64,000 bases of DNA from Aurantiochytrium sp. KH105. Taxonomy: Eukaryota > Sar > Bigyra > Thraustochytrida > Thraustochytriidae. Under the pieces are notes generated by a model that was not told the DNA's origin, made no database searches, and saw only the letters and a program-made list of their open reading frames with translations. The stretch lies in the NCBI GenBank assembly GCA_003116975.1, contig BGKB01000031.1, positions 124,001 to 188,000 on the forward strand, written 5' to 3'. Position 1 is the stretch's first letter; each line of letters begins with the position of its first letter. Below are positions 1-64,000 of this stretch, one piece after another. The translations under genes were made by a program, and so were the position numbers.

Positions 1-509
1 GCCAAACTGTCGGTGCCCTCGAAGTCGAGTAGACCCTGGCGCAACACCTCGACGGACGCCTTGGCCGTGCAAGGCCAGAGAATCGCGCCTTGGAGCTTGC
101 TGCCGTAGACGACGCGTCCAATCGAGTTGGGATGCATGCCCTCGATGTCCTTGAGCGGATGTACTGCTTGCTGCAAGAGGTTGATGGAGAGCTGCTCTGG
201 AACGGGTCGCACCACCAAAACACCGGCCACGGACGGGTCGTTGTTGAGCGCTGCGACCGTGGACATGATCTCGTTCGCCGTGGAGTCTGCGTCCATGGTC
301 TTGGTCTCCCAGCTGACGCCGAGCTCCTTGAGCGCGAGCCGCTCCGCGTGCTTGCGCGCGTTGACGTACCACGCCTGCTGCTCGCCGCCCACCTGGACGG
401 CGCACACGCGCTTGCCGGTCGCCAGGCCCGCGTTGGCGCCGCTCAGCCGGCTGCGCGCCTGTGCGGCCAGCCGCTGCGCCACGGCGGCGCACTCAATCTT
501 GCGCAGCAT
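1..509 (-). CDS. FolD/MTHFD-type methylenetetrahydrofolate dehydrogenase, N-terminal part (cut by window edge)
   Basis: The first 169 residues are present from the ATG at 509; the rest lies beyond the left edge. The fold is clear: AVQVG near the N-terminus, then the conserved tyrosine in WYVNARK, LNNDPSVAG, VLVVRPVP, HPLKDIEGMHPNSIGR and WPCTAKA, in FolD order. In bifunctional enzymes the catalytic residues are Lys (YVxxK), Gln (QLPLP) and Asp (KDVDG). Here those positions read Arg (with Lys one residue later), Arg and Glu. Yeast Mtd1, a dehydrogenase without cyclohydrolase activity, also has KDVEG. A monofunctional NAD-dependent one-carbon enzyme is therefore inferred. No clear mitochondrial presequence is seen. 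Family assignment is strong; activity is not known. Confidence 0.85.
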   Translation of the reverse strand, partial: MLRKIECAAVAQRLAAQARSRLSGANAGLATGKRVCAVQVGGEQQAWYVNARKHAERLALKELGVSWETKTMDADSTANEIMSTVAALNNDPSVAGVLVVRPVPEQLSINLLQQAVHPLKDIEGMHPNSIGRVVYGSKLQGAILWPCTAKASVEVLRQGLLDFEGTDSL

Positions 510-1219
510 CTTGTCCTGCGCGCCTCGCGCCTCGACTCCTCGCCCCGCGCCCGCGCTCGCTCGCGCACGCTGCTCCTCCCTCGGACGCGACCGAGCGACC
601 GGACCGACCCAGCCTGATCAGCCAATGCGTCTCTGCCGCCGCGCTCGACAAAGCCGCGCTCGACGAAGCCGCGCTCGACGAAGCCGCGCTCGCGCGCCGC
701 GGCGCCGTGCTTGGCCCCGCCCGGTCGACTTCAAGCGGCCCTCCGCGCCCGTCGGGCCTGACGGCGCCGCCGCGTCCGGTGCGACGGTGCCCGCCTCCGG
801 CGGCTCGCCCGAGAGCACCGGACGCGGGGGCACGCGCGGACCTGGCGCAACCCAAATTGGCGCAACGCAGAATGCCGGGGCCGGCGCGTCTCGTGTCGAC
901 GCTGCTCCTGCTACTACCGCGGACTTGAAGACGAACACGAGGAAAGAGACAGCCAAACAGAGACAGACAAGAGACTGGATTTTTGCCGGCCTTCCCGTGG
1001 AGGCGGAGGCGGAGGCGGAGGACGCGCGCTGCGGCGAGTGGCGGCTGGCAGGGCCCGCGAGGCGAGGCCATTTAGGCGTCGGAGCCCGCGCGCCAAGCTC
1101 AGCAGCTTGCAGATCGCAGCAGACCAGCCTATGAAAGAGAAAGTGGGACGCGTCTTCACGCACGAAGAGACCGGCAAAGACAAGGCCGACAACGCCTTGG
1201 GTATATACACCTTGCTGGC
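510..1219. other. Intergenic: promoter of the folate gene and 3' flank of the Frizzled-like gene
   Basis: This is GC-rich non-coding DNA in which all frames are open only because of composition. It contains three copies of a 15-bp unit (GCGCTCGACGAAGCC) around 641-690. No RNA gene was recognised. Confidence 0.5.
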
Positions 1220-3250
1220 CTAGCAGGGCCGGTCGTCTGCGGCGGTGCGTCGCGCGGCGTGCGTGGGCGAGGTCGCGATGCGCGAGGTCGTGGCGCGCAC
1301 AGCGGCAACGCGCACGCTTTGCAATCCTCGAGGAAAGACGCGGAAGCGCGTTTGCTGCAGGGCTCGCTTGGCAAAGGCGACCCCGAACACGAGCGGGGGA
1401 GACGCTCTTGCGAGCACAAAGGCCACGAGCAGCGGCGCACGAGGCATGGCCTCGCCCACTCGAGCGCAGAAACGGATGGCGTCTTGCGGGATGAGCGGCA
1501 AGGCAGCATTGGCCAGCCGGGAAACGGTGTTGGCATTGTCCTGAAAGTCTGACGCGGCGCAGGTTTCCCAGTGTGCTAGGATGGTGGCTGGAGTCTCATC
1601 GAGACTGTCAACATTCCGGTAAAGCTCGAAACTGAGAGCACTCATGACCACACAAACGATCGCGACAAACGCGAAGCGCGAAGTCACGAGAGAAAGCCGT
1701 AGCAACGCACGACTTCGAGTGGCTGCATCAGGCCTCTTGACGTGACCCGAGTGGATTGCTTGAATCAGACCTCGAAAGGTCATAAACAGCCATCCATAGG
1801 CTGAGGCGGCCACAATAGCGCTCGCCAAAAGAGGGCCATCGATAAGAAGATGGGCTTGCGCTGGCGTCCGAAGCTGGGGCCCGCAGCTATACCGATACCT
1901 AAACGCAGAGACGAGAGGTAATATGGAACCGAACATTGGATTTCCCCCTTGCTTGACGCGGTACGCGCTCGAAAGAACGAGCAGCGGATCCACCTGACTT
2001 GCCAAAGTGGCTCCGGCTAATGTCGCGGGTATGACAATGACAAAGACTGTCCTTGACGTCAAGAAGAACAGCGATGGCCGGTATGATTGCACGGTCACAG
2101 CAGCATGAACTTGACAACATAATTTCACCAAGGCAAAGGCCAAAGAGCTCACAAAAGCTTGGAGAACATGCTCATTGAGGAGCGCCACCTTGCAGAATGG
2201 ATGCCCTCCAAGGCTTTCGAAGCGCGACACTGTGTCATGACCCGCGCATCTGACGTCGTAGCCCAGAAAGAGTGCAATGCTGACATCAAGAACGGCAATC
2301 ACCACCGCCAAGCATGCCATGTACATTTCCGTTGCATCAAGCTGATATCGTGGTTTGCGCGGCATACGCCGCGCGGCACGGCGTCGTGCGATTCCGGAAG
2401 ATATTATAAAGACATTGAGCGGCAAGCTCAAGAGACCGGGTACCCAGTGCGCCATCCACAGCAATCTGTCTTGGCGGTCGGTGAGTACGATTTGATCTGG
2501 ACAGGGGAGCTCGCATGCTGCGAAAAAGGAGGAGGAGGCCCCATCGAGATTTGAGCCTTGAACAGCGGCAAAATCTGCAACGGCAGAGTAAGTTCGCGTG
2601 CGATATGGCCAGGGGCACTGCGCCTCGCTGGACGTGTCGTTCGCAGCATGCAAGCTGATGCCCGACTCTTCCTCCTGGAAGACATCAGCGCACTCGACGA
2701 GAATCTCATGAGATATATACGTGTTGCTTGCAGCAAATGCGTCCTCGGTTCGCATTTCAGCAAAGAAAGTATCGAAGAGGAGGCTGTTGGCTTCCAGACT
2801 TGATTCACAGTGCACGTCGAGCGGGTATTCCGCATTTGCGCAAAAGTCTTGCAAAAGTCTGTGGCAAGATGATCGACATATCTTGCGAGGTTCCTTGGAA
2901 GCCTTTGCACAAGGCATAAAATTTGCATAGCAGCTGATTGTCTTGAAGGCATTCGCGCACGACACATCGTCGCCTGCCACTTCGTCTACGCGTGCACGTA
3001 TTGCGTCCGATTCGGCTTGTGCATCGGCATCGGCGTTGAGAAATACAAGCGTCTCTTGACCGAGAACATCTGCGCAAAAATGATCTGATGGTAGTGAGTC
3101 GCAGTGCGCATCAAGGTATTCGCGACTTTCTTGCACCAGACTTGAAGCAGCGAGCCTGCTCGGCGGAGCCGACACCCTGCTATTTTCTGCCAGGACGTCG
3201 GAGGTCTGTACAACAATAATGCCAAGGTACAGAATACCGAGGCGCATCAT
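1220..3250 (-). CDS. Frizzled/Smoothened-like 7TM receptor with Cys-rich domain
   Basis: The protein has 676 residues. The start at 3250 is chosen because MMRLGILYLGIIVVQTSDVLA is a good signal peptide; the frame stays open upstream but has no ATG. Residues about 50-148 form a Frizzled-type cysteine-rich domain with Cys at 50, 59, 98, 107, 114, 125, 129, 137 and 148. It includes the CYANFMPC and CRSSC spacing that corresponds to LCxxxxPxC and CRxxC of Fz domains. A linker with several more cysteines follows, then about seven hydrophobic segments between about 260 and 600, and a basic Arg-rich tail. Fz-domain 7TM proteins are known in animals, amoebozoans and some fungi. Ligand and partners are unknown; no Wnt or Hedgehog pathway is implied. 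The tail shows no KTxxxW Dishevelled motif that I can see. Fz/7TM assignment is fairly secure. Confidence 0.75.
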   Translation of the reverse strand: MMRLGILYLGIIVVQTSDVLAENSRVSAPPSRLAASSLVQESREYLDAHCDSLPSDHFCADVLGQETLVFLNADADAQAESDAIRARVDEVAGDDVSCANAFKTISCYANFMPCAKASKEPRKICRSSCHRLLQDFCANAEYPLDVHCESSLEANSLLFDTFFAEMRTEDAFAASNTYISHEILVECADVFQEEESGISLHAANDTSSEAQCPWPYRTRTYSAVADFAAVQGSNLDGASSSFFAACELPCPDQIVLTDRQDRLLWMAHWVPGLLSLPLNVFIISSGIARRRAARRMPRKPRYQLDATEMYMACLAVVIAVLDVSIALFLGYDVRCAGHDTVSRFESLGGHPFCKVALLNEHVLQAFVSSLAFALVKLCCQVHAAVTVQSYRPSLFFLTSRTVFVIVIPATLAGATLASQVDPLLVLSSAYRVKQGGNPMFGSILPLVSAFRYRYSCGPQLRTPAQAHLLIDGPLLASAIVAASAYGWLFMTFRGLIQAIHSGHVKRPDAATRSRALLRLSLVTSRFAFVAIVCVVMSALSFELYRNVDSLDETPATILAHWETCAASDFQDNANTVSRLANAALPLIPQDAIRFCARVGEAMPRAPLLVAFVLARASPPLVFGVAFAKRALQQTRFRVFPRGLQSVRVAAVRATTSRIATSPTHAARRTAADDRPC

Positions 3251-4760
3251 CACTGACTGCAAGTAGAAGGGGTCCCCGCCACGCGGACTCGAATGGGGTT
3301 TACATTTCCCATGTCGACGTAGAGGAAGCAACAGCCGTGGCCGACAGTGCTTTTAGGTGTTGTGTTGGCCTTGCCTCTATAACGTTTTTTTCTCCCTTCT
3401 GCGGGGGGCGACCCGGACGAAGAAGAGCCTTGACAGTGAAAGCAGGAAGAGCAAAAAAAGAAAAAAAGAAATAAAGGAGGATGCAGATCTGGCGATCGAC
3501 GTGGGCCACGAACGATTGCCGCCGTCTTTGCGAGCCGGAAGAAGGTCTTTGGACAGGCACGTTCGCTTGACTCAGGGCTTCAGGCTTCATCGCGAAACAC
3601 CACACCGACCCTCACGCACTCTCTCACTTCGTATCACGCATGTCTGTCCGTTGCATTTTTTTTTTTAATTAAATGCTCTCACATCCGAGAGGCTCAAGGC
3701 GCTTTTTTTCTTTGCTTGCCCGTTTGATATTGATCGAGCCGCCAAGGTGTATGTATACACGTGGCTCGGACAATGAAAGTGTTATTGTGTGTTGGTCGAC
3801 AGCGCCAAAGTGCTCGGCAAAGGAGAATGAATGTCTTTTTTGTTAGGTAACAGTGAGCCAGCCAGCCAGCCAGCCTGCGGTGACGCGACGCTGAACTTGA
3901 ATTTTGGGGACGTAACGGCAATTTGGGCAGGAGTGACACCAGAAGCGACAAAGCCACACAGAACGGAAGCAACAAATTCCATCAGCCAAGGCCCTCGTCC
4001 GAGCCAAGGTTTGGCCTGTCGCCTAGACTTGGCCTTGGGCCTCGATGGTCTGCACTCAAGCCAACATTTAGGGCAGCTGAATGTTGTACTGACAGATAAG
4101 GTTCGTAAATTGGAAAAGGGAGCAAGTGCAAAGATTGAAGGACACGAAACGGCAAGGCGCCGGCGCACGCAAGCGCGTTCACCCAAGCTGAACGGCCACG
4201 TGAACGTCCCTACTACCAAATCGAGCAGTTTCGTTTTACGTCGTGTGCAAACGAAACTCGGACATACTGGTCAATATAATGATCATTTATCGCTTGGGCG
4301 GCGGCAGCAAGAAGAAGAACACGAGTTTTCGGGCAGTAGTGTTTGGGTGACACCGACATTAGCAAAGGCAGCCAAACTAGGTTGCCTAGGTCTAATCTTT
4401 GATGCAACATTTAGGGTAAGCAGGGGTTCGATAGACGAGTGATGGAGACAGCAGGGCAAGTCCAAAGATTGTCCGTCCCGATGACGTTCGCTTACTTTCT
4501 TGCCAGGCTCTACCTATGTCACAAGAAATCTTCCTCCTCATTTCTTTGCGTGAGTGTCCACAACAGATATTGGGAACCGAAACAAAACGTCGCTCAAGGG
4601 GAGCAAAAGATCGTTAAAAACAAATGGAACGAGGTGCAGATTGCTTGCTTCCGTGTGCGCGTGTGCTTGTCCAGAATGAGTCGAGGGCTTTGGAGAGGAG
4701 AAAGATCCAGAGGGCGCGCTGACTGGGTTGCTTGCTTCTTTTAGGTATTTCGAAAATGAC
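3251..4760. other. Intergenic, 1.5 kb: promoter of the Frizzled-like gene and 3' flank of AIP1
   Basis: A poly-T tract lies at 3656-3666 and a short CCAG repeat at 3851-3873. A 203-codon open stretch (3831-4442, +) and its antisense partner have no family resemblance and no codon pattern like the neighbours, so neither is called. A CTAGGTTGCCTAGGTCTA palindromic patch sits near 4377-4394. Confidence 0.4.
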
Positions 4761-6584
4761 TTACTTGCCGGGCAGCTTAGGAGACCACTTGCGAACGCAA
4801 AAGTCACCACCACCGGAAACAACAGTCTCGTCGTCGAGCCAGGCGACGCTCATAACGCCGAGGGCGTGCGCCGGATGAATCTTGGTCTTGGCCATCTTTT
4901 TGTCAACATTCCAGATGATTACTTGGGTGTCGGTCGACCCCGAGGCCACAAATTGGCCCGAGGGCGAGAAGGCAAGGCAGGTGATGGAGCTCGAGTGGAA
5001 GACCCACTTGTTCTTGATGAGGCACTCGCGCGACTCACGGTCCCAGAGCGTGACCTCCTTGATGTCATCACCCAGAGCAATGTGTGTACCGGTGGGCGAG
5101 TACTGCACGGCAGTGCACTTGCCTTGGATTCCACTGAGCGAAACGCCCGTGTCCTCGAGTTTGTTGCCGTTGATGGCGAAGATGTGGGCAGCCTTGTCCG
5201 TGCCGCCCACAATGCACTCGCTGCAGTCCGGAGCCATGGCGACACAAAGGCCCTCATAGCCAGAGAATTCGATCGAGTGCTTGCGCTTTCCATCGCGAGC
5301 CAAATACAGCGACGCGTGCGTGGCCACCACAGCAAGAGATGGGTCTTCAGGGCCGGCGCTGACACCAACTGGCGTGAAGTCAATGGGCATAGAGGAGGCC
5401 TTCAACTTGTAAGCGCCGTCAGAGACGTCTGCAGTGTGGAGCGCATCGTCGTGTCCGACAGCATACAGCTGGCCCTCGCAGACGACGATGCCGTCGCTCG
5501 GGCCTGCATCGCCCTCGAAGCGCTCGGACATGCCGTCCGGGTGAATGGCGAAGAGACTTCCGTCTGAAGTGCCCAAGTAGACCTCCGGAGTGTCAGCACT
5601 CCAGTCACGGGCGAGATGGGCCGGGATGCTCGAGTGCGACTGCACCGTGCGATTGACCTTGCCTGCGGACATGTCGATAAAGTGAAGATCGCCGCTGAGA
5701 CTGAGCGAGACGACCTCATCGCCAGCAAAGACACAGCCGACTTGCATGTCGGGGATCTTGGAACCAAGAGAGACAGTGCCCGCGCACGAGGCGCTTTCGA
5801 TGTCCCAAAGCTTGACGGTCTTGTCGCCCGAACAAGACGCGAGCATGCTTGAGTCCGCGGACCAGGACACGGCGTAAATGGAGCCCTTGTGCTCCGTCGG
5901 CATTTGCGAGATCTTGTCGCCGGTTTCGGCATCAAGAATGTAAATGGACTTGTCATTCGAAGCCGTCGCGAGGAAGCGGCCGTCCGGAGAGTAGCGCACG
6001 CATTGGACAAAGTTGGTGTGTTCCTCAAAGGACCCAGAGAACTTGTAGGGTGGGCCTTCGTGGAGGCGCACCTTCATGTCCTCGCTCGAGGATGCCATAC
6101 GGCTTGGCTTCGTGGGTCGGATGTCAACCGAGAGGACACGCTTCGAGGTGCCACCGGGTTCGCCCTGGGGGCTGCCAGACTCCCACATGAAGACGCGCGT
6201 GTTGGTGCCGCGGGCATCGCCGCAGACGACCATGCGCTTGCCGGTGTCGTCAAAGGCCAGGTCAAAGATGGGGCCACCCATGCAGGGGATCTCCTTTTTG
6301 AGCTCGAGGTTGCTCGAAGACCAGACGCGGATCACTCCGGCGGCGTCGCCAGACGCGACCAGCTTGCCATCGGGCGAGAACTTGGCCACGTTGACCTTCT
6401 TCCGGTGTCCAACGTGCACCTGTACGTCCTGCGGATCCTCGACATCGCGGATGACTACCGAGTATCCTGCGCCGTACACGATCTTGCTTCCATCGGGGCT
6501 GGCGTTGAGCGCATAGCTCAGGCCACGCTCGGGGCCCGGGTTGGGCGCGAAGCAGTTCACGCCTGCCGCTGCGAACGAGGCCAT
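4761..6584 (-). CDS. AIP1: AIP1/WDR1, actin-interacting WD40 protein
   Basis: The protein has 607 residues, the normal length for AIP1. ATG at 6584 gives MASFAAAGVNCFAPNPGPERG, which matches the family N-terminus (FxPxPxTERG). WD repeats run the whole length as two seven-bladed propellers. Diagnostic stretches are the first-blade VVIRDVEDP, the KFSPDGKLVASGD repeat, VRLHEGPPYKFSGSFEEHTNFVQCVRYSPDG, and the C-terminal SPSGQFVASGSTD and VASGGGD-like repeats. The family works with ADF/cofilin to sever and cap actin filaments in the cytoplasm. It stands alone and is transcribed away from the PP1 gene. Identification is very secure. Confidence 0.95.
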   Translation of the reverse strand: MASFAAAGVNCFAPNPGPERGLSYALNASPDGSKIVYGAGYSVVIRDVEDPQDVQVHVGHRKKVNVAKFSPDGKLVASGDAAGVIRVWSSSNLELKKEIPCMGGPIFDLAFDDTGKRMVVCGDARGTNTRVFMWESGSPQGEPGGTSKRVLSVDIRPTKPSRMASSSEDMKVRLHEGPPYKFSGSFEEHTNFVQCVRYSPDGRFLATASNDKSIYILDAETGDKISQMPTEHKGSIYAVSWSADSSMLASCSGDKTVKLWDIESASCAGTVSLGSKIPDMQVGCVFAGDEVVSLSLSGDLHFIDMSAGKVNRTVQSHSSIPAHLARDWSADTPEVYLGTSDGSLFAIHPDGMSERFEGDAGPSDGIVVCEGQLYAVGHDDALHTADVSDGAYKLKASSMPIDFTPVGVSAGPEDPSLAVVATHASLYLARDGKRKHSIEFSGYEGLCVAMAPDCSECIVGGTDKAAHIFAINGNKLEDTGVSLSGIQGKCTAVQYSPTGTHIALGDDIKEVTLWDRESRECLIKNKWVFHSSSITCLAFSPSGQFVASGSTDTQVIIWNVDKKMAKTKIHPAHALGVMSVAWLDDETVVSGGGDFCVRKWSPKLPGK

Positions 6585-7317
6585 CTTTCCCTGTCTGCGA
6601 GCGCCTCCCTTCCCTTGCTGTTCTACTTTCTCTCTCCCTCGCTCCCTCTCTCTCCACGCGCGCTTCTGCGTCTCCGTCTACGTCTGCTTGTGGCTGTACG
6701 TGGACTCGCTCGCTCGCTCGCTCGCTTGGCTTCGCTCGCGTCTGCGCTGGACGGATGGATGTCCGCCGCGAGACGGTCAAACGAAGCGCACCGGCGTACA
6801 AACCGAGCACGTCTGCCTCCCACGACGGTTCGCCCGCCTCGCCGCCGCGCTCTCGCTCTCGCTCGCGCTCTCGCTCGCGCTCGCGCTCGCGCTCTCGCTC
6901 GCCCGCGCCACGCTGGCCTGCCGCGCGTCCCCCGCTCGCGAGTTGCGGAATTGATTGCCAGGCAGATCGGCCGCGTTTGCTGCATTGGCGATCGCCCTCT
7001 TCGAGTCAACAATCGAAGATTTCCTCCTTCCCTTCCACTATGCAGTTTTAGCGAGGCCGGCCAGGGGGTGTGTGTTCCACTTGCCGCCGCGCCGCGCGCC
7101 CTTTCGCGCGCGTCGCGCAAGTCGGGAATGGGCCTTCGTCGCACTTGGGCCTATACTTTCTTTCTTTATTCACTGCCCCGGAGTCCGCACTGTCAAGTTT
7201 CGTTCTTTCGTTCTTTCGTTCTTTCTCCGTGCACACGAACTTGGATCTCCAACGTGCAGAGCCAAAGCCGAGCTCGAGCTCGAGCTCGAGGCGGGGCCAG
7301 CGCGCGAGGACGGCCGG

Positions 7318-7353
<36 letters not shown>

Positions 7354-8028
7354 CTGCGCGCAGCACGCATGCCCGGCGGGGACGCGCGCGCGGCCCTCGC
7401 CAGCTGGCCCCGAGGCCTGCAGCTAGCTAGCTAGCTAGCTAGCTGCGCTGGCTGAGCCCGAGGCAGCGCGTAATCGTGGCAGAAAGAGATCCGGGCGGAA
7501 AGTGCGTTATAGCGCGGGCGCAAGTGAGGAATGGCGCCGCGCACAGTGGCGGCTAGCCCTATACCTCTGTTATTCATCACTTTTTCTTGTGTTTGAATTG
7601 ACAGTGAATGCGGCGAGCTGACCGGACCCGGCCTAGGCTGTAGTATGGCAGGATCATAATCGAAGCGCGCTCGAGCGCGGGCGCGGGCGGCATCGCCGGC
7701 GGCGGGCGCGTCTGCACGCAGGGCCTAGCTACCGCCGCGCGGGCGCGGTGGGCCGCGAGAGGGGCAAGCGAACTCTGTCTATCCATCCGACTATTCGTCC
7801 TTCTATCCAGGCAAGCAAGCCAAGGCATCCATCCATCCATCCATACATCTTTCCATTCCAAAGAAGGCGCAGAGGAGCTTGCTCGCTCTCCGACGGCAAG
7901 GCGCAGCGGCGCGGCCCGAAGAGACGCGAGGATACCGGGAAACTGGTACGCAGATCGCGCACGCGAGCACGCCGCCCGTCGGCCTGTGGAGAGTCTGCTC
8001 TGGAGAAGGGCAGAAAAAGGAGCACGAA
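6585..8028. other. Divergent promoter region between AIP1 and the PP1-type gene, rich in simple repeats
   Basis: This 1.4-kb stretch is non-coding. It holds a (TCTCGC)n-like tract at 6846-6902, three TTCGTTC repeats near 7199-7222, (CGAGCT)n at 7270-7291, (CAGG)n at 7314-7354, (AGCT)n at 7430-7445 and (CCAT)n near 7828-7845. The long antisense and sense frames here come from these repeats. The two start codons are 1444 bp apart on opposite strands, so both promoters must lie inside. Confidence 0.5.
7314..7354. repeat. (CAGG)n microsatellite
   Basis: About ten uninterrupted CAGG/GGCA units lie in the AIP1-PP1 promoter region. This is a direct sequence observation. Confidence 0.9.
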
Positions 8029-9255
8029 ATGCCGAAAAACGCGGTCGGGACCGCGGACGCCGCGGCGGGCGCGCCGCAACAGAACAGCAGAAACGAGGAG
8101 GGCAACAGCACCGGCGCTGGCGCTGGCGCCGGCAGTAGCCACAATCGTAACAGCAGCAGCAGCACGAGCCGGGGAGGCAGAGACGTCAGCCGTACGGGCG
8201 TGGGCGACTTTCAGCCTGGGGCCAACTCCGCGATAGGCGCCACGCCACAACGCATGCCTGCGTCCCCGCCACCGCCGCTTACAAACGAAGAGACAGCCAT
8301 GGTAGACGGTGTGATCAACTCTTTGCTCAGCGCACGCTCGTGCGCCCGCGCAGCCGATCTCAAGGTGGACTTGGACGCTTCGTCGATTCATAAGATCTGC
8401 GCACGAGCGGAAAAGATCTTTCTCAGCGAACCAGGCCTCTTAAAGCTCAAAGCCCCCATCAACATCGTTGGCGACATCCATGGCCAATTTTTAGACCTTT
8501 TGCGCTACTTTGAAATCGGGGGTCTTCCGCCCAATACACAGTATCTGTTCCTTGGCGACTATGTGGACCGCGGCAAAAATGGCGTAGAAACAACGATGCT
8601 TTTGCTGGCGTTTAAGCTCAAGTATCCAGACAAGATATACATGCTTAAAGGCAATCACGAGTGCACGACGATCTCGAGAATGTACGGATTCTGGGACGAA
8701 TGTGCCGTCAAATATAGCGAGACGAGCTGGCGCGAAATGAACGCGGTCTTCAAAACCCTTCCCTTGGCAGCTCTCGTGAATGATCGCATCTTTGCCACTC
8801 ATGGTGGCCTTAGCCCAGATCTCATTTCGCTACGAGACATCAATGCGATCGAACGCCCGTCTGACGTCCCCATCGATGGCCTGCTCTGCGACCTGCTCTG
8901 GTCTGATCCAACAAAGGATTCGGCAGTGTGGATGCCCAGCGACCGCGGCGTCTCTTACTGTTTTGGGGAAAGGATCGTTGACGACTTCCTTCAGGCCTTC
9001 GATGTCGACATCATCGTTCGAGCGCATCAAGTTGTGCCTGAAGGCTTTGAGTTCTTTCCTGCAAACACGCGCAAGCTTGTCACCGTCTTCTCAGCAGTCA
9101 ATTACTGCAATCAGTTTGACAATGCTGGCGCCATGATGCTCGTGGACAAAGACCTCGTATGCTCCTTCCACGTTCTTAAACCTGAAACGGGCGAGGTTCC
9201 TTTGGCCCCGAGAGTCAACTCATTCACGCGACCACAGACGCCGCGTCCGGACTAA
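8029..9255 (+). CDS. PP1-type serine/threonine protein phosphatase catalytic subunit
   Basis: The protein has 408 residues from ATG 8029 (MPKNAVGT); the frame is open further upstream but has no ATG. A low-complexity Ala/Ser/Asn/Gly extension of about 85 residues precedes the catalytic domain. The metallophosphatase signatures are complete: GDIHGQ 148-153, GDYVDRG 176-182, GNHE 208-211 and HGG at about 258-260. PP1-specific stretches follow, such as LLCDLLWSDP, DRGVSYCFG, RAHQVVPEGFEFF and FSAVNYCNQFDNAGAMM. The residues for the two metals and the phosphate are therefore intact. PP1 proper is about 320 residues with a short N-terminus and has YGFYDEC and SAPNYC; here YGFWDEC and SAVNYC suggest a divergent PP1 or a PPKL/protist subfamily. 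It dephosphorylates Ser/Thr with targeting subunits. Family secure, subfamily uncertain. Confidence 0.93.
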   Translation: MPKNAVGTADAAAGAPQQNSRNEEGNSTGAGAGAGSSHNRNSSSSTSRGGRDVSRTGVGDFQPGANSAIGATPQRMPASPPPPLTNEETAMVDGVINSLLSARSCARAADLKVDLDASSIHKICARAEKIFLSEPGLLKLKAPINIVGDIHGQFLDLLRYFEIGGLPPNTQYLFLGDYVDRGKNGVETTMLLLAFKLKYPDKIYMLKGNHECTTISRMYGFWDECAVKYSETSWREMNAVFKTLPLAALVNDRIFATHGGLSPDLISLRDINAIERPSDVPIDGLLCDLLWSDPTKDSAVWMPSDRGVSYCFGERIVDDFLQAFDVDIIVRAHQVVPEGFEFFPANTRKLVTVFSAVNYCNQFDNAGAMMLVDKDLVCSFHVLKPETGEVPLAPRVNSFTRPQTPRPD

Positions 9256-9915
9256 TCGACCCGCCACGCTCAGCTCGACGATTGCGCTTTGAATACAGTG
9301 TTAACTTATTACTCAGTATTTGCGGAGGTGGATCGACGCAACGAGCTCCGACGCATTGCCGCACCGATTGATCGTCTGACCGACGTCTTGAATGACGGGT
9401 GGCTTGACACACCGACGGCTTAACTGGCTGACGGCTTGACCGACGGACTACCGCGTCCTCGTTCGACCGCTTGAACATTCGCGTTGCCAAGTAAAAATGA
9501 AAGAGCAAGGCAAGAGCCAGCCAGTTCTTGCGACGTAGTGGCACGCTCTGATTGCCAAAACCTGTTCTCTTTATAATCATACTCTCCGTGGTATAATCAA
9601 CCAAAGCAATGAATCTTCCCGTTTGTTTTCTCATCAAAGGCGCGATCGACCGTCAATTGTTGTTTTCTCGCACCAAGATCATTAGTTACTCATACTGCCC
9701 CCCATGGCAAGGCCAATTTTTTTTACATAGGAAAGAAAGAAAGGGAAGAGAATGAGAGGACGCTTGGGAGGTTTTTACAAGAGGAGCTGGCGTCGTAGAC
9801 GGTATGTGTCAGCTGTGGACAGTTTTCAAGCGGCGCTGTGAGGGACATAGGGAATATGTCTTCCGACCTATTTCTTCCAAAATATAGAAAATTGATGGCT
9901 GGCTGTGGTGAAATT
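9256..9915. other. Intergenic 3' of the PP1-type gene
   Basis: Non-coding. It contains a run of imperfect CTGACGGCTTGACCGACGG repeats around 9370-9445 and AT-rich patches. No gene or RNA was recognised. Confidence 0.4.
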
Positions 9916-9997
9916 TTAAGACCGTCTCCACGTAAGACCAGGAGACGATTTCCCATATTGGGTTACGGAGATTTGGCACTCGCGATATTCCGCACTT
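9916..9997 (+). repeat. Left terminal inverted repeat
   Basis: It starts TTAAGACCGTCT and ends near TCCGCACTT. It pairs with 11028-11098 in reverse complement, with a roughly ten-base insertion in this arm after CAGGAG. Confidence 0.65.
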
Positions 9998-10339
9998 CAG
10001 CCAATCGCCTCGCCGGCGCGCAGGCTCGCTCCGCCGCCGCCTGGCTGCCCAGAACACCCGGCGGCACGGCCGTGCAAGCCTTCGTTATAAAGTTGTGTCA
10101 CCCCCCTTTTTTCACCTCATGCGTCTAATCATCGACGATGGACCAGCGCAGAACTGCGCGAAAGGGCGACTTTGCGCGGGCTTTGCGACCGTGTTCGGGG
10201 AGAAGACTGCCGCGCAGCTGGGCTAGATGGCAGGCACAGGCAAGGAAACGCGTGGAGAAGACAAACTTGCTGTTAAATATCGTTGTTGGTCGGTTTTGCT
10301 TGCATTTTGCGATATTTGGTCTTCACGTTGGCAATCTTT

Positions 10340-10936
10340 NNNNNNNNNNNNNNNNNNNNNNNNNNNNNNNNNNNNNNNNNNNNNNNNNNNNNNNNNNNNN
10401 NNNNNNNNNNNNNNNNNNNNNNNNNNNNNNNNNNNNNNNNNNNNNNNNNNNNNNNNNNNNNNNNNNNNNNNNNNNNNNNNNNNNNNNNNNNNNNNNNNNN
10501 NNNNNNNNNNNNNNNNNNNNNNNNNNNNNNNNNNNNNNNNNNNNNNNNNNNNNNNNNNNNNNNNNNNNNNNNNNNNNNNNNNNNNNNNNNNNNNNNNNNN
10601 NNNNNNNNNNNNNNNNNNNNNNNNNNNNNNNNNNNNNNNNNNNNNNNNNNNNNNNNNNNNNNNNNNNNNNNNNNNNNNNNNNNNNNNNNNNNNNNNNNNN
10701 NNNNNNNNNNNNNNNNNNNNNNNNNNNNNNNNNNNNNNNNNNNNNNNNNNNNNNNNNNNNNNNNNNNNNNNNNNNNNNNNNNNNNNNNNNNNNNNNNNNN
10801 NNNNNNNNNNNNNNNNNNNNNNNNNNNNNNNNNNNNNNNNNNNNNNNNNNNNNNNNNNNNNNNNNNNNNNNNNNNNNNNNNNNNNNNNNNNNNNNNNNNN
10901 NNNNNNNNNNNNNNNNNNNNNNNNNNNNNNNNNNNN
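10340..10936. other. Assembly gap (597 N)
   Basis: A run of Ns inside the inverted-repeat element. Apparent open frames across it are artefacts. Confidence 0.99.
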
Positions 10937-11027
10937 CGTCTACGAAATTTCGTGGCTCGAAAAGACCAGATTCGCGCTCTCCAGGCCGAGCCGAAGCCAG
11001 GCGTCCTCGCCGCGGTCTGCGAAACGC

Positions 11028-11098
11028 AAGTGCGGATTTTCGGGTCTGACAAATCTCCGTAATAATTTGCTCCTGCTCTTATAAAAAGACGGTCTTAA
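11028..11098 (-). repeat. Right terminal inverted repeat
   Basis: Read on the minus strand it starts TTAAGACCGTCT and includes ACGGAGATTTG and TCCGCACTT, in the same order as the left arm. Confidence 0.65.
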
Positions 11099-11435
11099 AA
11101 AAGTCAATAGGTATACCTAGCCGCGATTCTCAAACAGACAAGTGTAGGAAAAGATGCTAAAATCTTGAAGCATTTTCCGACCTATACCCACTGTAAATTC
11201 TTTCACTTCTGTTGCCTTCTATACACTGAGATGCCAATTTTGAAACAGATTCTGGCAGTGAACTCGCTCCCGTGTGTGGTAGATACTCACGTTGGTGGTT
11301 GCGTTGCGTGCAAGCAGCACAAGCAGCAACTCTTGCATCATAGGTAGAGAAGAGAAAGTTAAAAAAAAAAAAAAGGAAAACCGGCGAAAAAGCCCCAGAA
11401 AAAGCCAACGAAAAAAGCACCAAAAATAGGCCTAG
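11099..11435. other. Intergenic between the TTAA element and the promoter repeats
   Basis: AT-rich non-coding sequence with an A-tract at 11361-11374. Nothing recognised as a gene. Confidence 0.4.
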
Positions 11436-11690
11436 TTGGCGCGTGCACGTGTGCAGAAAATCATTGCGCGCGTCCAGCGCAGCAAAAGAAGGCCTAGTCC
11501 TAGGCCTAGCTAGCAGTAATATTGGCACGTGCACGTGTGCAGAAAATCATTGCGCGCGTCCAGTGCAGCAAAAGAAGGCCTAGTCCTAGGCCTAGCTAGC
11601 AGTAAAATGTTGGCGCGTGCACGTATGCAGAAACGTCATTGCGCGCGTCCAGAGCAGCAGCAGCAAACACCCTTTGGCCAACGCGACGCT
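11436..11690 (+). repeat. Three tandem 86-88-bp promoter repeats with CACGTG boxes (copy 1)
   Basis: Units begin at 11436, 11522 and 11610 (TTGGCGCGTGCACG...). Each holds a GCACGTGTGC-like E-box (CACGTG at 11446, 11526 and 11532; mutated to CACGTA in unit 3). Units 1 and 2 also carry the palindrome-rich CCTAGTCCTAGGCCTAGCTAGCAG. The array ends about 130 bp before the start codon of the first duplicated gene. Confidence 0.8.
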
Positions 11691-11822
11691 CACCGAGCTC
11701 GTTGTGAAGGCGTGCGGGCGGACACCAAGCTCGACAGAGGGAGAAGAACGAGCGCATGGCCCGAGCGAGCTGGTCGTGCTGATCGGATCGGACGTGCGCA
11801 ACGACAAAGCAAGCTGGAAAAG

Positions 11823-12596
11823 ATGACGACAGAAGATGCGGCTCGTGCAGAATGGGAGGCGTACTCTTGGGCCGTACTGCAAGAAGTCCCAGGCCGAACG
11901 AAGGTCCAAAAGTGCTATGTAAGCCGCGTTTACCCCGTGAGATTTTGGGGAATGTTCCGTAGCTATATTCCGTGGCTACTTATCAATTTAGGAATTGCGG
12001 GCGTTCTTCTCTGGGGGGCAACACGAGTTCTTGGCTTTGGACTGTATTTAGCTTTCGCTTCTCTTCCATTCCTGATAAGATCCATTGTGGTAGCCGTTCA
12101 ATACAAAAAATTGAGCCAAGAAAACATGGAGTTCATAGGCTTTTCGAATTACGAGCTCGTCATCGTGTATGGCACATTAAAGACTGGACCGTGCAACCTT
12201 CTTCAGGTTCCTTTTGATCGAATCCTCTCTATTTTAAAAGCTGAGGACACGTCTGCCGTGCGCATCATTTTTACGAGTTCGGCAGATACATTGAGCGACG
12301 TCATTCTGTATCCCACTAGACCCGAATCGTTTGTGAGAGATCTAGAAGGTGAGGTATCCTTTGTTCAGGACCAAGAAGCTCCCAACTCCAGCGGCCCGCA
12401 CATAGCGACGACGCGCGACGACGTGGTCGTCATTCCCTTTGGATCGACTACACCATACCCAGCTTGGTATTCCGAGCACTTATATTGGCCTCCTGGTATG
12501 AGAAGACACTTTCCCGGCCGCGGTGGCGGCCATGGTGGGAACGCAGGCGGTGGCGGTGATGGTGATGGTGGGGGGGGTGGCGATGGTGGTGGCTGA
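11823..12596 (+). CDS. Two-helix membrane protein with Gly-rich tail, tandem paralogue 1
   Basis: The protein has 257 residues from ATG 11823 (MTTEDAARAEWEAYSW). The same ATG is kept in the paralogue at 13487, while a 4-bp indel between the copies upstream shifts the frame, so the longer open frame is not coding. Two hydrophobic segments lie at about 43-65 and 68-92 with a very short turn. A soluble domain of about 95 residues follows (MEFIGFSNYELVIVYGTL ... LLQVPFDRI ... VRDLEGEV). Its order of strands (a ligand-like strand, a tight turn, VPFDRI, then a final helix) resembles the bacterial PH-like domains that follow helical hairpins, but this is a guess. The tail is acidic then Gly/Asp-rich. 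Function unknown. Confidence 0.75.
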   Translation: MTTEDAARAEWEAYSWAVLQEVPGRTKVQKCYVSRVYPVRFWGMFRSYIPWLLINLGIAGVLLWGATRVLGFGLYLAFASLPFLIRSIVVAVQYKKLSQENMEFIGFSNYELVIVYGTLKTGPCNLLQVPFDRILSILKAEDTSAVRIIFTSSADTLSDVILYPTRPESFVRDLEGEVSFVQDQEAPNSSGPHIATTRDDVVVIPFGSTTPYPAWYSEHLYWPPGMRRHFPGRGGGHGGNAGGGGDGDGGGGGDGGG

Positions 12597-13188
12597 GGTA
12601 AAGATTATTTACTAGTTAAGAATTCCGATAACGTACGGAGGGGATCCGTGGTGAAAATTTGCAACGAGTACGTGCAGGGTGCATTGAGAAGAGTCACCCG
12701 TTCTTTCGGCAGCGTATTCAAACGAATCTTGCCAGCTTCTATCAAGGATCAGTCGCCCTCAACAGGCGCTCAAAGACCTCCGCCCACGCAACTTCATCCT
12801 ATATACCTGCGTTCAGTAACTCGCGAATTGAACAAAAGGTGATGCGGCGGCTAGCGATCAATCAAATTCTACAGAACAGGTCTGCCAGTGTTCAGTTGTA
12901 GACCTCACTCGAATTCTGAGAATTTCTTTATCTCGCTTGCCTTCGGAGGTGCGTTTGGATCTTAGAATGCTCTTGAAATAAATCGGGATAAATAGAAAAA
13001 ATTTCATTCTGTGGCTTGGCGAAAGTCAACTTCAAGTTCCCTTTTTTTTCCATTGTTGTTTATCTTTGGGTGTGGTTTTTTCAATTTTTTTATATTTTTT
13101 TTTAAACTATGAAGAGCACGATCGGAGAACTTGCAGACGGATCGGCAGAATTGTTGCAGTGCCTAGCTAGTAGGCTATAGTCTAGTAG
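12597..13188 (+). other. 3' flank of paralogue 1, with a second open frame also present after paralogue 2
   Basis: After the TGA comes a GAGGTAAAG donor-like site, and a frame at 12648-12842 reads VKICNEYVQG...VFKRILPASIKDQSPSTGAQRP...NKR. The matching frame after paralogue 2 (14288-14491) ends at the same stop. Copy 1 has GTG where copy 2 has ATG. It could be a 3' exon, a separate small protein, or merely UTR carried along by the duplication. The rest is AT-rich UTR, with poly-T tracts near 13043-13105. Confidence 0.35.
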
Positions 13189-13360
13189 TTGACGCGTGCA
13201 GGTGTGCAGAAAATCGTTGCGCGCGTCCAGTGCAGCAAAAGTAGGCCTAGTCCTAGGCCTAGCTAGCAGTAAAATGTTGGCGCGTGCACGTGTGTAGAAA
13301 ATCATTGCGCGCGGCCAGTGCAGCAAACACCCTTTGGCCAACGCGACGCTCACACGCCGA
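13189..13360 (+). repeat. Two 88-bp promoter repeats (copy 2)
   Basis: Units begin at 13189 and 13277 and match the array at 11436, including CCTAGTCCTAGGCCTAGCTAGCAG and CACGTG at 13287-13292. Copy 2 has two units where copy 1 has three. Confidence 0.8.
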
Positions 13361-13486
13361 GCTCGTTGTGAAAGCGTGCGGGCGGACACCAAGCTCGATA
13401 GAGGGAAGAGAGCGAGCGCATGGCCCGAGCGCGCTGGTCGTGCTGATCGGATCGGACGTGCGCAACGACAAGGCAACCTGGAAAAG

Positions 13487-14245
13487 ATGACGGCAGAAGC
13501 TGCGGCCCTCGCAGAATGGAAGGCGTACTCTTGGGCCGTACTACAAGAAGTCACAGGCCGAACGAAGGTCCAAAAGTGCTATGTAAGCCTTGTCTACCCC
13601 ATGGATTTTTGGAGAGTGTTCCGTAGCTTTATCCCGTGGCTACTTATCAATTTAGGAATTGCGGGCGTTTTTTTCTGGGGGGCATTTCAACTTGGTGCCA
13701 CTGGAATTCTATGTGCTTTCGGTTCTTTTGTATTCCTGACGGCAACCGGTATGAGAGTCATTAGATTCAAAACATGGAGCCAAGAATACATGGAGTTCAT
13801 AGGCTTTTCGAAGCACGAGCTCGTCATCGTGTATGGCACATTGGAGTCTGGACCTTGTAACCTTCTTCAGGTTCCTTTTGATCGAATCCGCTCTATTTCA
13901 GAATCTAGAATAACGAAGGCCGTGAGCATCACTTTTACGAGTTCGGCAGATATATTGGGCGAAGCCATTGTGTATCCTGATAAATCCGAACTGTTTGTGA
14001 GAGATCTAGAAAGTGAGGTATCCTCTGTTCAGGACCAAGAAGCTCCCAACTCCAACGGCCCGCGCATAGCGACGACGCGCGACGACGTGGTCGTCATTCC
14101 CTTCGTATCGACAACACCATACCCAGCTTGGTATCCCTATGGCTTACATAGGCCTGCGGGTTTGAGCAATCGCTCTTCCGGCGGCGGTGGCGGCGATGGT
14201 GGGAACGCAGGCGGTGGCGGCGATGGTGGCGATGGTGGTGGCTGA
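13487..14245 (+). CDS. Two-helix membrane protein with Gly-rich tail, tandem paralogue 2
   Basis: The protein has 252 residues from ATG 13487 (MTAEAAALAEWKAYSW). It aligns with paralogue 1 end to end. The two membrane helices and their link are the most altered part, while GRTKVQKCYVS, FRSxIPWLLINLGIAGV, MEFIGFS, CNLLQVPFDRI, APNS and TTRDDVVVIPF are nearly unchanged. The tail is again Gly/Asp-rich (GGGGDGGDGGG). The two starts are 1664 bp apart. Fast change inside the membrane part with a constant cytosolic part suggests sub-functionalisation; that is inference. No family recognised. Confidence 0.75.
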   Translation: MTAEAAALAEWKAYSWAVLQEVTGRTKVQKCYVSLVYPMDFWRVFRSFIPWLLINLGIAGVFFWGAFQLGATGILCAFGSFVFLTATGMRVIRFKTWSQEYMEFIGFSKHELVIVYGTLESGPCNLLQVPFDRIRSISESRITKAVSITFTSSADILGEAIVYPDKSELFVRDLESEVSSVQDQEAPNSNGPRIATTRDDVVVIPFVSTTPYPAWYPYGLHRPAGLSNRSSGGGGGDGGNAGGGGDGGDGGG

Positions 14246-14786
14246 GGTGAAGATCATTTACTTGGTTGGAATCCCGATTACGTACGGATGGGATCCCTGG
14301 TGAAAATTTGCAACGAGTACGTTCAGGGCGAATTGAGAAGAGTCGCGCGTATTTGCGGCAGAGTATTCAAACGAATTTTGCCAGCTTCTATCAAGGATCA
14401 GTCGCCCTCAACAGGCGCTCAAAGACCTACGCCCACGCAATCTTATCCTATACCTGCGTCAAGTAACTCGCGTATTTTAAACAAAAGGTGATGCGGCGGC
14501 TAGCGATCAATCAAATTCTGCAGAACAGGTCTGCCAGTGTTCAGTAGTATACCTCACTCGAATTATGAGAAATTCTTTATCTTGCTTTCCTTCGGAGCTG
14601 CGTTTGGATCTCAGAATGCTCTTGGATAAATAGAAAAAGTTCATTCTGTGGCTTGGCGAAAGTCGTTCCCTTTTTTTTAATCTCCAATGTTTATTTTTGG
14701 GTGTGGCGGGGTGTGGTCTTCGTTTTTTATTTTTTATAGAAAAGCAGCATCGGAGCACTTGCAGACGGATTGGCAGAAACGCAACA
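14246..14786 (+). other. 3' flank of paralogue 2 and 5' flank of the arrestin-like gene
   Basis: This matches 12597-13162 closely. The homology runs through GCACTTGCAGACGGAT and ends inside the first codons of the arrestin-like gene (GTTGCAGTGCC, seen also at 13153-13163). One boundary of the duplicated segment is therefore at the start of that gene. It contains the second open frame 14288-14491. Confidence 0.6.
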
Positions 14787-16007
14787 ATGAGCGCTGTTGC
14801 AGTGCCAACCGCGCGGCTAGCTGCGCCGCCCAAAGGCCGCGCCGCGCTCCTCGATGTTGCGCTAGCACGCTCGTGCGTACCCCAAGGCGACAGTCTTGAT
14901 GGTCTCGTGCTAGTCCATGTTCTCGACGCGGTGGAAGTTGGCGACCTCACCGTGACCGTGGAGTGCACCGCCAAGACGAGCATAACGCGCAAACCGCTCA
15001 CAGTCTTTTCAAATGCAACGTCGCGGACTACTTATATTGACGCCTTGCCGAGACGGCGCTTTGTGACACCTGCAATTCGCGGTGTCGTACTCGATCCCGG
15101 CGAGTACCAATTTCCTTTTTCTCTCGAGCTTCCTGCGGACGCGCCACTCTCGATGCACATTGATCAGCAGCTCTTACTAGCTAGCATAATCTACACGGTC
15201 ACGGCTAAAATCACAAGACCCCTCACGGCAAGTCGCACAAATTTTTCGTCAACAATTCATCGTAGTCAATTCTGGGTTACAGCGGCACCGCCTTCATCGG
15301 CCTCAACGAATCTCATGGCCAGAAATCCTCACGTGGATCAATACATTCCCATTCAAGCTCCAGTGCCTTGCGGATGCTGGCCTACCTCGTCGAGGCCGGC
15401 CCCAAGGTCGCCTGCGTCGCAATTGACTCTTCATACATTCAGGAATGCGAGCCAGGATGACCAGCCTGAAGGAACACAGCCGCCGCACTTGGAATTCAAG
15501 GCAACTCTGGAGACGACAGCATTGCACCTGGGCGAGTCTTGTTCCATCAACATTTGGATCCGCAATGTTTCTAATCTTGTCGTCGAGACTGTCGCTGTCG
15601 GGATGGAAGAGACGCTCACTGCAAAGGCACTCGATTATTCCTCTACCATTAAGGTGCGCACCTCAGCTTTGCCATCATGGAAAGCCGTCAGCCTGGGCCA
15701 AGGAGACGAGTTTGCTTCAACCTTTAAAATCGCGGTCGATGTTACCACAGGCTCGTTTCATTCAGCTTCAATATCGCTTTCGCACGCTTTACTTTTCCAG
15801 GTGCACGTTCGAGGACTTCGAAAAGCTCTCTGTATTCGCTTGGAAAACGTACACGTCTACCAATCGGTGAATAAGATGCCAGAGGGCGCTGTGAAGGTTT
15901 CAGACGTTGATGAGCTGGCAGACTATCGTCCAGAGGAAGCACGCATCTTGCATGGCACCATGGTCTTGAGCACGCAAACAGTTCCAGAGGCGCGAGCTGT
16001 GTCATGA
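14787..16007 (+). CDS. Arrestin-fold (ARRDC/alpha-arrestin-like) protein
   Basis: The protein has 406 residues from ATG 14787 (MSAVAVPTARL). The N-terminal arrestin sandwich shows GDSLDGLVLVHVLD, then a repeated strand TVTVECTAKT, LDPGEYQFPFSLELPADAP and ASIIYTVTAKI (about residues 25-170). The C-terminal sandwich (about 225-365) shows LEFKATLETTALHLGESCSINIWIRN and KAVSLGQGDEFASTF. The family acts as adaptors that bind membrane receptors or transporters and recruit ubiquitin ligases or trafficking coats. No PPxY motif is visible, so ubiquitin-ligase binding is unproven. In a window with two 7TM receptors a trafficking role is plausible. Fold assignment is good; partners unknown. Confidence 0.75.
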   Translation: MSAVAVPTARLAAPPKGRAALLDVALARSCVPQGDSLDGLVLVHVLDAVEVGDLTVTVECTAKTSITRKPLTVFSNATSRTTYIDALPRRRFVTPAIRGVVLDPGEYQFPFSLELPADAPLSMHIDQQLLLASIIYTVTAKITRPLTASRTNFSSTIHRSQFWVTAAPPSSASTNLMARNPHVDQYIPIQAPVPCGCWPTSSRPAPRSPASQLTLHTFRNASQDDQPEGTQPPHLEFKATLETTALHLGESCSINIWIRNVSNLVVETVAVGMEETLTAKALDYSSTIKVRTSALPSWKAVSLGQGDEFASTFKIAVDVTTGSFHSASISLSHALLFQVHVRGLRKALCIRLENVHVYQSVNKMPEGAVKVSDVDELADYRPEEARILHGTMVLSTQTVPEARAVS

Positions 16008-16510
16008 CCGTCATCCAGACATGACAACGTGCGGACAGGGCCACGTGCAGTGCCCGCTGAAGGAAAGCCCAGCCTGGGGCGGCGGAGACCACGTCTTGCT
16101 TGATCCGCGTGAAAAAGGCACGCCAAAGCACAATCGTGAGGCCCGTAGCCAGGATCCGTGCGCGAGCGCCTAGGCCTGGAATCAAAATCAAATTGTGTAT
16201 TTGAGGGCATGCGTGAAATAGAAGTACATCTTGCTCTTGGCTATTCTTGTTGGTCGGCTTTGCCACGTTGGCCAAGATAGCAGAACGATGAAAAATTGTC
16301 AGGTTCAAACAAGACGGAATAAAGCAAAAAAGATAAAAAGAAAGGTCACATTTCACTGAATTATGTTGACGAGAATGTCTTGATTTGGCCTGAAAGACCA
16401 TAGCTCTTCTACCTTTGGATTGTTGCAATCTCCATTTGGCTCTTTCTTTTTATCAAAGAGAGAATAACGAGTGTCCCACCCCGATCTCTCCCTTTTCAAT
16501 TCTTCCTGTT
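16008..16510. other. Convergent intergenic region
   Basis: This is the shared 3' flank of the arrestin-like (+) and GFA-domain (-) genes. An AATAAA at 16318-16323 could be the poly(A) signal of the former. A CCTAGGCCTGG patch lies near 16171. No gene seen. Confidence 0.4.
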
Positions 16511-17794
16511 CTAGTATCGGCGTTTGCCTTTGATTCCGGGGGGTGCTTTGCGCTGAGGCTTTTTCCCGCCCGTCGGAGCAGCGTGCTGCTTCGTTGAAGA
16601 CGGACCTGCGTCGCTTGCAAAGGTGACGGTCTTTGCTTGATCTTTGTAGTATCCTACGCCACGCTCGGCGGTCTTAAATACATAGCCCGGCCTCACTCCT
16701 TTAAAATCGCCAGCGGGGATGTAATCGTCGCCATTTCCTGGCATGGATGGTTGCGCATGCTGGTACAAGGAGTTATTGCCAAAGGATGAAGGCGATGGCG
16801 CTGTGCCTGCGAGTTCCATATTGTCCATGCCAGTCTCAAGCCCAGCAATGCTGCCGCCGCTGCTGTGGCTGGAGCCGCTGTGCGGGTCTGCACGTTCCCC
16901 GCCCCATGCCTGATTTGCGTGCGGTGGCGGTGCTAGCAAGTGTGGAGGTGCCTGCGTGACATGTGGGTTCGTGTCGACAGGGGTGACCACCTTACGCGAG
17001 ATTTTGCCCAAGCGACCTTGATGCAGGACCTCAATGTATTCCGCATATTCGCCCCCGAGTCCAGTCTGAAGATCGCCGTGGATGAGCTCCACAATGTTAT
17101 CGCATGGTACGCTGATGATGCCGTGTGCTTTATTCGCCACGCTGTTTTCGTCAACGATGTGGGAAGCGTGCAGGCGTAGCGTCTGCTTTGGCTGCGATGT
17201 CTCGATGGAGTGTGCAGTCGCAGTGTGGTCCGATGCAAAGTGCGCCGACGAGGATGCGCTTGATTCTTGTGAATGTGATGAGGACGCGAATCGAGGCACC
17301 ATAGCCTTTGGAGCGCCCATGCTTTGATCGCCGCTGCTGCCAATGCTGTTACCGTTCATATTGTTGGCGCTGTTGCCCCCAGATGCGTCGGGGAGCCCCG
17401 GAAATCGCGGCAAGCCGTCTTGCAGGGAATTGAGAATGTGAGGGAGGCCCTCGGCGCACTGGATGTGATACATGGGCGCAGCGATCGTCCCCGAGGTATT
17501 GTGCATCACGCCTCGGTTGAGCTCGATGGTATTCCCCGAGGCGTTTCTGCAGCTGAGCGGCGTCCCGCACGCTCCGCAAAACTGCCTCACGGTCGGGCCC
17601 GCTTCATGCGAGCGCAGCATGCCGTTCGCGTCGTGAAAGACCACCACGCTCGCGGGCGCGAGCAGCGCGTCGAAGAACGCCGCGCCCGTCCACTCGCGGT
17701 ACCCTCGCGCGTGGTTGTACGAGACGAGACAGTTCTCGACGCCCTGCGCGATGTCGAAAGAAACCTGCCCGCACAGGCATCTCCCCGACGCCAT
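16511..17794 (-). CDS. GFA/CENP-V-type domain protein with long disordered tail
   Basis: The protein has 427 residues from ATG 17794 (MASGRCLCGQVSFD); upstream codons are open but lack an ATG. Residues about 1-125 resemble GFA domains (glutathione-dependent formaldehyde-activating/CENP-V): GRCLCGQVSF, GYREWTGAAFF and FCGACGTPLSC. These carry the first and last zinc-binding cysteine groups. The middle CxxC pair of the family is replaced by YNHARGY, so one zinc site is probably lost. A Ser/Asn/His-rich region (about 150-390) follows. The C-terminus carries FKGVRPGYVFKTAERGVGYY then a Lys-rich end; I know this FxGxRxGYVFKxGxxGxGYY pattern from other eukaryotic proteins but cannot name it. Enzyme activity doubtful; a structural or chromatin role is possible. 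Confidence 0.65.
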   Translation of the reverse strand: MASGRCLCGQVSFDIAQGVENCLVSYNHARGYREWTGAAFFDALLAPASVVVFHDANGMLRSHEAGPTVRQFCGACGTPLSCRNASGNTIELNRGVMHNTSGTIAAPMYHIQCAEGLPHILNSLQDGLPRFPGLPDASGGNSANNMNGNSIGSSGDQSMGAPKAMVPRFASSSHSQESSASSSAHFASDHTATAHSIETSQPKQTLRLHASHIVDENSVANKAHGIISVPCDNIVELIHGDLQTGLGGEYAEYIEVLHQGRLGKISRKVVTPVDTNPHVTQAPPHLLAPPPHANQAWGGERADPHSGSSHSSGGSIAGLETGMDNMELAGTAPSPSSFGNNSLYQHAQPSMPGNGDDYIPAGDFKGVRPGYVFKTAERGVGYYKDQAKTVTFASDAGPSSTKQHAAPTGGKKPQRKAPPGIKGKRRY

Positions 17795-18608
17795 GGCGCG
17801 GGTCGCGCTCCGCCCTCCTCGCACCCCGCGCCTCCTCCTCGCTCCCGCCTCCCCGCGTCCGCCCGCCGAGGTCAACGCACGAACGGACGCACGCTCAGAT
17901 CGCGCTGCTGCTGCGGCTCCGACGCCTCGGATCGCGGTCTACTTTCATCGACTTTCATTCCCGCTTCCTGCAGCTGCTGCTGCTCGAGACGCCCGGGAAG
18001 CTCACATCAGATCAGCTGCAGATCATAAATCACGGGTTTGAGCGGATCGTCGTCGAGGTGGCCATCAAGACGTAGCCTAGGCTGTGTAGGTACATCGTGG
18101 CGTGCGGGATGCACCACCGTCAATGAAGATCGCTCAGATGGGCTGCATGAGGATGCTGCGGCGGATGCGACGAGCAAAGAGAGCGTCGAAAGTCGAGGAT
18201 CGCGCGCATGCCAGGCGGCAGGAGAGAGGCTGAGGATGCACGCGGATCGCGCTGCTGTGCGGAGGAATTCTGCTGATGAGCAAGCCTTCGCGGGCAAGCC
18301 CTCCGCCGCCGACGGGGATGTCATCCGCGGCAGCTGAGCTGCAAGGTCGTCGCTTCGCATGTCAATTCGTTGCCTTCGTGAAGACACTGCCTTCGTCGAT
18401 GGCCTTTTCTTTTTACCCTCGAGCTGTGTACGCGCGATTCGCAGTCGGCAGCAGACCCTCTTCGGCTGCCTTCGGCCGCGGGCAAAGTTGGGGGAGGTCA
18501 TCGTTCGTACACATTCACATAGTACACTCGATCGCACTAGACCATCTTCTTGGGCGGCAAGGCTATACCAGCTTCGGTTCGATCAGGGCAGGCGAAGGTG
18601 GCGAGAAG
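17795..18608. other. Divergent promoter region (GFA-domain and rhomboid-like genes)
   Basis: GC-rich non-coding sequence. A frame stays open upstream of 18609 and contains in-frame ATGs, but no conserved motif; the start at 18609 fits a signal peptide better. A CCTAGGCTG patch sits near 18075. Confidence 0.4.
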
Positions 18609-19577
18609 ATGCGCGCGGTCCACGTCCTCCTCGCCTCGTTGGCGGCAGCGCTGGCGCTGACGCGACCCGGGCAGACAGAGCGCCGCGCGACGACGAAGCT
18701 GGCGCAGACGTCTTTGGCAGAAGCCGCCTGGAGCGTGGGCGAGGAGCGATGGCTTCGCTGGCGCTCGGGCGAGGCGCCGGGCTGGCCTCACCAGCTTGGA
18801 CCCATTCCGCTCGACGTCTCGGACACCTATACAACGGACTACTTGCTCTTTACCATGAGCGTGCCCAAGAATCCCCAGAGCGAGAAACGGAGACTTGGCG
18901 CCCTGGGCAAGATCTTTCCGCATACCATCGAAGATGACCTATTTGCGCTTGGGGCGCTTCTCTTTGTCTCGTATGGCTTGACGTACGCGGCGCCCTCGTG
19001 GGTTTTTCGCAACATGCAGCCTAACCTACTTCGCCCGTGGACACTTGTGCTTACAAGTCTGTACTCGGAGTCGATTTTTGCTGCCCTGACAGGGACCATG
19101 TCGCTCGTAACGAGCGGTCTTCTCGTGCAAAAGACTCTTGGGCGCCAGGGATACCTGCTGTTCTTTTTTCTTCCCGGAGCTCTGGCAGCACTGGCGCAGC
19201 TTTTGACTTCTCGATTCCCTGAGCCCGTAGGCTGCGAGGCTGCCATGTTTGCGAGCATTACTTTCGCCGCGCTTGCCTATCCAGATCAACTCTACAATGT
19301 GTATGGCAAGGAGCTCAGTGGCTTCATGCTCATGACTACGCAAATTGGTCTCAGCTTAGGGCCGCTTCTGGGTGTCCCTCCCTTGCTATTGAAACGCCTT
19401 CCTACATTTTCGACGGGGGCGACTGTAGGCCTGGCCACCTACATTGTTCTTAACGAGCGCCAAACTCGAGCCTGGCTGTCGTGGATTCCATTCGACTTCG
19501 AGGTGCCTCAGCTTGCTGCATCCCTCATCGCAGCCAATATGCTTCTCTCGTTGGCCGCGTATAACTTTGTACGATAG
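18609..19577 (+). CDS. Rhomboid-like multi-pass membrane protein, catalytic residues apparently lost
   Basis: The protein has 322 residues from ATG 18609 (MRAVHVLLASLAAALALTRPG, a signal peptide). A soluble stretch to about residue 110 is followed by about six hydrophobic segments. The segment order and LLRPWTLVLTSLYSES, SGLLVQKTLGRQGYLLFF and GCEAAMFASITFAALAYP parallel rhomboid TM2-TM4 (W-R-x-x-T-S, E-x-x-x-G, GxSGxxF). The position of the catalytic serine (GxSG) reads GCEA, and no suitably placed histidine is seen, so it is probably a pseudoprotease related to derlin/iRhom/UBAC2 proteins. A role in the ER or secretory pathway is inferred. The alternative is an unrelated polytopic protein. 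Confidence 0.55.
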   Translation: MRAVHVLLASLAAALALTRPGQTERRATTKLAQTSLAEAAWSVGEERWLRWRSGEAPGWPHQLGPIPLDVSDTYTTDYLLFTMSVPKNPQSEKRRLGALGKIFPHTIEDDLFALGALLFVSYGLTYAAPSWVFRNMQPNLLRPWTLVLTSLYSESIFAALTGTMSLVTSGLLVQKTLGRQGYLLFFFLPGALAALAQLLTSRFPEPVGCEAAMFASITFAALAYPDQLYNVYGKELSGFMLMTTQIGLSLGPLLGVPPLLLKRLPTFSTGATVGLATYIVLNERQTRAWLSWIPFDFEVPQLAASLIAANMLLSLAAYNFVR

Positions 19578-20178
19578 GTAATGAAATCGTTGGCCTGTAG
19601 ACAGCACGTAGAGAACAAAGTCTTGTCAACGACGAAAGTACTTTGCTCCACAGAAGGGTGCTTTGCACTTGTCGATCCCAAATTCTCTGCCATTCAAGAT
19701 CTTATGGCGGAAGAATGGAACAGAGAATCGTGTCATAGTCAGTCGCCCACGACATAGGCCTACTTTGGGTTCTCTTTCGAGAACTTCAGGACAAGTAAAG
19801 CGTGTGAGTCGGTCCAGTGTCGGGGTCAAAGGTGTCAGAAAATGTAGATCTAGGCCAACAAGGAAGGCTAAAAGAAGGCCAAAGTGGCTAACAAGGCCAG
19901 CCCTTTGTGCTCGACGAAGAGTAGAACATCTCGGCGGAGCGAGTTTTTTCTTTTCTTTTTTCCATTCATGCGGCAAAATTTGATAACCTACAAGCTTCTT
20001 CATTCTTTTTTTCAACAAACGTTCCTTGCGTGCTAACTTCTCATGCGTGTTCAACCGAGATTCTTTTTCTTTTCTCTTTCGAGGTTGGGGAGATACTGTC
20101 TCGCGTAACAATGATTTTGATAGTGAGGCCGTCTCGCTCTCTTGCAGGGCCTTTCATGACTCCTTAACGCGCTCGCCT
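19578..20178. other. Convergent intergenic region
   Basis: 3' flanks of the rhomboid-like (+) and coiled-coil (-) genes. A TAGGCCTA palindrome lies at 19755-19762. No gene recognised. Confidence 0.4.
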
Positions 20179-21516
20179 TTACATCAACTTGAGCCCGCTA
20201 TCCTTGAAAAAAGCAATGCAGTGCGCGCCGGAAGAGCCAGGAATAGACCCCAGGCTTTTGATGAACTCGTTTCCAGAGAAAACCTCCGCTTGCAGCATGT
20301 TGGTGCCGTGTTGAGGCGCGAGTTTGAAGGAAAGTGTGCCTTGAAATTGTCTTTTGAGCGCAGCCAAAGATGACTCAACTTCGGCAAAGTATTGGGGAAT
20401 AAATGTCGGTGGCGGAGGCATGTTATACTCCTTTTGGGACCATGGTGAGGCGCTGACATCAAGTGATCTATCCGAGCAGAGGCCTTCGATCTGAAAAGAT
20501 GTCGTAAATGTTGGAAGCAGTAATTGCGAAGCCTCATCACCCGCTTTGCCCGCAGTTGAAGCTGCAGCTGCCGAGGTGTTGGCAGTGTCTGGCGCTCCCG
20601 GGTCGCTACCTTCCGAAGCAGGCTTGGCCGGCAATAAAGGCAAGATACCGGACTCATACATATTCTCAGCAGGCATGTCTTTCCCTGCAAGCGTCCGTAC
20701 AATGCGACGCGCGTTCACAAGTTCGTAAAGATTGTGACTCACTTGGTCGTCAGAAACCAATCCTTCGGGAATGGACAATTTAAACCTCAGCGTTTTTGAT
20801 GAAGGGTTCTCATCAGCCGTACGGCTCGCGGCACTTGACGTGACATCATCAGCATCAGGCTCAGATTTTACCTTGAAAGGGTCCCGCCCACGAGCCTTCT
20901 TTGCTAGCCGCGCTTCTCTGGCAGCCTCCGTGGCCTCGGCTTCGGCTTCACGACGCACTTCCTCGTGAATTTCCATGGCGGCAGCATCTCTTTCTGCCTT
21001 TCGTTTCTGTTCCCTTTCAATAGACTTTTCGCATCGCCCTAAGCGCTCTCTGGTATAGTTCAGTTTTTCACTTGCCGCTTCGTACTCGCGCAAGGCCTCA
21101 GCTTTTGCCTTTTGGATCGTGGACAAGTCTGCATCCGCCAGGTTGAGACTCTTTTTCGAAATTTCAATGCCAGAGTTCATGCCATCCAAAATGACTTGCT
21201 CCATGCCAAGCTGCTCATTCACGGCCTTTTCTATCTCTTCGCGTCTGCTGATTCCCTGCGCGCCCATTTTTGCGATCACCTCTTTTTCTACCGCCTTGGT
21301 CATGTTCGTGATGCACTCCTGCAGCGTGATGTGTGCCTTTTGCCACAATGAGAGCTGGTCAACAATGTCTTGTAAGCCTGAAGCCATATCGACTCTGCGT
21401 TTATGCTCTACGTCGCCCTCGCCGATCCTTTTCTCTTTCGCCGCGCGCGCCTTCGTCTCCACGCGTGCTCGCAGTTGCGCCAGGGGCGGCATCGTTTCCG
21501 AGGACCCGACCTCCAT
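20179..21516 (-). CDS. Coiled-coil protein of unknown function
   Basis: The protein has 445 residues from ATG 21516 (MEVGSSETMPPLAQL); a second ATG at 21492 is possible. A coiled coil covers about residues 15-210 (IVDQLSLWQKAHITLQECITNMTKAVEKEV, then a Lys/Glu/Ala-rich helix). Next come KARGRDPFKVKSEPD, which contains a sumoylation-like VKSE, and a folded-looking segment, LRFKLSIPEGLVSDDQVSHNLYELV. After an Ala/Thr linker the C-terminal block is IPQYFAEVESSLAALKRQFQGTLSFKL to the end. I do not recognise the family. Codon usage is like that of its neighbours, so the frame is real. Confidence 0.7.
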   Translation of the reverse strand: MEVGSSETMPPLAQLRARVETKARAAKEKRIGEGDVEHKRRVDMASGLQDIVDQLSLWQKAHITLQECITNMTKAVEKEVIAKMGAQGISRREEIEKAVNEQLGMEQVILDGMNSGIEISKKSLNLADADLSTIQKAKAEALREYEAASEKLNYTRERLGRCEKSIEREQKRKAERDAAAMEIHEEVRREAEAEATEAAREARLAKKARGRDPFKVKSEPDADDVTSSAASRTADENPSSKTLRFKLSIPEGLVSDDQVSHNLYELVNARRIVRTLAGKDMPAENMYESGILPLLPAKPASEGSDPGAPDTANTSAAAASTAGKAGDEASQLLLPTFTTSFQIEGLCSDRSLDVSASPWSQKEYNMPPPPTFIPQYFAEVESSLAALKRQFQGTLSFKLAPQHGTNMLQAEVFSGNEFIKSLGSIPGSSGAHCIAFFKDSGLKLM

Positions 21517-22287
21517 CTCCCTCCGTCTCGCACGCTCTGAGTCGCGTCCGATCGCCTTCGCGACAAGCCGCCTCTCGGGCCTTTCCTTTCCTCCTCTTCG
21601 GCTCGTGCAGGCGCCCGCGTGATCGACCGTCGCGCTCAGGCGCCGCGCGCTCAACCGAGATCGCGCTCTGCACTGGCAGCAGGCAAACAAACTTCGAAGT
21701 TTTGGATGTGACCCGACCGACCGACTGTGAGTGAGAGCAGAGCCAAGACGACTCAGACTCGGTGGTTAGCCCAAGGATAGCACGGATGTTGAGGGATATC
21801 CGCGTTTAACGACGCGGAAAATCGCGGTGTCCCCCAGGAATGCATTCCTTCGACCAGTAGGCTGACTGGGGAAAGGAGGCTTGAATAGACTTGTTTAGCA
21901 ACTGAAGAGACAAGCCCGGCATAGAGAGAGAAACCACAGAGAGAGAGAGAGAGAGAGAGCTTTGTCGATTGTAGGTCTATAAATGTAGTAAAGGTCCCAT
22001 CATTCGAAGAAAGTCTTCTGTTGATACTGCATTTTTTGCTCCTTCGTTGACATGATCGATGTGCGCAAACGCACAAGAACTTTGAGCCATCAAAGAATGG
22101 CTTGGGTCATGCGACTCTTGGTTGGTTTCATGTGACTGGAAAACAGCTAGTGAAAGAAAGCTCACGTCGATAGGCACGCTTGCAGATAGGCCTTCTACTA
22201 CAAAATCTGCGCAACGCAAAAGAGAGAGAAAAAGAATAAGATGAAAGCAGATCGAGATTGACGCGGTCGCCGCGGCCGGTCGGGAGG
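21517..22287. other. Divergent promoter region (coiled-coil gene and IGHMBP2-type helicase)
   Basis: It contains (GA)n at about 21937-21958 and a second short GA patch at 22221-22230. A seven-codon upstream frame (ATG 22241) precedes the helicase start. Otherwise nothing recognised. Confidence 0.45.
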
Positions 22288-25200
22288 ATGTCCCGCGCAG
22301 CAGCAGAGAGTGCGGCGGCGACGGCGGCAGCCGGGGCGGCGACAACCTCGGAGACCATGTCGCGGCGGGCTTGGGTGGCCGAGACGAGGAGGCTCCTTGC
22401 AGAAGAGTGGGCCGCAGAGAATGAGTTGGCTGAAGACAAGCTCGACGTGACCTCGCGAAGGATTCTCGCGCGCCTCGGACTCACGACGCCCTTCTTGCAG
22501 GTCGATGCCGTGCGAACGGGCATGTACGGTCGCAGCGTGCTCACCTTCGTCTCGTGCAAAGGCATACTTGCAACTGGCGCTATTTCCGTCGGCGACGTGG
22601 TGCGCGTCGTGCCCAATGAGGGCCCCCTCGCGGCTGCAGCAAGCAAAAAGGATGCCGACGCCAAGGGTGGGGGCTTTGCAGCAACTATAGCATCCGGAGC
22701 ACGACCTCCGAGCGGAATCGTCGCCAAGGTCTCCGAGGAAGCCATTGAAGTTGCCTTTGACGAGCGCAATGACGACCAGCAGCTTCGGGATCTCCTAGAC
22801 GTCCGGCCCTTGCGTCTCGATCGCTTGCCCAATGATGCAACGAATGCCAAGCAACTCCGCGCATTGGAGAGCCTTGAGACCATCGATCCCACGCACCATG
22901 CCTACCACGCAGCGCAGGTTTTGTTCAACGAAGCCAAGCCAATGCAACATCCTCGCTTTCCAAATGGCACGGAGGCTCTCAGCTTCTTTAATCAGGGGCT
23001 CAACGAACCGCAAAAAGAAGCCATTGGGTTTGCCTTACGCTCACGTGATATTGCTCTTATTCATGGACCTCCTGGAACGGGCAAGACCACCAGCGTCGTG
23101 GAACTCATCAGACAGGCCGCCCAGGTGATGAATTTGCGCGTTCTTGTCTGCGCCCCATCCAACGTGGCCGTCGATAACCTTGTTCTCCGTCTTGCAGAGG
23201 TTGCAGACTCGGGAGCCAAACGTCGCAAGCGAGAGCGCAATCTACGCGAGATCTCCCTTGTCCGTCTGGGCCATCCCGCGCGCGTCATGCCAGAGGTCTT
23301 GGAGCATTCTCTCGATGCTGTCGTGCAGCGAGCTGACGCGACCGAAGTTGTTGAGGACATTCGTCAAGAGCTGCGAGATGTCGTCGGCCAGATGGTTACG
23401 CGCCATAGCACATCCAACAAAAAGGGTAAAACCACCCGTAAAAGGCCTTTCAAAGAGCTGCGTGCAGAGGCTCGCGAGCTTCGCAAGGAATTGCGTACGC
23501 GGGAGCGTGCTGTTGTCGACACCGTCATCAAGCGCGCCAACGTAGTCTTGGCCACCAACACGGGCGCCGCGAGCATCCTCAAAAAGACGGCGCGCGGGTC
23601 TCCGCTTGACGAGACGGCCTTTGACCTCGTCATCATCGACGAGGCCGCCCAGGCGATTGAAGCGTCCTGTTGGATTCCAATTCTTTTGGGCCGCCGCGTC
23701 GTACTCGCTGGAGATCACAAACAGCTTCCACCGACCATCAAGAGCCACACAGCAGCCCAAGGTTTGCTGGGAACAACCTTGTTTGACCGGGTCGTAGACA
23801 TGTACGGAGATCGCGTCGTTCGTTTGCTCAGCATCCAGTACCGGATGCACCAGGTTATCAACGACTGGTCCTCTTCGGAAATGTACGACAGCCGACTGAT
23901 CGCAGATGCTTCCGTGGCCTCACGAAAACTTTCAGACTTGGAACACATCCATCTTGACAGCGCAGAGGCAGAAGATGACCCACTCCAAGCCACCCTTGTT
24001 TTGGTCGATACAGCCTTTTGCGGACTGGAAGAGGGTGTTGAAGGTGACGATGAGGACGACGACGACGGACCGAATGAGGGTTCTAAATCAGCTGCCATGA
24101 TCCAGGCCGAGTCATCCGGGTCAAAGTACAATCGAGGCGAGGCAGAGATTGTTGTCAAGTATGTCTTGAAGCTTTTCGAACACGGTCTCCGCCAAGACGA
24201 GGTTGCTGTTATTACCCCGTACAATGCCCAGGTCCACCTTCTTCGCTCACTGCTTCACGAGCGCTATCCATTGCTGGAAGTTCGTTCTGTTGATGGTTTT
24301 CAAGGGCGCGAAAAAGAAGTTGTGGTTCTGTCGCTTGTGCGATCAAACGACAAAGGGGTGGTTGGCTTTCTTGCTGATGATCGCCGGCTCAATGTCGCCA
24401 TTACGCGTGCCCGGCGTCAGGTTTGTCTCATCGCCGACTCGGAAACAATTGCTGCGGAGGAAGATAGTTTTCTTGGTCGAGTCGTCGACTACTTTCAAGC
24501 TCACGCATTATTACAGACAGCCGAAGACTACCTTGAAGAATGCGTCCCTGTCGTTGCCAGCGCCTCTCGTGCTTCAATTGCCAAAGCAAAGGCACAAGAA
24601 ACGAAGAAACCAAGAGAACGCGAAGTGGTCGCCCCAGATCGCGTGGCAGAAATTCATCGAATGCTTCGCGACTTTATGGCCGATGCGCTCAAAACAGTAC
24701 TCGAACTCAACTTCTCGCCCGGTGAGCGTCAAGTCGTCCATGCATTTTGCGAAGATCACGGTCTAGGGCACGTCAGCGCAGGAAGCGGCGCGGCGCGGCA
24801 CATCATCGTCCGCAAAAAATCCGAAAGCCAAGCGCAAAGCGCTCTTCCCGAAAGCGACAAACAAAGTAAAATGGAAGCCGCCGCGCTTATTAACGACGGC
24901 AACGGCGACGATAACGATAACGACGATGATAATGACGACGACCATGACGATGACGAGAAGGACGAGAATAACGACGACGAGGAGGAGGAGGAGGTGGAGG
25001 AGACTGTCAAAGATGATCCTGAGAGTGAGGTCGAAAGTGATGTCGAGGACGACTCCGCGGACAAAAGTGGTAGCGATGAAAATTCCGAATCTGCTGACAC
25101 GACGAGTAAGCCCAATGGTGCCAGTGGGGCTTCTGCATCTGCATCTGCACCACGAATGAACCCTGCCATGGAGGCGTTCACGAAACAATTTTTGCCGAAA

Positions 25201-25974
25201 AAGTACCAAGAGCTTGTCGAAGGAGGTATGGCCCCAAATGAAGCATGCATTGTAGCGTTGCGAGAGACACAGAGAGCGTTTGCACTCTTGCAAAAAGGTG
25301 GCGAGCCTGCTTCAACACCAGCGCCAGCGCCAGCGCCAGCGCCAGCGCCGCCATCAGTTCCGAAGACGCCTCTCGAAAAGGTTCGCGAAATGCAGGCAGC
25401 CCGGTACGCACAAGCAAAAGCTGCCAAAGAGCAAGAAGCACAGAGCCGTGCAGCCGAACAAGCGCACAAACGCGCCGTCAAAAAGTCGGGCAAGAAAAAC
25501 AAGAAAACAAAGGGCAAGTCAAACAAGATGTCCTCAAGGCCGGATGTCAAAGGCGTTTTTGAGGCGCGGGGCGGTGCTGCGGAGGGCGAAGACGAGGAGC
25601 TTGCCTTTTTGGACAGTCTTGTGGCTGCAAACCGCAAGTGCGCGTTTCGAGCGTGTGATAAGTCCGTCGTGACAATGTCCTCTGTGTGTCCGTACTGCAA
25701 ACTGAGCTTTTGCATGTCGCATGGTCTGGCAGAGGCGCATGGCTGCGGTGACATGGCTCGCGCTGAGGCACGCCGAGAACACTTGCAAGCGGCTGCCAAG
25801 CCTGTGTCTTCTGCGCGCCCATTGCGAGCACACCAGCGCTCGGCTCTGAGTCGCCAGCTAGGCGAAAAGATTGCTGGGAAAAGCGGAAAGAGAGTGAGCA
25901 CTGAGGCTACAAATGCTGCAGAGAAGGCCAAAGGCGGACGTAAGAAACAAGCGGGCAGTCGACGGAAGAAATGA
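22288..25974 (+). CDS. IGHMBP2: IGHMBP2/SMUBP-2-type superfamily 1B helicase with R3H and AN1 domains
   Basis: The protein has 1228 residues from ATG 22288. Order: an N-terminal beta-barrel region (about 30-190); the UPF1-like helicase core with Walker A GPPGTGKT at 260-267, a DEAAQA Walker B at about 451, AGDHKQLPPT, QYRMH, VDGFQGREKEVVVLSLVRS and NVAITRARRQ; an R3H domain at about 785-850 (MLRDFMADAL ... FSPGERQVVHAFCEDHGLGH); an Asp/Glu-rich linker; a Lys-rich stretch; and an AN1 zinc finger starting at Cys1117 (CAFRACDKS ... CPYCKLSFCMSHGLAEAHGCG). This is the full metazoan SMUBP-2 order. The human protein is a 5'-3' RNA/DNA helicase associated with ribosomes and tRNA factors. All ATPase motifs are intact. 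The acidic linker (24891-25080) is longer than I expect for the family. Confidence 0.93.
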   Translation: MSRAAAESAAATAAAGAATTSETMSRRAWVAETRRLLAEEWAAENELAEDKLDVTSRRILARLGLTTPFLQVDAVRTGMYGRSVLTFVSCKGILATGAISVGDVVRVVPNEGPLAAAASKKDADAKGGGFAATIASGARPPSGIVAKVSEEAIEVAFDERNDDQQLRDLLDVRPLRLDRLPNDATNAKQLRALESLETIDPTHHAYHAAQVLFNEAKPMQHPRFPNGTEALSFFNQGLNEPQKEAIGFALRSRDIALIHGPPGTGKTTSVVELIRQAAQVMNLRVLVCAPSNVAVDNLVLRLAEVADSGAKRRKRERNLREISLVRLGHPARVMPEVLEHSLDAVVQRADATEVVEDIRQELRDVVGQMVTRHSTSNKKGKTTRKRPFKELRAEARELRKELRTRERAVVDTVIKRANVVLATNTGAASILKKTARGSPLDETAFDLVIIDEAAQAIEASCWIPILLGRRVVLAGDHKQLPPTIKSHTAAQGLLGTTLFDRVVDMYGDRVVRLLSIQYRMHQVINDWSSSEMYDSRLIADASVASRKLSDLEHIHLDSAEAEDDPLQATLVLVDTAFCGLEEGVEGDDEDDDDGPNEGSKSAAMIQAESSGSKYNRGEAEIVVKYVLKLFEHGLRQDEVAVITPYNAQVHLLRSLLHERYPLLEVRSVDGFQGREKEVVVLSLVRSNDKGVVGFLADDRRLNVAITRARRQVCLIADSETIAAEEDSFLGRVVDYFQAHALLQTAEDYLEECVPVVASASRASIAKAKAQETKKPREREVVAPDRVAEIHRMLRDFMADALKTVLELNFSPGERQVVHAFCEDHGLGHVSAGSGAARHIIVRKKSESQAQSALPESDKQSKMEAAALINDGNGDDNDNDDDNDDDHDDDEKDENNDDEEEEEVEETVKDDPESEVESDVEDDSADKSGSDENSESADTTSKPNGASGASASASAPRMNPAMEAFTKQFLPKKYQELVEGGMAPNEACIVALRETQRAFALLQKGGEPASTPAPAPAPAPAPPSVPKTPLEKVREMQAARYAQAKAAKEQEAQSRAAEQAHKRAVKKSGKKNKKTKGKSNKMSSRPDVKGVFEARGGAAEGEDEELAFLDSLVAANRKCAFRACDKSVVTMSSVCPYCKLSFCMSHGLAEAHGCGDMARAEARREHLQAAAKPVSSARPLRAHQRSALSRQLGEKIAGKSGKRVSTEATNAAEKAKGGRKKQAGSRRKK

Positions 25975-26210
25975 GATCTAACACTGCAAGGAAAGAGCAC
26001 AATGTGGGTTAAAAATTAGTTGTAGATGGGCGTTGGTAGCCTTACGATTTGAAAAAATCGCATAGATCATGACAGATAGTCCATTTTCTAAATTTCTAAC
26101 AATGACAATGATTCTGTCAAGACCCACTTCTACATAAATGGCAAGTGAGAGGACATAACCCGGAGCAAATGCGAGCAGCAGCGGCAACAAGAAAAGCAGT
26201 CGTGAGATGA

Positions 26211-26570
26211 TCACTTTTTGCTTTCCCAGGGCCACCCTTCGCCGACACGGCCGCGCTCATCGGATCCATCAGGATCCACAGTACCTTTCCATCCCTGAGC
26301 AGCCGCAGGTGCTCGCGCTCCACTCCTCATTGTGACGAGCTCGGTGAGTTGCTCGAGCTGATTGCCGCCGTTCTTGAGAAGGACCGATTGGAGCGCCTTG
26401 TCCTTTTCCTGCTGGTACTTTCTGAACTCTTCTTGGACTTGAGCGCGAATGTCGCGCGCCATTTGCGGGTCATGGGCTGCCAGCAGTCTCGTCTGGCGTA
26501 GCAAGCCGCGATACTGCTGCAAGACTGTCTTGCGTCCGGCACGTCGTGGTGGGTCGCCCGTCGCATCCAT
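26211..26570 (-). CDS. LYR-motif mitochondrial protein (LYRM family)
   Basis: The protein has 119 residues from ATG 26570. The LYR core is VLQQYRGLLRQTRLL (LYR as QYR, near residues 16-30). It is followed by the family helices (ARDIRAQVQEEFRKYQQEKD) and NGGNQLEQLTELV, the usual end of the three-helix bundle at about residue 80. A 35-residue hydrophilic tail is extra. LYR proteins sit in mitochondria, bind acyl carrier protein and help assemble Fe-S proteins or respiratory complexes; spacing is closest to LYRM2/LYRM7-like members. It is transcribed convergently with the helicase gene. Family likely; exact member not assignable. Confidence 0.8.
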   Translation of the reverse strand: MDATGDPPRRAGRKTVLQQYRGLLRQTRLLAAHDPQMARDIRAQVQEEFRKYQQEKDKALQSVLLKNGGNQLEQLTELVTMRSGARAPAAAQGWKGTVDPDGSDERGRVGEGWPWESKK

Positions 26571-27191
26571 TCAACAATCCATCCACCCATCCATCCATCC
26601 ACCCACGAGGGTTAGCTTGGCTCCTTCCACGAGCGTACTTGCGTCTGGCCGCAGAACACCTTCTTCATCTTTGCAACGTACCGGAAGCCCGTCGGATGAA
26701 GAATTTGAGGTCCTTCATCGTCGCGCGCAGCGAGTGCACGACCGCGAGTTATGTCGAGCCGAGTCGGGTCGAGTCTGCGGCCCCGCGAGGCAGAGGTCTC
26801 GCCGCGGTCTGCAGAACGCAAATTAGAAGCATAGATCGCCGCGGTCTGCAGAACACAAAATCTCTAACGGCTCGATCCGCTTTGCTCGCAAGAGGGGTGA
26901 GTCCGTGATGGATGGGACCAACGAAGAACACAGTGTAGGCCTTGGTGTTGCGTTGAAAGTCTAGTGAGTGGGAGCTTCTTCTCTCTTGAACTGGACTGCT
27001 TACAGATAATTATTTGTCTGCCTGACAAGTCGAGGGAGCCTCGCGTACTGTGCAAACATTTTATAAGCTTGCGCGGCCGCGCTGCTCCGCTTTCGACGCT
27101 CAACACGGGCGGAGACGGCCCGAGTCTTGTCAGGAGGCGGGGCGACCAAGCCAGGCTAGCGCTGGAGAACTTGACGTTCTTTGTGCACGCG
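26571..27191. other. Divergent promoter region with a (CCAT)n patch and two copies of a 23-bp repeat
   Basis: It contains CCATCCACCC repeats at about 26578-26606 and two copies of CGCCGCGGTCTGCAGAACRC at 26800-26822 and 26837-26859. No gene seen. The frame upstream of 27192 is open to 26964 but has no ATG. Confidence 0.5.
26800..26859 (+). repeat. Two copies of a dispersed 23-bp repeat
   Basis: CGCCGCGGTCTGCAGAACGC at 26800 and the same with one change at 26837. A third relative (CGCCGCGGTCTGCGAAACGC) lies at 11008-11030, inside the right end of the TTAA element. Confidence 0.7.
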
Positions 27192-30100
27192 ATGGAAAAC
27201 ATGGCAGCAGCCAAAGAAAGGCCGACTCAGGGTGAGAGAGACTTAACAATCAATGAGTCCTCAACCTCTTCTACCTCGCCTTCGGATCTGGCAAAAGTCC
27301 GTAAATTGCGCGTGCGACAAGTTCTTGGACCAGGTGGATGCGAAGGTGTTGGAGGCCTTATTCCGCACATGCGAGCGCTCGAGGACCTCAAACTCGATAG
27401 CACGGCTCTGGCCGAAACAGAGTCCGGAGCAAGCGACACGTCCGGGCTTTACGTCCTCACAACTCAGCTAACGCAATCAGCGCCCACTTCCAGGCTCCGT
27501 AAACTCAACCTAGCCAATAACAACATTGATTGCGAAGGTGCGAAAATGGTCTCGCGCGTGATACACTCTCTTCGTACACTTGAAGTCGTCCAGCTCGAGG
27601 GAAATAACATTGGTGCATCCGGGGCCAAAGCGCTCGCCAAGTCGCTTCTCAAAACTCAAACTCTTCAGCAACTTGACGTCTCTCGCAACAATGTCCGAGA
27701 CCGAGGTGCTGCGCAATTTGCCAAGGCCTTGGCGGTTGGTGTCTCCATTCATACCTTGCGGCTGGCAGACAACTTCGTCTTTGACGAGGGCGCGTGTAAG
27801 TTGGCGGACGCCCTCTGCAAAGGCAAAACAGATCTTTGCGTGCTCGACCTCGCAAATAATCAGACTGGTTTGCAGACGAAACGAGCATTTACAGATCTCA
27901 TCGCGAGCCAATGCTGTGCCGTTGCGGACCTAAGGCTCGGGCCAAGTTCTGCGCCCTCGGCGACAAATTCTCCTCCCAAGGACGAGGACGCGAACTCGGC
28001 AGCTTTCGAGGAGTGGACCCTGGACCGCATTCTTGACGAGCTGGAAAAGCGCGCCACGCTGCAAAGGCAGCTCGCGTCGGCGCAAGAGAAATTCTCCCGT
28101 GCCCAACAACATTTGACCCAGACCCAAGTATTTTGGGAAGCACATGGCAAACATGACGAGGCAGCAGCCTCGCCCTCGGAGGAAAAGCTAGCGAAAGCTA
28201 AGGAGCTCTTGCACACACTGGAACACGAGAATGAAACACTTCAAAGCCAAATTGCCTCTGCAGAAGCTGCCACTGCTGCCATGAAAAATGAGGCTTCTTC
28301 CCTCTTACGGCGTCAGCGCGAAGCGGAGATTGAGCGCCAAGGCCTCGAAAGCGCAGTGCAAAGTGCGAATTTTCAGGCCGAGGCCCACGCGAGACGCAAA
28401 CGTGTACTTGAGGCGGAACTCGATGTTAAGACGCGCGAGCACGAAGCGTCAATGGAACTTGTTTTACGTATGAACAAGCAAGTCGCCTCAGTCGAAAAAG
28501 AGGTGCGCGATCTCGAGCAAGTCTCCAGGACAGCGGAGCAGCGTGAGGCGGCACTTAAGCTTGAGACGGACGTGCTTAAGGGAGAGGTGACTTCTATTCA
28601 AGAGTCCACGGCGAGTCTTCGTGCCAAGCTTGAGGTCCTCGAGGCCGAGCACGAGCAATGCCAAAATTCCGTCGCCACCGCCCAAGCCAAGTGCAGCGAG
28701 CAAGCGGCGTCCGTAAAAGACTTTGAGTTCAAGCGCACAAACGCTCAGCGTGATCTCAACGATGCTAATAGCATCCACGAAGCGCTTCTCCAGGACGTGG
28801 CTCAAGCATCGAAAGCTTATGATCGTCTGTGCGCTCAGCGCGAAGATTTACGCGCAGAGTATGACAAGCTCTTGGCACGAAAGCAGTCCGTCACCGAGGA
28901 GCGAGATGCTTTGCTCGAAAAACAAAGCGAGCTATGTGATCGTAATGACTCTCTTCAAGCTCAGGTAAATGCTCTTCGTGAGATACACGATGCCGAAATG
29001 ACCATCATTTTGGCGGACGCAAGAGAGAGAGAAAAGTACAAGCGTTTGCAAGACCAAGAAAAGGCAGACGATAGTATGGATGAAGAAAGCGTCTCACCAG
29101 GTGGGTCCGCATCGGATCCAGAGTTTGTGCAAGATGAGCCATGTATGTCCACGTCACTTGCGCCACCATCGTCGACACCTTGTGACGCAGACGCTCAACA
29201 TATAGCGCCGCATCTTCCAATGTGGTCCGACTCTCATACGGAAGCACGCGTCAATACTTTCGAAGAGACGCCAGCAGATTCGGAAGAGGTGCAAGGTAAC
29301 GCAAATGGTGAGATGCAAGGCATCTACGATGATGGAAACGAGGGGCAGAGCAATTTTAGTGACGATGATGATGGTGACAATGGTGATTATGATGATGATG
29401 AGGAAGAGGCGGTTCAAAGTGTTTACGATGAGAGAATTCAAATCAATTACGAAAAAGAGGAGATTAAGAGCTCCACTGTCGATATGACGCAGTATGAAGA
29501 TCACATCAACAAAATGAGTAGCACTTCAAATTCGAAGTCGCTTGATGACACGCCAAGCGAGATTGGCTCACTGTCGCCCTCACCAACACCTCAGTTGCCC
29601 GCGCGACCTCCTCGACTGGATACACTTCGCAGAGCGTCGTCATCATCATCAACATCAGCGGGACTAGCCGATGGAGCACCGCCGCCAGAACTGCCACCGA
29701 AGCCAGCATGTCTTTCCCCGCGAGAACGTTCGGCGTCCCTCTCCCCGCGAGAACGTACTGCATCTCCCGTGTCAGCAAGTAGTTGGAGCCGGCCAGAACC
29801 TCTGGAGACCGACCTTGGCCAAAAGGAAGAATCATCACATAATTTTGGTCACCATGGTGATGACCATGGTGCAAGTGCGGACAATTGCAGTCTTGGTGAG
29901 TTTGGTATGGAACTAGAAATCAAAGACGAGCGAGGACCGCAGAGCCCACCGCTTCCTGCGCGTCCAATGTCGCCGGGAAAAGCGCAGTTCATGCGGAGAA
30001 GTGGGTCAGACGATGCTGCCGCACGACGGGCAAGTCTGAAAGTGGGCGCTAGCGTGCTCAAACGAGGATCACGCTGGAGCATGAAACGAGGCTTTTTCTT

Positions 30101-31085
30101 CTGGGTATCGGAAGATGATAAGAAACTGTGCTTCACGCGAGGCAACCGCAAGTCTGCCCATGCAGAGTCTATTCCGCTCTGGACCTTTGAGCGCATTTAC
30201 TCTTTGATTGACGCACGCAGCTCTTGGCAGGGCACGCTGCGGTTGCTTGGCTCCAAGGGTGATACCGACGCGGCTCGCAGCATTAGGCTCGACAATGTGG
30301 ACAGACGAGACTCCATCGAGCTTCAGTTTGCTAACGAAATCACTGCACGAACGTGGTGCCAGACACTCAATGAAATGCTTGATCAGCTCAATACGGAGCG
30401 GCGAGCACGGCTCGAGGAAGCTCGGATGTCGCAAGCTGAAGCGGAAAACGAATTGCACGTTGAGGCAAACAGTCTGAGCACGGAGCAGCACTTGGATCGA
30501 ATGGTGTCGGTGGATGCCAGCGTTGCGAGAGAGTCCATGTACGATGTTGCCACTACGCAGAGAGCGTTTGATGAAAGTGAGGAGGCGGAGTCCAACAGTG
30601 AAGTTAATACTGGATTATCATCAGACCTGGAGAATCCATCTTTATGTCCTCCGCACGTCCTCGAAAACCTCCGAGACGACATTACTGACATTCTCGACGA
30701 GGCCTCCGAAGCCGCAGAGACGATCACATTTCGTGCTGTGCGTGAACGCACGCGAAGTCGGTGGCCTGCTGCAGACTTTGAAACCGTCGCATGGCGTGCG
30801 TGGTTTCGCGAAACTATCACTCAAATTCTCGAAGAAGACGAAGAGGATGAGGATCTGGATGATGACGAAGAAAATGAAGACGACGAGATGGAAGAGGGAG
30901 ACAACCGCGAAGGAGAGGTAGAGGAAGAGGAGGAAGAAGAGAAGGAGAAGGAGAAGGAGAAGGAGAAGGAGAAGGGGTCTCCACATCCAAGCAGAGACGA
31001 GAAAGCTGGTGTGCAGGACATGAACAGGAAGGAGACCCTCGCAGAAGACATTTACAATTTTGAATCGAACGACATTGAGCTCTGA
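27192..31085 (+). CDS. Leucine-rich repeat, coiled-coil and PH domain protein
   Basis: The protein has 1297 residues from ATG 27192 (MENMAAAKERP). RNase-inhibitor/NLR-type LRRs cover about 35-250 (LRKLNLANNNIDCEGAKMV, LQQLDVSRNNVRDRGA, LCVLDLANNQTG). A long coiled coil covers about 270-630. An acidic region with SDDDDGDN stretches follows, then a Pro-rich part (about 800-935) with LPARPPRLD, LPPKP and LPARP motifs that could bind SH3 domains. A PH domain lies at about 950-1065 (VLKRGSRWSMKRGFFFWVSEDDKKLCF ... TARTWCQTLNEML). The end is very acidic, with (EK)n near 30945-30975. The order resembles scaffold proteins linking membranes to the cytoskeleton. I recognise no named orthologue. A second ATG nine bases on is an equally good start. 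Confidence 0.8.
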   Translation: MENMAAAKERPTQGERDLTINESSTSSTSPSDLAKVRKLRVRQVLGPGGCEGVGGLIPHMRALEDLKLDSTALAETESGASDTSGLYVLTTQLTQSAPTSRLRKLNLANNNIDCEGAKMVSRVIHSLRTLEVVQLEGNNIGASGAKALAKSLLKTQTLQQLDVSRNNVRDRGAAQFAKALAVGVSIHTLRLADNFVFDEGACKLADALCKGKTDLCVLDLANNQTGLQTKRAFTDLIASQCCAVADLRLGPSSAPSATNSPPKDEDANSAAFEEWTLDRILDELEKRATLQRQLASAQEKFSRAQQHLTQTQVFWEAHGKHDEAAASPSEEKLAKAKELLHTLEHENETLQSQIASAEAATAAMKNEASSLLRRQREAEIERQGLESAVQSANFQAEAHARRKRVLEAELDVKTREHEASMELVLRMNKQVASVEKEVRDLEQVSRTAEQREAALKLETDVLKGEVTSIQESTASLRAKLEVLEAEHEQCQNSVATAQAKCSEQAASVKDFEFKRTNAQRDLNDANSIHEALLQDVAQASKAYDRLCAQREDLRAEYDKLLARKQSVTEERDALLEKQSELCDRNDSLQAQVNALREIHDAEMTIILADAREREKYKRLQDQEKADDSMDEESVSPGGSASDPEFVQDEPCMSTSLAPPSSTPCDADAQHIAPHLPMWSDSHTEARVNTFEETPADSEEVQGNANGEMQGIYDDGNEGQSNFSDDDDGDNGDYDDDEEEAVQSVYDERIQINYEKEEIKSSTVDMTQYEDHINKMSSTSNSKSLDDTPSEIGSLSPSPTPQLPARPPRLDTLRRASSSSSTSAGLADGAPPPELPPKPACLSPRERSASLSPRERTASPVSASSWSRPEPLETDLGQKEESSHNFGHHGDDHGASADNCSLGEFGMELEIKDERGPQSPPLPARPMSPGKAQFMRRSGSDDAAARRASLKVGASVLKRGSRWSMKRGFFFWVSEDDKKLCFTRGNRKSAHAESIPLWTFERIYSLIDARSSWQGTLRLLGSKGDTDAARSIRLDNVDRRDSIELQFANEITARTWCQTLNEMLDQLNTERRARLEEARMSQAEAENELHVEANSLSTEQHLDRMVSVDASVARESMYDVATTQRAFDESEEAESNSEVNTGLSSDLENPSLCPPHVLENLRDDITDILDEASEAAETITFRAVRERTRSRWPAADFETVAWRAWFRETITQILEEDEEDEDLDDDEENEDDEMEEGDNREGEVEEEEEEEKEKEKEKEKEKGSPHPSRDEKAGVQDMNRKETLAEDIYNFESNDIEL

Positions 31086-31167
31086 ATTAGGAGGACCACG
31101 AAGTATTGACACAACTCTGCTGCATCAAGGATGAGAGCTGATTATGCTTCCCTCGAATGCGCGTCTT

Positions 31168-33528
31168 TCACTCGGGCGAAAAATATGCCATCACCGCGGC
31201 CGTATCGCGGGAGCTTAATTTAGACTTCGTGTGAGTAGAGGCGCCGCAGCCAACATCGTCAGCACTTGCGCCAGCCGCAGTTACGTGTGACGATGAAGAC
31301 GAAGGCAAGGTCGGCTGAGGGGGGCACCGAGACGCGGCGAATGACGACGCCTGCGACGACGAAGCCTGCGACGACGGCGTCTGCGATGCCGAAGACTCTT
31401 CCTTGCCTATTTTGTTGCCATCTTCGTCACCAAAAATGTAGTTTGAAAATCGAAGCATGACACTAAAGACAGCTACAATAGCATCGCGATCCCTTTGTAT
31501 AATTTCAATGTGCTCTCTTCGCGTGAGTGGGAATGCGGCAGGGGCCAGAACGCAGGGAGCAAAGACTTTGACAAGCTGCGCGCTCACTGTTGCATCAATG
31601 GCCTCTGAGAGATAATTGATGACCTTGCAGAGAGAGGATAGAACGCAGCGCTGCCTTGGCGTAGCCGCGTGCGCCAACAGGCATCGAAGCATATAATTGC
31701 AGTCAACTTGATCACCATCGTTTGTGAGGGCCACGAGCAAGAGCTCTCGGTAGAGATACGGAGAGATGAGCGGCTCTGCGAGTTTATGACGCACAAGTGC
31801 TCCTAAAAGAGAGGCTGCCCACGCCTTGTCAAGAGATTCAATTGAATCAAATGTCTGAGAAGCCAGATGGGCCGAAGCTTCAACTTCAGTGACACTGCGC
31901 CCGTTGACTGTGACTGGGTCGCCAAGTAGAGCACTAAGGATGGCTGCAGAATTTGCCACACCATCCGCGTCAGACAAAGGAGAGGAGCAGATGCGGCGTG
32001 AGAGGGCGCCCGCGAGAGGGTACAGTGTCTGAGCGGCCTCGGACTCGTACGTGATGCGCGCGGCCTCCTTTCCCAGACGTCGGAGAAGACCTGGATCTTC
32101 GGGCTCCATGATGAGAGGCGCGAGCGAGCAGCAGAAGAAAATGGCCGCCTCCTCGTCTGTCGAGGAGAGTCTGCGAATGAACGTAAACACTGAGAGTAAG
32201 CTGAGCACGTCCCTCGAACGCGCAAGCACAGCCTCCAAGACCTGGCGCGGGCCTTCGTCCTCGTCGGCCAGAAAGAGATCATGCATGTCAATGTTAATGA
32301 GGGGTCCACCGTCTACGGGCGCGAGAGCAGAGGCGATGGACACGTTAAGAAGACGACATACTGTCACAACATGGTCGTCGCGTCGCGAAGCGAAGACGTT
32401 CTCTAGGTGAAGCGGCGAGCGCATTCCTCCATATTGAGTTACGCGCAATAATGCACTTCGAAGTTCCACAAACGAAGCGTCGCTGGCATTGATGTTCGCG
32501 GACTCGGCAAATAGATGCCATCGCGTTGTCGCATGTTTTTCCAAGAAGAGCATACACAGCAACATGAGATGCCCATGACTTTCAGGGCCGTCAAGGGACG
32601 CAATCTGACGGAAATGGCCGTGCTTTAATATGGACACGACAAACGGGGAACAGAAGACGAGACGGTACGCTGTGCGCTGGCGGGCTACGGAGAGCAGACA
32701 GAGTGCCTCGGAAGACGAGAGACCTCGCAAGGAAACGTTATTGCATTCCAAGAGTCCCCAGCCCTGGGGGAACTCGACGCTTCCAAGATCAAAGGGACGA
32801 TCCATTGTTGCAAGTTCTACCTCTGCGTTTGGTGTCTGCGTTTGACTGAGGTGCGAGCGAAGCAGCGCCATGACTTCGTCTTCATTGAAGCTCACAACGT
32901 CGCGTCTCGGAGCCTCCCGAAAGATATAAGAGACCCAGTGAGAGTCATCTGCAGTGGCACGTCTGTGTCCTTTGATCCAAGCCTTCCATCCGCTGGCATT
33001 CTTGCTTGCCTTGTCTTCAATCGCGTCAAGCTCAGTTGGCTCGGGAAAGGCTAACCTTGGCTTTACGCCGCGATGGTGCACTCTGAGCGAGACTCTGCGC
33101 GAAGATGCTTTTTTCATGGGCGATTTGGGGCCGGCAAAGCTCTGGGACCGAGACGGTGCGAGAGATCCGCTGTCCAGAGAGGCGGTCTCGGCGTCGTCAT
33201 CGTCATCGTCAGAGGGGGCCGAGGCTGTGCCAAGAATGCTCAGGTCGTCCAATGAGCCCTGGATGGCATCGACGGCACCGACGCTGTAGCGGTGCGCAAG
33301 GCCCTCCTTGCGCGAGTTTCGGCCCGTGTCAGGGTCGCCCTTTTCGCTGCCGCTCATGGTGCTGTTGAGGCTTCTGGGGCTCTCAGCGTTGCTGCCTCCG
33401 CCGCCACTGCCGCTGCCGCCGCCAACACCGGTTCGCAGACTACGAAGGGCGCCGACGTCGAAGCTCGGCACGCTGCGCAGCGAGGCCGAGGCGCTGCTTA
33501 ATTTGGCTCGCAGGCTCCCGGCGGGCAT
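31168..33528 (-). CDS. Protein with divergent RhoGAP-like domain(s)
   Basis: The protein has 786 residues from ATG 33528 (MPAGSLRAKLSSASASLRS); an ATG at 33666 would add 46 residues. The first 240 residues are Ser/Gly/Asp-rich and basic. The C-terminal half has a RhoGAP-like pattern: LLGALVRHKLAEPLISPYLYRELL, then LRCLLAHAATPRQRCVLSSLCKVINYLSEAIDATVSAQLVKVFAPCVLAP, corresponding to LRxLPEPLI and NLAxVFAP. An earlier stretch (SRDVLSLLSVFTFIRRLSSTDEEAAIFFCCSLAPLIMEP) repeats the same half-domain, so two tandem domains are possible. No GxFRxSG arginine-finger motif is visible in either, so GAP activity is doubtful. The gene ends about 80 bp from the end of the convergent LRR-PH gene. Confidence 0.6.
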   Translation of the reverse strand: MPAGSLRAKLSSASASLRSVPSFDVGALRSLRTGVGGGSGSGGGGSNAESPRSLNSTMSGSEKGDPDTGRNSRKEGLAHRYSVGAVDAIQGSLDDLSILGTASAPSDDDDDDAETASLDSGSLAPSRSQSFAGPKSPMKKASSRRVSLRVHHRGVKPRLAFPEPTELDAIEDKASKNASGWKAWIKGHRRATADDSHWVSYIFREAPRRDVVSFNEDEVMALLRSHLSQTQTPNAEVELATMDRPFDLGSVEFPQGWGLLECNNVSLRGLSSSEALCLLSVARQRTAYRLVFCSPFVVSILKHGHFRQIASLDGPESHGHLMLLCMLFLEKHATTRWHLFAESANINASDASFVELRSALLRVTQYGGMRSPLHLENVFASRRDDHVVTVCRLLNVSIASALAPVDGGPLINIDMHDLFLADEDEGPRQVLEAVLARSRDVLSLLSVFTFIRRLSSTDEEAAIFFCCSLAPLIMEPEDPGLLRRLGKEAARITYESEAAQTLYPLAGALSRRICSSPLSDADGVANSAAILSALLGDPVTVNGRSVTEVEASAHLASQTFDSIESLDKAWAASLLGALVRHKLAEPLISPYLYRELLLVALTNDGDQVDCNYMLRCLLAHAATPRQRCVLSSLCKVINYLSEAIDATVSAQLVKVFAPCVLAPAAFPLTRREHIEIIQRDRDAIVAVFSVMLRFSNYIFGDEDGNKIGKEESSASQTPSSQASSSQASSFAASRCPPQPTLPSSSSSHVTAAGASADDVGCGASTHTKSKLSSRDTAAVMAYFSPE

Positions 33529-33847
33529 GACGGCTCGAAGCTCGCGAGTTGATCTTTCGTTTGCCCCAAAGTTGCGCCAAAGCGCTTCTGCTCCTCTTTC
33601 GCTTTTATTTTTTACCGGTGAGACCGAGTGAAAGGAGGATCGGGGCCTGGATCGGGTACAGTGCATGCAGTGCAGAGCAGTGAGCCGCCGTAAGAAGTAA
33701 CTCAAATAAGTGGTAACAGCGACTTGCAGTCACTGCCAAGCAAGATCTACTCCGATCAGATCAAGCAGAGAAGAAAGGCAATGGAATAAAGATTTGACAA
33801 TAATGAGGTCTCTTGGACAAAGAAATTGGAAAGAAAAAGAAGCGATC
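33529..33847. other. Short intergenic between two minus-strand genes
   Basis: 5' region of the RhoGAP-like gene and 3' flank of the ACSF3-like gene. A-rich on the minus strand near 33601-33616. No gene. Confidence 0.4.
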
Positions 33848-35506
33848 TCACTCGACATTGAAGAGATCTCGACGCAGCTGCTTCTTGGCGACCTTGCCCA
33901 TGGCATTTTTGGGAATCTCGTCATCGAGAAAGAGCCACGTTGAAGGAGCCTTGTAGCTGGCAATACGCTCCTTTGCCCAAGCACGAAGGTCTTTGTCAGA
34001 AGGCGCCGGTTGATCAGGGCGCAAGACAACGATGGCAGCGACACGTTCGCCGTACACCTCATCCGGAAGCCCCAGCACTGCGATCTCGCGGATGGCTGGG
34101 TGATCGAGAAGCTCGCGTTCGATCTCGTTGGCAGAAACCTTGTAACCGCCCGTCTTGATAATGTCTGCGGAAGCACGGCCAAGGATGCGGTACGAGTCCT
34201 TCTCCGGGTCGTATGCAGCAATATCTCCAGTCTTGAACCAGCCTTCTTCGTCAAAGGCTTCCGCGGTGGCGTCTGGGCGGTTCCAGTACTCCTTGAAGAC
34301 GATGTCGCCGGTGATGCGGAGCTCGCCCGACTCGCCAGATTCCGGACTGATCTCTTTGCCAGACTTCTCATCAACGATGCGAACCCGCGCGCTGGGCATG
34401 GGCTTTCCAACATATGCGGGAAGGCGGGCGGAAACCGGCTCGAGTGGGTTCGACAAACCCATGGCACACTCTGTCATTCCCCAGCGCTCCAACAGCACAT
34501 GGCCGGTAATTTCCTCCCATCGACGCATGATTGTCGAAGGGAGTGCCGCAGATCCACTCACCATGAGTCGAAGGTCGCGCGCAGCCTCCGAGCAAGCACG
34601 CTGTTCTTCTGGGGAAAAGGTCTCATACGTCTGGATTAGCTTGGCGTAAATCGTGGGTACTGCCATGAAGAGTGAGAGCGGGCCGACCATGGCGCCCATG
34701 CGGAAGCGCTGCCAGATGCGCGTTGGGTCAGGCACCATGTACTCAACGCATGCTCCCGAGTACAGCGGAACGGCTGTCATGTTGATGACGCCATGCACGT
34801 GGTGCAGTGGCAGTACGTTGAGAACTCTATCATCAGCAGTCCAGCCCCACATGGAGCGCTGATCATTGACCTGGGCATCGAGACTAAGGAAACGCGTGAC
34901 AACACCCTTGGGCCGGCCTGTCGTTCCCGAGGTGAAAATGAGCATTGCCGGATCCTCTGGCTCGTACGGCGCATCTTCGCATGCATTGTCCTTGCTTCCG
35001 CGCGTTTCCTCGGTCATGATGAGCTTGCGATTGAGCCGCTTTGCCAGACTTTTTGCTTTTTCCGCATTGGCTTGATCGGCGATAATGTACTTTGCCTCGG
35101 AGTTGTCGACGACAAAGTCGAGCTCGGCATCCGGGTGAGTCAGACAAAGTGGCACCGCACACGCTCCGGAACGCCATGCCGCCCACTGTGCGGCGACGTA
35201 TTCCTCTCCGGGTTCGCACAGGAATGCGACGCGTTCATTGCGCAAAAGACCGCCTTGCAGGCTTTGCAGCCGTGAGGCAAGGCCGCCAGAGAGGTCACCA
35301 AGGTCCTTGTACAAGAAGAATTCGCCGCGTCGATTTACGACAGCATCACGCTCGAGGAACTGGCCCAGCGCTCGATCCACAAGCGGCATTCGCTGGGCAC
35401 CGCTTTGCGTGCTGCCGCTCAGCAGCCTTCTTCCATAGCTCTTGGCCAAGCTAGCCCCTTCGCGGGGCCAGCTTGAGGCCATGCGCAGCTTCGCGGCGGT
35501 CGCCAT
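33848..35506 (-). CDS. ACSF3: Malonyl-CoA synthetase-like acyl-CoA synthetase (ACSF3/AAE13 type)
   Basis: The protein has 552 residues from ATG 35506. The first 40 residues (MATAAKLRMASSW..., Arg/Ser/Ala-rich, few acids) look like a mitochondrial presequence. Motifs in order: IFTSGTTGRPKG (P-loop), LPLHHVHG, ERWGMTECAMGLSNPL (A5), GWFKTGD (A7), GRASADIIKTGGYKVSANEIE (A8 hinge) and NAMGKVAKK (A10 lysine). WGMTExxMxLSNPL followed by R-x-P-x-x-VGxPxP is typical of ACSF3/malonyl-CoA synthetases. These use ATP to join malonate (or methylmalonate) to CoA inside mitochondria, supplying mitochondrial fatty-acid synthesis and clearing malonate. All catalytic residues are present. Substrate assignment by similarity only. 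Confidence 0.88.
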   Translation of the reverse strand: MATAAKLRMASSWPREGASLAKSYGRRLLSGSTQSGAQRMPLVDRALGQFLERDAVVNRRGEFFLYKDLGDLSGGLASRLQSLQGGLLRNERVAFLCEPGEEYVAAQWAAWRSGACAVPLCLTHPDAELDFVVDNSEAKYIIADQANAEKAKSLAKRLNRKLIMTEETRGSKDNACEDAPYEPEDPAMLIFTSGTTGRPKGVVTRFLSLDAQVNDQRSMWGWTADDRVLNVLPLHHVHGVINMTAVPLYSGACVEYMVPDPTRIWQRFRMGAMVGPLSLFMAVPTIYAKLIQTYETFSPEEQRACSEAARDLRLMVSGSAALPSTIMRRWEEITGHVLLERWGMTECAMGLSNPLEPVSARLPAYVGKPMPSARVRIVDEKSGKEISPESGESGELRITGDIVFKEYWNRPDATAEAFDEEGWFKTGDIAAYDPEKDSYRILGRASADIIKTGGYKVSANEIERELLDHPAIREIAVLGLPDEVYGERVAAIVVLRPDQPAPSDKDLRAWAKERIASYKAPSTWLFLDDEIPKNAMGKVAKKQLRRDLFNVE

Positions 35507-36687
35507 CGACCTCGCGCTCGCGCTAGAGAAACGCGCTCAGCGAAACAAAAGAGAGCGAGCGAGCGAGCAGGGAAGCGCCTACTGTCGAGACCTTTCCTCT
35601 GCGCTGTCCCCGCTCGTGACCAGGTCAGCGATCGCGATCTCAAGACGCCGAAGATCAAGGTTTGCCACAGAGGGAAATTGACAAATAGATTGCCTCAGAT
35701 TGCCAAGGAAGGACCTTGCCGAACCAATGCATAGCGTTGAACTACAGGTTAGACGATGCTCAGGCCTGATGAACGGACATTGATCAGCCAGCCGCAGCCG
35801 TAGAGCCGCTACATTACCTGAGCGTGACCGGGTGTGCATGCATGCGCTGCTGTCGTATTGTGTGATGTCATCGCGGTTATGATATGACTACCAATAATCA
35901 TGTCGCATCCTTAGCCTTTCTCCGACCGTCTTGAGAAGCGGTCCAGAGTTAATACCTCAATCTCTTCATGCCTGCGTTGCGTAAAGGCCAGGGAGGCATG
36001 CAGATGCTTGCATTCGCTTGGTCTTGGTCTTGGTCTTGGTCTTGGTCTTGGTCTTGGTCTTGGTCTTGGTCTTGGTCTTGGTCTTGGTCTTGGTCTTGCT
36101 CTCGCTCTTGGTCTTGGTCTTGGTCTTGGTCTTGCTCTTTCTCTTGGTCTTGGTCTTGCTCTTGGTCTTGGTCTTGGTCTTAGTCTCGCTCTTGGTCTTG
36201 CTCTTGCTCTTGCTCTCGCTCTTGGTCTTGCTCTCGCTCTTGGTCTTTCTCTTGGCCTCGGTCTCTTCTTCACTGATGACGACATCGATGATGGTATGGC
36301 CCGGGCTACTGCCAGAAGGCCTGACTTTTGTGCATCTCGGGGCATTGCCGCTGCCGCACGCAGGTGGGCTCAAGCTTGCTAGCTTGGCTTGCCATCGTGC
36401 AAGCAAGCACAGAAAGAAGGCAAGCACGCGCATTCATTTGTAAGCACGCCCTCGGCAAGAGCGCGTCGTCGCAAGGAGGCGGCGACGACAGAGGAGCGAG
36501 CGCACGCAATCTATCTCTACACACCTCATAACATAAAAGGAGGCCTCGGTGCAGAGGTCGCCCACCAGTCCAGTCCAACAACAGCAACAACAACAACAAC
36601 CCGAGCGACGCACGCCTGCCCAGGAGGCGGAGCAGCAGCAGCAGCAGCAGCAGTAGCAGCAGCAGTAGCGGCAGCAGGGGGAGGAGA
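35507..36687. other. Divergent promoter region (ACSF3-like and citrate carrier) with a large hexamer minisatellite
   Basis: The start codons are 1.18 kb apart on opposite strands. Besides the TCTTGG array at 36016-36262 it has (CAACAA)n and (CAG)n patches at 36577-36668. No convincing gene; a minus-strand frame through the array is discussed among rejected items. Confidence 0.5.
36016..36262 (+). repeat. (TCTTGG)n minisatellite, about 40 units
   Basis: The first half is nearly pure TCTTGG. The second half mixes TCTTGG with TCTTGC, TCTCGC and TCTTTC. Because the unit is six bases, all six frames stay open, giving meaningless dipeptide repeats. Confidence 0.95.
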
Positions 36688-37940
36688 ATGTCGAAGAAGT
36701 CGAAGGACCCCGTGGTGGCCACGCTCAGCGGAGCGCTGGCCGGCGTCGTGGAGACTACGGTCGTCTGGCCCATGGAGTTCACCAAGACGCAGTTGCAGCT
36801 CGACAAGACGAACAGGTACAAAGGCATGCTCGACTGCGCGCGCCAGACTGTCGCGGAGAACGGTACGTGTCGGCGGGACTAGCCAGTCCACGCGCAAGCT
36901 TGCGATCTCTTCTGCGTAATACGCGACATCTGCGCAAAGATGCGAGCGAAAAGGAAAGATCTTCTTCTTCTTCTTCGACTCCTCTCTATTCAAAAGGCAA
37001 AAAGAGGCGAGCAGAAGACTAACTCGTTCAATTGGGAAACGTTGGCGACTGGCTCCGTTTGGTGTGTTTATTGTGTTGTGTTGTACCGTACGACGACACC
37101 CCTTCAAAAAATAACAGGTGTCAAGGGCCTGTACCGTGGCTTGGTACCCGTGGTCATCGGCAGCATCCCCAAGGCGGGCATCCGCTTTGGCTGCTTCAAC
37201 TACATTCAGTCGCAGCTTCGTCTTGAGGATGGAAGCATCACCCCGTTGCGAAACCTTGCGGCCGGTATGAGCGCAGGCGCGCTCGAGGCCGTCGTCGCCG
37301 TGACCCCCATCGAGACCATGAAGACGAAGCTGATTCACAGCAACCAAGGCTTTGTGAGCGGTGTTATGCAGATTGTGCGCACCGAGGGCGTTGGAGGCCT
37401 CTACAAGGGTGTTTGGGCGACCATTGGTAAACAATCGAGCAACCAGGGACTTCGCTTTATGGCTTTTGGCCAGTACAAAATTTTTATGACCCGGGACGAC
37501 CCTTCGAGACCGCTCAAGGCCTACGAGTCGCTCATTGGTGGTATGATGAGCGGATGCTTTTCCACGATTTGCAACAACGTACGTTACATTGACGGGCTCA
37601 CTCGACTCTTTGGTCGATTGCAGCACTCGCGTGTTCGCTCGCTTATGTTTCCTGCCCTCGACTTGAGAGCACAGAGATTAGAGTTTACTGACACATTACT
37701 TGACAAACTTTCGCACAGCCTTTTGACATGGTCAAGTCCCGGATGCAAGGACTGCACGGCGCTGAGTACAATGGTTTCATTGACTGCTTCCGAAAGGTCG
37801 TCAGTAACGAAGGTGTCCTCGCGCTCTGGAAGGGAACTCTCCCTCGTCTCTCCCGTGTCGTTCCTGGCCAGGGTGTCATTTTTATGAGCTACGAGACCAT
37901 TGCCCAGTTCGTGGCGGGTCTCACCGGCCGCGAGGCCTAA
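36688..37940 (+). CDS. SLC25A1: Mitochondrial citrate/tricarboxylate carrier, three exons
   Basis: Exons 36688-36862, 37118-37578 and 37719-37940 join in frame to 285 residues. Introns of 255 and 140 bp start GTACGT and end AACAG and CACAG. Three mitochondrial-carrier repeats each carry PxD/ExxK/R: WPMEFTKTQ, TPIETMKTK and (formed only by the second splice) NPFDMVKSR. The stretch GSIPKAGIRFGCFNYIQSQL and KQSSNQGLRF match the citrate transport protein. The family exchanges citrate for malate across the inner membrane and exports acetyl units for cytosolic fatty-acid synthesis. It faces the malonyl-CoA synthetase gene across a shared promoter region, so two acyl-supply genes are adjacent; joint control is inference. 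Length is typical. Confidence 0.93.
36863..37117 (+). other. Intron 1 of the citrate carrier gene
   Basis: GTACGT...ATAACAG, 255 bp, phase 1, with in-frame stops. It contains TTCTTCTTCTTCTTCTTCG near 36961. Confidence 0.9.
37579..37718 (+). other. Intron 2 of the citrate carrier gene
   Basis: GTACGT...TCGCACAG, 140 bp, phase 0, placed between NN and PFDMVK. Removing it restores the third carrier signature. Confidence 0.92.
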
Positions 37941-38256
37941 GAATAACGTCATTTTTCCACCATTCGTCGTAATTTGCTAAAAATGAAGTCTTACTTGTCA
38001 TTCAATTGCGCATTATCTATTGCATTTTCAAGAAAGGGGGGTTCACAGCATTGCAATGTACTAAATCATGGCAGCAGATGGAGCGCTGCCCCTCGTTTCA
38101 CCGACGCGTGCAGGCTCTATTCAGCTCCTTGTCCCCTCTTCTTTATTTTCATCTCCATAAATTGAAGTACTTTTCTCCTTTTTTCCTGTGCGAATTGGAT
38201 TCAGGTACGACATCGTCGTTGAAGTATGATCAGCGAGAGCTTGGTAGAATAAGAGC

Positions 38257-38303
38257 ACTTGAGCCAAGCACAACTTCAAACTTTCTCATGTTTTTCGACC
38301 GGT
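38257..38303 (+). repeat. Direct repeat, copy upstream of the receptor gene
   Basis: ACTTGAGCCAAGCACAACTT...TTCGACCGG; it matches 43470-43517 at most positions, with the same orientation. Weaker similarity extends about 40 bp upstream (CGTTGAAG...). Confidence 0.8.
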
Positions 38304-38985
38304 CTCATTGTCACGAAATTGACGGAGTCAAAGTGATTGCTATGTTTTAGATCGCCAGGCTAGATTTGGGTCTGAAGAGAGGAAGTGCTCTGGCGGTGAA
38401 GTTCGATGTTCTCGCAACCTCAGAGATTTGACTAAGAGATGCAGAGGAAAGCTTGATATCACAAATCTCTTGGCCGTGACAGTTCATGCTGCGAACGCTG
38501 ATAGACTTACCTCAGTGTCGCGTGAGCTAGTGGCCGTCAAGATAGGATGGCAACTCACGGCAAGTCTACAAGAGACTTTCCGTGGGTGCCAGATTGACGT
38601 CAACGCTTCTGTGGTGTTGATGTCTGCTCACCTCATCTGTGTTATTCCAAGTCCCTATGATCGTGGGCCGCTCACATCATTCTTTCCGCCAGCGAAGTCG
38701 TGGTCAAATGAGTTTTTTCAAGGTTAAACAGAGGTGCAAATCTCTGTGCATACTGCACCGCACTGCAGTGCAGTGTGACCCTGCCTGCGCTGAATGTTTG
38801 TAACGGATCTCTGATACTCGCTATTTTCTAAAGAGAATAGCAGACACATCAACGTCCGGGTAGCGCGGTAGATTCAAAATATTGACATGGAATCTTGTCA
38901 TTTGTGCTGTGGGCCCAACTTCAGCTCTGGACGCATTTTTATAACATCCCACTTTCAAATTTGAGCATGAATCGCGCTATGCGCG

Positions 38986-39071
38986 CACGCAGCGCTTTGT
39001 GTCAGAATCAGCCCGCTTTACTTTGGGGCACGCAGCGCTTTGTGTCAGAATCAGCCCGCTCTACTTTGGGG
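38986..39071 (+). repeat. 43-bp tandem duplication
   Basis: Two copies of a 43-bp unit (CACGCAGCGCTTTGTGTCAG...) with one difference (CTTTACTTT versus CTCTACTTT). Recent, judging by identity. Confidence 0.95.
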
Positions 39072-39873
39072 CAGCTGCGGCGGCAGTTACCCATAGCTCG
39101 TCGCCACCGGACCCTCGGGTTCACGAGCAAAACCGTCGAACTAGATGCGAGGGAGGTCCTGTTTCTCGGCGTTCCGCGCCCATATTCATGCTTCCAAAAT
39201 GCACTTTCTCCAGAGAGACATTGGCGTGGCGGCGGACCCCGCCTCGTCCTCTCCCAGTGTTGAGCTGCAAGTTTACCATGCTTCTGTCCGAATTCGATGG
39301 GTAGGGCCTGTTTGAGCATGTAACCAGCTCCCCGATTTTGCTGGTACAGGGCATATAAAGTGGATCAATGTACAATCCATCTCAAGGTGCAAGTGGAGCA
39401 ATCAAGGCTGGAGCTCATGCGCAAGCGCAGTACGTACTACTTTCATGCTGAACAGGACAGAATGGCGTCAAGCATGCCGAGTCGCCTCACTAACAGTAAA
39501 TCCCCCCACGTTTGAGTTAGTCCCAGCTTCGGCTCGGAGAGCCTCTCGAGTTTACCGTTGCCCCTCTTTACTTTTTGGAACCTACTAGGTTCTTGATTCC
39601 AAATCAATCGACTCTCGTGTCGATTCTCCCGTTCCAGCCGAGCTGACGCGGACCATCGGTGGCTGTGGACTTTCTACACCTACAATTTATACAAGAAATG
39701 CGCAACAAGCATTGCTCATGATTCGTTGATGACGGCGCGTCAGCAAACTGCAAATCACAAGTCCTGAACCGTATGGACCGGCCTCGTTATAGCTCGAAGA
39801 AGAAAGACCAAGCTGAGCAAGGACATCAGAAAAATAGAAAGAAGGACATAGGACAAGAATCGAGTTGAGAAAA

Positions 39874-42800
39874 ATGTACGCTGTCGCGCGTTCGAGGAAA
39901 CCTCGTTGTCCACTCCGGCTTGCAAGGACCCTACTGCACCTTCTCCTCCTGTGCATAGCCTTAAACCCAAAGAGCGTCCTCGCAGGTTCTGTTTATGCAA
40001 ACGAAGAGGCTGCTGCAGAGGCGTGTGACGCGTTTACAGAAGCTGATGCAAACTCTCTGGGCGCTTCAGGCGAATATCTCGTACAAGCTGCAGGAGCGAC
40101 ATTTCCACAACGTCTCTACGAGTCGGCGATATTTGCCTACGGATTTATTGCTCCTAACGTCCAAATCTCGTACACTGGTACAGGCAGCAGCAAGGGATTG
40201 TGCCGTATCAAGGACTATTGCGAAGAGTGTAAACACTCTTTCAACGTTGATTTTGACGGAACGAGCAGTAGCGACGACCGCCAGCCTTCCGTGATCGACC
40301 TTGCTGGGAGCGATGCAGTCATGTCTTGGGACTCGTACAATGAATACAACGACCTGGAAATGTACCCTTCTGTGGCTGGTGCGGTCGTTCCCATTTACAA
40401 CTTGGAAAATGTCCCAGATCTCGTCTTGAGCACTGAAGTTCTCAGTCGCATTTTTCGACAATGTGATTATCCCGCAACAGCGGGCTGTGAACCAGAGTCG
40501 ATCGCCTATTGGAATCATAGCGACATCTTGGACCTCAATCCTGGTCGTGAAGACGCGCTGCACGAGGCGTCGCAGCAGCACGGGAAAATCAAAGTCATGG
40601 TTCGAGCAGACGGTTCGGGAACGACGGAGATCTTTCGCAGTGCACTTTCTTCATTCGAAGAGGCCTTTGAAACCCAAGTCGGCGCTTCTTCCAAGGCGAC
40701 GTGGAATGCAGTGAATCTTGAGAAGAAAGACACAACTATGGGCCTTGTCTCATCGGTACTTTTGACACCTGGGTCCGTCTCGTATGCGGTGCTCGCAGAT
40801 GCTGACGAGATGAGCGCTCAGAAAGCAGGAATTAGCAAAGATGGAACCATTGTGCATGCATCATCAGAGTCTGTCAACTTTGCTGTCATGGAAAAGGGTC
40901 TCGATTTTGGCAATAATGGTGACAACTCCACTAGCATGACTGCCGATATTTTTGGTGCTAAAGGACGACTCGCTTGGCCTGTTGTGGGCTACACGTACTT
41001 TGTGCTACGCAAGGACAGCTTACGGGAGGGCGCAACCTGTGTCAATCGCGAGGCTACGTTTGGTTTTCTGACATGGTTTTACACCGACAGCGTCGTTGGC
41101 ACCTTGGCAGAAACACTCGGATTTGCTAGTCTCCCTTCAGAAGTCAGTGGTGCCGTTCTCGAGCGCATTCGTACCAGTCTCATGTGCAATGGCGAACTCG
41201 TCTACGCAAAACCTCGCCGAGTTGACGTACGCTTTGATATAAACCCAGTTTTTGAGAATGTGTTGGCCCTCGTCGAGCCTGCATACAAAGTACTTCGTGA
41301 TACGCTCACTTTCAATGTGGCGACCGCGTCTGCTCGTGCTGGCGCGCCTTCATGGATCAGCGAGGAGATTGCTCAGCCTACAATGCTAATTGATTTTGCC
41401 GACACAGTCACCGAGGTACTCTCGCGCAATGACACCAAGACCGACCAACTTGGGCTCCGTCGTCTGCGCTTTGCAGGCGTGGCGCACGCGATCGTCTTCA
41501 ATCTCTGCGGAGCGACAAGCCAGAACGACTGCTCATACTCGAGTCTCGCCGTCTCGATGAACATCCAGACCTTGGTGGACATACTCAACGGGAGTATAAC
41601 GCGCTGGGACGCCTCGGGCATCGTCGCTATGAACGAAGAGACGCCCGTGACGCTTCCCAATGAAACGATTCAACTTATTCGCTCGGACGACGCTTCCAGT
41701 GTCGATTGGATGGACCGCTTCAGCGCGCAGCTCAGCGCGAGGAGCAGCGTGACAGACTTTACGTTCACAACATCAGCCATAATGGTAAGCTCGCCGGAAG
41801 CTCTCCTCGCAACATTGTACAGCACACCGTTCTCAATGGCTGTAATTCCTCTAGTCTCTCAGCTCGGCTCACTCGCCTCAACAATCTCTATACAAACGGA
41901 GAATGGCAGCACAGTCGAGATTTCAGAGTCTTCGATTCTTGCCTGTGTCGAAGAAATCGATATCTCCTCATCGGCTTCTCCAAGCAATGTATTCGCGTCA
42001 TGCTGGCCTTTCGTCGAAGTTCTGGACGCAGTTTTTCCCACGAACTTTCTGAACGAGGCGTGCGAAGACGATGACGACGATGACGACAACGTCCTAAGCG
42101 AGGGCGAAGAGTTTGCAACATTTGTGCACTGGTTTGTGGACGTTGAAACTCTGCAACGGCCGCTTGCCTCGGCTGAAATGGCGTACGCGCCTTGTCGCTC
42201 TTCTTCCGCACTTGCAGATGTCGAGCTAGCGACAACGGCAGTAACTTGCGACGGACACTCCGTGATGCTACCGGAACACGACATTGGTGTCATGTCAGAT
42301 GCGTCCAAGATTGTCATCATGATTGTAGTAGTTCTCTCCGAGGTGAGCATTGTTGGGCTGCTTCTTTGGGTCGTAAGAAAGAGGCGCGCAGCGATCATCC
42401 GTATATCTTCGCCTGTCTTTCTCGTCCAGGTCTTGGTCGGCGGATTCATCTCAGTACACACTGCCATTCTTGTGACCAAGGACGACAGCGTTCTGTACGG
42501 CGAGAACGCGGACCTGTACGACGAGAGTGACGTGTACGCAAGTCTGGACACCAACTGTATGCTGATCCCTATTTTTTTCTTTGTGGGATTTGGTATCATT
42601 GTCGTACCGTTGCTGCTGAAGACGTGGCGAGTCAACAAGCTCTTCAACAACAGACGATTGAGGCGTATTTCCATTTCCAACAGGCAGCTCTTTCAATACG
42701 AGCTCATTTTTCTCGCATGCGTCCTCTCGATCTTACTTGCCTGGCTCACCGTCGATCCACTTCGGTACACGAGAACAATTATTGAAACAGATTCAGTCAC

Positions 42801-43251
42801 AGGTGCGCCAATTCAGTCCGTGGGAATCTGCACGTGCGAAAATCCCTTGCCGTTTCTGGTTCCTCTCATTTGCTTTATTGTCGTCTGCTTGGTTTGGGGA
42901 AACTACCTGGCATACAAGGGGCGAAATATTCCTACAAAGTTTTCGGAAGGTCGCTTCATTGCTATGGCGCTTCTCAGCTACTTGGAGCTCTTTGTTCTTG
43001 GCATTCCAATCTTCATGGTGACCATCAACACACCCAGTCTCGACGGACTCGTCAAAGCTCTCGTGATTATCCTCTGCACGCTCGATGCGTTGGGCCTCAT
43101 CTTTGGCCCCAAAGTCTATGGTTATATCTTTTCTCAAGAAGCCAAGGACAGTCGATCAAAGACGATCAGGACATCCGCCAACACGACAAGTGGCCATGAG
43201 AGAACACACGGTTTCACTTCCAAACCTTCGGCATCAGACGTATCAAGCTAG
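39874..43251 (+). CDS. Class C (GABA-B-like) 7TM receptor with two extracellular PstS-like phosphate-binding domains
   Basis: The protein has 1125 residues from ATG 39874, with a signal peptide of about 37 residues (LHLLLLCIAL). The first periplasmic-binding domain (about 65-430) is PstS-like: AGATFP 73-78, SYTGTGSSKG 99-108, DLAGSD 142-147, VVPIYNL 171-177 and RADGSGTTEIF 244-254, the loops that hold phosphate in bacterial PstS. A second, degenerate copy (about 490-690) keeps AHAIVFNLCG, LVDILNGSITRWDA and LIRSDDASS. After an acidic linker, a class C 7TM domain spans about 811-1086 with Cys895 and Cys986/988 placed like the extracellular disulfide, SPVFLVQVLVGG, LLKTWRVNKLFNN and the TM7 FGPKVYGYIF. 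There is no Cys-rich domain, as in GABA-B receptors. A plausible role is sensing extracellular phosphate and signalling through G proteins; that is inferred from architecture. Confidence 0.88.
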   Translation: MYAVARSRKPRCPLRLARTLLHLLLLCIALNPKSVLAGSVYANEEAAAEACDAFTEADANSLGASGEYLVQAAGATFPQRLYESAIFAYGFIAPNVQISYTGTGSSKGLCRIKDYCEECKHSFNVDFDGTSSSDDRQPSVIDLAGSDAVMSWDSYNEYNDLEMYPSVAGAVVPIYNLENVPDLVLSTEVLSRIFRQCDYPATAGCEPESIAYWNHSDILDLNPGREDALHEASQQHGKIKVMVRADGSGTTEIFRSALSSFEEAFETQVGASSKATWNAVNLEKKDTTMGLVSSVLLTPGSVSYAVLADADEMSAQKAGISKDGTIVHASSESVNFAVMEKGLDFGNNGDNSTSMTADIFGAKGRLAWPVVGYTYFVLRKDSLREGATCVNREATFGFLTWFYTDSVVGTLAETLGFASLPSEVSGAVLERIRTSLMCNGELVYAKPRRVDVRFDINPVFENVLALVEPAYKVLRDTLTFNVATASARAGAPSWISEEIAQPTMLIDFADTVTEVLSRNDTKTDQLGLRRLRFAGVAHAIVFNLCGATSQNDCSYSSLAVSMNIQTLVDILNGSITRWDASGIVAMNEETPVTLPNETIQLIRSDDASSVDWMDRFSAQLSARSSVTDFTFTTSAIMVSSPEALLATLYSTPFSMAVIPLVSQLGSLASTISIQTENGSTVEISESSILACVEEIDISSSASPSNVFASCWPFVEVLDAVFPTNFLNEACEDDDDDDDNVLSEGEEFATFVHWFVDVETLQRPLASAEMAYAPCRSSSALADVELATTAVTCDGHSVMLPEHDIGVMSDASKIVIMIVVVLSEVSIVGLLLWVVRKRRAAIIRISSPVFLVQVLVGGFISVHTAILVTKDDSVLYGENADLYDESDVYASLDTNCMLIPIFFFVGFGIIVVPLLLKTWRVNKLFNNRRLRRISISNRQLFQYELIFLACVLSILLAWLTVDPLRYTRTIIETDSVTGAPIQSVGICTCENPLPFLVPLICFIVVCLVWGNYLAYKGRNIPTKFSEGRFIAMALLSYLELFVLGIPIFMVTINTPSLDGLVKALVIILCTLDALGLIFGPKVYGYIFSQEAKDSRSKTIRTSANTTSGHERTHGFTSKPSASDVSS

Positions 43252-43656
43252 TTTATCCCAGTCTGGGTTTCGATCGACCTCTTTGTTTGAGAGTCCCACG
43301 GAAATCGATTTGCCGCCAGAGCGGCTGGCAAGTCCAGTGAGACCGGTCGATGTGTCCGTAGAGTTCGTAGTACTTTTTTTTTTTGTTTCTTTGAAGATCG
43401 TAATACATATTGCATGCTTGCATCGTTGAAGCTTACTATTAGTCAGCAAGAATCCAGCAAAACACGATTACTTGAGCCAAGCACGATTGCAAACATTTCT
43501 CATGTTCTTCGACCGGTTCTGTTCCGAGTTTTGGCTCATGACCGTCTGTTCTCAGATCATCTTGGCGCCGGCCGAGTCTTTTTATGATTGGGTCGTGCGT
43601 GGCCTTGAACCTGGTCTTGCCAATAACCAAACTCGGGAAAACCGTGGGCGTGGGCC
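43252..43656. other. Intergenic with the second copy of the direct repeat
   Basis: 3' flank of the receptor gene and promoter of ZNHIT2. Contains a T-tract at 43374-43384 and the repeat copy 43470-43517. No gene. Confidence 0.45.
43470..43517 (+). repeat. Direct repeat, copy downstream of the receptor gene
   Basis: ACTTGAGCCAAGCACGATTG...TTCGACCGG; same orientation as 38257-38303, so the 39874-43251 gene lies between the two copies. Confidence 0.8.
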
Positions 43657-45003
43657 ATGGCGAGTGCGTGCAACGTCTGCGCGGAGAGCGCAGCCGCGTA
43701 CCGCTGCCCGCGGTGCGCAGCAGCGTACTGCGGCGTGTCGTGCTACAGACGTCATGGAGGCGGCAATTGCATGGAGGCCTTTTACAAAGACCAAGTCGAG
43801 GGCGAGCTGCGCCTACGGGCAGCCGAGCGGCGCCGTGAAATCGACCTCGAGCCACCGCGCGATGCCCAGCGTCTGTTGTCTGTTTCGCGCGAGCAAGCTC
43901 AAAAGCGGCTCTTGCTAGAGAAAACAATGGTCGAGCAAGAAGAGAGTGGGGACCAGGGGTCGTCCTCGCCGCTGCTTATCGAGCAGAACGACCAAGACCA
44001 GGGCGAAGACCGCGAAATCGAGCAGCTCGCAGCCCGTCTCAAAGACGTGCTTGGCGTACAGGAACTTACGGCAAAGAGCATTGAAGAGGCTTCAGTCCAC
44101 GATCTTGAGGCAGCCATGCTTGAGCAGGACCGCGTCAGATTCCGCACCCAGGTATCCGTCGCTGGAGGGCTAGATGTGGTCTACGGCGATGAGAACGCAA
44201 GACTACGTCCATACGTTCCTTGGTGGACATTTCCGGTGGGACAATACATTTCCTTTCGAGAGCCTCGCGTGAGCAAGCGGCTTGTGTGGGATCTCGATGG
44301 TAAAGAGCAGCAGGAGGAAACTGATGATGAACCAAATGCCCTGCACTCTACGCAATTGAGTGCGCCCATGATCTGGTTCGGGGAGACCATGGCACAAGAA
44401 GAGCGAGCGTCTGTATTTACTCGCAGTAGAAATGAGTCCCTCGCTTCCATTGGCGCGCCTGCACAGATTGCAGCCTCCTTCAAATTTCATGTGTGTAGTG
44501 TCGCTCTGGCATATGTGCACGCTGTAAGACTCTTCAATGGCCTCATTGGCTCGGATAATAGTGACGAGGTTTTGCGCGAGCTAGCTGCGCGCTCAAGCAT
44601 CTTGCGCGGCGAACGTTTCGCGCCAGAGTCTCTCGAGCAAGTCATGTTGGACTCCTTTGGAACCATCTCGGCTGCAAACATCTCGGCTTTCAAATCCGCT
44701 TTGGCTTCAGAGCAGGCTGCTCCCAGCGCAAGAACGCATTTTGCCATCGAGAGACCTGGCGAGGACGAATTTGCTGGCGCAAGGCTCTTTGCCAGTCACG
44801 AGCAGCAGCTCGTGGACTTGCGCGCTCTTATCGCGAGCCCCCAAGAACTTTTGGCTGACGCTCTTTTGGACGTGTGGCAGTGCTTTCGAGAATCTCGCAC
44901 GCGCTCGACTCTTGTGAAGAGGATTGAGCGCAAGCTTTGGTTCATGGTTCTCTGGGCGCAGACGCAGCACGCTCCTCTCTTTGTCAGCGAACCGCTGCCT
45001 TGA
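43657..45003 (+). CDS. ZNHIT2: ZNHIT2, HIT-type zinc finger protein
   Basis: The protein has 448 residues from ATG 43657. The N-terminal HIT finger is complete: CNVC, CPRC, YCGVSCYRRH and C (residues 5-38), immediately followed by MEAFYKDQVEGELR, the extension that marks ZNHIT2. The remainder is the ZNHIT2-type C-terminal region with PYVPWWTFPVGQY and a helical end. In other eukaryotes ZNHIT2 links the R2TP chaperone to assembly of the U5 snRNP in nucleus and cytoplasm. All eight zinc ligands are present. Length is close to the human protein. Identification is good. Confidence 0.85.
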   Translation: MASACNVCAESAAAYRCPRCAAAYCGVSCYRRHGGGNCMEAFYKDQVEGELRLRAAERRREIDLEPPRDAQRLLSVSREQAQKRLLLEKTMVEQEESGDQGSSSPLLIEQNDQDQGEDREIEQLAARLKDVLGVQELTAKSIEEASVHDLEAAMLEQDRVRFRTQVSVAGGLDVVYGDENARLRPYVPWWTFPVGQYISFREPRVSKRLVWDLDGKEQQEETDDEPNALHSTQLSAPMIWFGETMAQEERASVFTRSRNESLASIGAPAQIAASFKFHVCSVALAYVHAVRLFNGLIGSDNSDEVLRELAARSSILRGERFAPESLEQVMLDSFGTISAANISAFKSALASEQAAPSARTHFAIERPGEDEFAGARLFASHEQQLVDLRALIASPQELLADALLDVWQCFRESRTRSTLVKRIERKLWFMVLWAQTQHAPLFVSEPLP

Positions 45004-45579
45004 AGATGTCCACGGATCTCGAAACAAAAGCAATGCCGAGAGCAAGAGCGCTTCCTGGCGCTCCACATGCCAATGTATACATACTAGGCCAAGGACGCTT
45101 CTCTCCTCCCGCACGGCCCGTGACTCTGCCTCGCATGTTCTTCGTTAGGCCAGCAGCCGGGCGGAGCAGGTGCAGTGCACACGAGTCAAGACTGCCTGAG
45201 CGATGGCCGGGCATGCGAGCAATGGAGCAAGCAAGCCGGCAAGCTAGCAAGCAAGCCAAGGAGCAAGCCCAGAAGCAAGTCAAGACGCAAGCCACCCGAG
45301 CACAGCAACCAGAACCTTGTATTATACTCCCCGATTATACTACTATACCTCTTTTGGGTGGGTTCGTCGAGGGTTCGTGGTCAGGTTTCCGAGCAAGGCG
45401 CACGCGAAGGCAAGCCAGGATCCCTCGCTCGCGAGGCTCGCCCGCGGCGCCCGCGCGGCGGAGAGGAGAGCGCGAGACGCGAGCGGAGGCGAGAGCAGAG
45501 GACACGCCACGAGCGGAGGCGAGAGGAGAGGAGAGAAGAGAAGACCCCCGGCGAGCGCGGCGACGTGGGTCCGGCCGGC
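45004..45579. other. Intergenic between ZNHIT2 and the RGS gene
   Basis: GC-rich with AGCAAGC repeats (45230-45275) and GAGAGGAG repeats (45455-45545). The frame leading into the RGS gene is open here but without an ATG. Confidence 0.45.
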
Positions 45580-46722
45580 ATGGGCGCGTGCCTGACGGCG
45601 GCCGGCCGGGGCCGCGGGGCCCCCGGGACGGCGAGACGCACGACGCGGGCGGAGTCGGCGCTGGCGGTGCTCTCGTGGGACTTCAAGGCGGCGCTGCCCG
45701 CGCACGAGGCGAGAGGAGGACAGGGCGCACGCGAAGAGTTTGAGATTGAAGACAGGGTCTCCGAAGAAGAGGAGGCCGCCACGCGCGAACGCCTCGAGGC
45801 CCTCAGAGGTACCCTCGACGATCTGCCCCTAAAGTACGTGCTCAAAGACGTGGCGCTACTCCAGGCGTTCAGGGTCTTTATCAAGTCGCAGCACGCAAGC
45901 GAAAACCTTCTCTTTTACCTTGCCGTGCAAAAATTTCGCAAACACAAGTACGTGCGTCCGAACAATGACCTGCAAGCCATTCTCGAGGAGGCCGAGACCA
46001 CGCTCCCAGCATCAGATGTGAGTGTGGACGTAACGCGAATGCACATCAACATGGCTCGCTCTTTCCGGCTTCCCATGTCGCAGGTGAACGCCATCATGGA
46101 CGCGTTGCGCGTGTACCAAACCTTTTTGCAGGATGGCGCGCGGATGTGGGTCTGTGTTTCGCCTTCCGTGCTCAAAGAGGTGCAGGAAATTCTCCTCGAA
46201 AAGCCCCAACTTACCAAGCAGAACGCTGTCTTTACAAAGGCTGCCGATGAAGCCTTTCAGACCATGGAGCGCGACATCTTACCGCGCTTTGTCGAGGCGT
46301 GCATGGAGGAAGAGCTTTTGGACCGCATGGCCTACTACGCGCGAATGGCGCAGAATGGGGATCAGACCGCCAAGAAGGAAGCCTCGCCGCGCAAGAAACC
46401 AATGTCGAACAGATTCATGCCGCCGAGCGTCGGCTCGTCTCTGCGCCGACGGGGCGAGGCCGCGGCGGCACTTACATTCCGCAGACCACATTCGACGCTC
46501 GGCAGGTCCAAGTTGAAGGGGGATGCTGCATCGGGCCCCCACGGCGTCGAGACGGAGTCCGATGCACCGGATGAGCTCGCAATCGAGACCTCTGCTGAAA
46601 ATACCGAGTCCCCGAGTCTCGATGAAAGTGAAGAAGCGATTGCATCAGCGCGAGCTCGAGCTCGAGCTGCCAAGAAGCGGCGTGGCTTTCGACACCAACT
46701 TCGTGCCCTATCTTCGGGCTGA
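45580..46722 (+). CDS. RGS-domain protein with N-terminal lipid-anchor motif
   Basis: The protein has 380 residues from ATG 45580. The N-terminus MGACLTAAG fits N-myristoylation at Gly2 with a palmitoylatable Cys4, a usual membrane anchor for G-protein regulators. The RGS domain spans about 79-240: LKYVLKDVALLQAFRVFIKSQHASENLLFYLAVQKF, ASDVSVDVTRMHIN and KAADEAFQTMERDILPRFVEACMEEE. RGS domains speed GTP hydrolysis on G-alpha subunits. The tail is Ser/Arg-rich. It lies 2.3 kb downstream of the class C receptor gene on the same strand. The open frame before 45580 is Arg/Glu low complexity and lacks an ATG, which supports this start. Confidence 0.88.
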   Translation: MGACLTAAGRGRGAPGTARRTTRAESALAVLSWDFKAALPAHEARGGQGAREEFEIEDRVSEEEEAATRERLEALRGTLDDLPLKYVLKDVALLQAFRVFIKSQHASENLLFYLAVQKFRKHKYVRPNNDLQAILEEAETTLPASDVSVDVTRMHINMARSFRLPMSQVNAIMDALRVYQTFLQDGARMWVCVSPSVLKEVQEILLEKPQLTKQNAVFTKAADEAFQTMERDILPRFVEACMEEELLDRMAYYARMAQNGDQTAKKEASPRKKPMSNRFMPPSVGSSLRRRGEAAAALTFRRPHSTLGRSKLKGDAASGPHGVETESDAPDELAIETSAENTESPSLDESEEAIASARARARAAKKRRGFRHQLRALSSG

Positions 46723-46919
46723 CGCTAACGCACGTACATACTCCTGCTGCTGACATTGGATGCAGAGGTGTGGCTTGTTTTCATTCTTGTTTGTTTTATG
46801 TTTTGTTATCTTATCAATCAATTGTCTTTGTTCTTCCTCGATCATTTGCATCGCTTTCTTGAGCGCCGTCTTCTTGTTCCCCGTATAAAAACTTTGCTCC
46901 CACCCATGGTCATGGTCTG
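46723..46919. other. Convergent 3' flanks of the RGS gene and the 36-residue protein gene
   Basis: T-rich on the plus strand; no gene. Confidence 0.4.
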
Positions 46920-47151
46920 CTAGTCCTTGAGAAACTGCTTTGCCTTGCGCCGCGCTTTCCAGCCAAGGACAACGCCGACGACGACTGCGAAAAAAGAAAG
47001 AAAAAAGAAGCCAAGTCAGCCCAGCCTAACTAACCCCGACCTATCGGCTCTTCGCTGCACGCATGAGCGCGCCCTGGTGAGTCCGCGCCTCGCCCACGCA
47101 CGTACCTCCGGCGCTGAAGACCACGAGAAACTGCGTCATGGTGCTCTCCAT
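46920..47151 (-). CDS. 36-residue single-pass membrane protein, two exons
   Basis: Exon 1 is 47151-47106 and exon 2 46984-46920 on the minus strand. The 121-bp intron begins GTACGTGC and ends in a pyrimidine tract TTTCTTTTTTCGCAG. Spliced, the reading is MESTMTQFLVVFSAG then VVVGVVLGWKARRK and AKQFLKD, stop. It has one hydrophobic helix (about residues 7-23, with a GxxxGxxxG-like pattern) followed by a basic end, as in tail-anchored or small organelle-complex subunits. Support: exact phase 1 joining, a donor identical to both carrier introns, and a strong acceptor. I cannot name the family; candidates are small subunits of mitochondrial or ER complexes. It lies 270 bp downstream of the peroxiredoxin-like gene on the same strand. 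Confidence 0.65.
46985..47105 (-). other. Intron of the 36-residue protein gene
   Basis: 121 bp, GTACGT donor, TTTTTTCGCAG acceptor on the minus strand, phase 1. Confidence 0.65.
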
Positions 47152-47422
47152 TGTGCACGACTTTGTTGGTGGCTCTTCAAGTTGTTTCCGGATTGGCGTC
47201 ACGGTGTCACTGCAACAGCCAAAAGAAGAACGATTTTCTCTATTTGATTAGTAGAAGGCCCTAGTAGGCCTACTGCGATTAGGCGATTCGTCTCCTTTCC
47301 CCGGCCGATGCACCAGCCCGAAGCGAAGACATTCTTGTCGTGAGCGCAAGGCCAGGTCGAGTGAAGCAAGTTCACGCAATGGTTCTCGCGCTCGCTCGAT
47401 GTATGCCCGTGTGCTCGATGAA

Positions 47423-48546
47423 TCAAACGATGACGCACACGCTAAAAATACCAATGGAACCGAGAACACCGAGATCCTTGGCGTCCACAACACCGTCCTT
47501 GTAGCCGCCCTTGCGCTTCTTCTCGACAACGCCGATGACATCAGCAGCAGCAGGCCGGTCCGTGGCCCCGCCAAGATTTTGCACGGCCGGATCAATGGCC
47601 CAGCGAAAGAGGAGCTCGCCGGATTTCGTGACCACCACAATGGCGGGCTGCGCGCACCCAAGAGGGTACTTTGAAATGAAAGGATGACGACGGTAGAAAG
47701 CCTTTGTTTCCCCAGGACCGCCGCTTACAGCAATCTTCACCTTGTATTGTTCCTGCAAAAGTCCACGCAACGCATGCGCAGGGTCGCTGAGAAATGGAAA
47801 GGCTGGCTTCCACGCTTTGACGAGGTCCTCGAGGCCTTTCGGCCCATCGCTGGTGATGCCAATGATTTGACCGCCCGCAGACTTGATGCGCTCGTGCAGC
47901 TTTGAAAACTGCTTCACGTGCTCAGCGCAATACGGGCACCACACGCCGCGCACATACAGCACGAGCGTGAACTCTGCTTTGGACAACGTCTCCTTCCACC
48001 ACGCAGCCACGGATTGCGTCCCATAAGGCTGGAACGTTGCAACGCCAGGCTTGCCACGCCATGTTGACACGAGCTCGTCTTGCTGCCCTTCGATCATCTT
48101 GCCTTCCTTCCAATCGTTGATGGTGGTCCTGCTGCTACTGTCTTGAATGACAATGGGCTCTAATGTCTCCTCAAACTCTCGCTCGTTCTGGTAAAGGTTA
48201 AAGGTTTTCTTCTCGGTCCCGGTGTTGTGGATTTGCTTGCGACGAGGTCCGAGCAGTAGCCGGATGCTACTGTTGTTCTTCTCGTTGGACTTGGCCAGCT
48301 CGGGCGGGCATCCTCGAGCGTATTGCCGGTGTTCCTTGCTCGCTGCGCAAATTACATCTCGCCGTCGGGCAGATGGAACATTGGCGACGACAGAACCTCG
48401 TGTATTTTGGTTTTTGTAGATACTAGACCTAGCTTTTAGGCCTACTAGGGACTGCCGATGTGCCCGCCGTGCTCCACGTTACTGTCAATACAAAACGAAT
48501 GAACGAAGTGCTTGAAATGGAAGTGGTCGACGTTGCAGCGGAACAT
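47423..48546 (-). CDS. Peroxiredoxin-like (AhpC/TSA) protein with probable upstream exon
   Basis: The thioredoxin-fold domain is VLYVRGVWCPYCAEHVKQFSKL, IIGITSDG and PAIVVVTKSGELLFRWAID. CPYC is the likely peroxidatic/redox site, and the protein ends in a hydrophobic tail (LGVLGSIGIFSVCVIV). The ATG at 48097 lies in the middle of coding sequence: the frame continues upstream as EREFEETLEPIVIQDSSSRTTINDWKEGK and CPPELAKSNEKNNSSIRLLLGPRR, with no ATG before a stop. An exon at 48546-48453 (MFRCNVDHFHFKHFVHSFCID...HGGHIG) has the C-ending codon bias of real exons. It joins in phase to 48342-47423 through GTCCCT/GCGCAG, or nearby through GTAGGC/CGAG. Total about 337 residues. Prx-like domain likely, splice uncertain, N-terminal part unrecognised. 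Confidence 0.6.
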
Positions 48547-48790
48547 TGTCTTTGGGCCCCTTGTTAACAATAAAAACCGGCAGCAATGGAAAAACCGCAC
48601 TTGCCCGACGACGACGAAGGTCACACAGTGCGTTATAATTGGGTTTGGTCGCCAGAGCAGAAAAGCCAAGGAGCGCGAGGTGGAGCGGCGACAGCAGTCA
48701 GCTCGCGAGCTGAGCTTGAGAGCTAGCTAGCTAGCGAGCTGAGCTCTCGCTGACGCAGCGGCCGGCCGCTGCCGATCCAGCCAACGAAGC
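48547..48790. other. Short divergent promoter region with (AGCT)n
   Basis: Between the peroxiredoxin-like (-) and coiled-coil (+) genes. Contains (GCTA)n at about 48720-48736. Confidence 0.5.
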
Positions 48791-50101
48791 ATGACAAACA
48801 AGATCGCCACCGTTGCAACTGCGAGCAATGGTGGGGCCGTGCAACCGGCGGCGGGACTCGGGAGTTCGGGCTCCGGCAGCGCGGGAAAATGGCCTAGTGC
48901 TCGGTCTCTCCTGAATGTCGACGCGCTCGACGCCGTCTTGAGGGAACTCGCAGCGCAGCGTGAAACACAAGAGACGGCACTGGGAAATCTGGAGCGTGGA
49001 TTTCAAGCCAAGGCCAGCGCCATCGATGTCAAACACATCGAGACACGTCTTGAAGCCTGGGCAGCCAAACTAGGCAATGACCTGAAAAGCGTGCGTCAAC
49101 GCATCGACATCGTCGATCGGGGCGATGTTCAGGACACCGATGCTGGCTCGCAACGCCTCGGCCGTGTCGTGGCATGGCAGCTTCGCCGTCTCGAACAGAT
49201 CGACGCCGCACTTGCTCGCAAAGCAACACAAGAACGTTGCGATGCCGTTTACGAGCGCCTTCACGAAATGTATGCGAGCCTGAACCGCTCGATGCAGACG
49301 GAACACGCCAAAATACGAGACGTAGATACCCTCCGCGATGCGCATGCAGAACTCTCCCGCCAAGTCACACTTGTCCAGCAACTGCTCGCCGGGAAGCTTG
49401 ACAAGTCGACTTTTGCACATTTGGATGCTCTCGCTCAGCGCGTACGGTCATTTACAGACAGCCACGATGCTCTGCTTGATCGCGCGCAAAATGCCGAGGA
49501 TCGCCTCGCCAAAAGCGAATCCGCTTTGGAAAAACAGGCTGCGCAAATTCGTAAACTCAATGCAGCTCTGAGTGCCATGCAGAAAAGGCTTGATGCAACA
49601 GCGCGCGCAGAGGACCAAGATCTCTTGGCCGCTCGTCTGGTAGAGGTGCAAGAGCGCGTCGAAGAAAGTGCGGCCGCCAAAGACTTAGCTCGCATTGACT
49701 CTTCCTTGGCGCGTACAAGAGATCGCGTCGATCAACTTGCGGCCTCTGTGGAAAGCGCAATCAAACCTTTGCAGACCAAACTTGCCACGGACCAGCGCAG
49801 TCTGGCCGAGCGCGCGGAAGCGGCGGCTGCTCAGGAACGCAAGACCATACAGGCGCTTCACAAAGATATTGCTTATATAAAGGAGCGTCTTCAGACGCGC
49901 GCGAGTCAGACTGATCTCGCATCCTTGTTAGAGTGGTCACAGGATGCCAAAGCTCAGCATGGTTCTCTCGAGAAGCGCATGGATTTTGCTCTTCGTTTTA
50001 TCGACTGGTACTCGAAGTCATCATCATTAGCATCTCCCCCTTCATTCGCTTCGCAAACCTCGATGGCGAGGCCTCCAATGTCAGTCTTGTCCAGGAGATA
50101 A
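48791..50101 (+). CDS. Coiled-coil protein of unknown function
   Basis: The protein has 436 residues from ATG 48791. After 35 Gly/Ser/Ala-rich residues nearly everything is predicted coiled coil (about 40-410): long heptads of Leu, Ala and Ile spaced by Arg, Glu, Asp and Gln (LDAVLRELAAQRETQETALGNLERGF and similar). It closes with a conserved-looking LEKRMDFALRFIDWYSKSSS and a Ser/Pro tail. I recognise no named family. A cytoskeletal or ciliary structural role is possible given DAW1 nearby, but nothing in the sequence proves it. Confidence 0.75.
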   Translation: MTNKIATVATASNGGAVQPAAGLGSSGSGSAGKWPSARSLLNVDALDAVLRELAAQRETQETALGNLERGFQAKASAIDVKHIETRLEAWAAKLGNDLKSVRQRIDIVDRGDVQDTDAGSQRLGRVVAWQLRRLEQIDAALARKATQERCDAVYERLHEMYASLNRSMQTEHAKIRDVDTLRDAHAELSRQVTLVQQLLAGKLDKSTFAHLDALAQRVRSFTDSHDALLDRAQNAEDRLAKSESALEKQAAQIRKLNAALSAMQKRLDATARAEDQDLLAARLVEVQERVEESAAAKDLARIDSSLARTRDRVDQLAASVESAIKPLQTKLATDQRSLAERAEAAAAQERKTIQALHKDIAYIKERLQTRASQTDLASLLEWSQDAKAQHGSLEKRMDFALRFIDWYSKSSSLASPPSFASQTSMARPPMSVLSRR

Positions 50102-50716
50102 TTGTAATGTAATACCCGTGACATTTTAGTTTGACGTCTGTTGAAGATCGCTTCATTGTTTTGGCTTTATGCCGGTGACCGCGAGCAATTTGCAGTGAAT
50201 GAAACATTGCAAACCTTGTTGAAGGCCCCAATGTCAGGCACAGCTTCATCGAAAATTGGTTTGTTTCTTTGGATTTTGCACGGACCCCTACACCCGGGGG
50301 AAACTGGAAGTGAAAACGCAATCTTACGCAGGTTGCAAATCTTCAGCATCTTAGTCAGCGAGCTTTAAGTATCGGTGACTCAAGCTCCTTGCCTCTATAC
50401 TCGCCTCTGCAAAGCCGCTGGCCTCCGCAATCACTTTTGGGGCACATGGTAAACATTCTCGAGTTTCGTTTAGGGCCCCGACGGGAAAAGTATTGCGAAA
50501 AAGGCAATCAAATTCTTGAATGGCAATGAAAAGAGAACAAAGAATGGGGATTCTTTTTCACGCTCTGCACTCCCAGCGCGTAGTAGCCTAGACCTATACG
50601 GATCTCCTGACGCAGTGCGCACTGCGAGCGTGCGTGCGTGCGCAGAGGCTAGCTCATCATAGCGCAGAACACAAACAGAGAGCGAAGCGGGTAGACAGAG
50701 ACACCTTCGCCAAAGA
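50102..50716. other. Intergenic
   Basis: 3' flank of the coiled-coil gene and promoter of the G6PDH gene. A TAGCCTAGACCTA patch near 50585 resembles other CTAGG/CCTAG motifs in the window. No gene seen. Confidence 0.4.
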
Positions 50717-52282
50717 ATGACCTCGGGCGCCAAGCGCAAGGCCTCGGCCTCGGCAGCATCCATGAGCAAGACCGCGGCGATGCGACTCGCGCTGCTTGGG
50801 CTTCTCGTGGTGTCGTTGCTACTGCAGACGACCGCTGCGGGCCGAGTCAACGTGGTGCTCTTGGGAGCGACAGGCAACCTTGCAGAGAAATACCTGTGGC
50901 AAGGTCTCTACAATATCCATGAAGCTGGGCTCAAGACTGGCGATGAAATGTTCGTCTACGCGGCGGCAACCAAAGACGCCAGCAAGTCGAGCCCGATTCT
51001 CCAGCGAATTCTCGCCAACAACATTACCGCGTCGAGCCCAGAGTCCAAGGCTGCTTTTCTCGCGCGCGTCTCCTCGTACGTTCAATTACGTAGCGAAGAA
51101 CAGTACGCAGCACTAGGCGAGCGCATGCTCGAAGATATGCGCGCCTCAGGTGAGACCGAGGCCGGCAGACTGCTTTACCTTTCCGTGCCACCCAAGTTCT
51201 TTGGTCCCATCGCTGACAACATCAACAAGCATCTTCGTCCGCAAGGTAAGAATGCCTGGCTCCGCGTAATCGTGGAAAAACCTTTTGGGGTCGACACGTC
51301 CTCTGCAGAGTCATTGGCTGCATCGCTGTACGAATCACTCGACAAGGACGAGATCCTCTTGGTCGATCACTACATGGGCAAATCAGGCTTGCATGGAATT
51401 CGTGACTTTGTCAAAGCCAATTCCCTGCCGGACTTTGTTGGCAAGAACCGCCGCGTTTCACGTGTAGAGATTGGCATGCTCGAGACTGAGGATTGCAAGG
51501 GCCGCACAGGGTTCTATGAAGAGGTCGGCGTGTTACGTGACACCATGCAAAACCACCTCATGATGATGCTAGCACTTTTGGGAATGGACGCCGATACCTC
51601 CGTCGCTGGAGCTGCCGAAGCTGACGCGCGCAAGCTCGTCTTTGAAAAGCTTTCCGCCGCATCATTGGACAGAGTCGCGCGCATTGCCCAGTATGCATCT
51701 TACCACGACCACGTAAACGAAGATCGCGCCAAGTGGGACGAACCACTTCTTGAGGAACGATCCATGACACCCACGTATGCACACGTCGTTCTCAAGCTTC
51801 AAGGCGCCAATGATGTTCTTGATAATGTACCCATCCACTTCAAATCGGGCAAGGCGCTCAGCACTCGTCGCGCCTACACGGAGCTGCATTTTGATGATGG
51901 CGAGGTTCTCATCTTCAATCTCCAGGGACCTGCAGGAGCATCAGGCGCCAAGGGAGCTCTTGTGGCGGCCTCGAGCGCGCTTCCCTCTTTTCAAGCACCG
52001 TCCAACTGGGAGGTTCAGGACATTGAAGGTTTTGGTCGCGTTGCAATGGCCCCTGATGGCCCGTTTGCTTACGAGGTACTTTTGCGCGCTGGCCTTGAAG
52101 GGGTCCGCGAGCACTTTGTGCGTTTGGACGAGGTTCTTGAGTCTTGGCGCGTTTGGACGCCGCTTCTTGAGGAGATTGAGGCCGGAAAGGTAGCTCATCG
52201 TCTCGAGGCATACAAGCACGGCGCGGAAATCTTCGCTTCAGATTCCAAGGATGAAAAGGAAATCCCTCGCGATGAGCTCTAA
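50717..52282 (+). CDS. ER-type glucose-6-phosphate (hexose-6-phosphate) dehydrogenase
   Basis: The protein has 521 residues from ATG 50717. A hydrophobic signal segment (MRLALLGLLVVSLLLQTTAAG, residues 22-42) precedes the NADP fold GATGNLAEKYLWQGL. VEKPFG (186-191) and the active-site DHYMGK (217-222) are intact, as is a RVEIGMLE strand. The protein ends IPRDEL, a KDEL-type retrieval signal. A secreted, retrieved G6PDH is what animal H6PD is, but H6PD is fused to a 6-phosphogluconolactonase domain, which is absent here. The expected role is making NADPH from glucose-6-phosphate inside the ER. The domain is divergent: several stretches of cytosolic G6PDH are not recognisable. Localisation is inferred from the two signals. 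Confidence 0.85.
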   Translation: MTSGAKRKASASAASMSKTAAMRLALLGLLVVSLLLQTTAAGRVNVVLLGATGNLAEKYLWQGLYNIHEAGLKTGDEMFVYAAATKDASKSSPILQRILANNITASSPESKAAFLARVSSYVQLRSEEQYAALGERMLEDMRASGETEAGRLLYLSVPPKFFGPIADNINKHLRPQGKNAWLRVIVEKPFGVDTSSAESLAASLYESLDKDEILLVDHYMGKSGLHGIRDFVKANSLPDFVGKNRRVSRVEIGMLETEDCKGRTGFYEEVGVLRDTMQNHLMMMLALLGMDADTSVAGAAEADARKLVFEKLSAASLDRVARIAQYASYHDHVNEDRAKWDEPLLEERSMTPTYAHVVLKLQGANDVLDNVPIHFKSGKALSTRRAYTELHFDDGEVLIFNLQGPAGASGAKGALVAASSALPSFQAPSNWEVQDIEGFGRVAMAPDGPFAYEVLLRAGLEGVREHFVRLDEVLESWRVWTPLLEEIEAGKVAHRLEAYKHGAEIFASDSKDEKEIPRDEL

Positions 52283-52428
52283 AGGAATTCATTTGTTTCC
52301 ACCTTGCCAAAAAAGGTTGCCTTTTGGGGATCTTTTTCTTTGCTACAAGGCAGCTTTTTCTCTTTCGAAACTTCTTTAGTTCAAAGAATATACGAACACC
52401 ACATGGTTAAGTTTACTAGGCCTACTGC

Positions 52429-53682
52429 TTAGCATTTCCAAATTCTGCAAGTGTTGTCCTTGGAGCCGGTGATAATGGTGTCACCCGTGTAGTTAAAGGC
52501 GCAGCTGAAGATTTCATCCGTGTGACCGTCCAAGACCTGGAGGCAGTCACCCGTCTCAACGTCCCAAACACGCGCGCTCTTGTCCGAACTCGCCGTGAGG
52601 ATCTTCGAACCCTGAGGGTTAAATGTCACCTTTGAGATTTCTCCTTCGTGGCCAATGAGAATGGCCTGGCAGGCGCCAGTCATGACGTTGTAGCAGCGCG
52701 AAGTGCCGTCCGCTGAGGCGGTCACCAACTTGTTTCCATTCGAGTTGAAGCAAACGTCCAGGATTTCGTCATTGTGTCCACGCAGCGTCTGCACGCATTG
52801 GCCCGAGGCAATGTCCCACAGCTTGACCGAACGGTCGATGGAACCCGACACACAAAGGTCGCCAGCGTAGTTAAACTGGGTGCTCGAGATCTCGCCATGA
52901 TGACCTTGCATGGTATGGATGCACTTGCCGCTGCGAACGTCCCAGACCTTGACCGAGTGATCAAAGGAGCCCGTGATGATCTTGTCGCCAAAAGTGTTAA
53001 AGTTAAGGCTGACAATCTCTGCCGAGTGCCCGCGCAAAGTGTGTAGCTCGGCTCCAGTCTCGACGTCCCAAAGTTTGGCTGTGTTATCCATGGAGCCCGT
53101 GGCCACAATGGAGCTACTCGGATCAAACGAAAGGCAAACAATCTCGGTGGAGTGGCCACGGAAGGTATGATAAAGTTGGCCTGTGGTACTGTTCCACAGC
53201 TTGCAAGTCTTGTCAAAGGAACCGGTGATGATCTTGTCTCCGTACGGATTATTGAACGCAATAGCGTACACCACATTCTTGTGACCTTCCAAGGTGAGCT
53301 GCTCGTCGCCGGTTTGCGTATCCCAGACCTTGCATGTTCGATCGTAGCTTCCTGTAATAAATCGATCGCCTGCCTTGTTGAAGGCGCAATTTGTCAGCGG
53401 GAGAATGTGTGCGCGCAAGATCTTGAACAGATAAAAGTCGTGGTTCTCGTTTTGATCGAGCTTTTCCATTAGCTTGTAGATAAGTTTGCGCAGCTGCGGC
53501 TTGCGATTTGCACTAATGAGGGGCTCTTCGTACACAATTTGGTTCACCAGAACCTCCACGTCCGTCTCGGGGGTAAGCCGCAAGAGGTCGATCTCCTTTG
53601 AGCCCCGCGTGCCATCGCGCCTCTCGTACTCGAGAACGATGCCTGGCGGGTAGTATCGGAGCAGGAAACGCTTCAACTTCAT
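52429..53682 (-). CDS. DAW1: DAW1, dynein assembly factor with WD repeats
   Basis: The protein has 417 residues from ATG 53682 ([15 protein letters not shown]); human DAW1 starts [15 protein letters not shown] and has 415. The N-terminal helical part (to about 85) and eight WD repeats follow. Among them are [58 protein letters not shown] and the C-terminal [29 protein letters not shown], nearly the human text. DAW1 loads dynein arms onto cilia and flagella. Its high conservation means the organism builds motile flagella at some stage. Codons before 53682 are open but lack an ATG. Confidence 0.97.
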
Positions 53683-54832
53683 CTTGAGAGCGACCCGGCT
53701 TCGTTGAGGCTTTTTGTCTCGTACCAACGAGCGTCACGCACGCACGCACGCACACACGCACGCACGTCCGTACGTGCTGTGCTTTTCCGACGCTGTGCGG
53801 ATCAGCACGGTTCTCGCGTCGCGTGACCGATATATATTTGATGCTATGCCACTTCGCGTGGCCTCGGCCCTTTTCTTCTCAAAGGCTCGCAAAGCTCAGG
53901 CGCTCACTGTCTTGCCGCGCTCTCATCTCAGCCGAGGGTCGACGAAAGATGACCGTTTCCCTACTAGGCATTTGCCTTACTGTTACGCTAGCCTATAGCG
54001 CAGCGCAAATGCATGCAGTCTGTCAAGTGTAGAATGTAGTAAGCTCTTGTATGAATCGAGCGAGCCGCCGTTTCATTTTGCAAGTACTATGACTTCTCCC
54101 TAGGCTCAACTACTAGACCTGCCTGTAAGCTGCGAATACGAAGATAAAGGACAACCAACTCCGCGCCGCCACGGCATGCCACAGGACGAGATTACTTCAT
54201 TTGCATTGATACATCAATCATCCTTCACTCATACTTTCTTGTCTCTCATGTTAATTCGCTAGACGTACCTGCCTTTGTTGGAAGGCAAGTCAACGCGCTC
54301 GGCCTTGCATGCCGCCGACTTTGCTTGGCGGGATGAAGACTCGCTGATTTTTCACTTACAAACAACCTACTCCCCTCACCGACGTACGCTCCTTGGGTCT
54401 TCACTAACAGTAAACGCAAACAACACTTCTCAAAGTTTCTTGTTGTGCCATCAGACGGCGAAGGAGACTTGAAGAAAAAAAACGTAACGGACAGGTCCAT
54501 CCGCGCTGGCCCTTACATGGCCTAATTGGTGTGCTGCTCGTGAGCTCAGATTTACCCGGTGCAGACAAGGCAAGCAGACAGGCAGGCAGAAAGGCAGACA
54601 GGCAGAAAGGCAGAAAGGCCAAATCCGCTCGAGGGCGACCTTCGCACGCTCCACTCGGCTGCTGCGCGTGGCTGGTCTCGGCGTCGCTCTGCGGAGCAGC
54701 GCAGCGCTCTCGAAACTCGTGCAACGCAGAACCGGTAGCCCCGGCAACGGCGCGCAGCAGGGCGAGCAGAGACTTTGTTGGCTGGTGAACGAGACGCGCG
54801 AGGACAGTCCATAGACAACGGAACCGGACATA
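53683..54832. other. Divergent promoter region (DAW1 and PKA regulatory subunit)
   Basis: 1.15 kb. Contains (ACGC)n at 53738-53765 and (GGCAGACA)n repeats at 54570-54615. A 28-codon frame at 53949 starts with a signal-like MTVSLLGICLTVTLAYSAAQ but then stops; it is not called. No RNA gene seen. Confidence 0.4.
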
Positions 54833-56029
54833 ATGTCGGCCGCAGAGAGCGCCGTGCAGAAAGAGCTGCAGGACTACCTCGCAGAGAAGGGGGTGAACAG
54901 CCTCTTTGTCAAGATCGTCGAGCACCTGCTCATGGAAAAGCCAGAGAACCCAGTCTCCTTTATGGTCGAGTACCTGCTCGACAACTTCCCTGACGAGACG
55001 ACCGGGTTCTGTAAGGTCGCCGACAAGGCGAGCAAAGCAAGCACGAATGCCGCCGCCTCGTCTGGCGCGACGGAAAATGCCGAGACCGAGGAGAAGGAAT
55101 ACTATGAGGAAACTGACGAGGATGATGATGACGACGACGACTACGTTGACGAGCTGCCGCAGGTCCCCGCCAAGCAGCGCCCTACGGGTCGTCGCGTGTC
55201 CGTGTCAGCCGGCGTCCTCGACATGAACGCGGAGGTCAAGGAGGTCAAGTTCGACAAGTGCGACGAAGACAAGGAAACCTTGACCAAAATTATGTCGGAG
55301 AGTGTGCTGTGCTCGCACCTCGAGCCTGCTGAGGTGAGCCGGATTGTCGATGCTTTCGAAAAGGTCAACTTTGACGCCGACACTGAGATCATCTCCCAGG
55401 GTGACCTTGAGGCCGAGCACTACTACGTTCTGGGCAAGGGTTCCGCGGCAGTCTACAAGGACGAGGTCAAGCTCGACCTGGTGTACGGCGCTGGAGATGG
55501 ATTTGGCGAGCTCGCGCTCATGTACAATGCACCCCGCGCCGCGACGGTCAAGTCGCTCGAGGCGTGCGAGGTATGGCGTCTTGACCAGATGACCTTCAAG
55601 GTCATCGTCATGGGCTCCGCCATCAAAAAGCGCGAACGATACACTGCCTTTCTCGAAAAGGTCCCCATTCTCTCGGAGATGGCGCCCAATGAGCGCCTCG
55701 TGCTTGCCGACGCGCTGCGCCCGCGCACCTTTGACAAGAACATGGTCATTGTCAATGAGGGTGACAATGGTGATGAGTTCTACATTATCGAGAGCGGCAC
55801 TGTGCGCGTCGAGAAGGGTGGCAAGTTCATTTCCAACCTTAAGGAGGGAGACTACTTTGGAGAAATTGCTCTTCTTACCTCGAAGAAGCGTCAGGCGACA
55901 GTCATTGCAGAGTCTGACTCTGTCAAGGTCTTGACTGTGCATCGCAAGGTCTTCCAACGCGTGCTCGGCCCGCTCTCCGAGATCCTCTCCCGCAACATGG
56001 AGGCCTACTCGAACTATCTCATTGCCTAG
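54833..56029 (+). CDS. cAMP-dependent protein kinase regulatory subunit
   Basis: The protein has 398 residues from ATG 54833. An N-terminal dimerisation/docking domain (about 1-50, LQDYLAEKGVNSLFVKIVEHLLMEKPENPVSFMVEYL) is followed by an acidic linker. The inhibitor site RRVSV (120-124), with a phosphorylatable Ser123, makes it type II-like. Two cyclic-nucleotide-binding domains follow: A (about 165-275) with FGELALMYNAPRAATV and B (about 285-390) with FGEIALLTSKKRQATV. Each keeps the Glu and Arg that hold cAMP. It should inhibit PKA until cAMP binds. An intact docking domain implies AKAP anchoring, commonly in flagella. Confidence 0.95.
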   Translation: MSAAESAVQKELQDYLAEKGVNSLFVKIVEHLLMEKPENPVSFMVEYLLDNFPDETTGFCKVADKASKASTNAAASSGATENAETEEKEYYEETDEDDDDDDDYVDELPQVPAKQRPTGRRVSVSAGVLDMNAEVKEVKFDKCDEDKETLTKIMSESVLCSHLEPAEVSRIVDAFEKVNFDADTEIISQGDLEAEHYYVLGKGSAAVYKDEVKLDLVYGAGDGFGELALMYNAPRAATVKSLEACEVWRLDQMTFKVIVMGSAIKKRERYTAFLEKVPILSEMAPNERLVLADALRPRTFDKNMVIVNEGDNGDEFYIIESGTVRVEKGGKFISNLKEGDYFGEIALLTSKKRQATVIAESDSVKVLTVHRKVFQRVLGPLSEILSRNMEAYSNYLIA

Positions 56030-56396
56030 GCAAATTTAATGTTCAATGTATCCCCTCTCTTTAAGTTTGCTGGTTCGTTTTCTTTCACTTTCTTTTTGAA
56101 ACTGCACGTGACTCATACATGCACGCATAAGTATACGAATCGATCCTGTCCGTCCCGGAGCATCACCGTCATCGAAGTAACATGCATCACGAGAACATTT
56201 CCGTGCATACATTGCAGCCTTTTTCCGTGCTCACATTGCAGCCTTTTTCTGTGCTCACGCTTGCGCAAATCCCGAACCTGATCTTTACCGCAGAGTACGC
56301 TGCAAAACGTAACCTTCTTCCTCCTCTTCTGCTCCATTGGCAACCTCTTTGTATGTAATCCTCCTCTTTTTATTGATTTTTTTTGGTTTGTGAAAT
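56030..56396. other. Convergent intergenic with a short tandem repeat
   Basis: About two and a half copies of a 24-bp unit (TTTCCGTGCTCACATTGCAG) at 56199-56256. No gene. Confidence 0.5.
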
Positions 56397-58527
56397 CTAA
56401 AATTGATGTAACGCCGCGGACATGCCGACAGACTCGGAGTCGGCCCCAGCACCTAGTGACAAACCTGAGCTTCGCATAATAATTTCCATCAAAAGCTCCG
56501 GCTCCTGCTTTAGCTCCTGAAATTCTGGTGTCGCGCGCAGCGCTACAATGTTGTCCACGATAAAATCGAGGCAAATATTCTTGAGGGAGTCGGCATTATA
56601 CATGTATGCTTGCAGCAAGATCTGCACGCAATTGACTGGCGTGATGCTCTTAAAGATGGCAACCTCGCATAGACTTTTCAAACGAGGCAGAATGTAGCGC
56701 TCCGAAGCCACGAGGAGCGGGACCGCGAGCTCTGGCGTGACCTCGACGGCGTCAGTGTACAGGTATTCAACAACAGCGCGAAAGACGTCGTATTGAATGT
56801 CGGGAAGCTCGATCACCTTTGCCAAGTCCTCGCGCATGCCGCCGAAAAGCAGCGCACGGAAATGTTCTGATCGTGCAGCCAAGAGTGCACGCACGGCCCG
56901 CACAGGGCGATTCTCGACCATGAAGGTCACATCGCTAAATAGCTCGTGGTCGATGAGTTTCGCGAGGTCACTCGTCAGTCGAGGAGGCTCCACATTGATG
57001 CTTAGAAAGGGGAACTCAAAGAAGTCGTTGAGCACGATGCGGCCATTATAGCCTCCAAAAACGAAAAAAGAATTCTCGTACACGTGCGCCACAAGACTTG
57101 ATCTTCCGCTCGGCACCTCGCCCGTAATTTTGAGCTGACGCCACGTCCTCGTTGTAAAGGAAAATTGGTGCATGTCGTTTAGCCGCTGCGCTCCTTGGTA
57201 ACCACCGAAGACGTAAAAGAGATCGCCATGAATTCCGCATGCGTGAAAGTACCTTCCGATTGGCCGATAGCCTTCGTCGGCGGTTTTAATCTCGACCCAG
57301 CGAGATTCTCGAATCCGAAACTCCCAAAGGTCATTTTTGCGTTCGACACCATCATAGCCGCCAAACATAAAGATGCTATGCCGTCTTTGCACCCACGCAG
57401 GACAGCTTCGTCGAGAAGGCACGAGGCCAACAGGCTCGACTTGGGTCCATCTTGCAGTCGCTAGATCCAAGGCATACATGTCATTGAGCCAAGTCGTACC
57501 ATTGTAGCCTCCAAAAAGGATGAGCTTGTTTTCGTATGTGACTGAGACAAAGCCGAAGCGATGAGAGGGGATTGTGCCTGTTGCCATGATGAGACGCCAA
57601 CTTCGAAGTTCTGTATTGAACTCCCATGTGTCGTTGAGCCAATTATAGCCATTATAGCCACCAAAAAGGTAGAGGCATTTGCCAAACGTTACAAACCCAT
57701 TGTTCTCTCTTGGCCCCGGCGTCTGTGCCCTTGGTTCGTCCAGTTCGATCCTGCGCCAGACGCGCGAGATAAAGCAGTACTCGTAAAAGTCATCGAGACG
57801 TTTTTCACCGCCATATCCACCAAAGACATAGAGTTTTGATCCGAGCACGACAGAAGCGGCACCGCTCCGTGGGCCTGGGGTGTCACCCACGCAAGGAAGC
57901 CTGCGCCAGCTCCTCCGGGCCATTACACTGCCATTCATGTCCGCGCTGGCCATGGCGCTGGCTTCTGGACCGGCGCCCGTGTCTGTGTCGGTCGTTTGCC
58001 CCTGACCTTGGCTGATTATACCTTGGCCTTGACTTTGACTCAGATTTCGCACTTGGCTTACATCCTGGCCATGTAGCTGACTCTGTTCCTGTCCCTGTGC
58101 CTGTGGCGGTGCCTGTCCATGTCCTTGTCCTTGTCCCTGTCCCTGTTGTTCACCCTGACCCTGACCCTGCCCTTGGCCCTGCGCCTGTCCGTGGTTTAGC
58201 AGAGTAGCCTGAGCCTGCATGAGCGCAGCAGCAGGAAGCCCTGGCTGAGCCGGCGGAGGGTCGAGCGTGCCTCGCGAGGAAACTCGCGAGATTTGAGCAG
58301 TTAAGATCGGGCCTTCCAACTGCAGACGCTGCTGAAGAGACTCGAGCGATAAAGTGTCAGCAACGAGTCTGTTGCTCATGGCTGCGAGAGTGTTTGTCGC
58401 AGATCTGGCGTCAGCTTGTGTCGCCGGTCGAGAAGATCGTGAACTTGGTGCTGCAGACGCTCCAGCAGATTCTCCGGCGTGACTTTGCGCAGCATTTTGA
58501 GAAAGTGGGGGCGGGGGCGGAGGCGGC

Positions 58528-58563
<36 letters not shown>

Positions 58564-58718
58564 TGCTGTTGCTGTTGCTGATCCAGCTCATGCTGTCTTT
58601 GCGACGACGAGGACGAGGAGGATGACGACGATGAGGAGCCTTGATGCCTTAGGGTAGCGGTATTGGTGGTGGGCACATTTGATGGCACCGGATCGATTCC
58701 TTTTCCAGCTTGTTGCAT
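56397..58718 (-). CDS. Kelch-repeat and BTB domain protein with polyQ/GQ-rich N-terminus
   Basis: The protein has 773 residues from ATG 58718. The first 265 residues are low complexity: Ser12 at 28-39, a 17-residue glutamine run at about 47-63, Pro8, then a Gly-Gln repeat (QGQGQGQG) near 180-200. Six kelch blades span about 268-575 (LYVFGGYGG, LYLFGGYNGYNWLNDTWEF, LILFGGYNGTTWLNDMY, IFMFGGYDGVERKNDLWEF, FYVFGGYQGAQRLNDM, FFVFGGYNGRIVLNDFFEF). A BTB domain (about 585-695, LFSDVTFMVENRPVRAVRALLAARSEHFRALL) and a BACK-like end follow. Kelch before BTB is the order of LZTR1-type adaptors for cullin-3, which target Ras-family GTPases; orthology is only suggested. Whole and well conserved outside the N-terminus. 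Confidence 0.88.
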
Positions 58719-60067
58719 TGCCTTCTCGTTTCCGTCAGATTTACGGGAGAAGACGTGAGGGGAATGTACAGACTGGCCGGCTCTGGAACGTGCACCAAGC
58801 TTTTGCGCAAGTCAAGTCAAGTCGAGTCGCACCTCAGCAACGCAATACTACGCTCCGACACGGACACGTGGACACTCCCCGAATACCTACACGCTTCCTA
58901 TGCTCAATCTCCGTGCGCTCGCTCGCTCGCTCGCTCGCTCGCTTCCTCGCTCGCTTTCCGCGCGCGCAGCAGGATCGGAAACTTGTGAATTTTGAATCGA
59001 TTACAATGTACCCCCGCCCGCGCTCTTTTCGCGCGCGCAGTCCCCGCCAGCAAACCAAAGCGAAAGCGCGCCAGCCGCGCCGCGCCGCCGCTTCCCCGCC
59101 TCTCCCTCCCGCGCGTCTGCTCCCCGCCCCGCCGCGGGCTCGGCCTCCGCGTCCGCGCCGCCCGGCCGCCCCGCCTCGGTCCCGCTCTGCTTGCCTGCCT
59201 CTTCTCGCTCCCCCCTTCTTCCTCTCTCTCTTCCCTCTCCGCGGAACCCGCGCAGAACGCACGAGGCACCCGCCCTGCGCCCGCGCCGCGGCGTGCGCAA
59301 CGCGTTCCGGCCGTCCTTGAGCGCTGGATCAGCCAGCTAGGACTAGGCCCAGTAGGCGCGGAACTTGTACGTACTGAGCCTGGCTGTGTATAGGCCTACA
59401 TACAGTCGAAGCCGGCGTGTACACTGTAGAGTATAGGTCGTTTCGGGGTAGGCCCGGTGTGCGCGTGTGCACTGCGCGTGTGCACGCGCGCAGTGTGGCG
59501 GGCGCGTTTGGCGCAGTGTGGGCGGCGGCGCGCAAGTGGAGAATGCGCGGGGGAAAGGGCAGAATGGACGGGAGCCGCGAGGCTCGCGGCGCAAGCGCGG
59601 CGCGCGCCCAGGTGGCCCGCGCCGGCGCTGCGCTGCGCTGCGCGGCGCGGCGCCCCCGCGGAGGAGGGGCGCGCGCGGGCGGGCCGGAGCCGCCGTCGGC
59701 CCGTGCGTCGGCCGGTCGGTCGGCCGGCCGGCCGGTCGGTCGCGGCGCGGGAGGGAGCGGGGCGGCCGGCGCTGGCGGTACGAATGAATGAGACAGACAG
59801 ACTGCGCGCGCGCACGCGTCCGAATGGTCCTAGGGTTTGCGGTAAGAAAAGGGTAAGAGCGGCACGCGCGCGCACGTGCCGGCCAGGTCGAGCAGCAAAT
59901 CGTGAATAACAGGCAGGCAGCCTCACCGAGCGAGCGCTTCTCGCGGGGTCGCGCGGTCGGTCGGTCGGTCGGTTCGTGGGCGGCGGTACGCCTCGCGCAA
60001 CGGCAGGCAGCGAGGCACGTACGCGGGCAGAAGCAGAAGCAGAAGCAGAAGCAGAAGCCAAGCCAAG
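58719..60067. other. Divergent promoter region, very GC-rich
   Basis: 1.35 kb between the kelch-BTB (-) and Ala-rich coiled-coil (+) genes. Contains (GCTC)n at 58916-58960, (GGCC)/(GGTC)n at 59705-59740, (GGTC)n at 59957-59972, (GCAGAA)n at 60026-60058 and TAGGCCTA at 59391-59398. All six frames are long through base composition only. No gene recognised. Confidence 0.5.
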
Positions 60068-63000
60068 ATGATGCGGCGACTGAGCCTGCGCGGCAGCATC
60101 CGCAAGAGCAAGGCGAGCAAGCGCACGCCCGAGGAGCTCGAGGCGCTGCCGCGGCTGTCGGAGCTTGGGTCACGCACGTACAAGGAGCAGGCGATCAGCT
60201 TCTTGAACGCGTTCTGGAGCAAGTCGTGCGTCTTTGCAGAGAACCCGGACAAGTGCGAGACGGTGTGGGAGTACTACCACCAATGCATCAAGATCGACAC
60301 CGAGGGCGAGAAGGGCCATGAGCTCAACGAGCAGCAGGCGCACATCTTCTTTGAACGCGTGGGCAAGACCATGACCGTATCCGAAATGCGGCGCGTGTTG
60401 CGCAAAATCGACCTGGACTTTAACAAACACGTGTCCCTGATCGAGCTCCTCATCCATGCTTTTGGTGTGGACTGGATGGAACTCGCCAACGCGCCCCAAG
60501 GCGACGACTCGGACGCCGCGCGCCTTGAGCAGGCCCAGGGCAATGTCGACAAGGCCAAGGCAGCTCTCGAGGACTGCAGCAGGAAGGCCGACCTTCTCAA
60601 GCAGGAGGAACAAGCCGCCAAGGAAGCCGCAGACCGCGCCGCCGCGGCCGTAGAGCAGATCAAGGAGGCCGAGGAAGCCGCAACCAAGGCCGAGGATGAC
60701 GCCGCCGAGGGCGAGAAGGAAGCCGCTGCCCAGGAAGACGAGGCCCTGCAGCGTGAGCAAGAGGCCCGCGACGCCGAGGCTGCGGCAGTCGAAGAGGAAA
60801 ACACTGCCGCCACTCTCGAAGAGGAAGCCATTGCCGGTGAGAGCGCGGCCGTGCAAGCCGAGGCGGAAAGCGAAGCGGCCAAGCAGGATGCCGCAGACGC
60901 CGAGCAAGCCGCCAAGGAATCCGAAGCAGATGCCGTCGCCGCACTCGAGGCGAGTCGCGCAGCTGCCGAAGCGGCCAAGGCCGCAGCCGCCAAGGCTGCC
61001 GAGGCCGAGCGCGTGGCAAAAGAGGCGCAGCAGGACGCCCTCGACGAGGAGCAAAAGGCCAAGGAGCGCGAGGCCGAAGCCACCGACGCCGAAAAGATCG
61101 CCAAGCTCGGCGAGGCCCAGGCCGTGACTGCGGAAGAGCGTGCCAAGCAGAATGAACAAGCCGCAGCGGATGCCGAGGCCCGCGCCGAGGAGGCTCGTCT
61201 CGAAGCGGTGAGCAAGGAGAAGGAGGCCAAAGCCGCCGAAAAGGATGCCATCGATGCCGAGGTAAAGGCGCGAGGCATCAAGAAGAAGGCCGAGGCCGCT
61301 GTCAAGGAGGCCCTGAAGCGCGAACAGGCCGCCAAGGAAATCGAAGACAAGGCCATGGCTGTGGCCGCCAAGGCCGCAGAGCGTGAAGAGTTGGCCCGCA
61401 CCAAGGAAGAAGAGGCCGTCGCCGCCGAGGCGAGTGCTGTGGACGAGGAGGCGCACGCCGTGGAACAGGAGCAGCAGGCCATCCAGGCCGAGGCCGATGC
61501 CGCCGAGGCCAAAAAGGAAACCAAGCGCCAGGAAACTGCCGCGGTCAAGCTCGAAAAAGTGGCCAACGACGCGCTCGCTGCCGCGCGCAAGGTCGAGGCC
61601 GGGGCTGTCGCCAAGGAAAATGCCGCTGCCGCCAAGGAGTCCGTCTTTGCCGAGGCTGAGGCCAAGGCCGTCAGCGCCGAGCAGGCCATGCGCGACCTCG
61701 AGGACGAGATCCAATCCGCCATCGACGCCGTCGAGGAAACCAAGCGTAGCATGGCGGAGCGCAAGGCAGAGCTCCGCCGCACTGCAGAGGACCCTTCTAC
61801 CGGCATCGTCAAAAAGAACCGCGCGCTCAACATGCTCGCACAGCTGGAAGCCCAGGATGACCCGCTCCCGCTGCAGCAAGCCAAACTTACCAACGAAGCC
61901 CTCTTGCGAAAGCAGGCGCCGCTCACCGAGGAGGCTCGCGTCGCACGTGAACAAGCACAGCGCGCTCGCGCACCTTTTGAGAAGGCGCGTCGCATTGCGG
62001 AGGACGAGCGCGAAAAGGCGTCGGCGGCAGCCCATGCCGCAGACGAGAAACGCGCTGCGGCCGAGGAGCAGCGCGCCGCCGCAAATGATGCCGTGCGCCG
62101 CAGCGAGGAGGCCCACGAGGACGCCGTCCACCAGCGAGCCGCTGCCGTCGAGGCGCGTAAAAAGGCTGCATCCGAGCGCAAGCTTGCTGTGGATTCGCGC
62201 TCGCTCGCGCAGCAGAGCCGCAAGGCTGCGGCGGCTTCACGCGAGGCCTCTGACAAGGCTGCTCGTCTTGCTGAGACCTCGCGTCAGACGGCCGAGAGCT
62301 CGCGCATGGCGGCCACGGCCACAAGCGAGGCTGCTCAAATGATGAGCGACGAGGCCGAGCTCACTCGCGAGCGTGCCGTGGCCGCCACGGATGCCGCGCA
62401 CTCGGCCCTCATCGAAGCCAACATTGCCAAGGAGGAGGCCAGCGAGGAGCGCAAGGACGCCGTCGCTGCTCGCCAGGTCGCCGAGTCGGAGCGCAAGGCA
62501 GCCGCAGCACAGCGCGCCGAGGCCGAGGCCAAGCGTGCCACCGCACAAGAGCAGGCCCGCCACGCCCAGGAACAACGTGATGCTGCCACTTCGCGTGCCG
62601 ATGAAGCCGAAGCCCAGCGCGTACGCGTTTCCGAGCAGGAGGAGCGCGCTCTCAAGGCCGCCGCCAACGCAGAACAAATTCGTGCCGATGCCGTGCAGCC
62701 TCGTGTTGATGCCGAGGCTGCGCTCGCGGCTTCTACCGAGGCCCTCGAGCATGCGCGTGAACAGCGCCAGGCCGCCGTCGATGCCCGTGCTCGTGCACAA
62801 GACCAGCTTGCCGCGCAAAAGAGTGCTCGCGCCGATGCGCAGAGCGCCCTCGAAGAAGCAGAGCACCAGCGCAAGGCTGCTCAGGACGCTCGGCAGGCTG
62901 CCCAGGAGCTTCTTGACGCCTCGCGTGAGGCTCGCGAAGAGGTCGCCCGAGCCCGTGAGGACGCCGAGAGCGCGCAGGAAGAGGCCGATGAGGCCTCGCG

Positions 63001-63208
63001 TGCCGCTGAGGCCCCTCGCGCCGCTGCCGAGGAAGCCGTCGCTAGCTCGGTCAAGGTCTTTGCGAAGGCGTCTGCCTTTATGGAGAAGTTCAAGGCCGAG
63101 AGCGACGACGCCTCGGACCAGGGTCGGATCTGGTGGATGGATCGCGAGCTCACCGAAGCCAAAAAGTTTATGAGCCCCAAGCAGCTTGAGCAATACGAAG
63201 ATTACTAA
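60068..63208 (+). CDS. 1046-residue Ala-rich coiled-coil protein with EF-hand-like N-terminal domain
   Basis: ATG 60068 (MMRRLSLRGSIRKSK). Residues 1-25 are basic. A globular domain (about 35-140, TYKEQAISFLNAFWSKSC ... LNEQQAHIFFERVGKTMTVSEMRRVLRKIDLDFNKHVSLIELLIHAFG) has the helix-loop-helix look of an EF-hand pair, with DLDFNKHVSLIE as a possible degenerate calcium loop. Residues about 150-985 are one near-continuous Ala/Glu/Lys/Arg coiled coil: the first half uses A-E-K heptads (KAAEAERVAKEAQ), the second A-R-E (RAEAEAKRATAQEQ). They are separated near 575-620 by a break (STGIVKKNRALNMLAQLEAQDDPLP). The C-terminus (about 1000-1046, RIWWMDRELTEAKKFMSPKQLEQYEDY) is again globular. Unnamed; probably a cytoskeletal rod or filament. 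Confidence 0.8.
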   Translation: MMRRLSLRGSIRKSKASKRTPEELEALPRLSELGSRTYKEQAISFLNAFWSKSCVFAENPDKCETVWEYYHQCIKIDTEGEKGHELNEQQAHIFFERVGKTMTVSEMRRVLRKIDLDFNKHVSLIELLIHAFGVDWMELANAPQGDDSDAARLEQAQGNVDKAKAALEDCSRKADLLKQEEQAAKEAADRAAAAVEQIKEAEEAATKAEDDAAEGEKEAAAQEDEALQREQEARDAEAAAVEEENTAATLEEEAIAGESAAVQAEAESEAAKQDAADAEQAAKESEADAVAALEASRAAAEAAKAAAAKAAEAERVAKEAQQDALDEEQKAKEREAEATDAEKIAKLGEAQAVTAEERAKQNEQAAADAEARAEEARLEAVSKEKEAKAAEKDAIDAEVKARGIKKKAEAAVKEALKREQAAKEIEDKAMAVAAKAAEREELARTKEEEAVAAEASAVDEEAHAVEQEQQAIQAEADAAEAKKETKRQETAAVKLEKVANDALAAARKVEAGAVAKENAAAAKESVFAEAEAKAVSAEQAMRDLEDEIQSAIDAVEETKRSMAERKAELRRTAEDPSTGIVKKNRALNMLAQLEAQDDPLPLQQAKLTNEALLRKQAPLTEEARVAREQAQRARAPFEKARRIAEDEREKASAAAHAADEKRAAAEEQRAAANDAVRRSEEAHEDAVHQRAAAVEARKKAASERKLAVDSRSLAQQSRKAAAASREASDKAARLAETSRQTAESSRMAATATSEAAQMMSDEAELTRERAVAATDAAHSALIEANIAKEEASEERKDAVAARQVAESERKAAAAQRAEAEAKRATAQEQARHAQEQRDAATSRADEAEAQRVRVSEQEERALKAAANAEQIRADAVQPRVDAEAALAASTEALEHAREQRQAAVDARARAQDQLAAQKSARADAQSALEEAEHQRKAAQDARQAAQELLDASREAREEVARAREDAESAQEEADEASRAAEAPRAAAEEAVASSVKVFAKASAFMEKFKAESDDASDQGRIWWMDRELTEAKKFMSPKQLEQYEDY

Positions 63209-63725
63209 GTGGTCGGGCGTCTGTTTGTTTCTGCGCGATGATGATTCGTGATATGCCACCCGCCGAAATTTACCTGTCCTCCCTGCTTCACTGCCTGCCT
63301 GCAAGTCTATGTCATTCGTCGCGTGGTAGGTAGGCAGGTAGAATCGACAAGTTGTATTTTGTTGTTGTGTTCCCGTCATCCTTTCCCCATTCTTGCTTTT
63401 ACCAATCTTTTCGCTGTCTGTCTGTCTGTCTGCAAGCTTTCGCAGTCACCATGATCCGCGAAATAGACCACTTACGAAAACCCGTTGAGCCATTTGCGCT
63501 TGCTCTCCTCAAGCAAGGGCCTGTCTTTCCTTTCCTTTCTCAAAGTAAGACATCCCGTCCCATCCTACACCGTCCCAAACCATAGTGCTGCCACTCGAGT
63601 TCTAGGCGAGACACACGCTGCAGCGCTCCCGGTCAGGCCAGGTCGCGCGTCTGCTGCGCTTGCGCAGACACCGCTCCGTCCTCAGCCTGAACGTGCACGC
63701 GCCGCGCGGGAGCATCCGAGACTTG
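63209..63725. other. Intergenic
   Basis: 3' flank of the rod protein and promoter of the EGF-domain gene. (CTGT)n at 63416-63431 and short GTAGGTAGGCAGGTAG repeats near 63325. The frame before 63726 is open from 63607 but has no ATG. Confidence 0.4.
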
Positions 63726-64000
63726 ATGACCGCGACCAGCCAGCGTCCGGTGCAGCTTGGCGCGCGGAGACGGAGAGCACGACGCCCCGATGCGTCCCAG
63801 CGCAGCGCATGCTGGGCAGCCGTCATCGCCGTGCTCGCGTTGACGTGGACTGCAACACAAGATGCGCTGACAGCAGAAGGAAGACCGTGCTCGAACGCGT
63901 GTTCTGGTCATGGGCAGTGCGTGCTCTCCGAGTCGGACGGGGCATATTGCACCTGTGTAAGAGGCTTCAACACGAGCGAAGGTCCAGACTGTTCGTTCAG
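63726..64000 (+). CDS. Secreted or membrane protein with EGF-like domain (N-terminal part, cut by window edge)
   Basis: From ATG 63726 the frame runs open to the edge (91 full codons). An Arg-rich N-terminus of about 30 residues is followed by a hydrophobic signal or anchor segment (CWAAVIAVLALTWTATQDAL). An EGF module comes next: PCSNACSGHGQCVLSE, GAYCTCVRGFN and GPDCSF, with the six-cysteine spacing C-x3-C-x5-C-x9-C-x-C-x10-C. EGF modules mark extracellular or lumenal proteins. The rest of the protein is outside the window, so family and topology stay open. It is frame-consistent and has coding-like codon use. Confidence 0.75.
   Translation, partial: MTATSQRPVQLGARRRRARRPDASQRSACWAAVIAVLALTWTATQDALTAEGRPCSNACSGHGQCVLSESDGAYCTCVRGFNTSEGPDCSF

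Follow-up and report, generated by a model that had tools for sequence, protein, structure and literature searches.

The sensing of external phosphate by eukaryotic microbes is an open question. For diatoms, a 2024 report states that the location of the sensor, at the plasma membrane or inside the cell, remains unknown (PMC11448323). Here, a gene of Aurantiochytrium sp. KH105 raised the question of whether a bacterial-type phosphate-binding module joined to a seven-transmembrane (7TM) domain could be such a sensor. The gene lies in a window (the whole stretch of DNA analyzed) of 64,000 nucleotides, where the ORF call gave 1,125 amino acids in a single frame, from the ATG at 39874 to the stop codon ending at 43251. 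No intron is required, which bears out the single-exon fusion proposed in a preliminary description, and the three motifs quoted there (TGTGSSKG, DLAGSD, and RADGSGTT) are all present. The features are as follows.

39874..43251 (+): candidate PstS-PstS'-7TM receptor gene, single-exon, 1,125 aa (ORF; Pfam, NCBIfam, and PDB matches)
39874..39987 (+): leader, residues 1 to 38, probable signal peptide (hydropathy; hydrophobic stretch 12 to 38)
40069..41193 (+): D1, residues 66 to 440, intact PstS-type domain (profiles, PDB, model)
40099..40104 (+): pocket residues T76 and F77, equivalent to PstS T10 and F11 (alignment to PstS)
40186..40188 (+): pocket residue S105, equivalent to PstS S38 (alignment to PstS)
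40312..40314 (+): pocket residue D147, equivalent to PstS D56 (alignment to PstS)
40603..40623 (+): pocket loop R244 to T250, equivalent to PstS R135, D137, S139, G140, and T141 (alignment to PstS)
41194..42258 (+): D2, residues 441 to 795, degenerate domain of the PstS type, lacking the ATFP and SGT loops (profiles, alignments)
42295..43113 (+): class C 7TM domain, residues 808 to 1080 (Pfam, PDB, hallmark motifs, model)
43144..43248 (+): predicted cytoplasmic tail, residues 1091 to 1125 (weak conservation, omega 0.6 to 1.8)

Two Pfam families were found in the protein. PBP_like_2 matched two stretches above the Pfam cut-off (best 70 to 405, E 4e-16), and 7tm_3 matched residues 808 to 1080 (E 2e-34, 120 bits versus a cut-off of 33.5). 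No further Pfam family was matched at an E of ≤1; hence, neither ANF_receptor nor Peripla_BP_6, which the preliminary description had named as possible better fits for the N-terminal regions, competes with PstS. In NCBIfam, the PstS model TIGR00975 matched three stretches with an E of 5e-47, at 160.5 bits, which is below the equivalog cut-off of 205. When the PDB was searched by sequence, the N-terminal part matched E. coli PstS (1ixh; E 2e-16) and the C-terminal part matched GABA-B2 (6uo8; E 1e-17), GABA-B being the top 7TM match among solved structures both by sequence and by model. In the AlphaFold model, D1 resembles PstS structures and the 7TM domain resembles solved class C receptors (VIA-align against the PDB). 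The model was built from an alignment of 17 sequences, with a mean pLDDT of 76.6 and a pTM of 0.47, so the arrangement of the domains is unsure. Thus, the PstS-like first domain and GABA-B-like 7TM domain described earlier hold in profiles and predicted structure, whereas the signal peptide described earlier is only probable. Six N-glycosylation sequons lie ahead of the 7TM domain.

The genome (76 Mb, 367 contigs) was then scanned for the same families; matches fell on near-identical contig pairs, which were read as two haplotypes. Ten PBP_like_2 matches were obtained, eight of them within the open frame of a 7tm_3 match, which indicates that the fusion is not due to chance. These eight ORFs represent four genes on two haplotypes, with each frame uninterrupted: C31/C14 (the query gene), C59/C214 (a close paralogue), C140/C30, and C51/C123. 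The query was compared with its allele (L023) and with L021 and L022 as paralogues, in that order. Omega was low for D1 (0.155, 0.094, and 0.103) and for the 7TM domain (0.120, 0.131, and 0.122), was 0.223, 0.242, and 0.256 for D2 and 0.343, 0.231, and 0.229 for the leader, and reached 1.77, 0.877, and 0.614 for the tail. For the other three fusion genes, comparison of the two alleles gave a whole-gene omega of 0.11, 0.10, and 0.15. Three proteins of Hondaea fermentalgiana match the nearer haplotype at 98.2 to 99.8%, which puts the source organism at or very close to Hondaea. The two remaining PBP_like_2 matches (L024/L025 on C125/C2) belong to a protein of about 850 aa, in which, as judged by eye from the sequence, kelch-like repeats precede a divergent PstS domain and a single hydrophobic stretch. 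It is a second, separate candidate for a PstS-bearing surface protein.

Three protein database searches, in which 8,000, 7,999, and 8,000 candidates were scored, gave 11, 53, and 87 matches, the latter two sets being mostly bacterial PstS. Twelve proteins combine PF00003 with PF12849 (P0001 to P0004, P0006 to P0008, P0012 to P0014, P0064, and P0070), including proteins of Hondaea (P0001, P0012, and P0013) and Heterosigma akashiwo (P0007). The same domain order was found in Heterosigma and in metagenomic proteins. Hondaea is a thraustochytrid and Heterosigma a raphidophyte; the architecture thus occurs in other stramenopiles, where the preliminary description suggested looking for it. No named diatom protein with both domains was found among the roughly 8,000 candidates scored per search, which is not evidence of absence, and none of the 39 stretches of viral contigs that fit the search pattern was a relative. 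Other entries are partial or differently built: P0005, a transcriptome sequence by its label, covers D1 and part of D2 and ends ahead of the 7TM domain; P0011 of Cymbomonas contains only parts of D1 and D2; and P0009 consists of PstS-PstS followed by ephrin-receptor-like cysteine repeats, with no 7TM match.

The cassette also occurs with a different output. PF12849 is combined with the cyclase family PF00211 in 11 proteins of 1,578 to 2,054 aa (P0016, P0063, P0065 to P0069, and P0071 to P0074), some of whose clusters hold hundreds of member sequences (up to 541). In these proteins, D1 and the first part of D2 are collinear with the GPCR type; for example, Heterosigma P0007 and cyclase P0016 share 31% identity over 538 residues. 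D2 could be aligned in 9 of the 11, with an hhalign value of 99.4% over 285 columns against the GPCR-type D2 and 96.5% against bacterial PstS. All 11 have one strong hydrophobic stretch between D2 and a detected cyclase domain. Apparently, the PstS-headed cyclases make up an abundant family of receptor cyclases, and 10 of the 11 retain the phosphate pocket.

The phosphate contacts of E. coli PstS (T10, F11, S38, D56, R135, S139, G140, and T141, with D137 beside R135) are present in the query D1 (8/8), and all nine residues are retained in D1 of all eight ORFs of the genome. When T/S exchange was allowed, the eight contacts were retained in 12 of the 14 D1s of the GPCR type and in 10 of the 11 of the cyclase type. 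For these counts, the near-identical P0001, L017 to L020, L022, and L023 were dropped, P0008 to P0011 were left out as fragments or poorly alignable, and P0005 and P0015 were included as GPCR type although they are fragments without a 7TM domain. The exceptions are P0004 (which begins within D1), P0069 (D56 replaced by E), and P0070 (a genuine loss); in addition, Heterosigma P0007 has T in place of D137. Mean identity was 92% in the pocket columns versus 57% across 345 D1 columns, and only 6 of 100,000 random eight-column sets matched the conservation of the pocket. Next to the pocket serine S105, alleles and paralogues (L022 and L023) vary (GTGSSKG, GTSSSKG, and GTDSNKG), while the serine itself is constant. 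The pocket and the D1 fold together point to phosphate as the probable ligand. PstS-like proteins are also able to bind related oxyanions. A receptor whose D1 has shifted in specificity toward arsenate, an organophosphate, polyphosphate, or a secreted protein, with phosphate not the physiological signal, would accommodate the D1 insertion with two cysteines (C197 and C205), which E. coli PstS lacks in the alignment, and the lost pocket of P0070, which implies that some family members sense another ligand or none. Nevertheless, such re-tuning is unlikely, given that the eight contacts are far more conserved than the remainder of D1 and that omega for D1 is low.

D2 is a relative of PstS with decayed binding loops. 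Its extent is approximately 441 to 795, rather than the 490 to 690 first proposed, but its PstS-like nature was upheld: alone, it matches TIGR00975 (E 7e-7) and PstS3 (4lvq; E 1e-4). The same stretch of paralogue L019 matches TIGR00975 (E 5e-9), and that of L017 does not. A six-row D2 profile retrieved 21 PDB sequences at an E of ≤1, namely, 18 PstS (best E 5e-13), two DING-type proteins, and one unrelated protein. By hhalign, an 18-row D2 alignment (16 rows used) matched 65 sequences of bacterial PstS at 99.7% across 320 columns (one-pair E 4e-26), and the D2 region of P0008, a distant member, is a direct PBP_like_2 match (E 4e-12). These profile matches support a putative PstS fold for D2, which was barely probed by the VIA-align list, where fewer than one-fifth of the rows cover residues 445 to 800. 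With near-duplicate rows included, the ATFP loop was found in 14 of 17 D1 rows versus 0 of 18 D2 rows, and R.x.SGT[TS] in 16 of 17 versus 0 of 18; in the cyclase type, the counts were 9/9 for D1 and 0/9 for D2. The decay thus concerns the ATFP and SGT loops, and remnants of the pocket persist elsewhere. In the query and L021, RSD is kept near the R135 position (opposite the RSD of PstS3 in the PDB alignment, one residue off by hhalign), 6 of 18 D2 rows, including the query, have an R no more than two columns from that position, and D510 of the query aligns opposite D56 of PstS. Because of these remnants, weak ligand binding by the query D2 is conceivable.

In the 7TM domain, the class C hallmarks (the TM3 cysteine, a K3.50-like lysine, an E6.35-like acid, and the PK motif in TM7) correspond to C895, K916, E1025, and P1079-K1080. 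Across 14 PstS-type rows, C and K were found in 14 each, E in 13 with D in 1, and P and K of the TM7 motif in 12 each. These hallmarks are common to class C receptors at large and so do not prove coupling. The genome contains G-alpha, G-gamma, and RGS genes, and the receptor would activate a heterotrimeric G protein, perhaps as a dimer. Downstream of the receptor, past a zf-HIT gene (window 43657 to 45003, +), lies an RGS-domain gene (window 45175 to 46722, +; E 2e-14). As a candidate partner of the receptor, it has a counterpart near the allele on C14, but none of the 84 RGS matches listed is near the other three receptor genes. Hondaea entry P0001 is the receptor fused to this downstream zf-HIT gene with a truncated N terminus, an apparent gene-model error.

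Other class C receptors of the genome carry a range of ectodomains. Of the 69 7tm_3 matches, 31 additional loci were retrieved, roughly one for each pair, and a 32nd repeated a known locus; four (L030, L052, L053, and L054) were dropped because the longest ORF was not clearly a receptor. In the remaining 27, 19 of which were also scanned individually, the matches were 7tm_3 in 27, ANF_receptor in 10, Peripla_BP_6 in 9, OpuAC in 4, sCache_2 in 2, and Phosphonate-bd in 1. Thus, PstS is not the only bacterial nutrient-binding fold at the head of class C receptors in this genome, but one of several. L055 (on C70) combines a class C 7TM domain with a Phosphonate-bd ectodomain (PF12974; E 7e-26), a possible phosphonate or phosphite receptor with no PDB match at an E of 1e-3. 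L041 to L044 are adjacent class C receptors (C34, 45600 to 65200), with the glycine-betaine-binding OpuAC ectodomain seen individually in L041 and L044.

In bacteria, PstS serves uptake by feeding an ABC permease, and substrate-binding proteins of this kind work with such a permease. In this genome, the search for the permease PF00528 returned 0 matches at an E of ≤0.001 (3 candidates scored; 14/14 controls positive), and this usual partner was thus not found for a phosphate transporter or transceptor, in which the substrate-binding domain would hand phosphate to the seven helices for membrane passage. Furthermore, no transport activity is known for class C 7TM domains, both residues of the K/E pair associated with class C activation are retained, and the same ectodomain is found on cyclases. 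The OpuAC- and Phosphonate-bd-headed 7tm_3 proteins look like a receptor repertoire, although a transporter reading could cover them too. Transport is the published reading of proteins with 7tm_3 and PBP_like_2 in Plasmodiophora brassicae, in the available text of that paper (PMC4815078), but for the present gene it is unlikely. Fused gene models do occur, as in P0001, but an artefact joining separate bacterial-like and GPCR genes, or bacterial contamination, is highly improbable given the uninterrupted frame in eight ORFs of four genes on two haplotypes, the identical order in Heterosigma and metagenomic proteins, the similar omega of D1 and the 7TM domain, and the transcriptome-labeled P0005, which spans D1 and part of D2 although it stops before the 7TM domain.

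The 7TM fold and hallmarks, the G-alpha, G-gamma, and RGS genes, the lack of an ABC permease match, and the cyclases with the same ectodomain favor a receptor. The protein is probably a class C GPCR at the plasma membrane that detects inorganic phosphate outside the cell, with a candidate role in nutrient sensing. The leader would direct the ectodomain to the cell surface, where D1, a bacterially derived type II Venus flytrap, would close on phosphate via the PstS-equivalent residues. D2, a tandem copy with decayed loops, might act as a coupling or dimer-contact stalk, which is a guess, and the 7TM domain would relay D1 closure to the G protein.

As to the origin of the cassette, 84,980 prokaryote species were scanned with a back-translated pattern, which yielded 25 relatives, all titled Chloroflexota or subgroups, a sample biased toward look-alikes because the pattern was derived from the PstS cassette family. 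A D1/PstS tree was built from 68 rows, which sampled 16 of the 24 Chloroflexota ORFs and 9 of the 11 cyclases, together with a hand-picked share of the other bacterial matches. All 25 cassette rows group in a single clade (100/100) with a long branch: 14 are of the GPCR type, 9 are cyclases, and the other two are P0009 and P0078, a protein of 404 aa. The clade is adjoined by PstS of Chloroflexota and other bacteria; the nesting fork (93/80) is under the tool's firm-support mark, and the root is a midpoint root. The cyclase D1s form a single clade (100/98) within the GPCR-type set, but support is weak for the forks that put P0064 and P0070 next to this clade (89/75 and 81/54). The kelch-PstS protein falls in another part of the tree, and its branch is very long. 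The origin is most simply explained by a single capture of a Chloroflexota-like PstS. In the 7TM tree, nine PstS-type 7TMs are grouped (99/97), and P0007, P0064, P0070, and the pair P0008/P0010 are unresolved or apart, so this tree does not show a single fusion event. It is quite possible, if a little short of probable, that the captured PstS duplicated in an early protist lineage, giving one active and one decayed domain, that this pair turned into a portable cassette for sensing extracellular phosphate, placed on class C GPCRs in some lineages and on receptor cyclases in others, and that this is a missing plasma-membrane phosphate sensor of marine protists.

The interpretation in the preliminary description is thus partly supported. 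The gene encodes a strong candidate protein for phosphate sensing in water by single-celled eukaryotes, and PstS-headed receptors are directly testable, since the family offers a predicted ligand, defined residues to mutate, a domain that has decayed, and either of two outputs (G protein or cyclase). In the open-license literature, no paper treating a PstS-headed receptor as a phosphate receptor was found; as far as that literature shows, what is new is the interpretation as a receptor, the pairing of an active with a decayed domain, the conservation of the pocket, and the version coupled to a cyclase.

Among known systems, GABA-B has the closest solved 7TM domain, likewise lacks a cysteine-rich domain match, and pairs a ligand-binding with a ligand-dead module (GABA-B1/B2), as predicted here for D1 and D2. 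However, its modules are type I Venus flytraps on two chains, whereas here two PstS-type domains lie on one chain. The trypanosomatid receptor adenylate cyclases, with a large ectodomain, one membrane pass, and a cyclase domain, share the layout of the PstS-headed cyclases but probably have another ectodomain family. Chloroflexota-type PstS, the nearest relative in scan and tree, shares the D1 fold and pocket residues; in contrast, D1 is joined to D2 and a 7TM domain, with no permease found. The calcium-sensing receptor is also a class C GPCR affected by phosphate, which is described in the available text as a non-competitive antagonist at an anion site (PMC6795806), rather than bound by a phosphate-binding-protein fold. 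Other protist class C receptors carry bacterial-type binding modules of families other than PstS in the accessible portions of the reports: periplasmic-binding-protein N termini of PBP1/ABC sugar families in diatoms (PMC3727952) and BMP domains in the Grl receptors of social amoebae, where PBP_like_2 appears in the main text only in the abbreviation list (PMC10445921). The available text of a 2025 choanoflagellate GPCR survey does not contain the word "periplasmic" (PMC12716839). The 7tm_3 and PBP_like_2 pair itself was already reported in 2016, in P. brassicae, where the available text calls the fusions transporters unique to that species, assigns four of them to phosphate by homology, and adds SBP_bac_1 versions (PMC4815078). 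The likeness lies in the Pfam pair, and that text, unlike the present analysis, gives neither a pocket analysis nor an active/degenerate pair. The present searches add two named stramenopiles, one a thraustochytrid and the other a raphidophyte, and, if the receptor reading is true, the Plasmodiophora "transporters" would be re-read as receptors.
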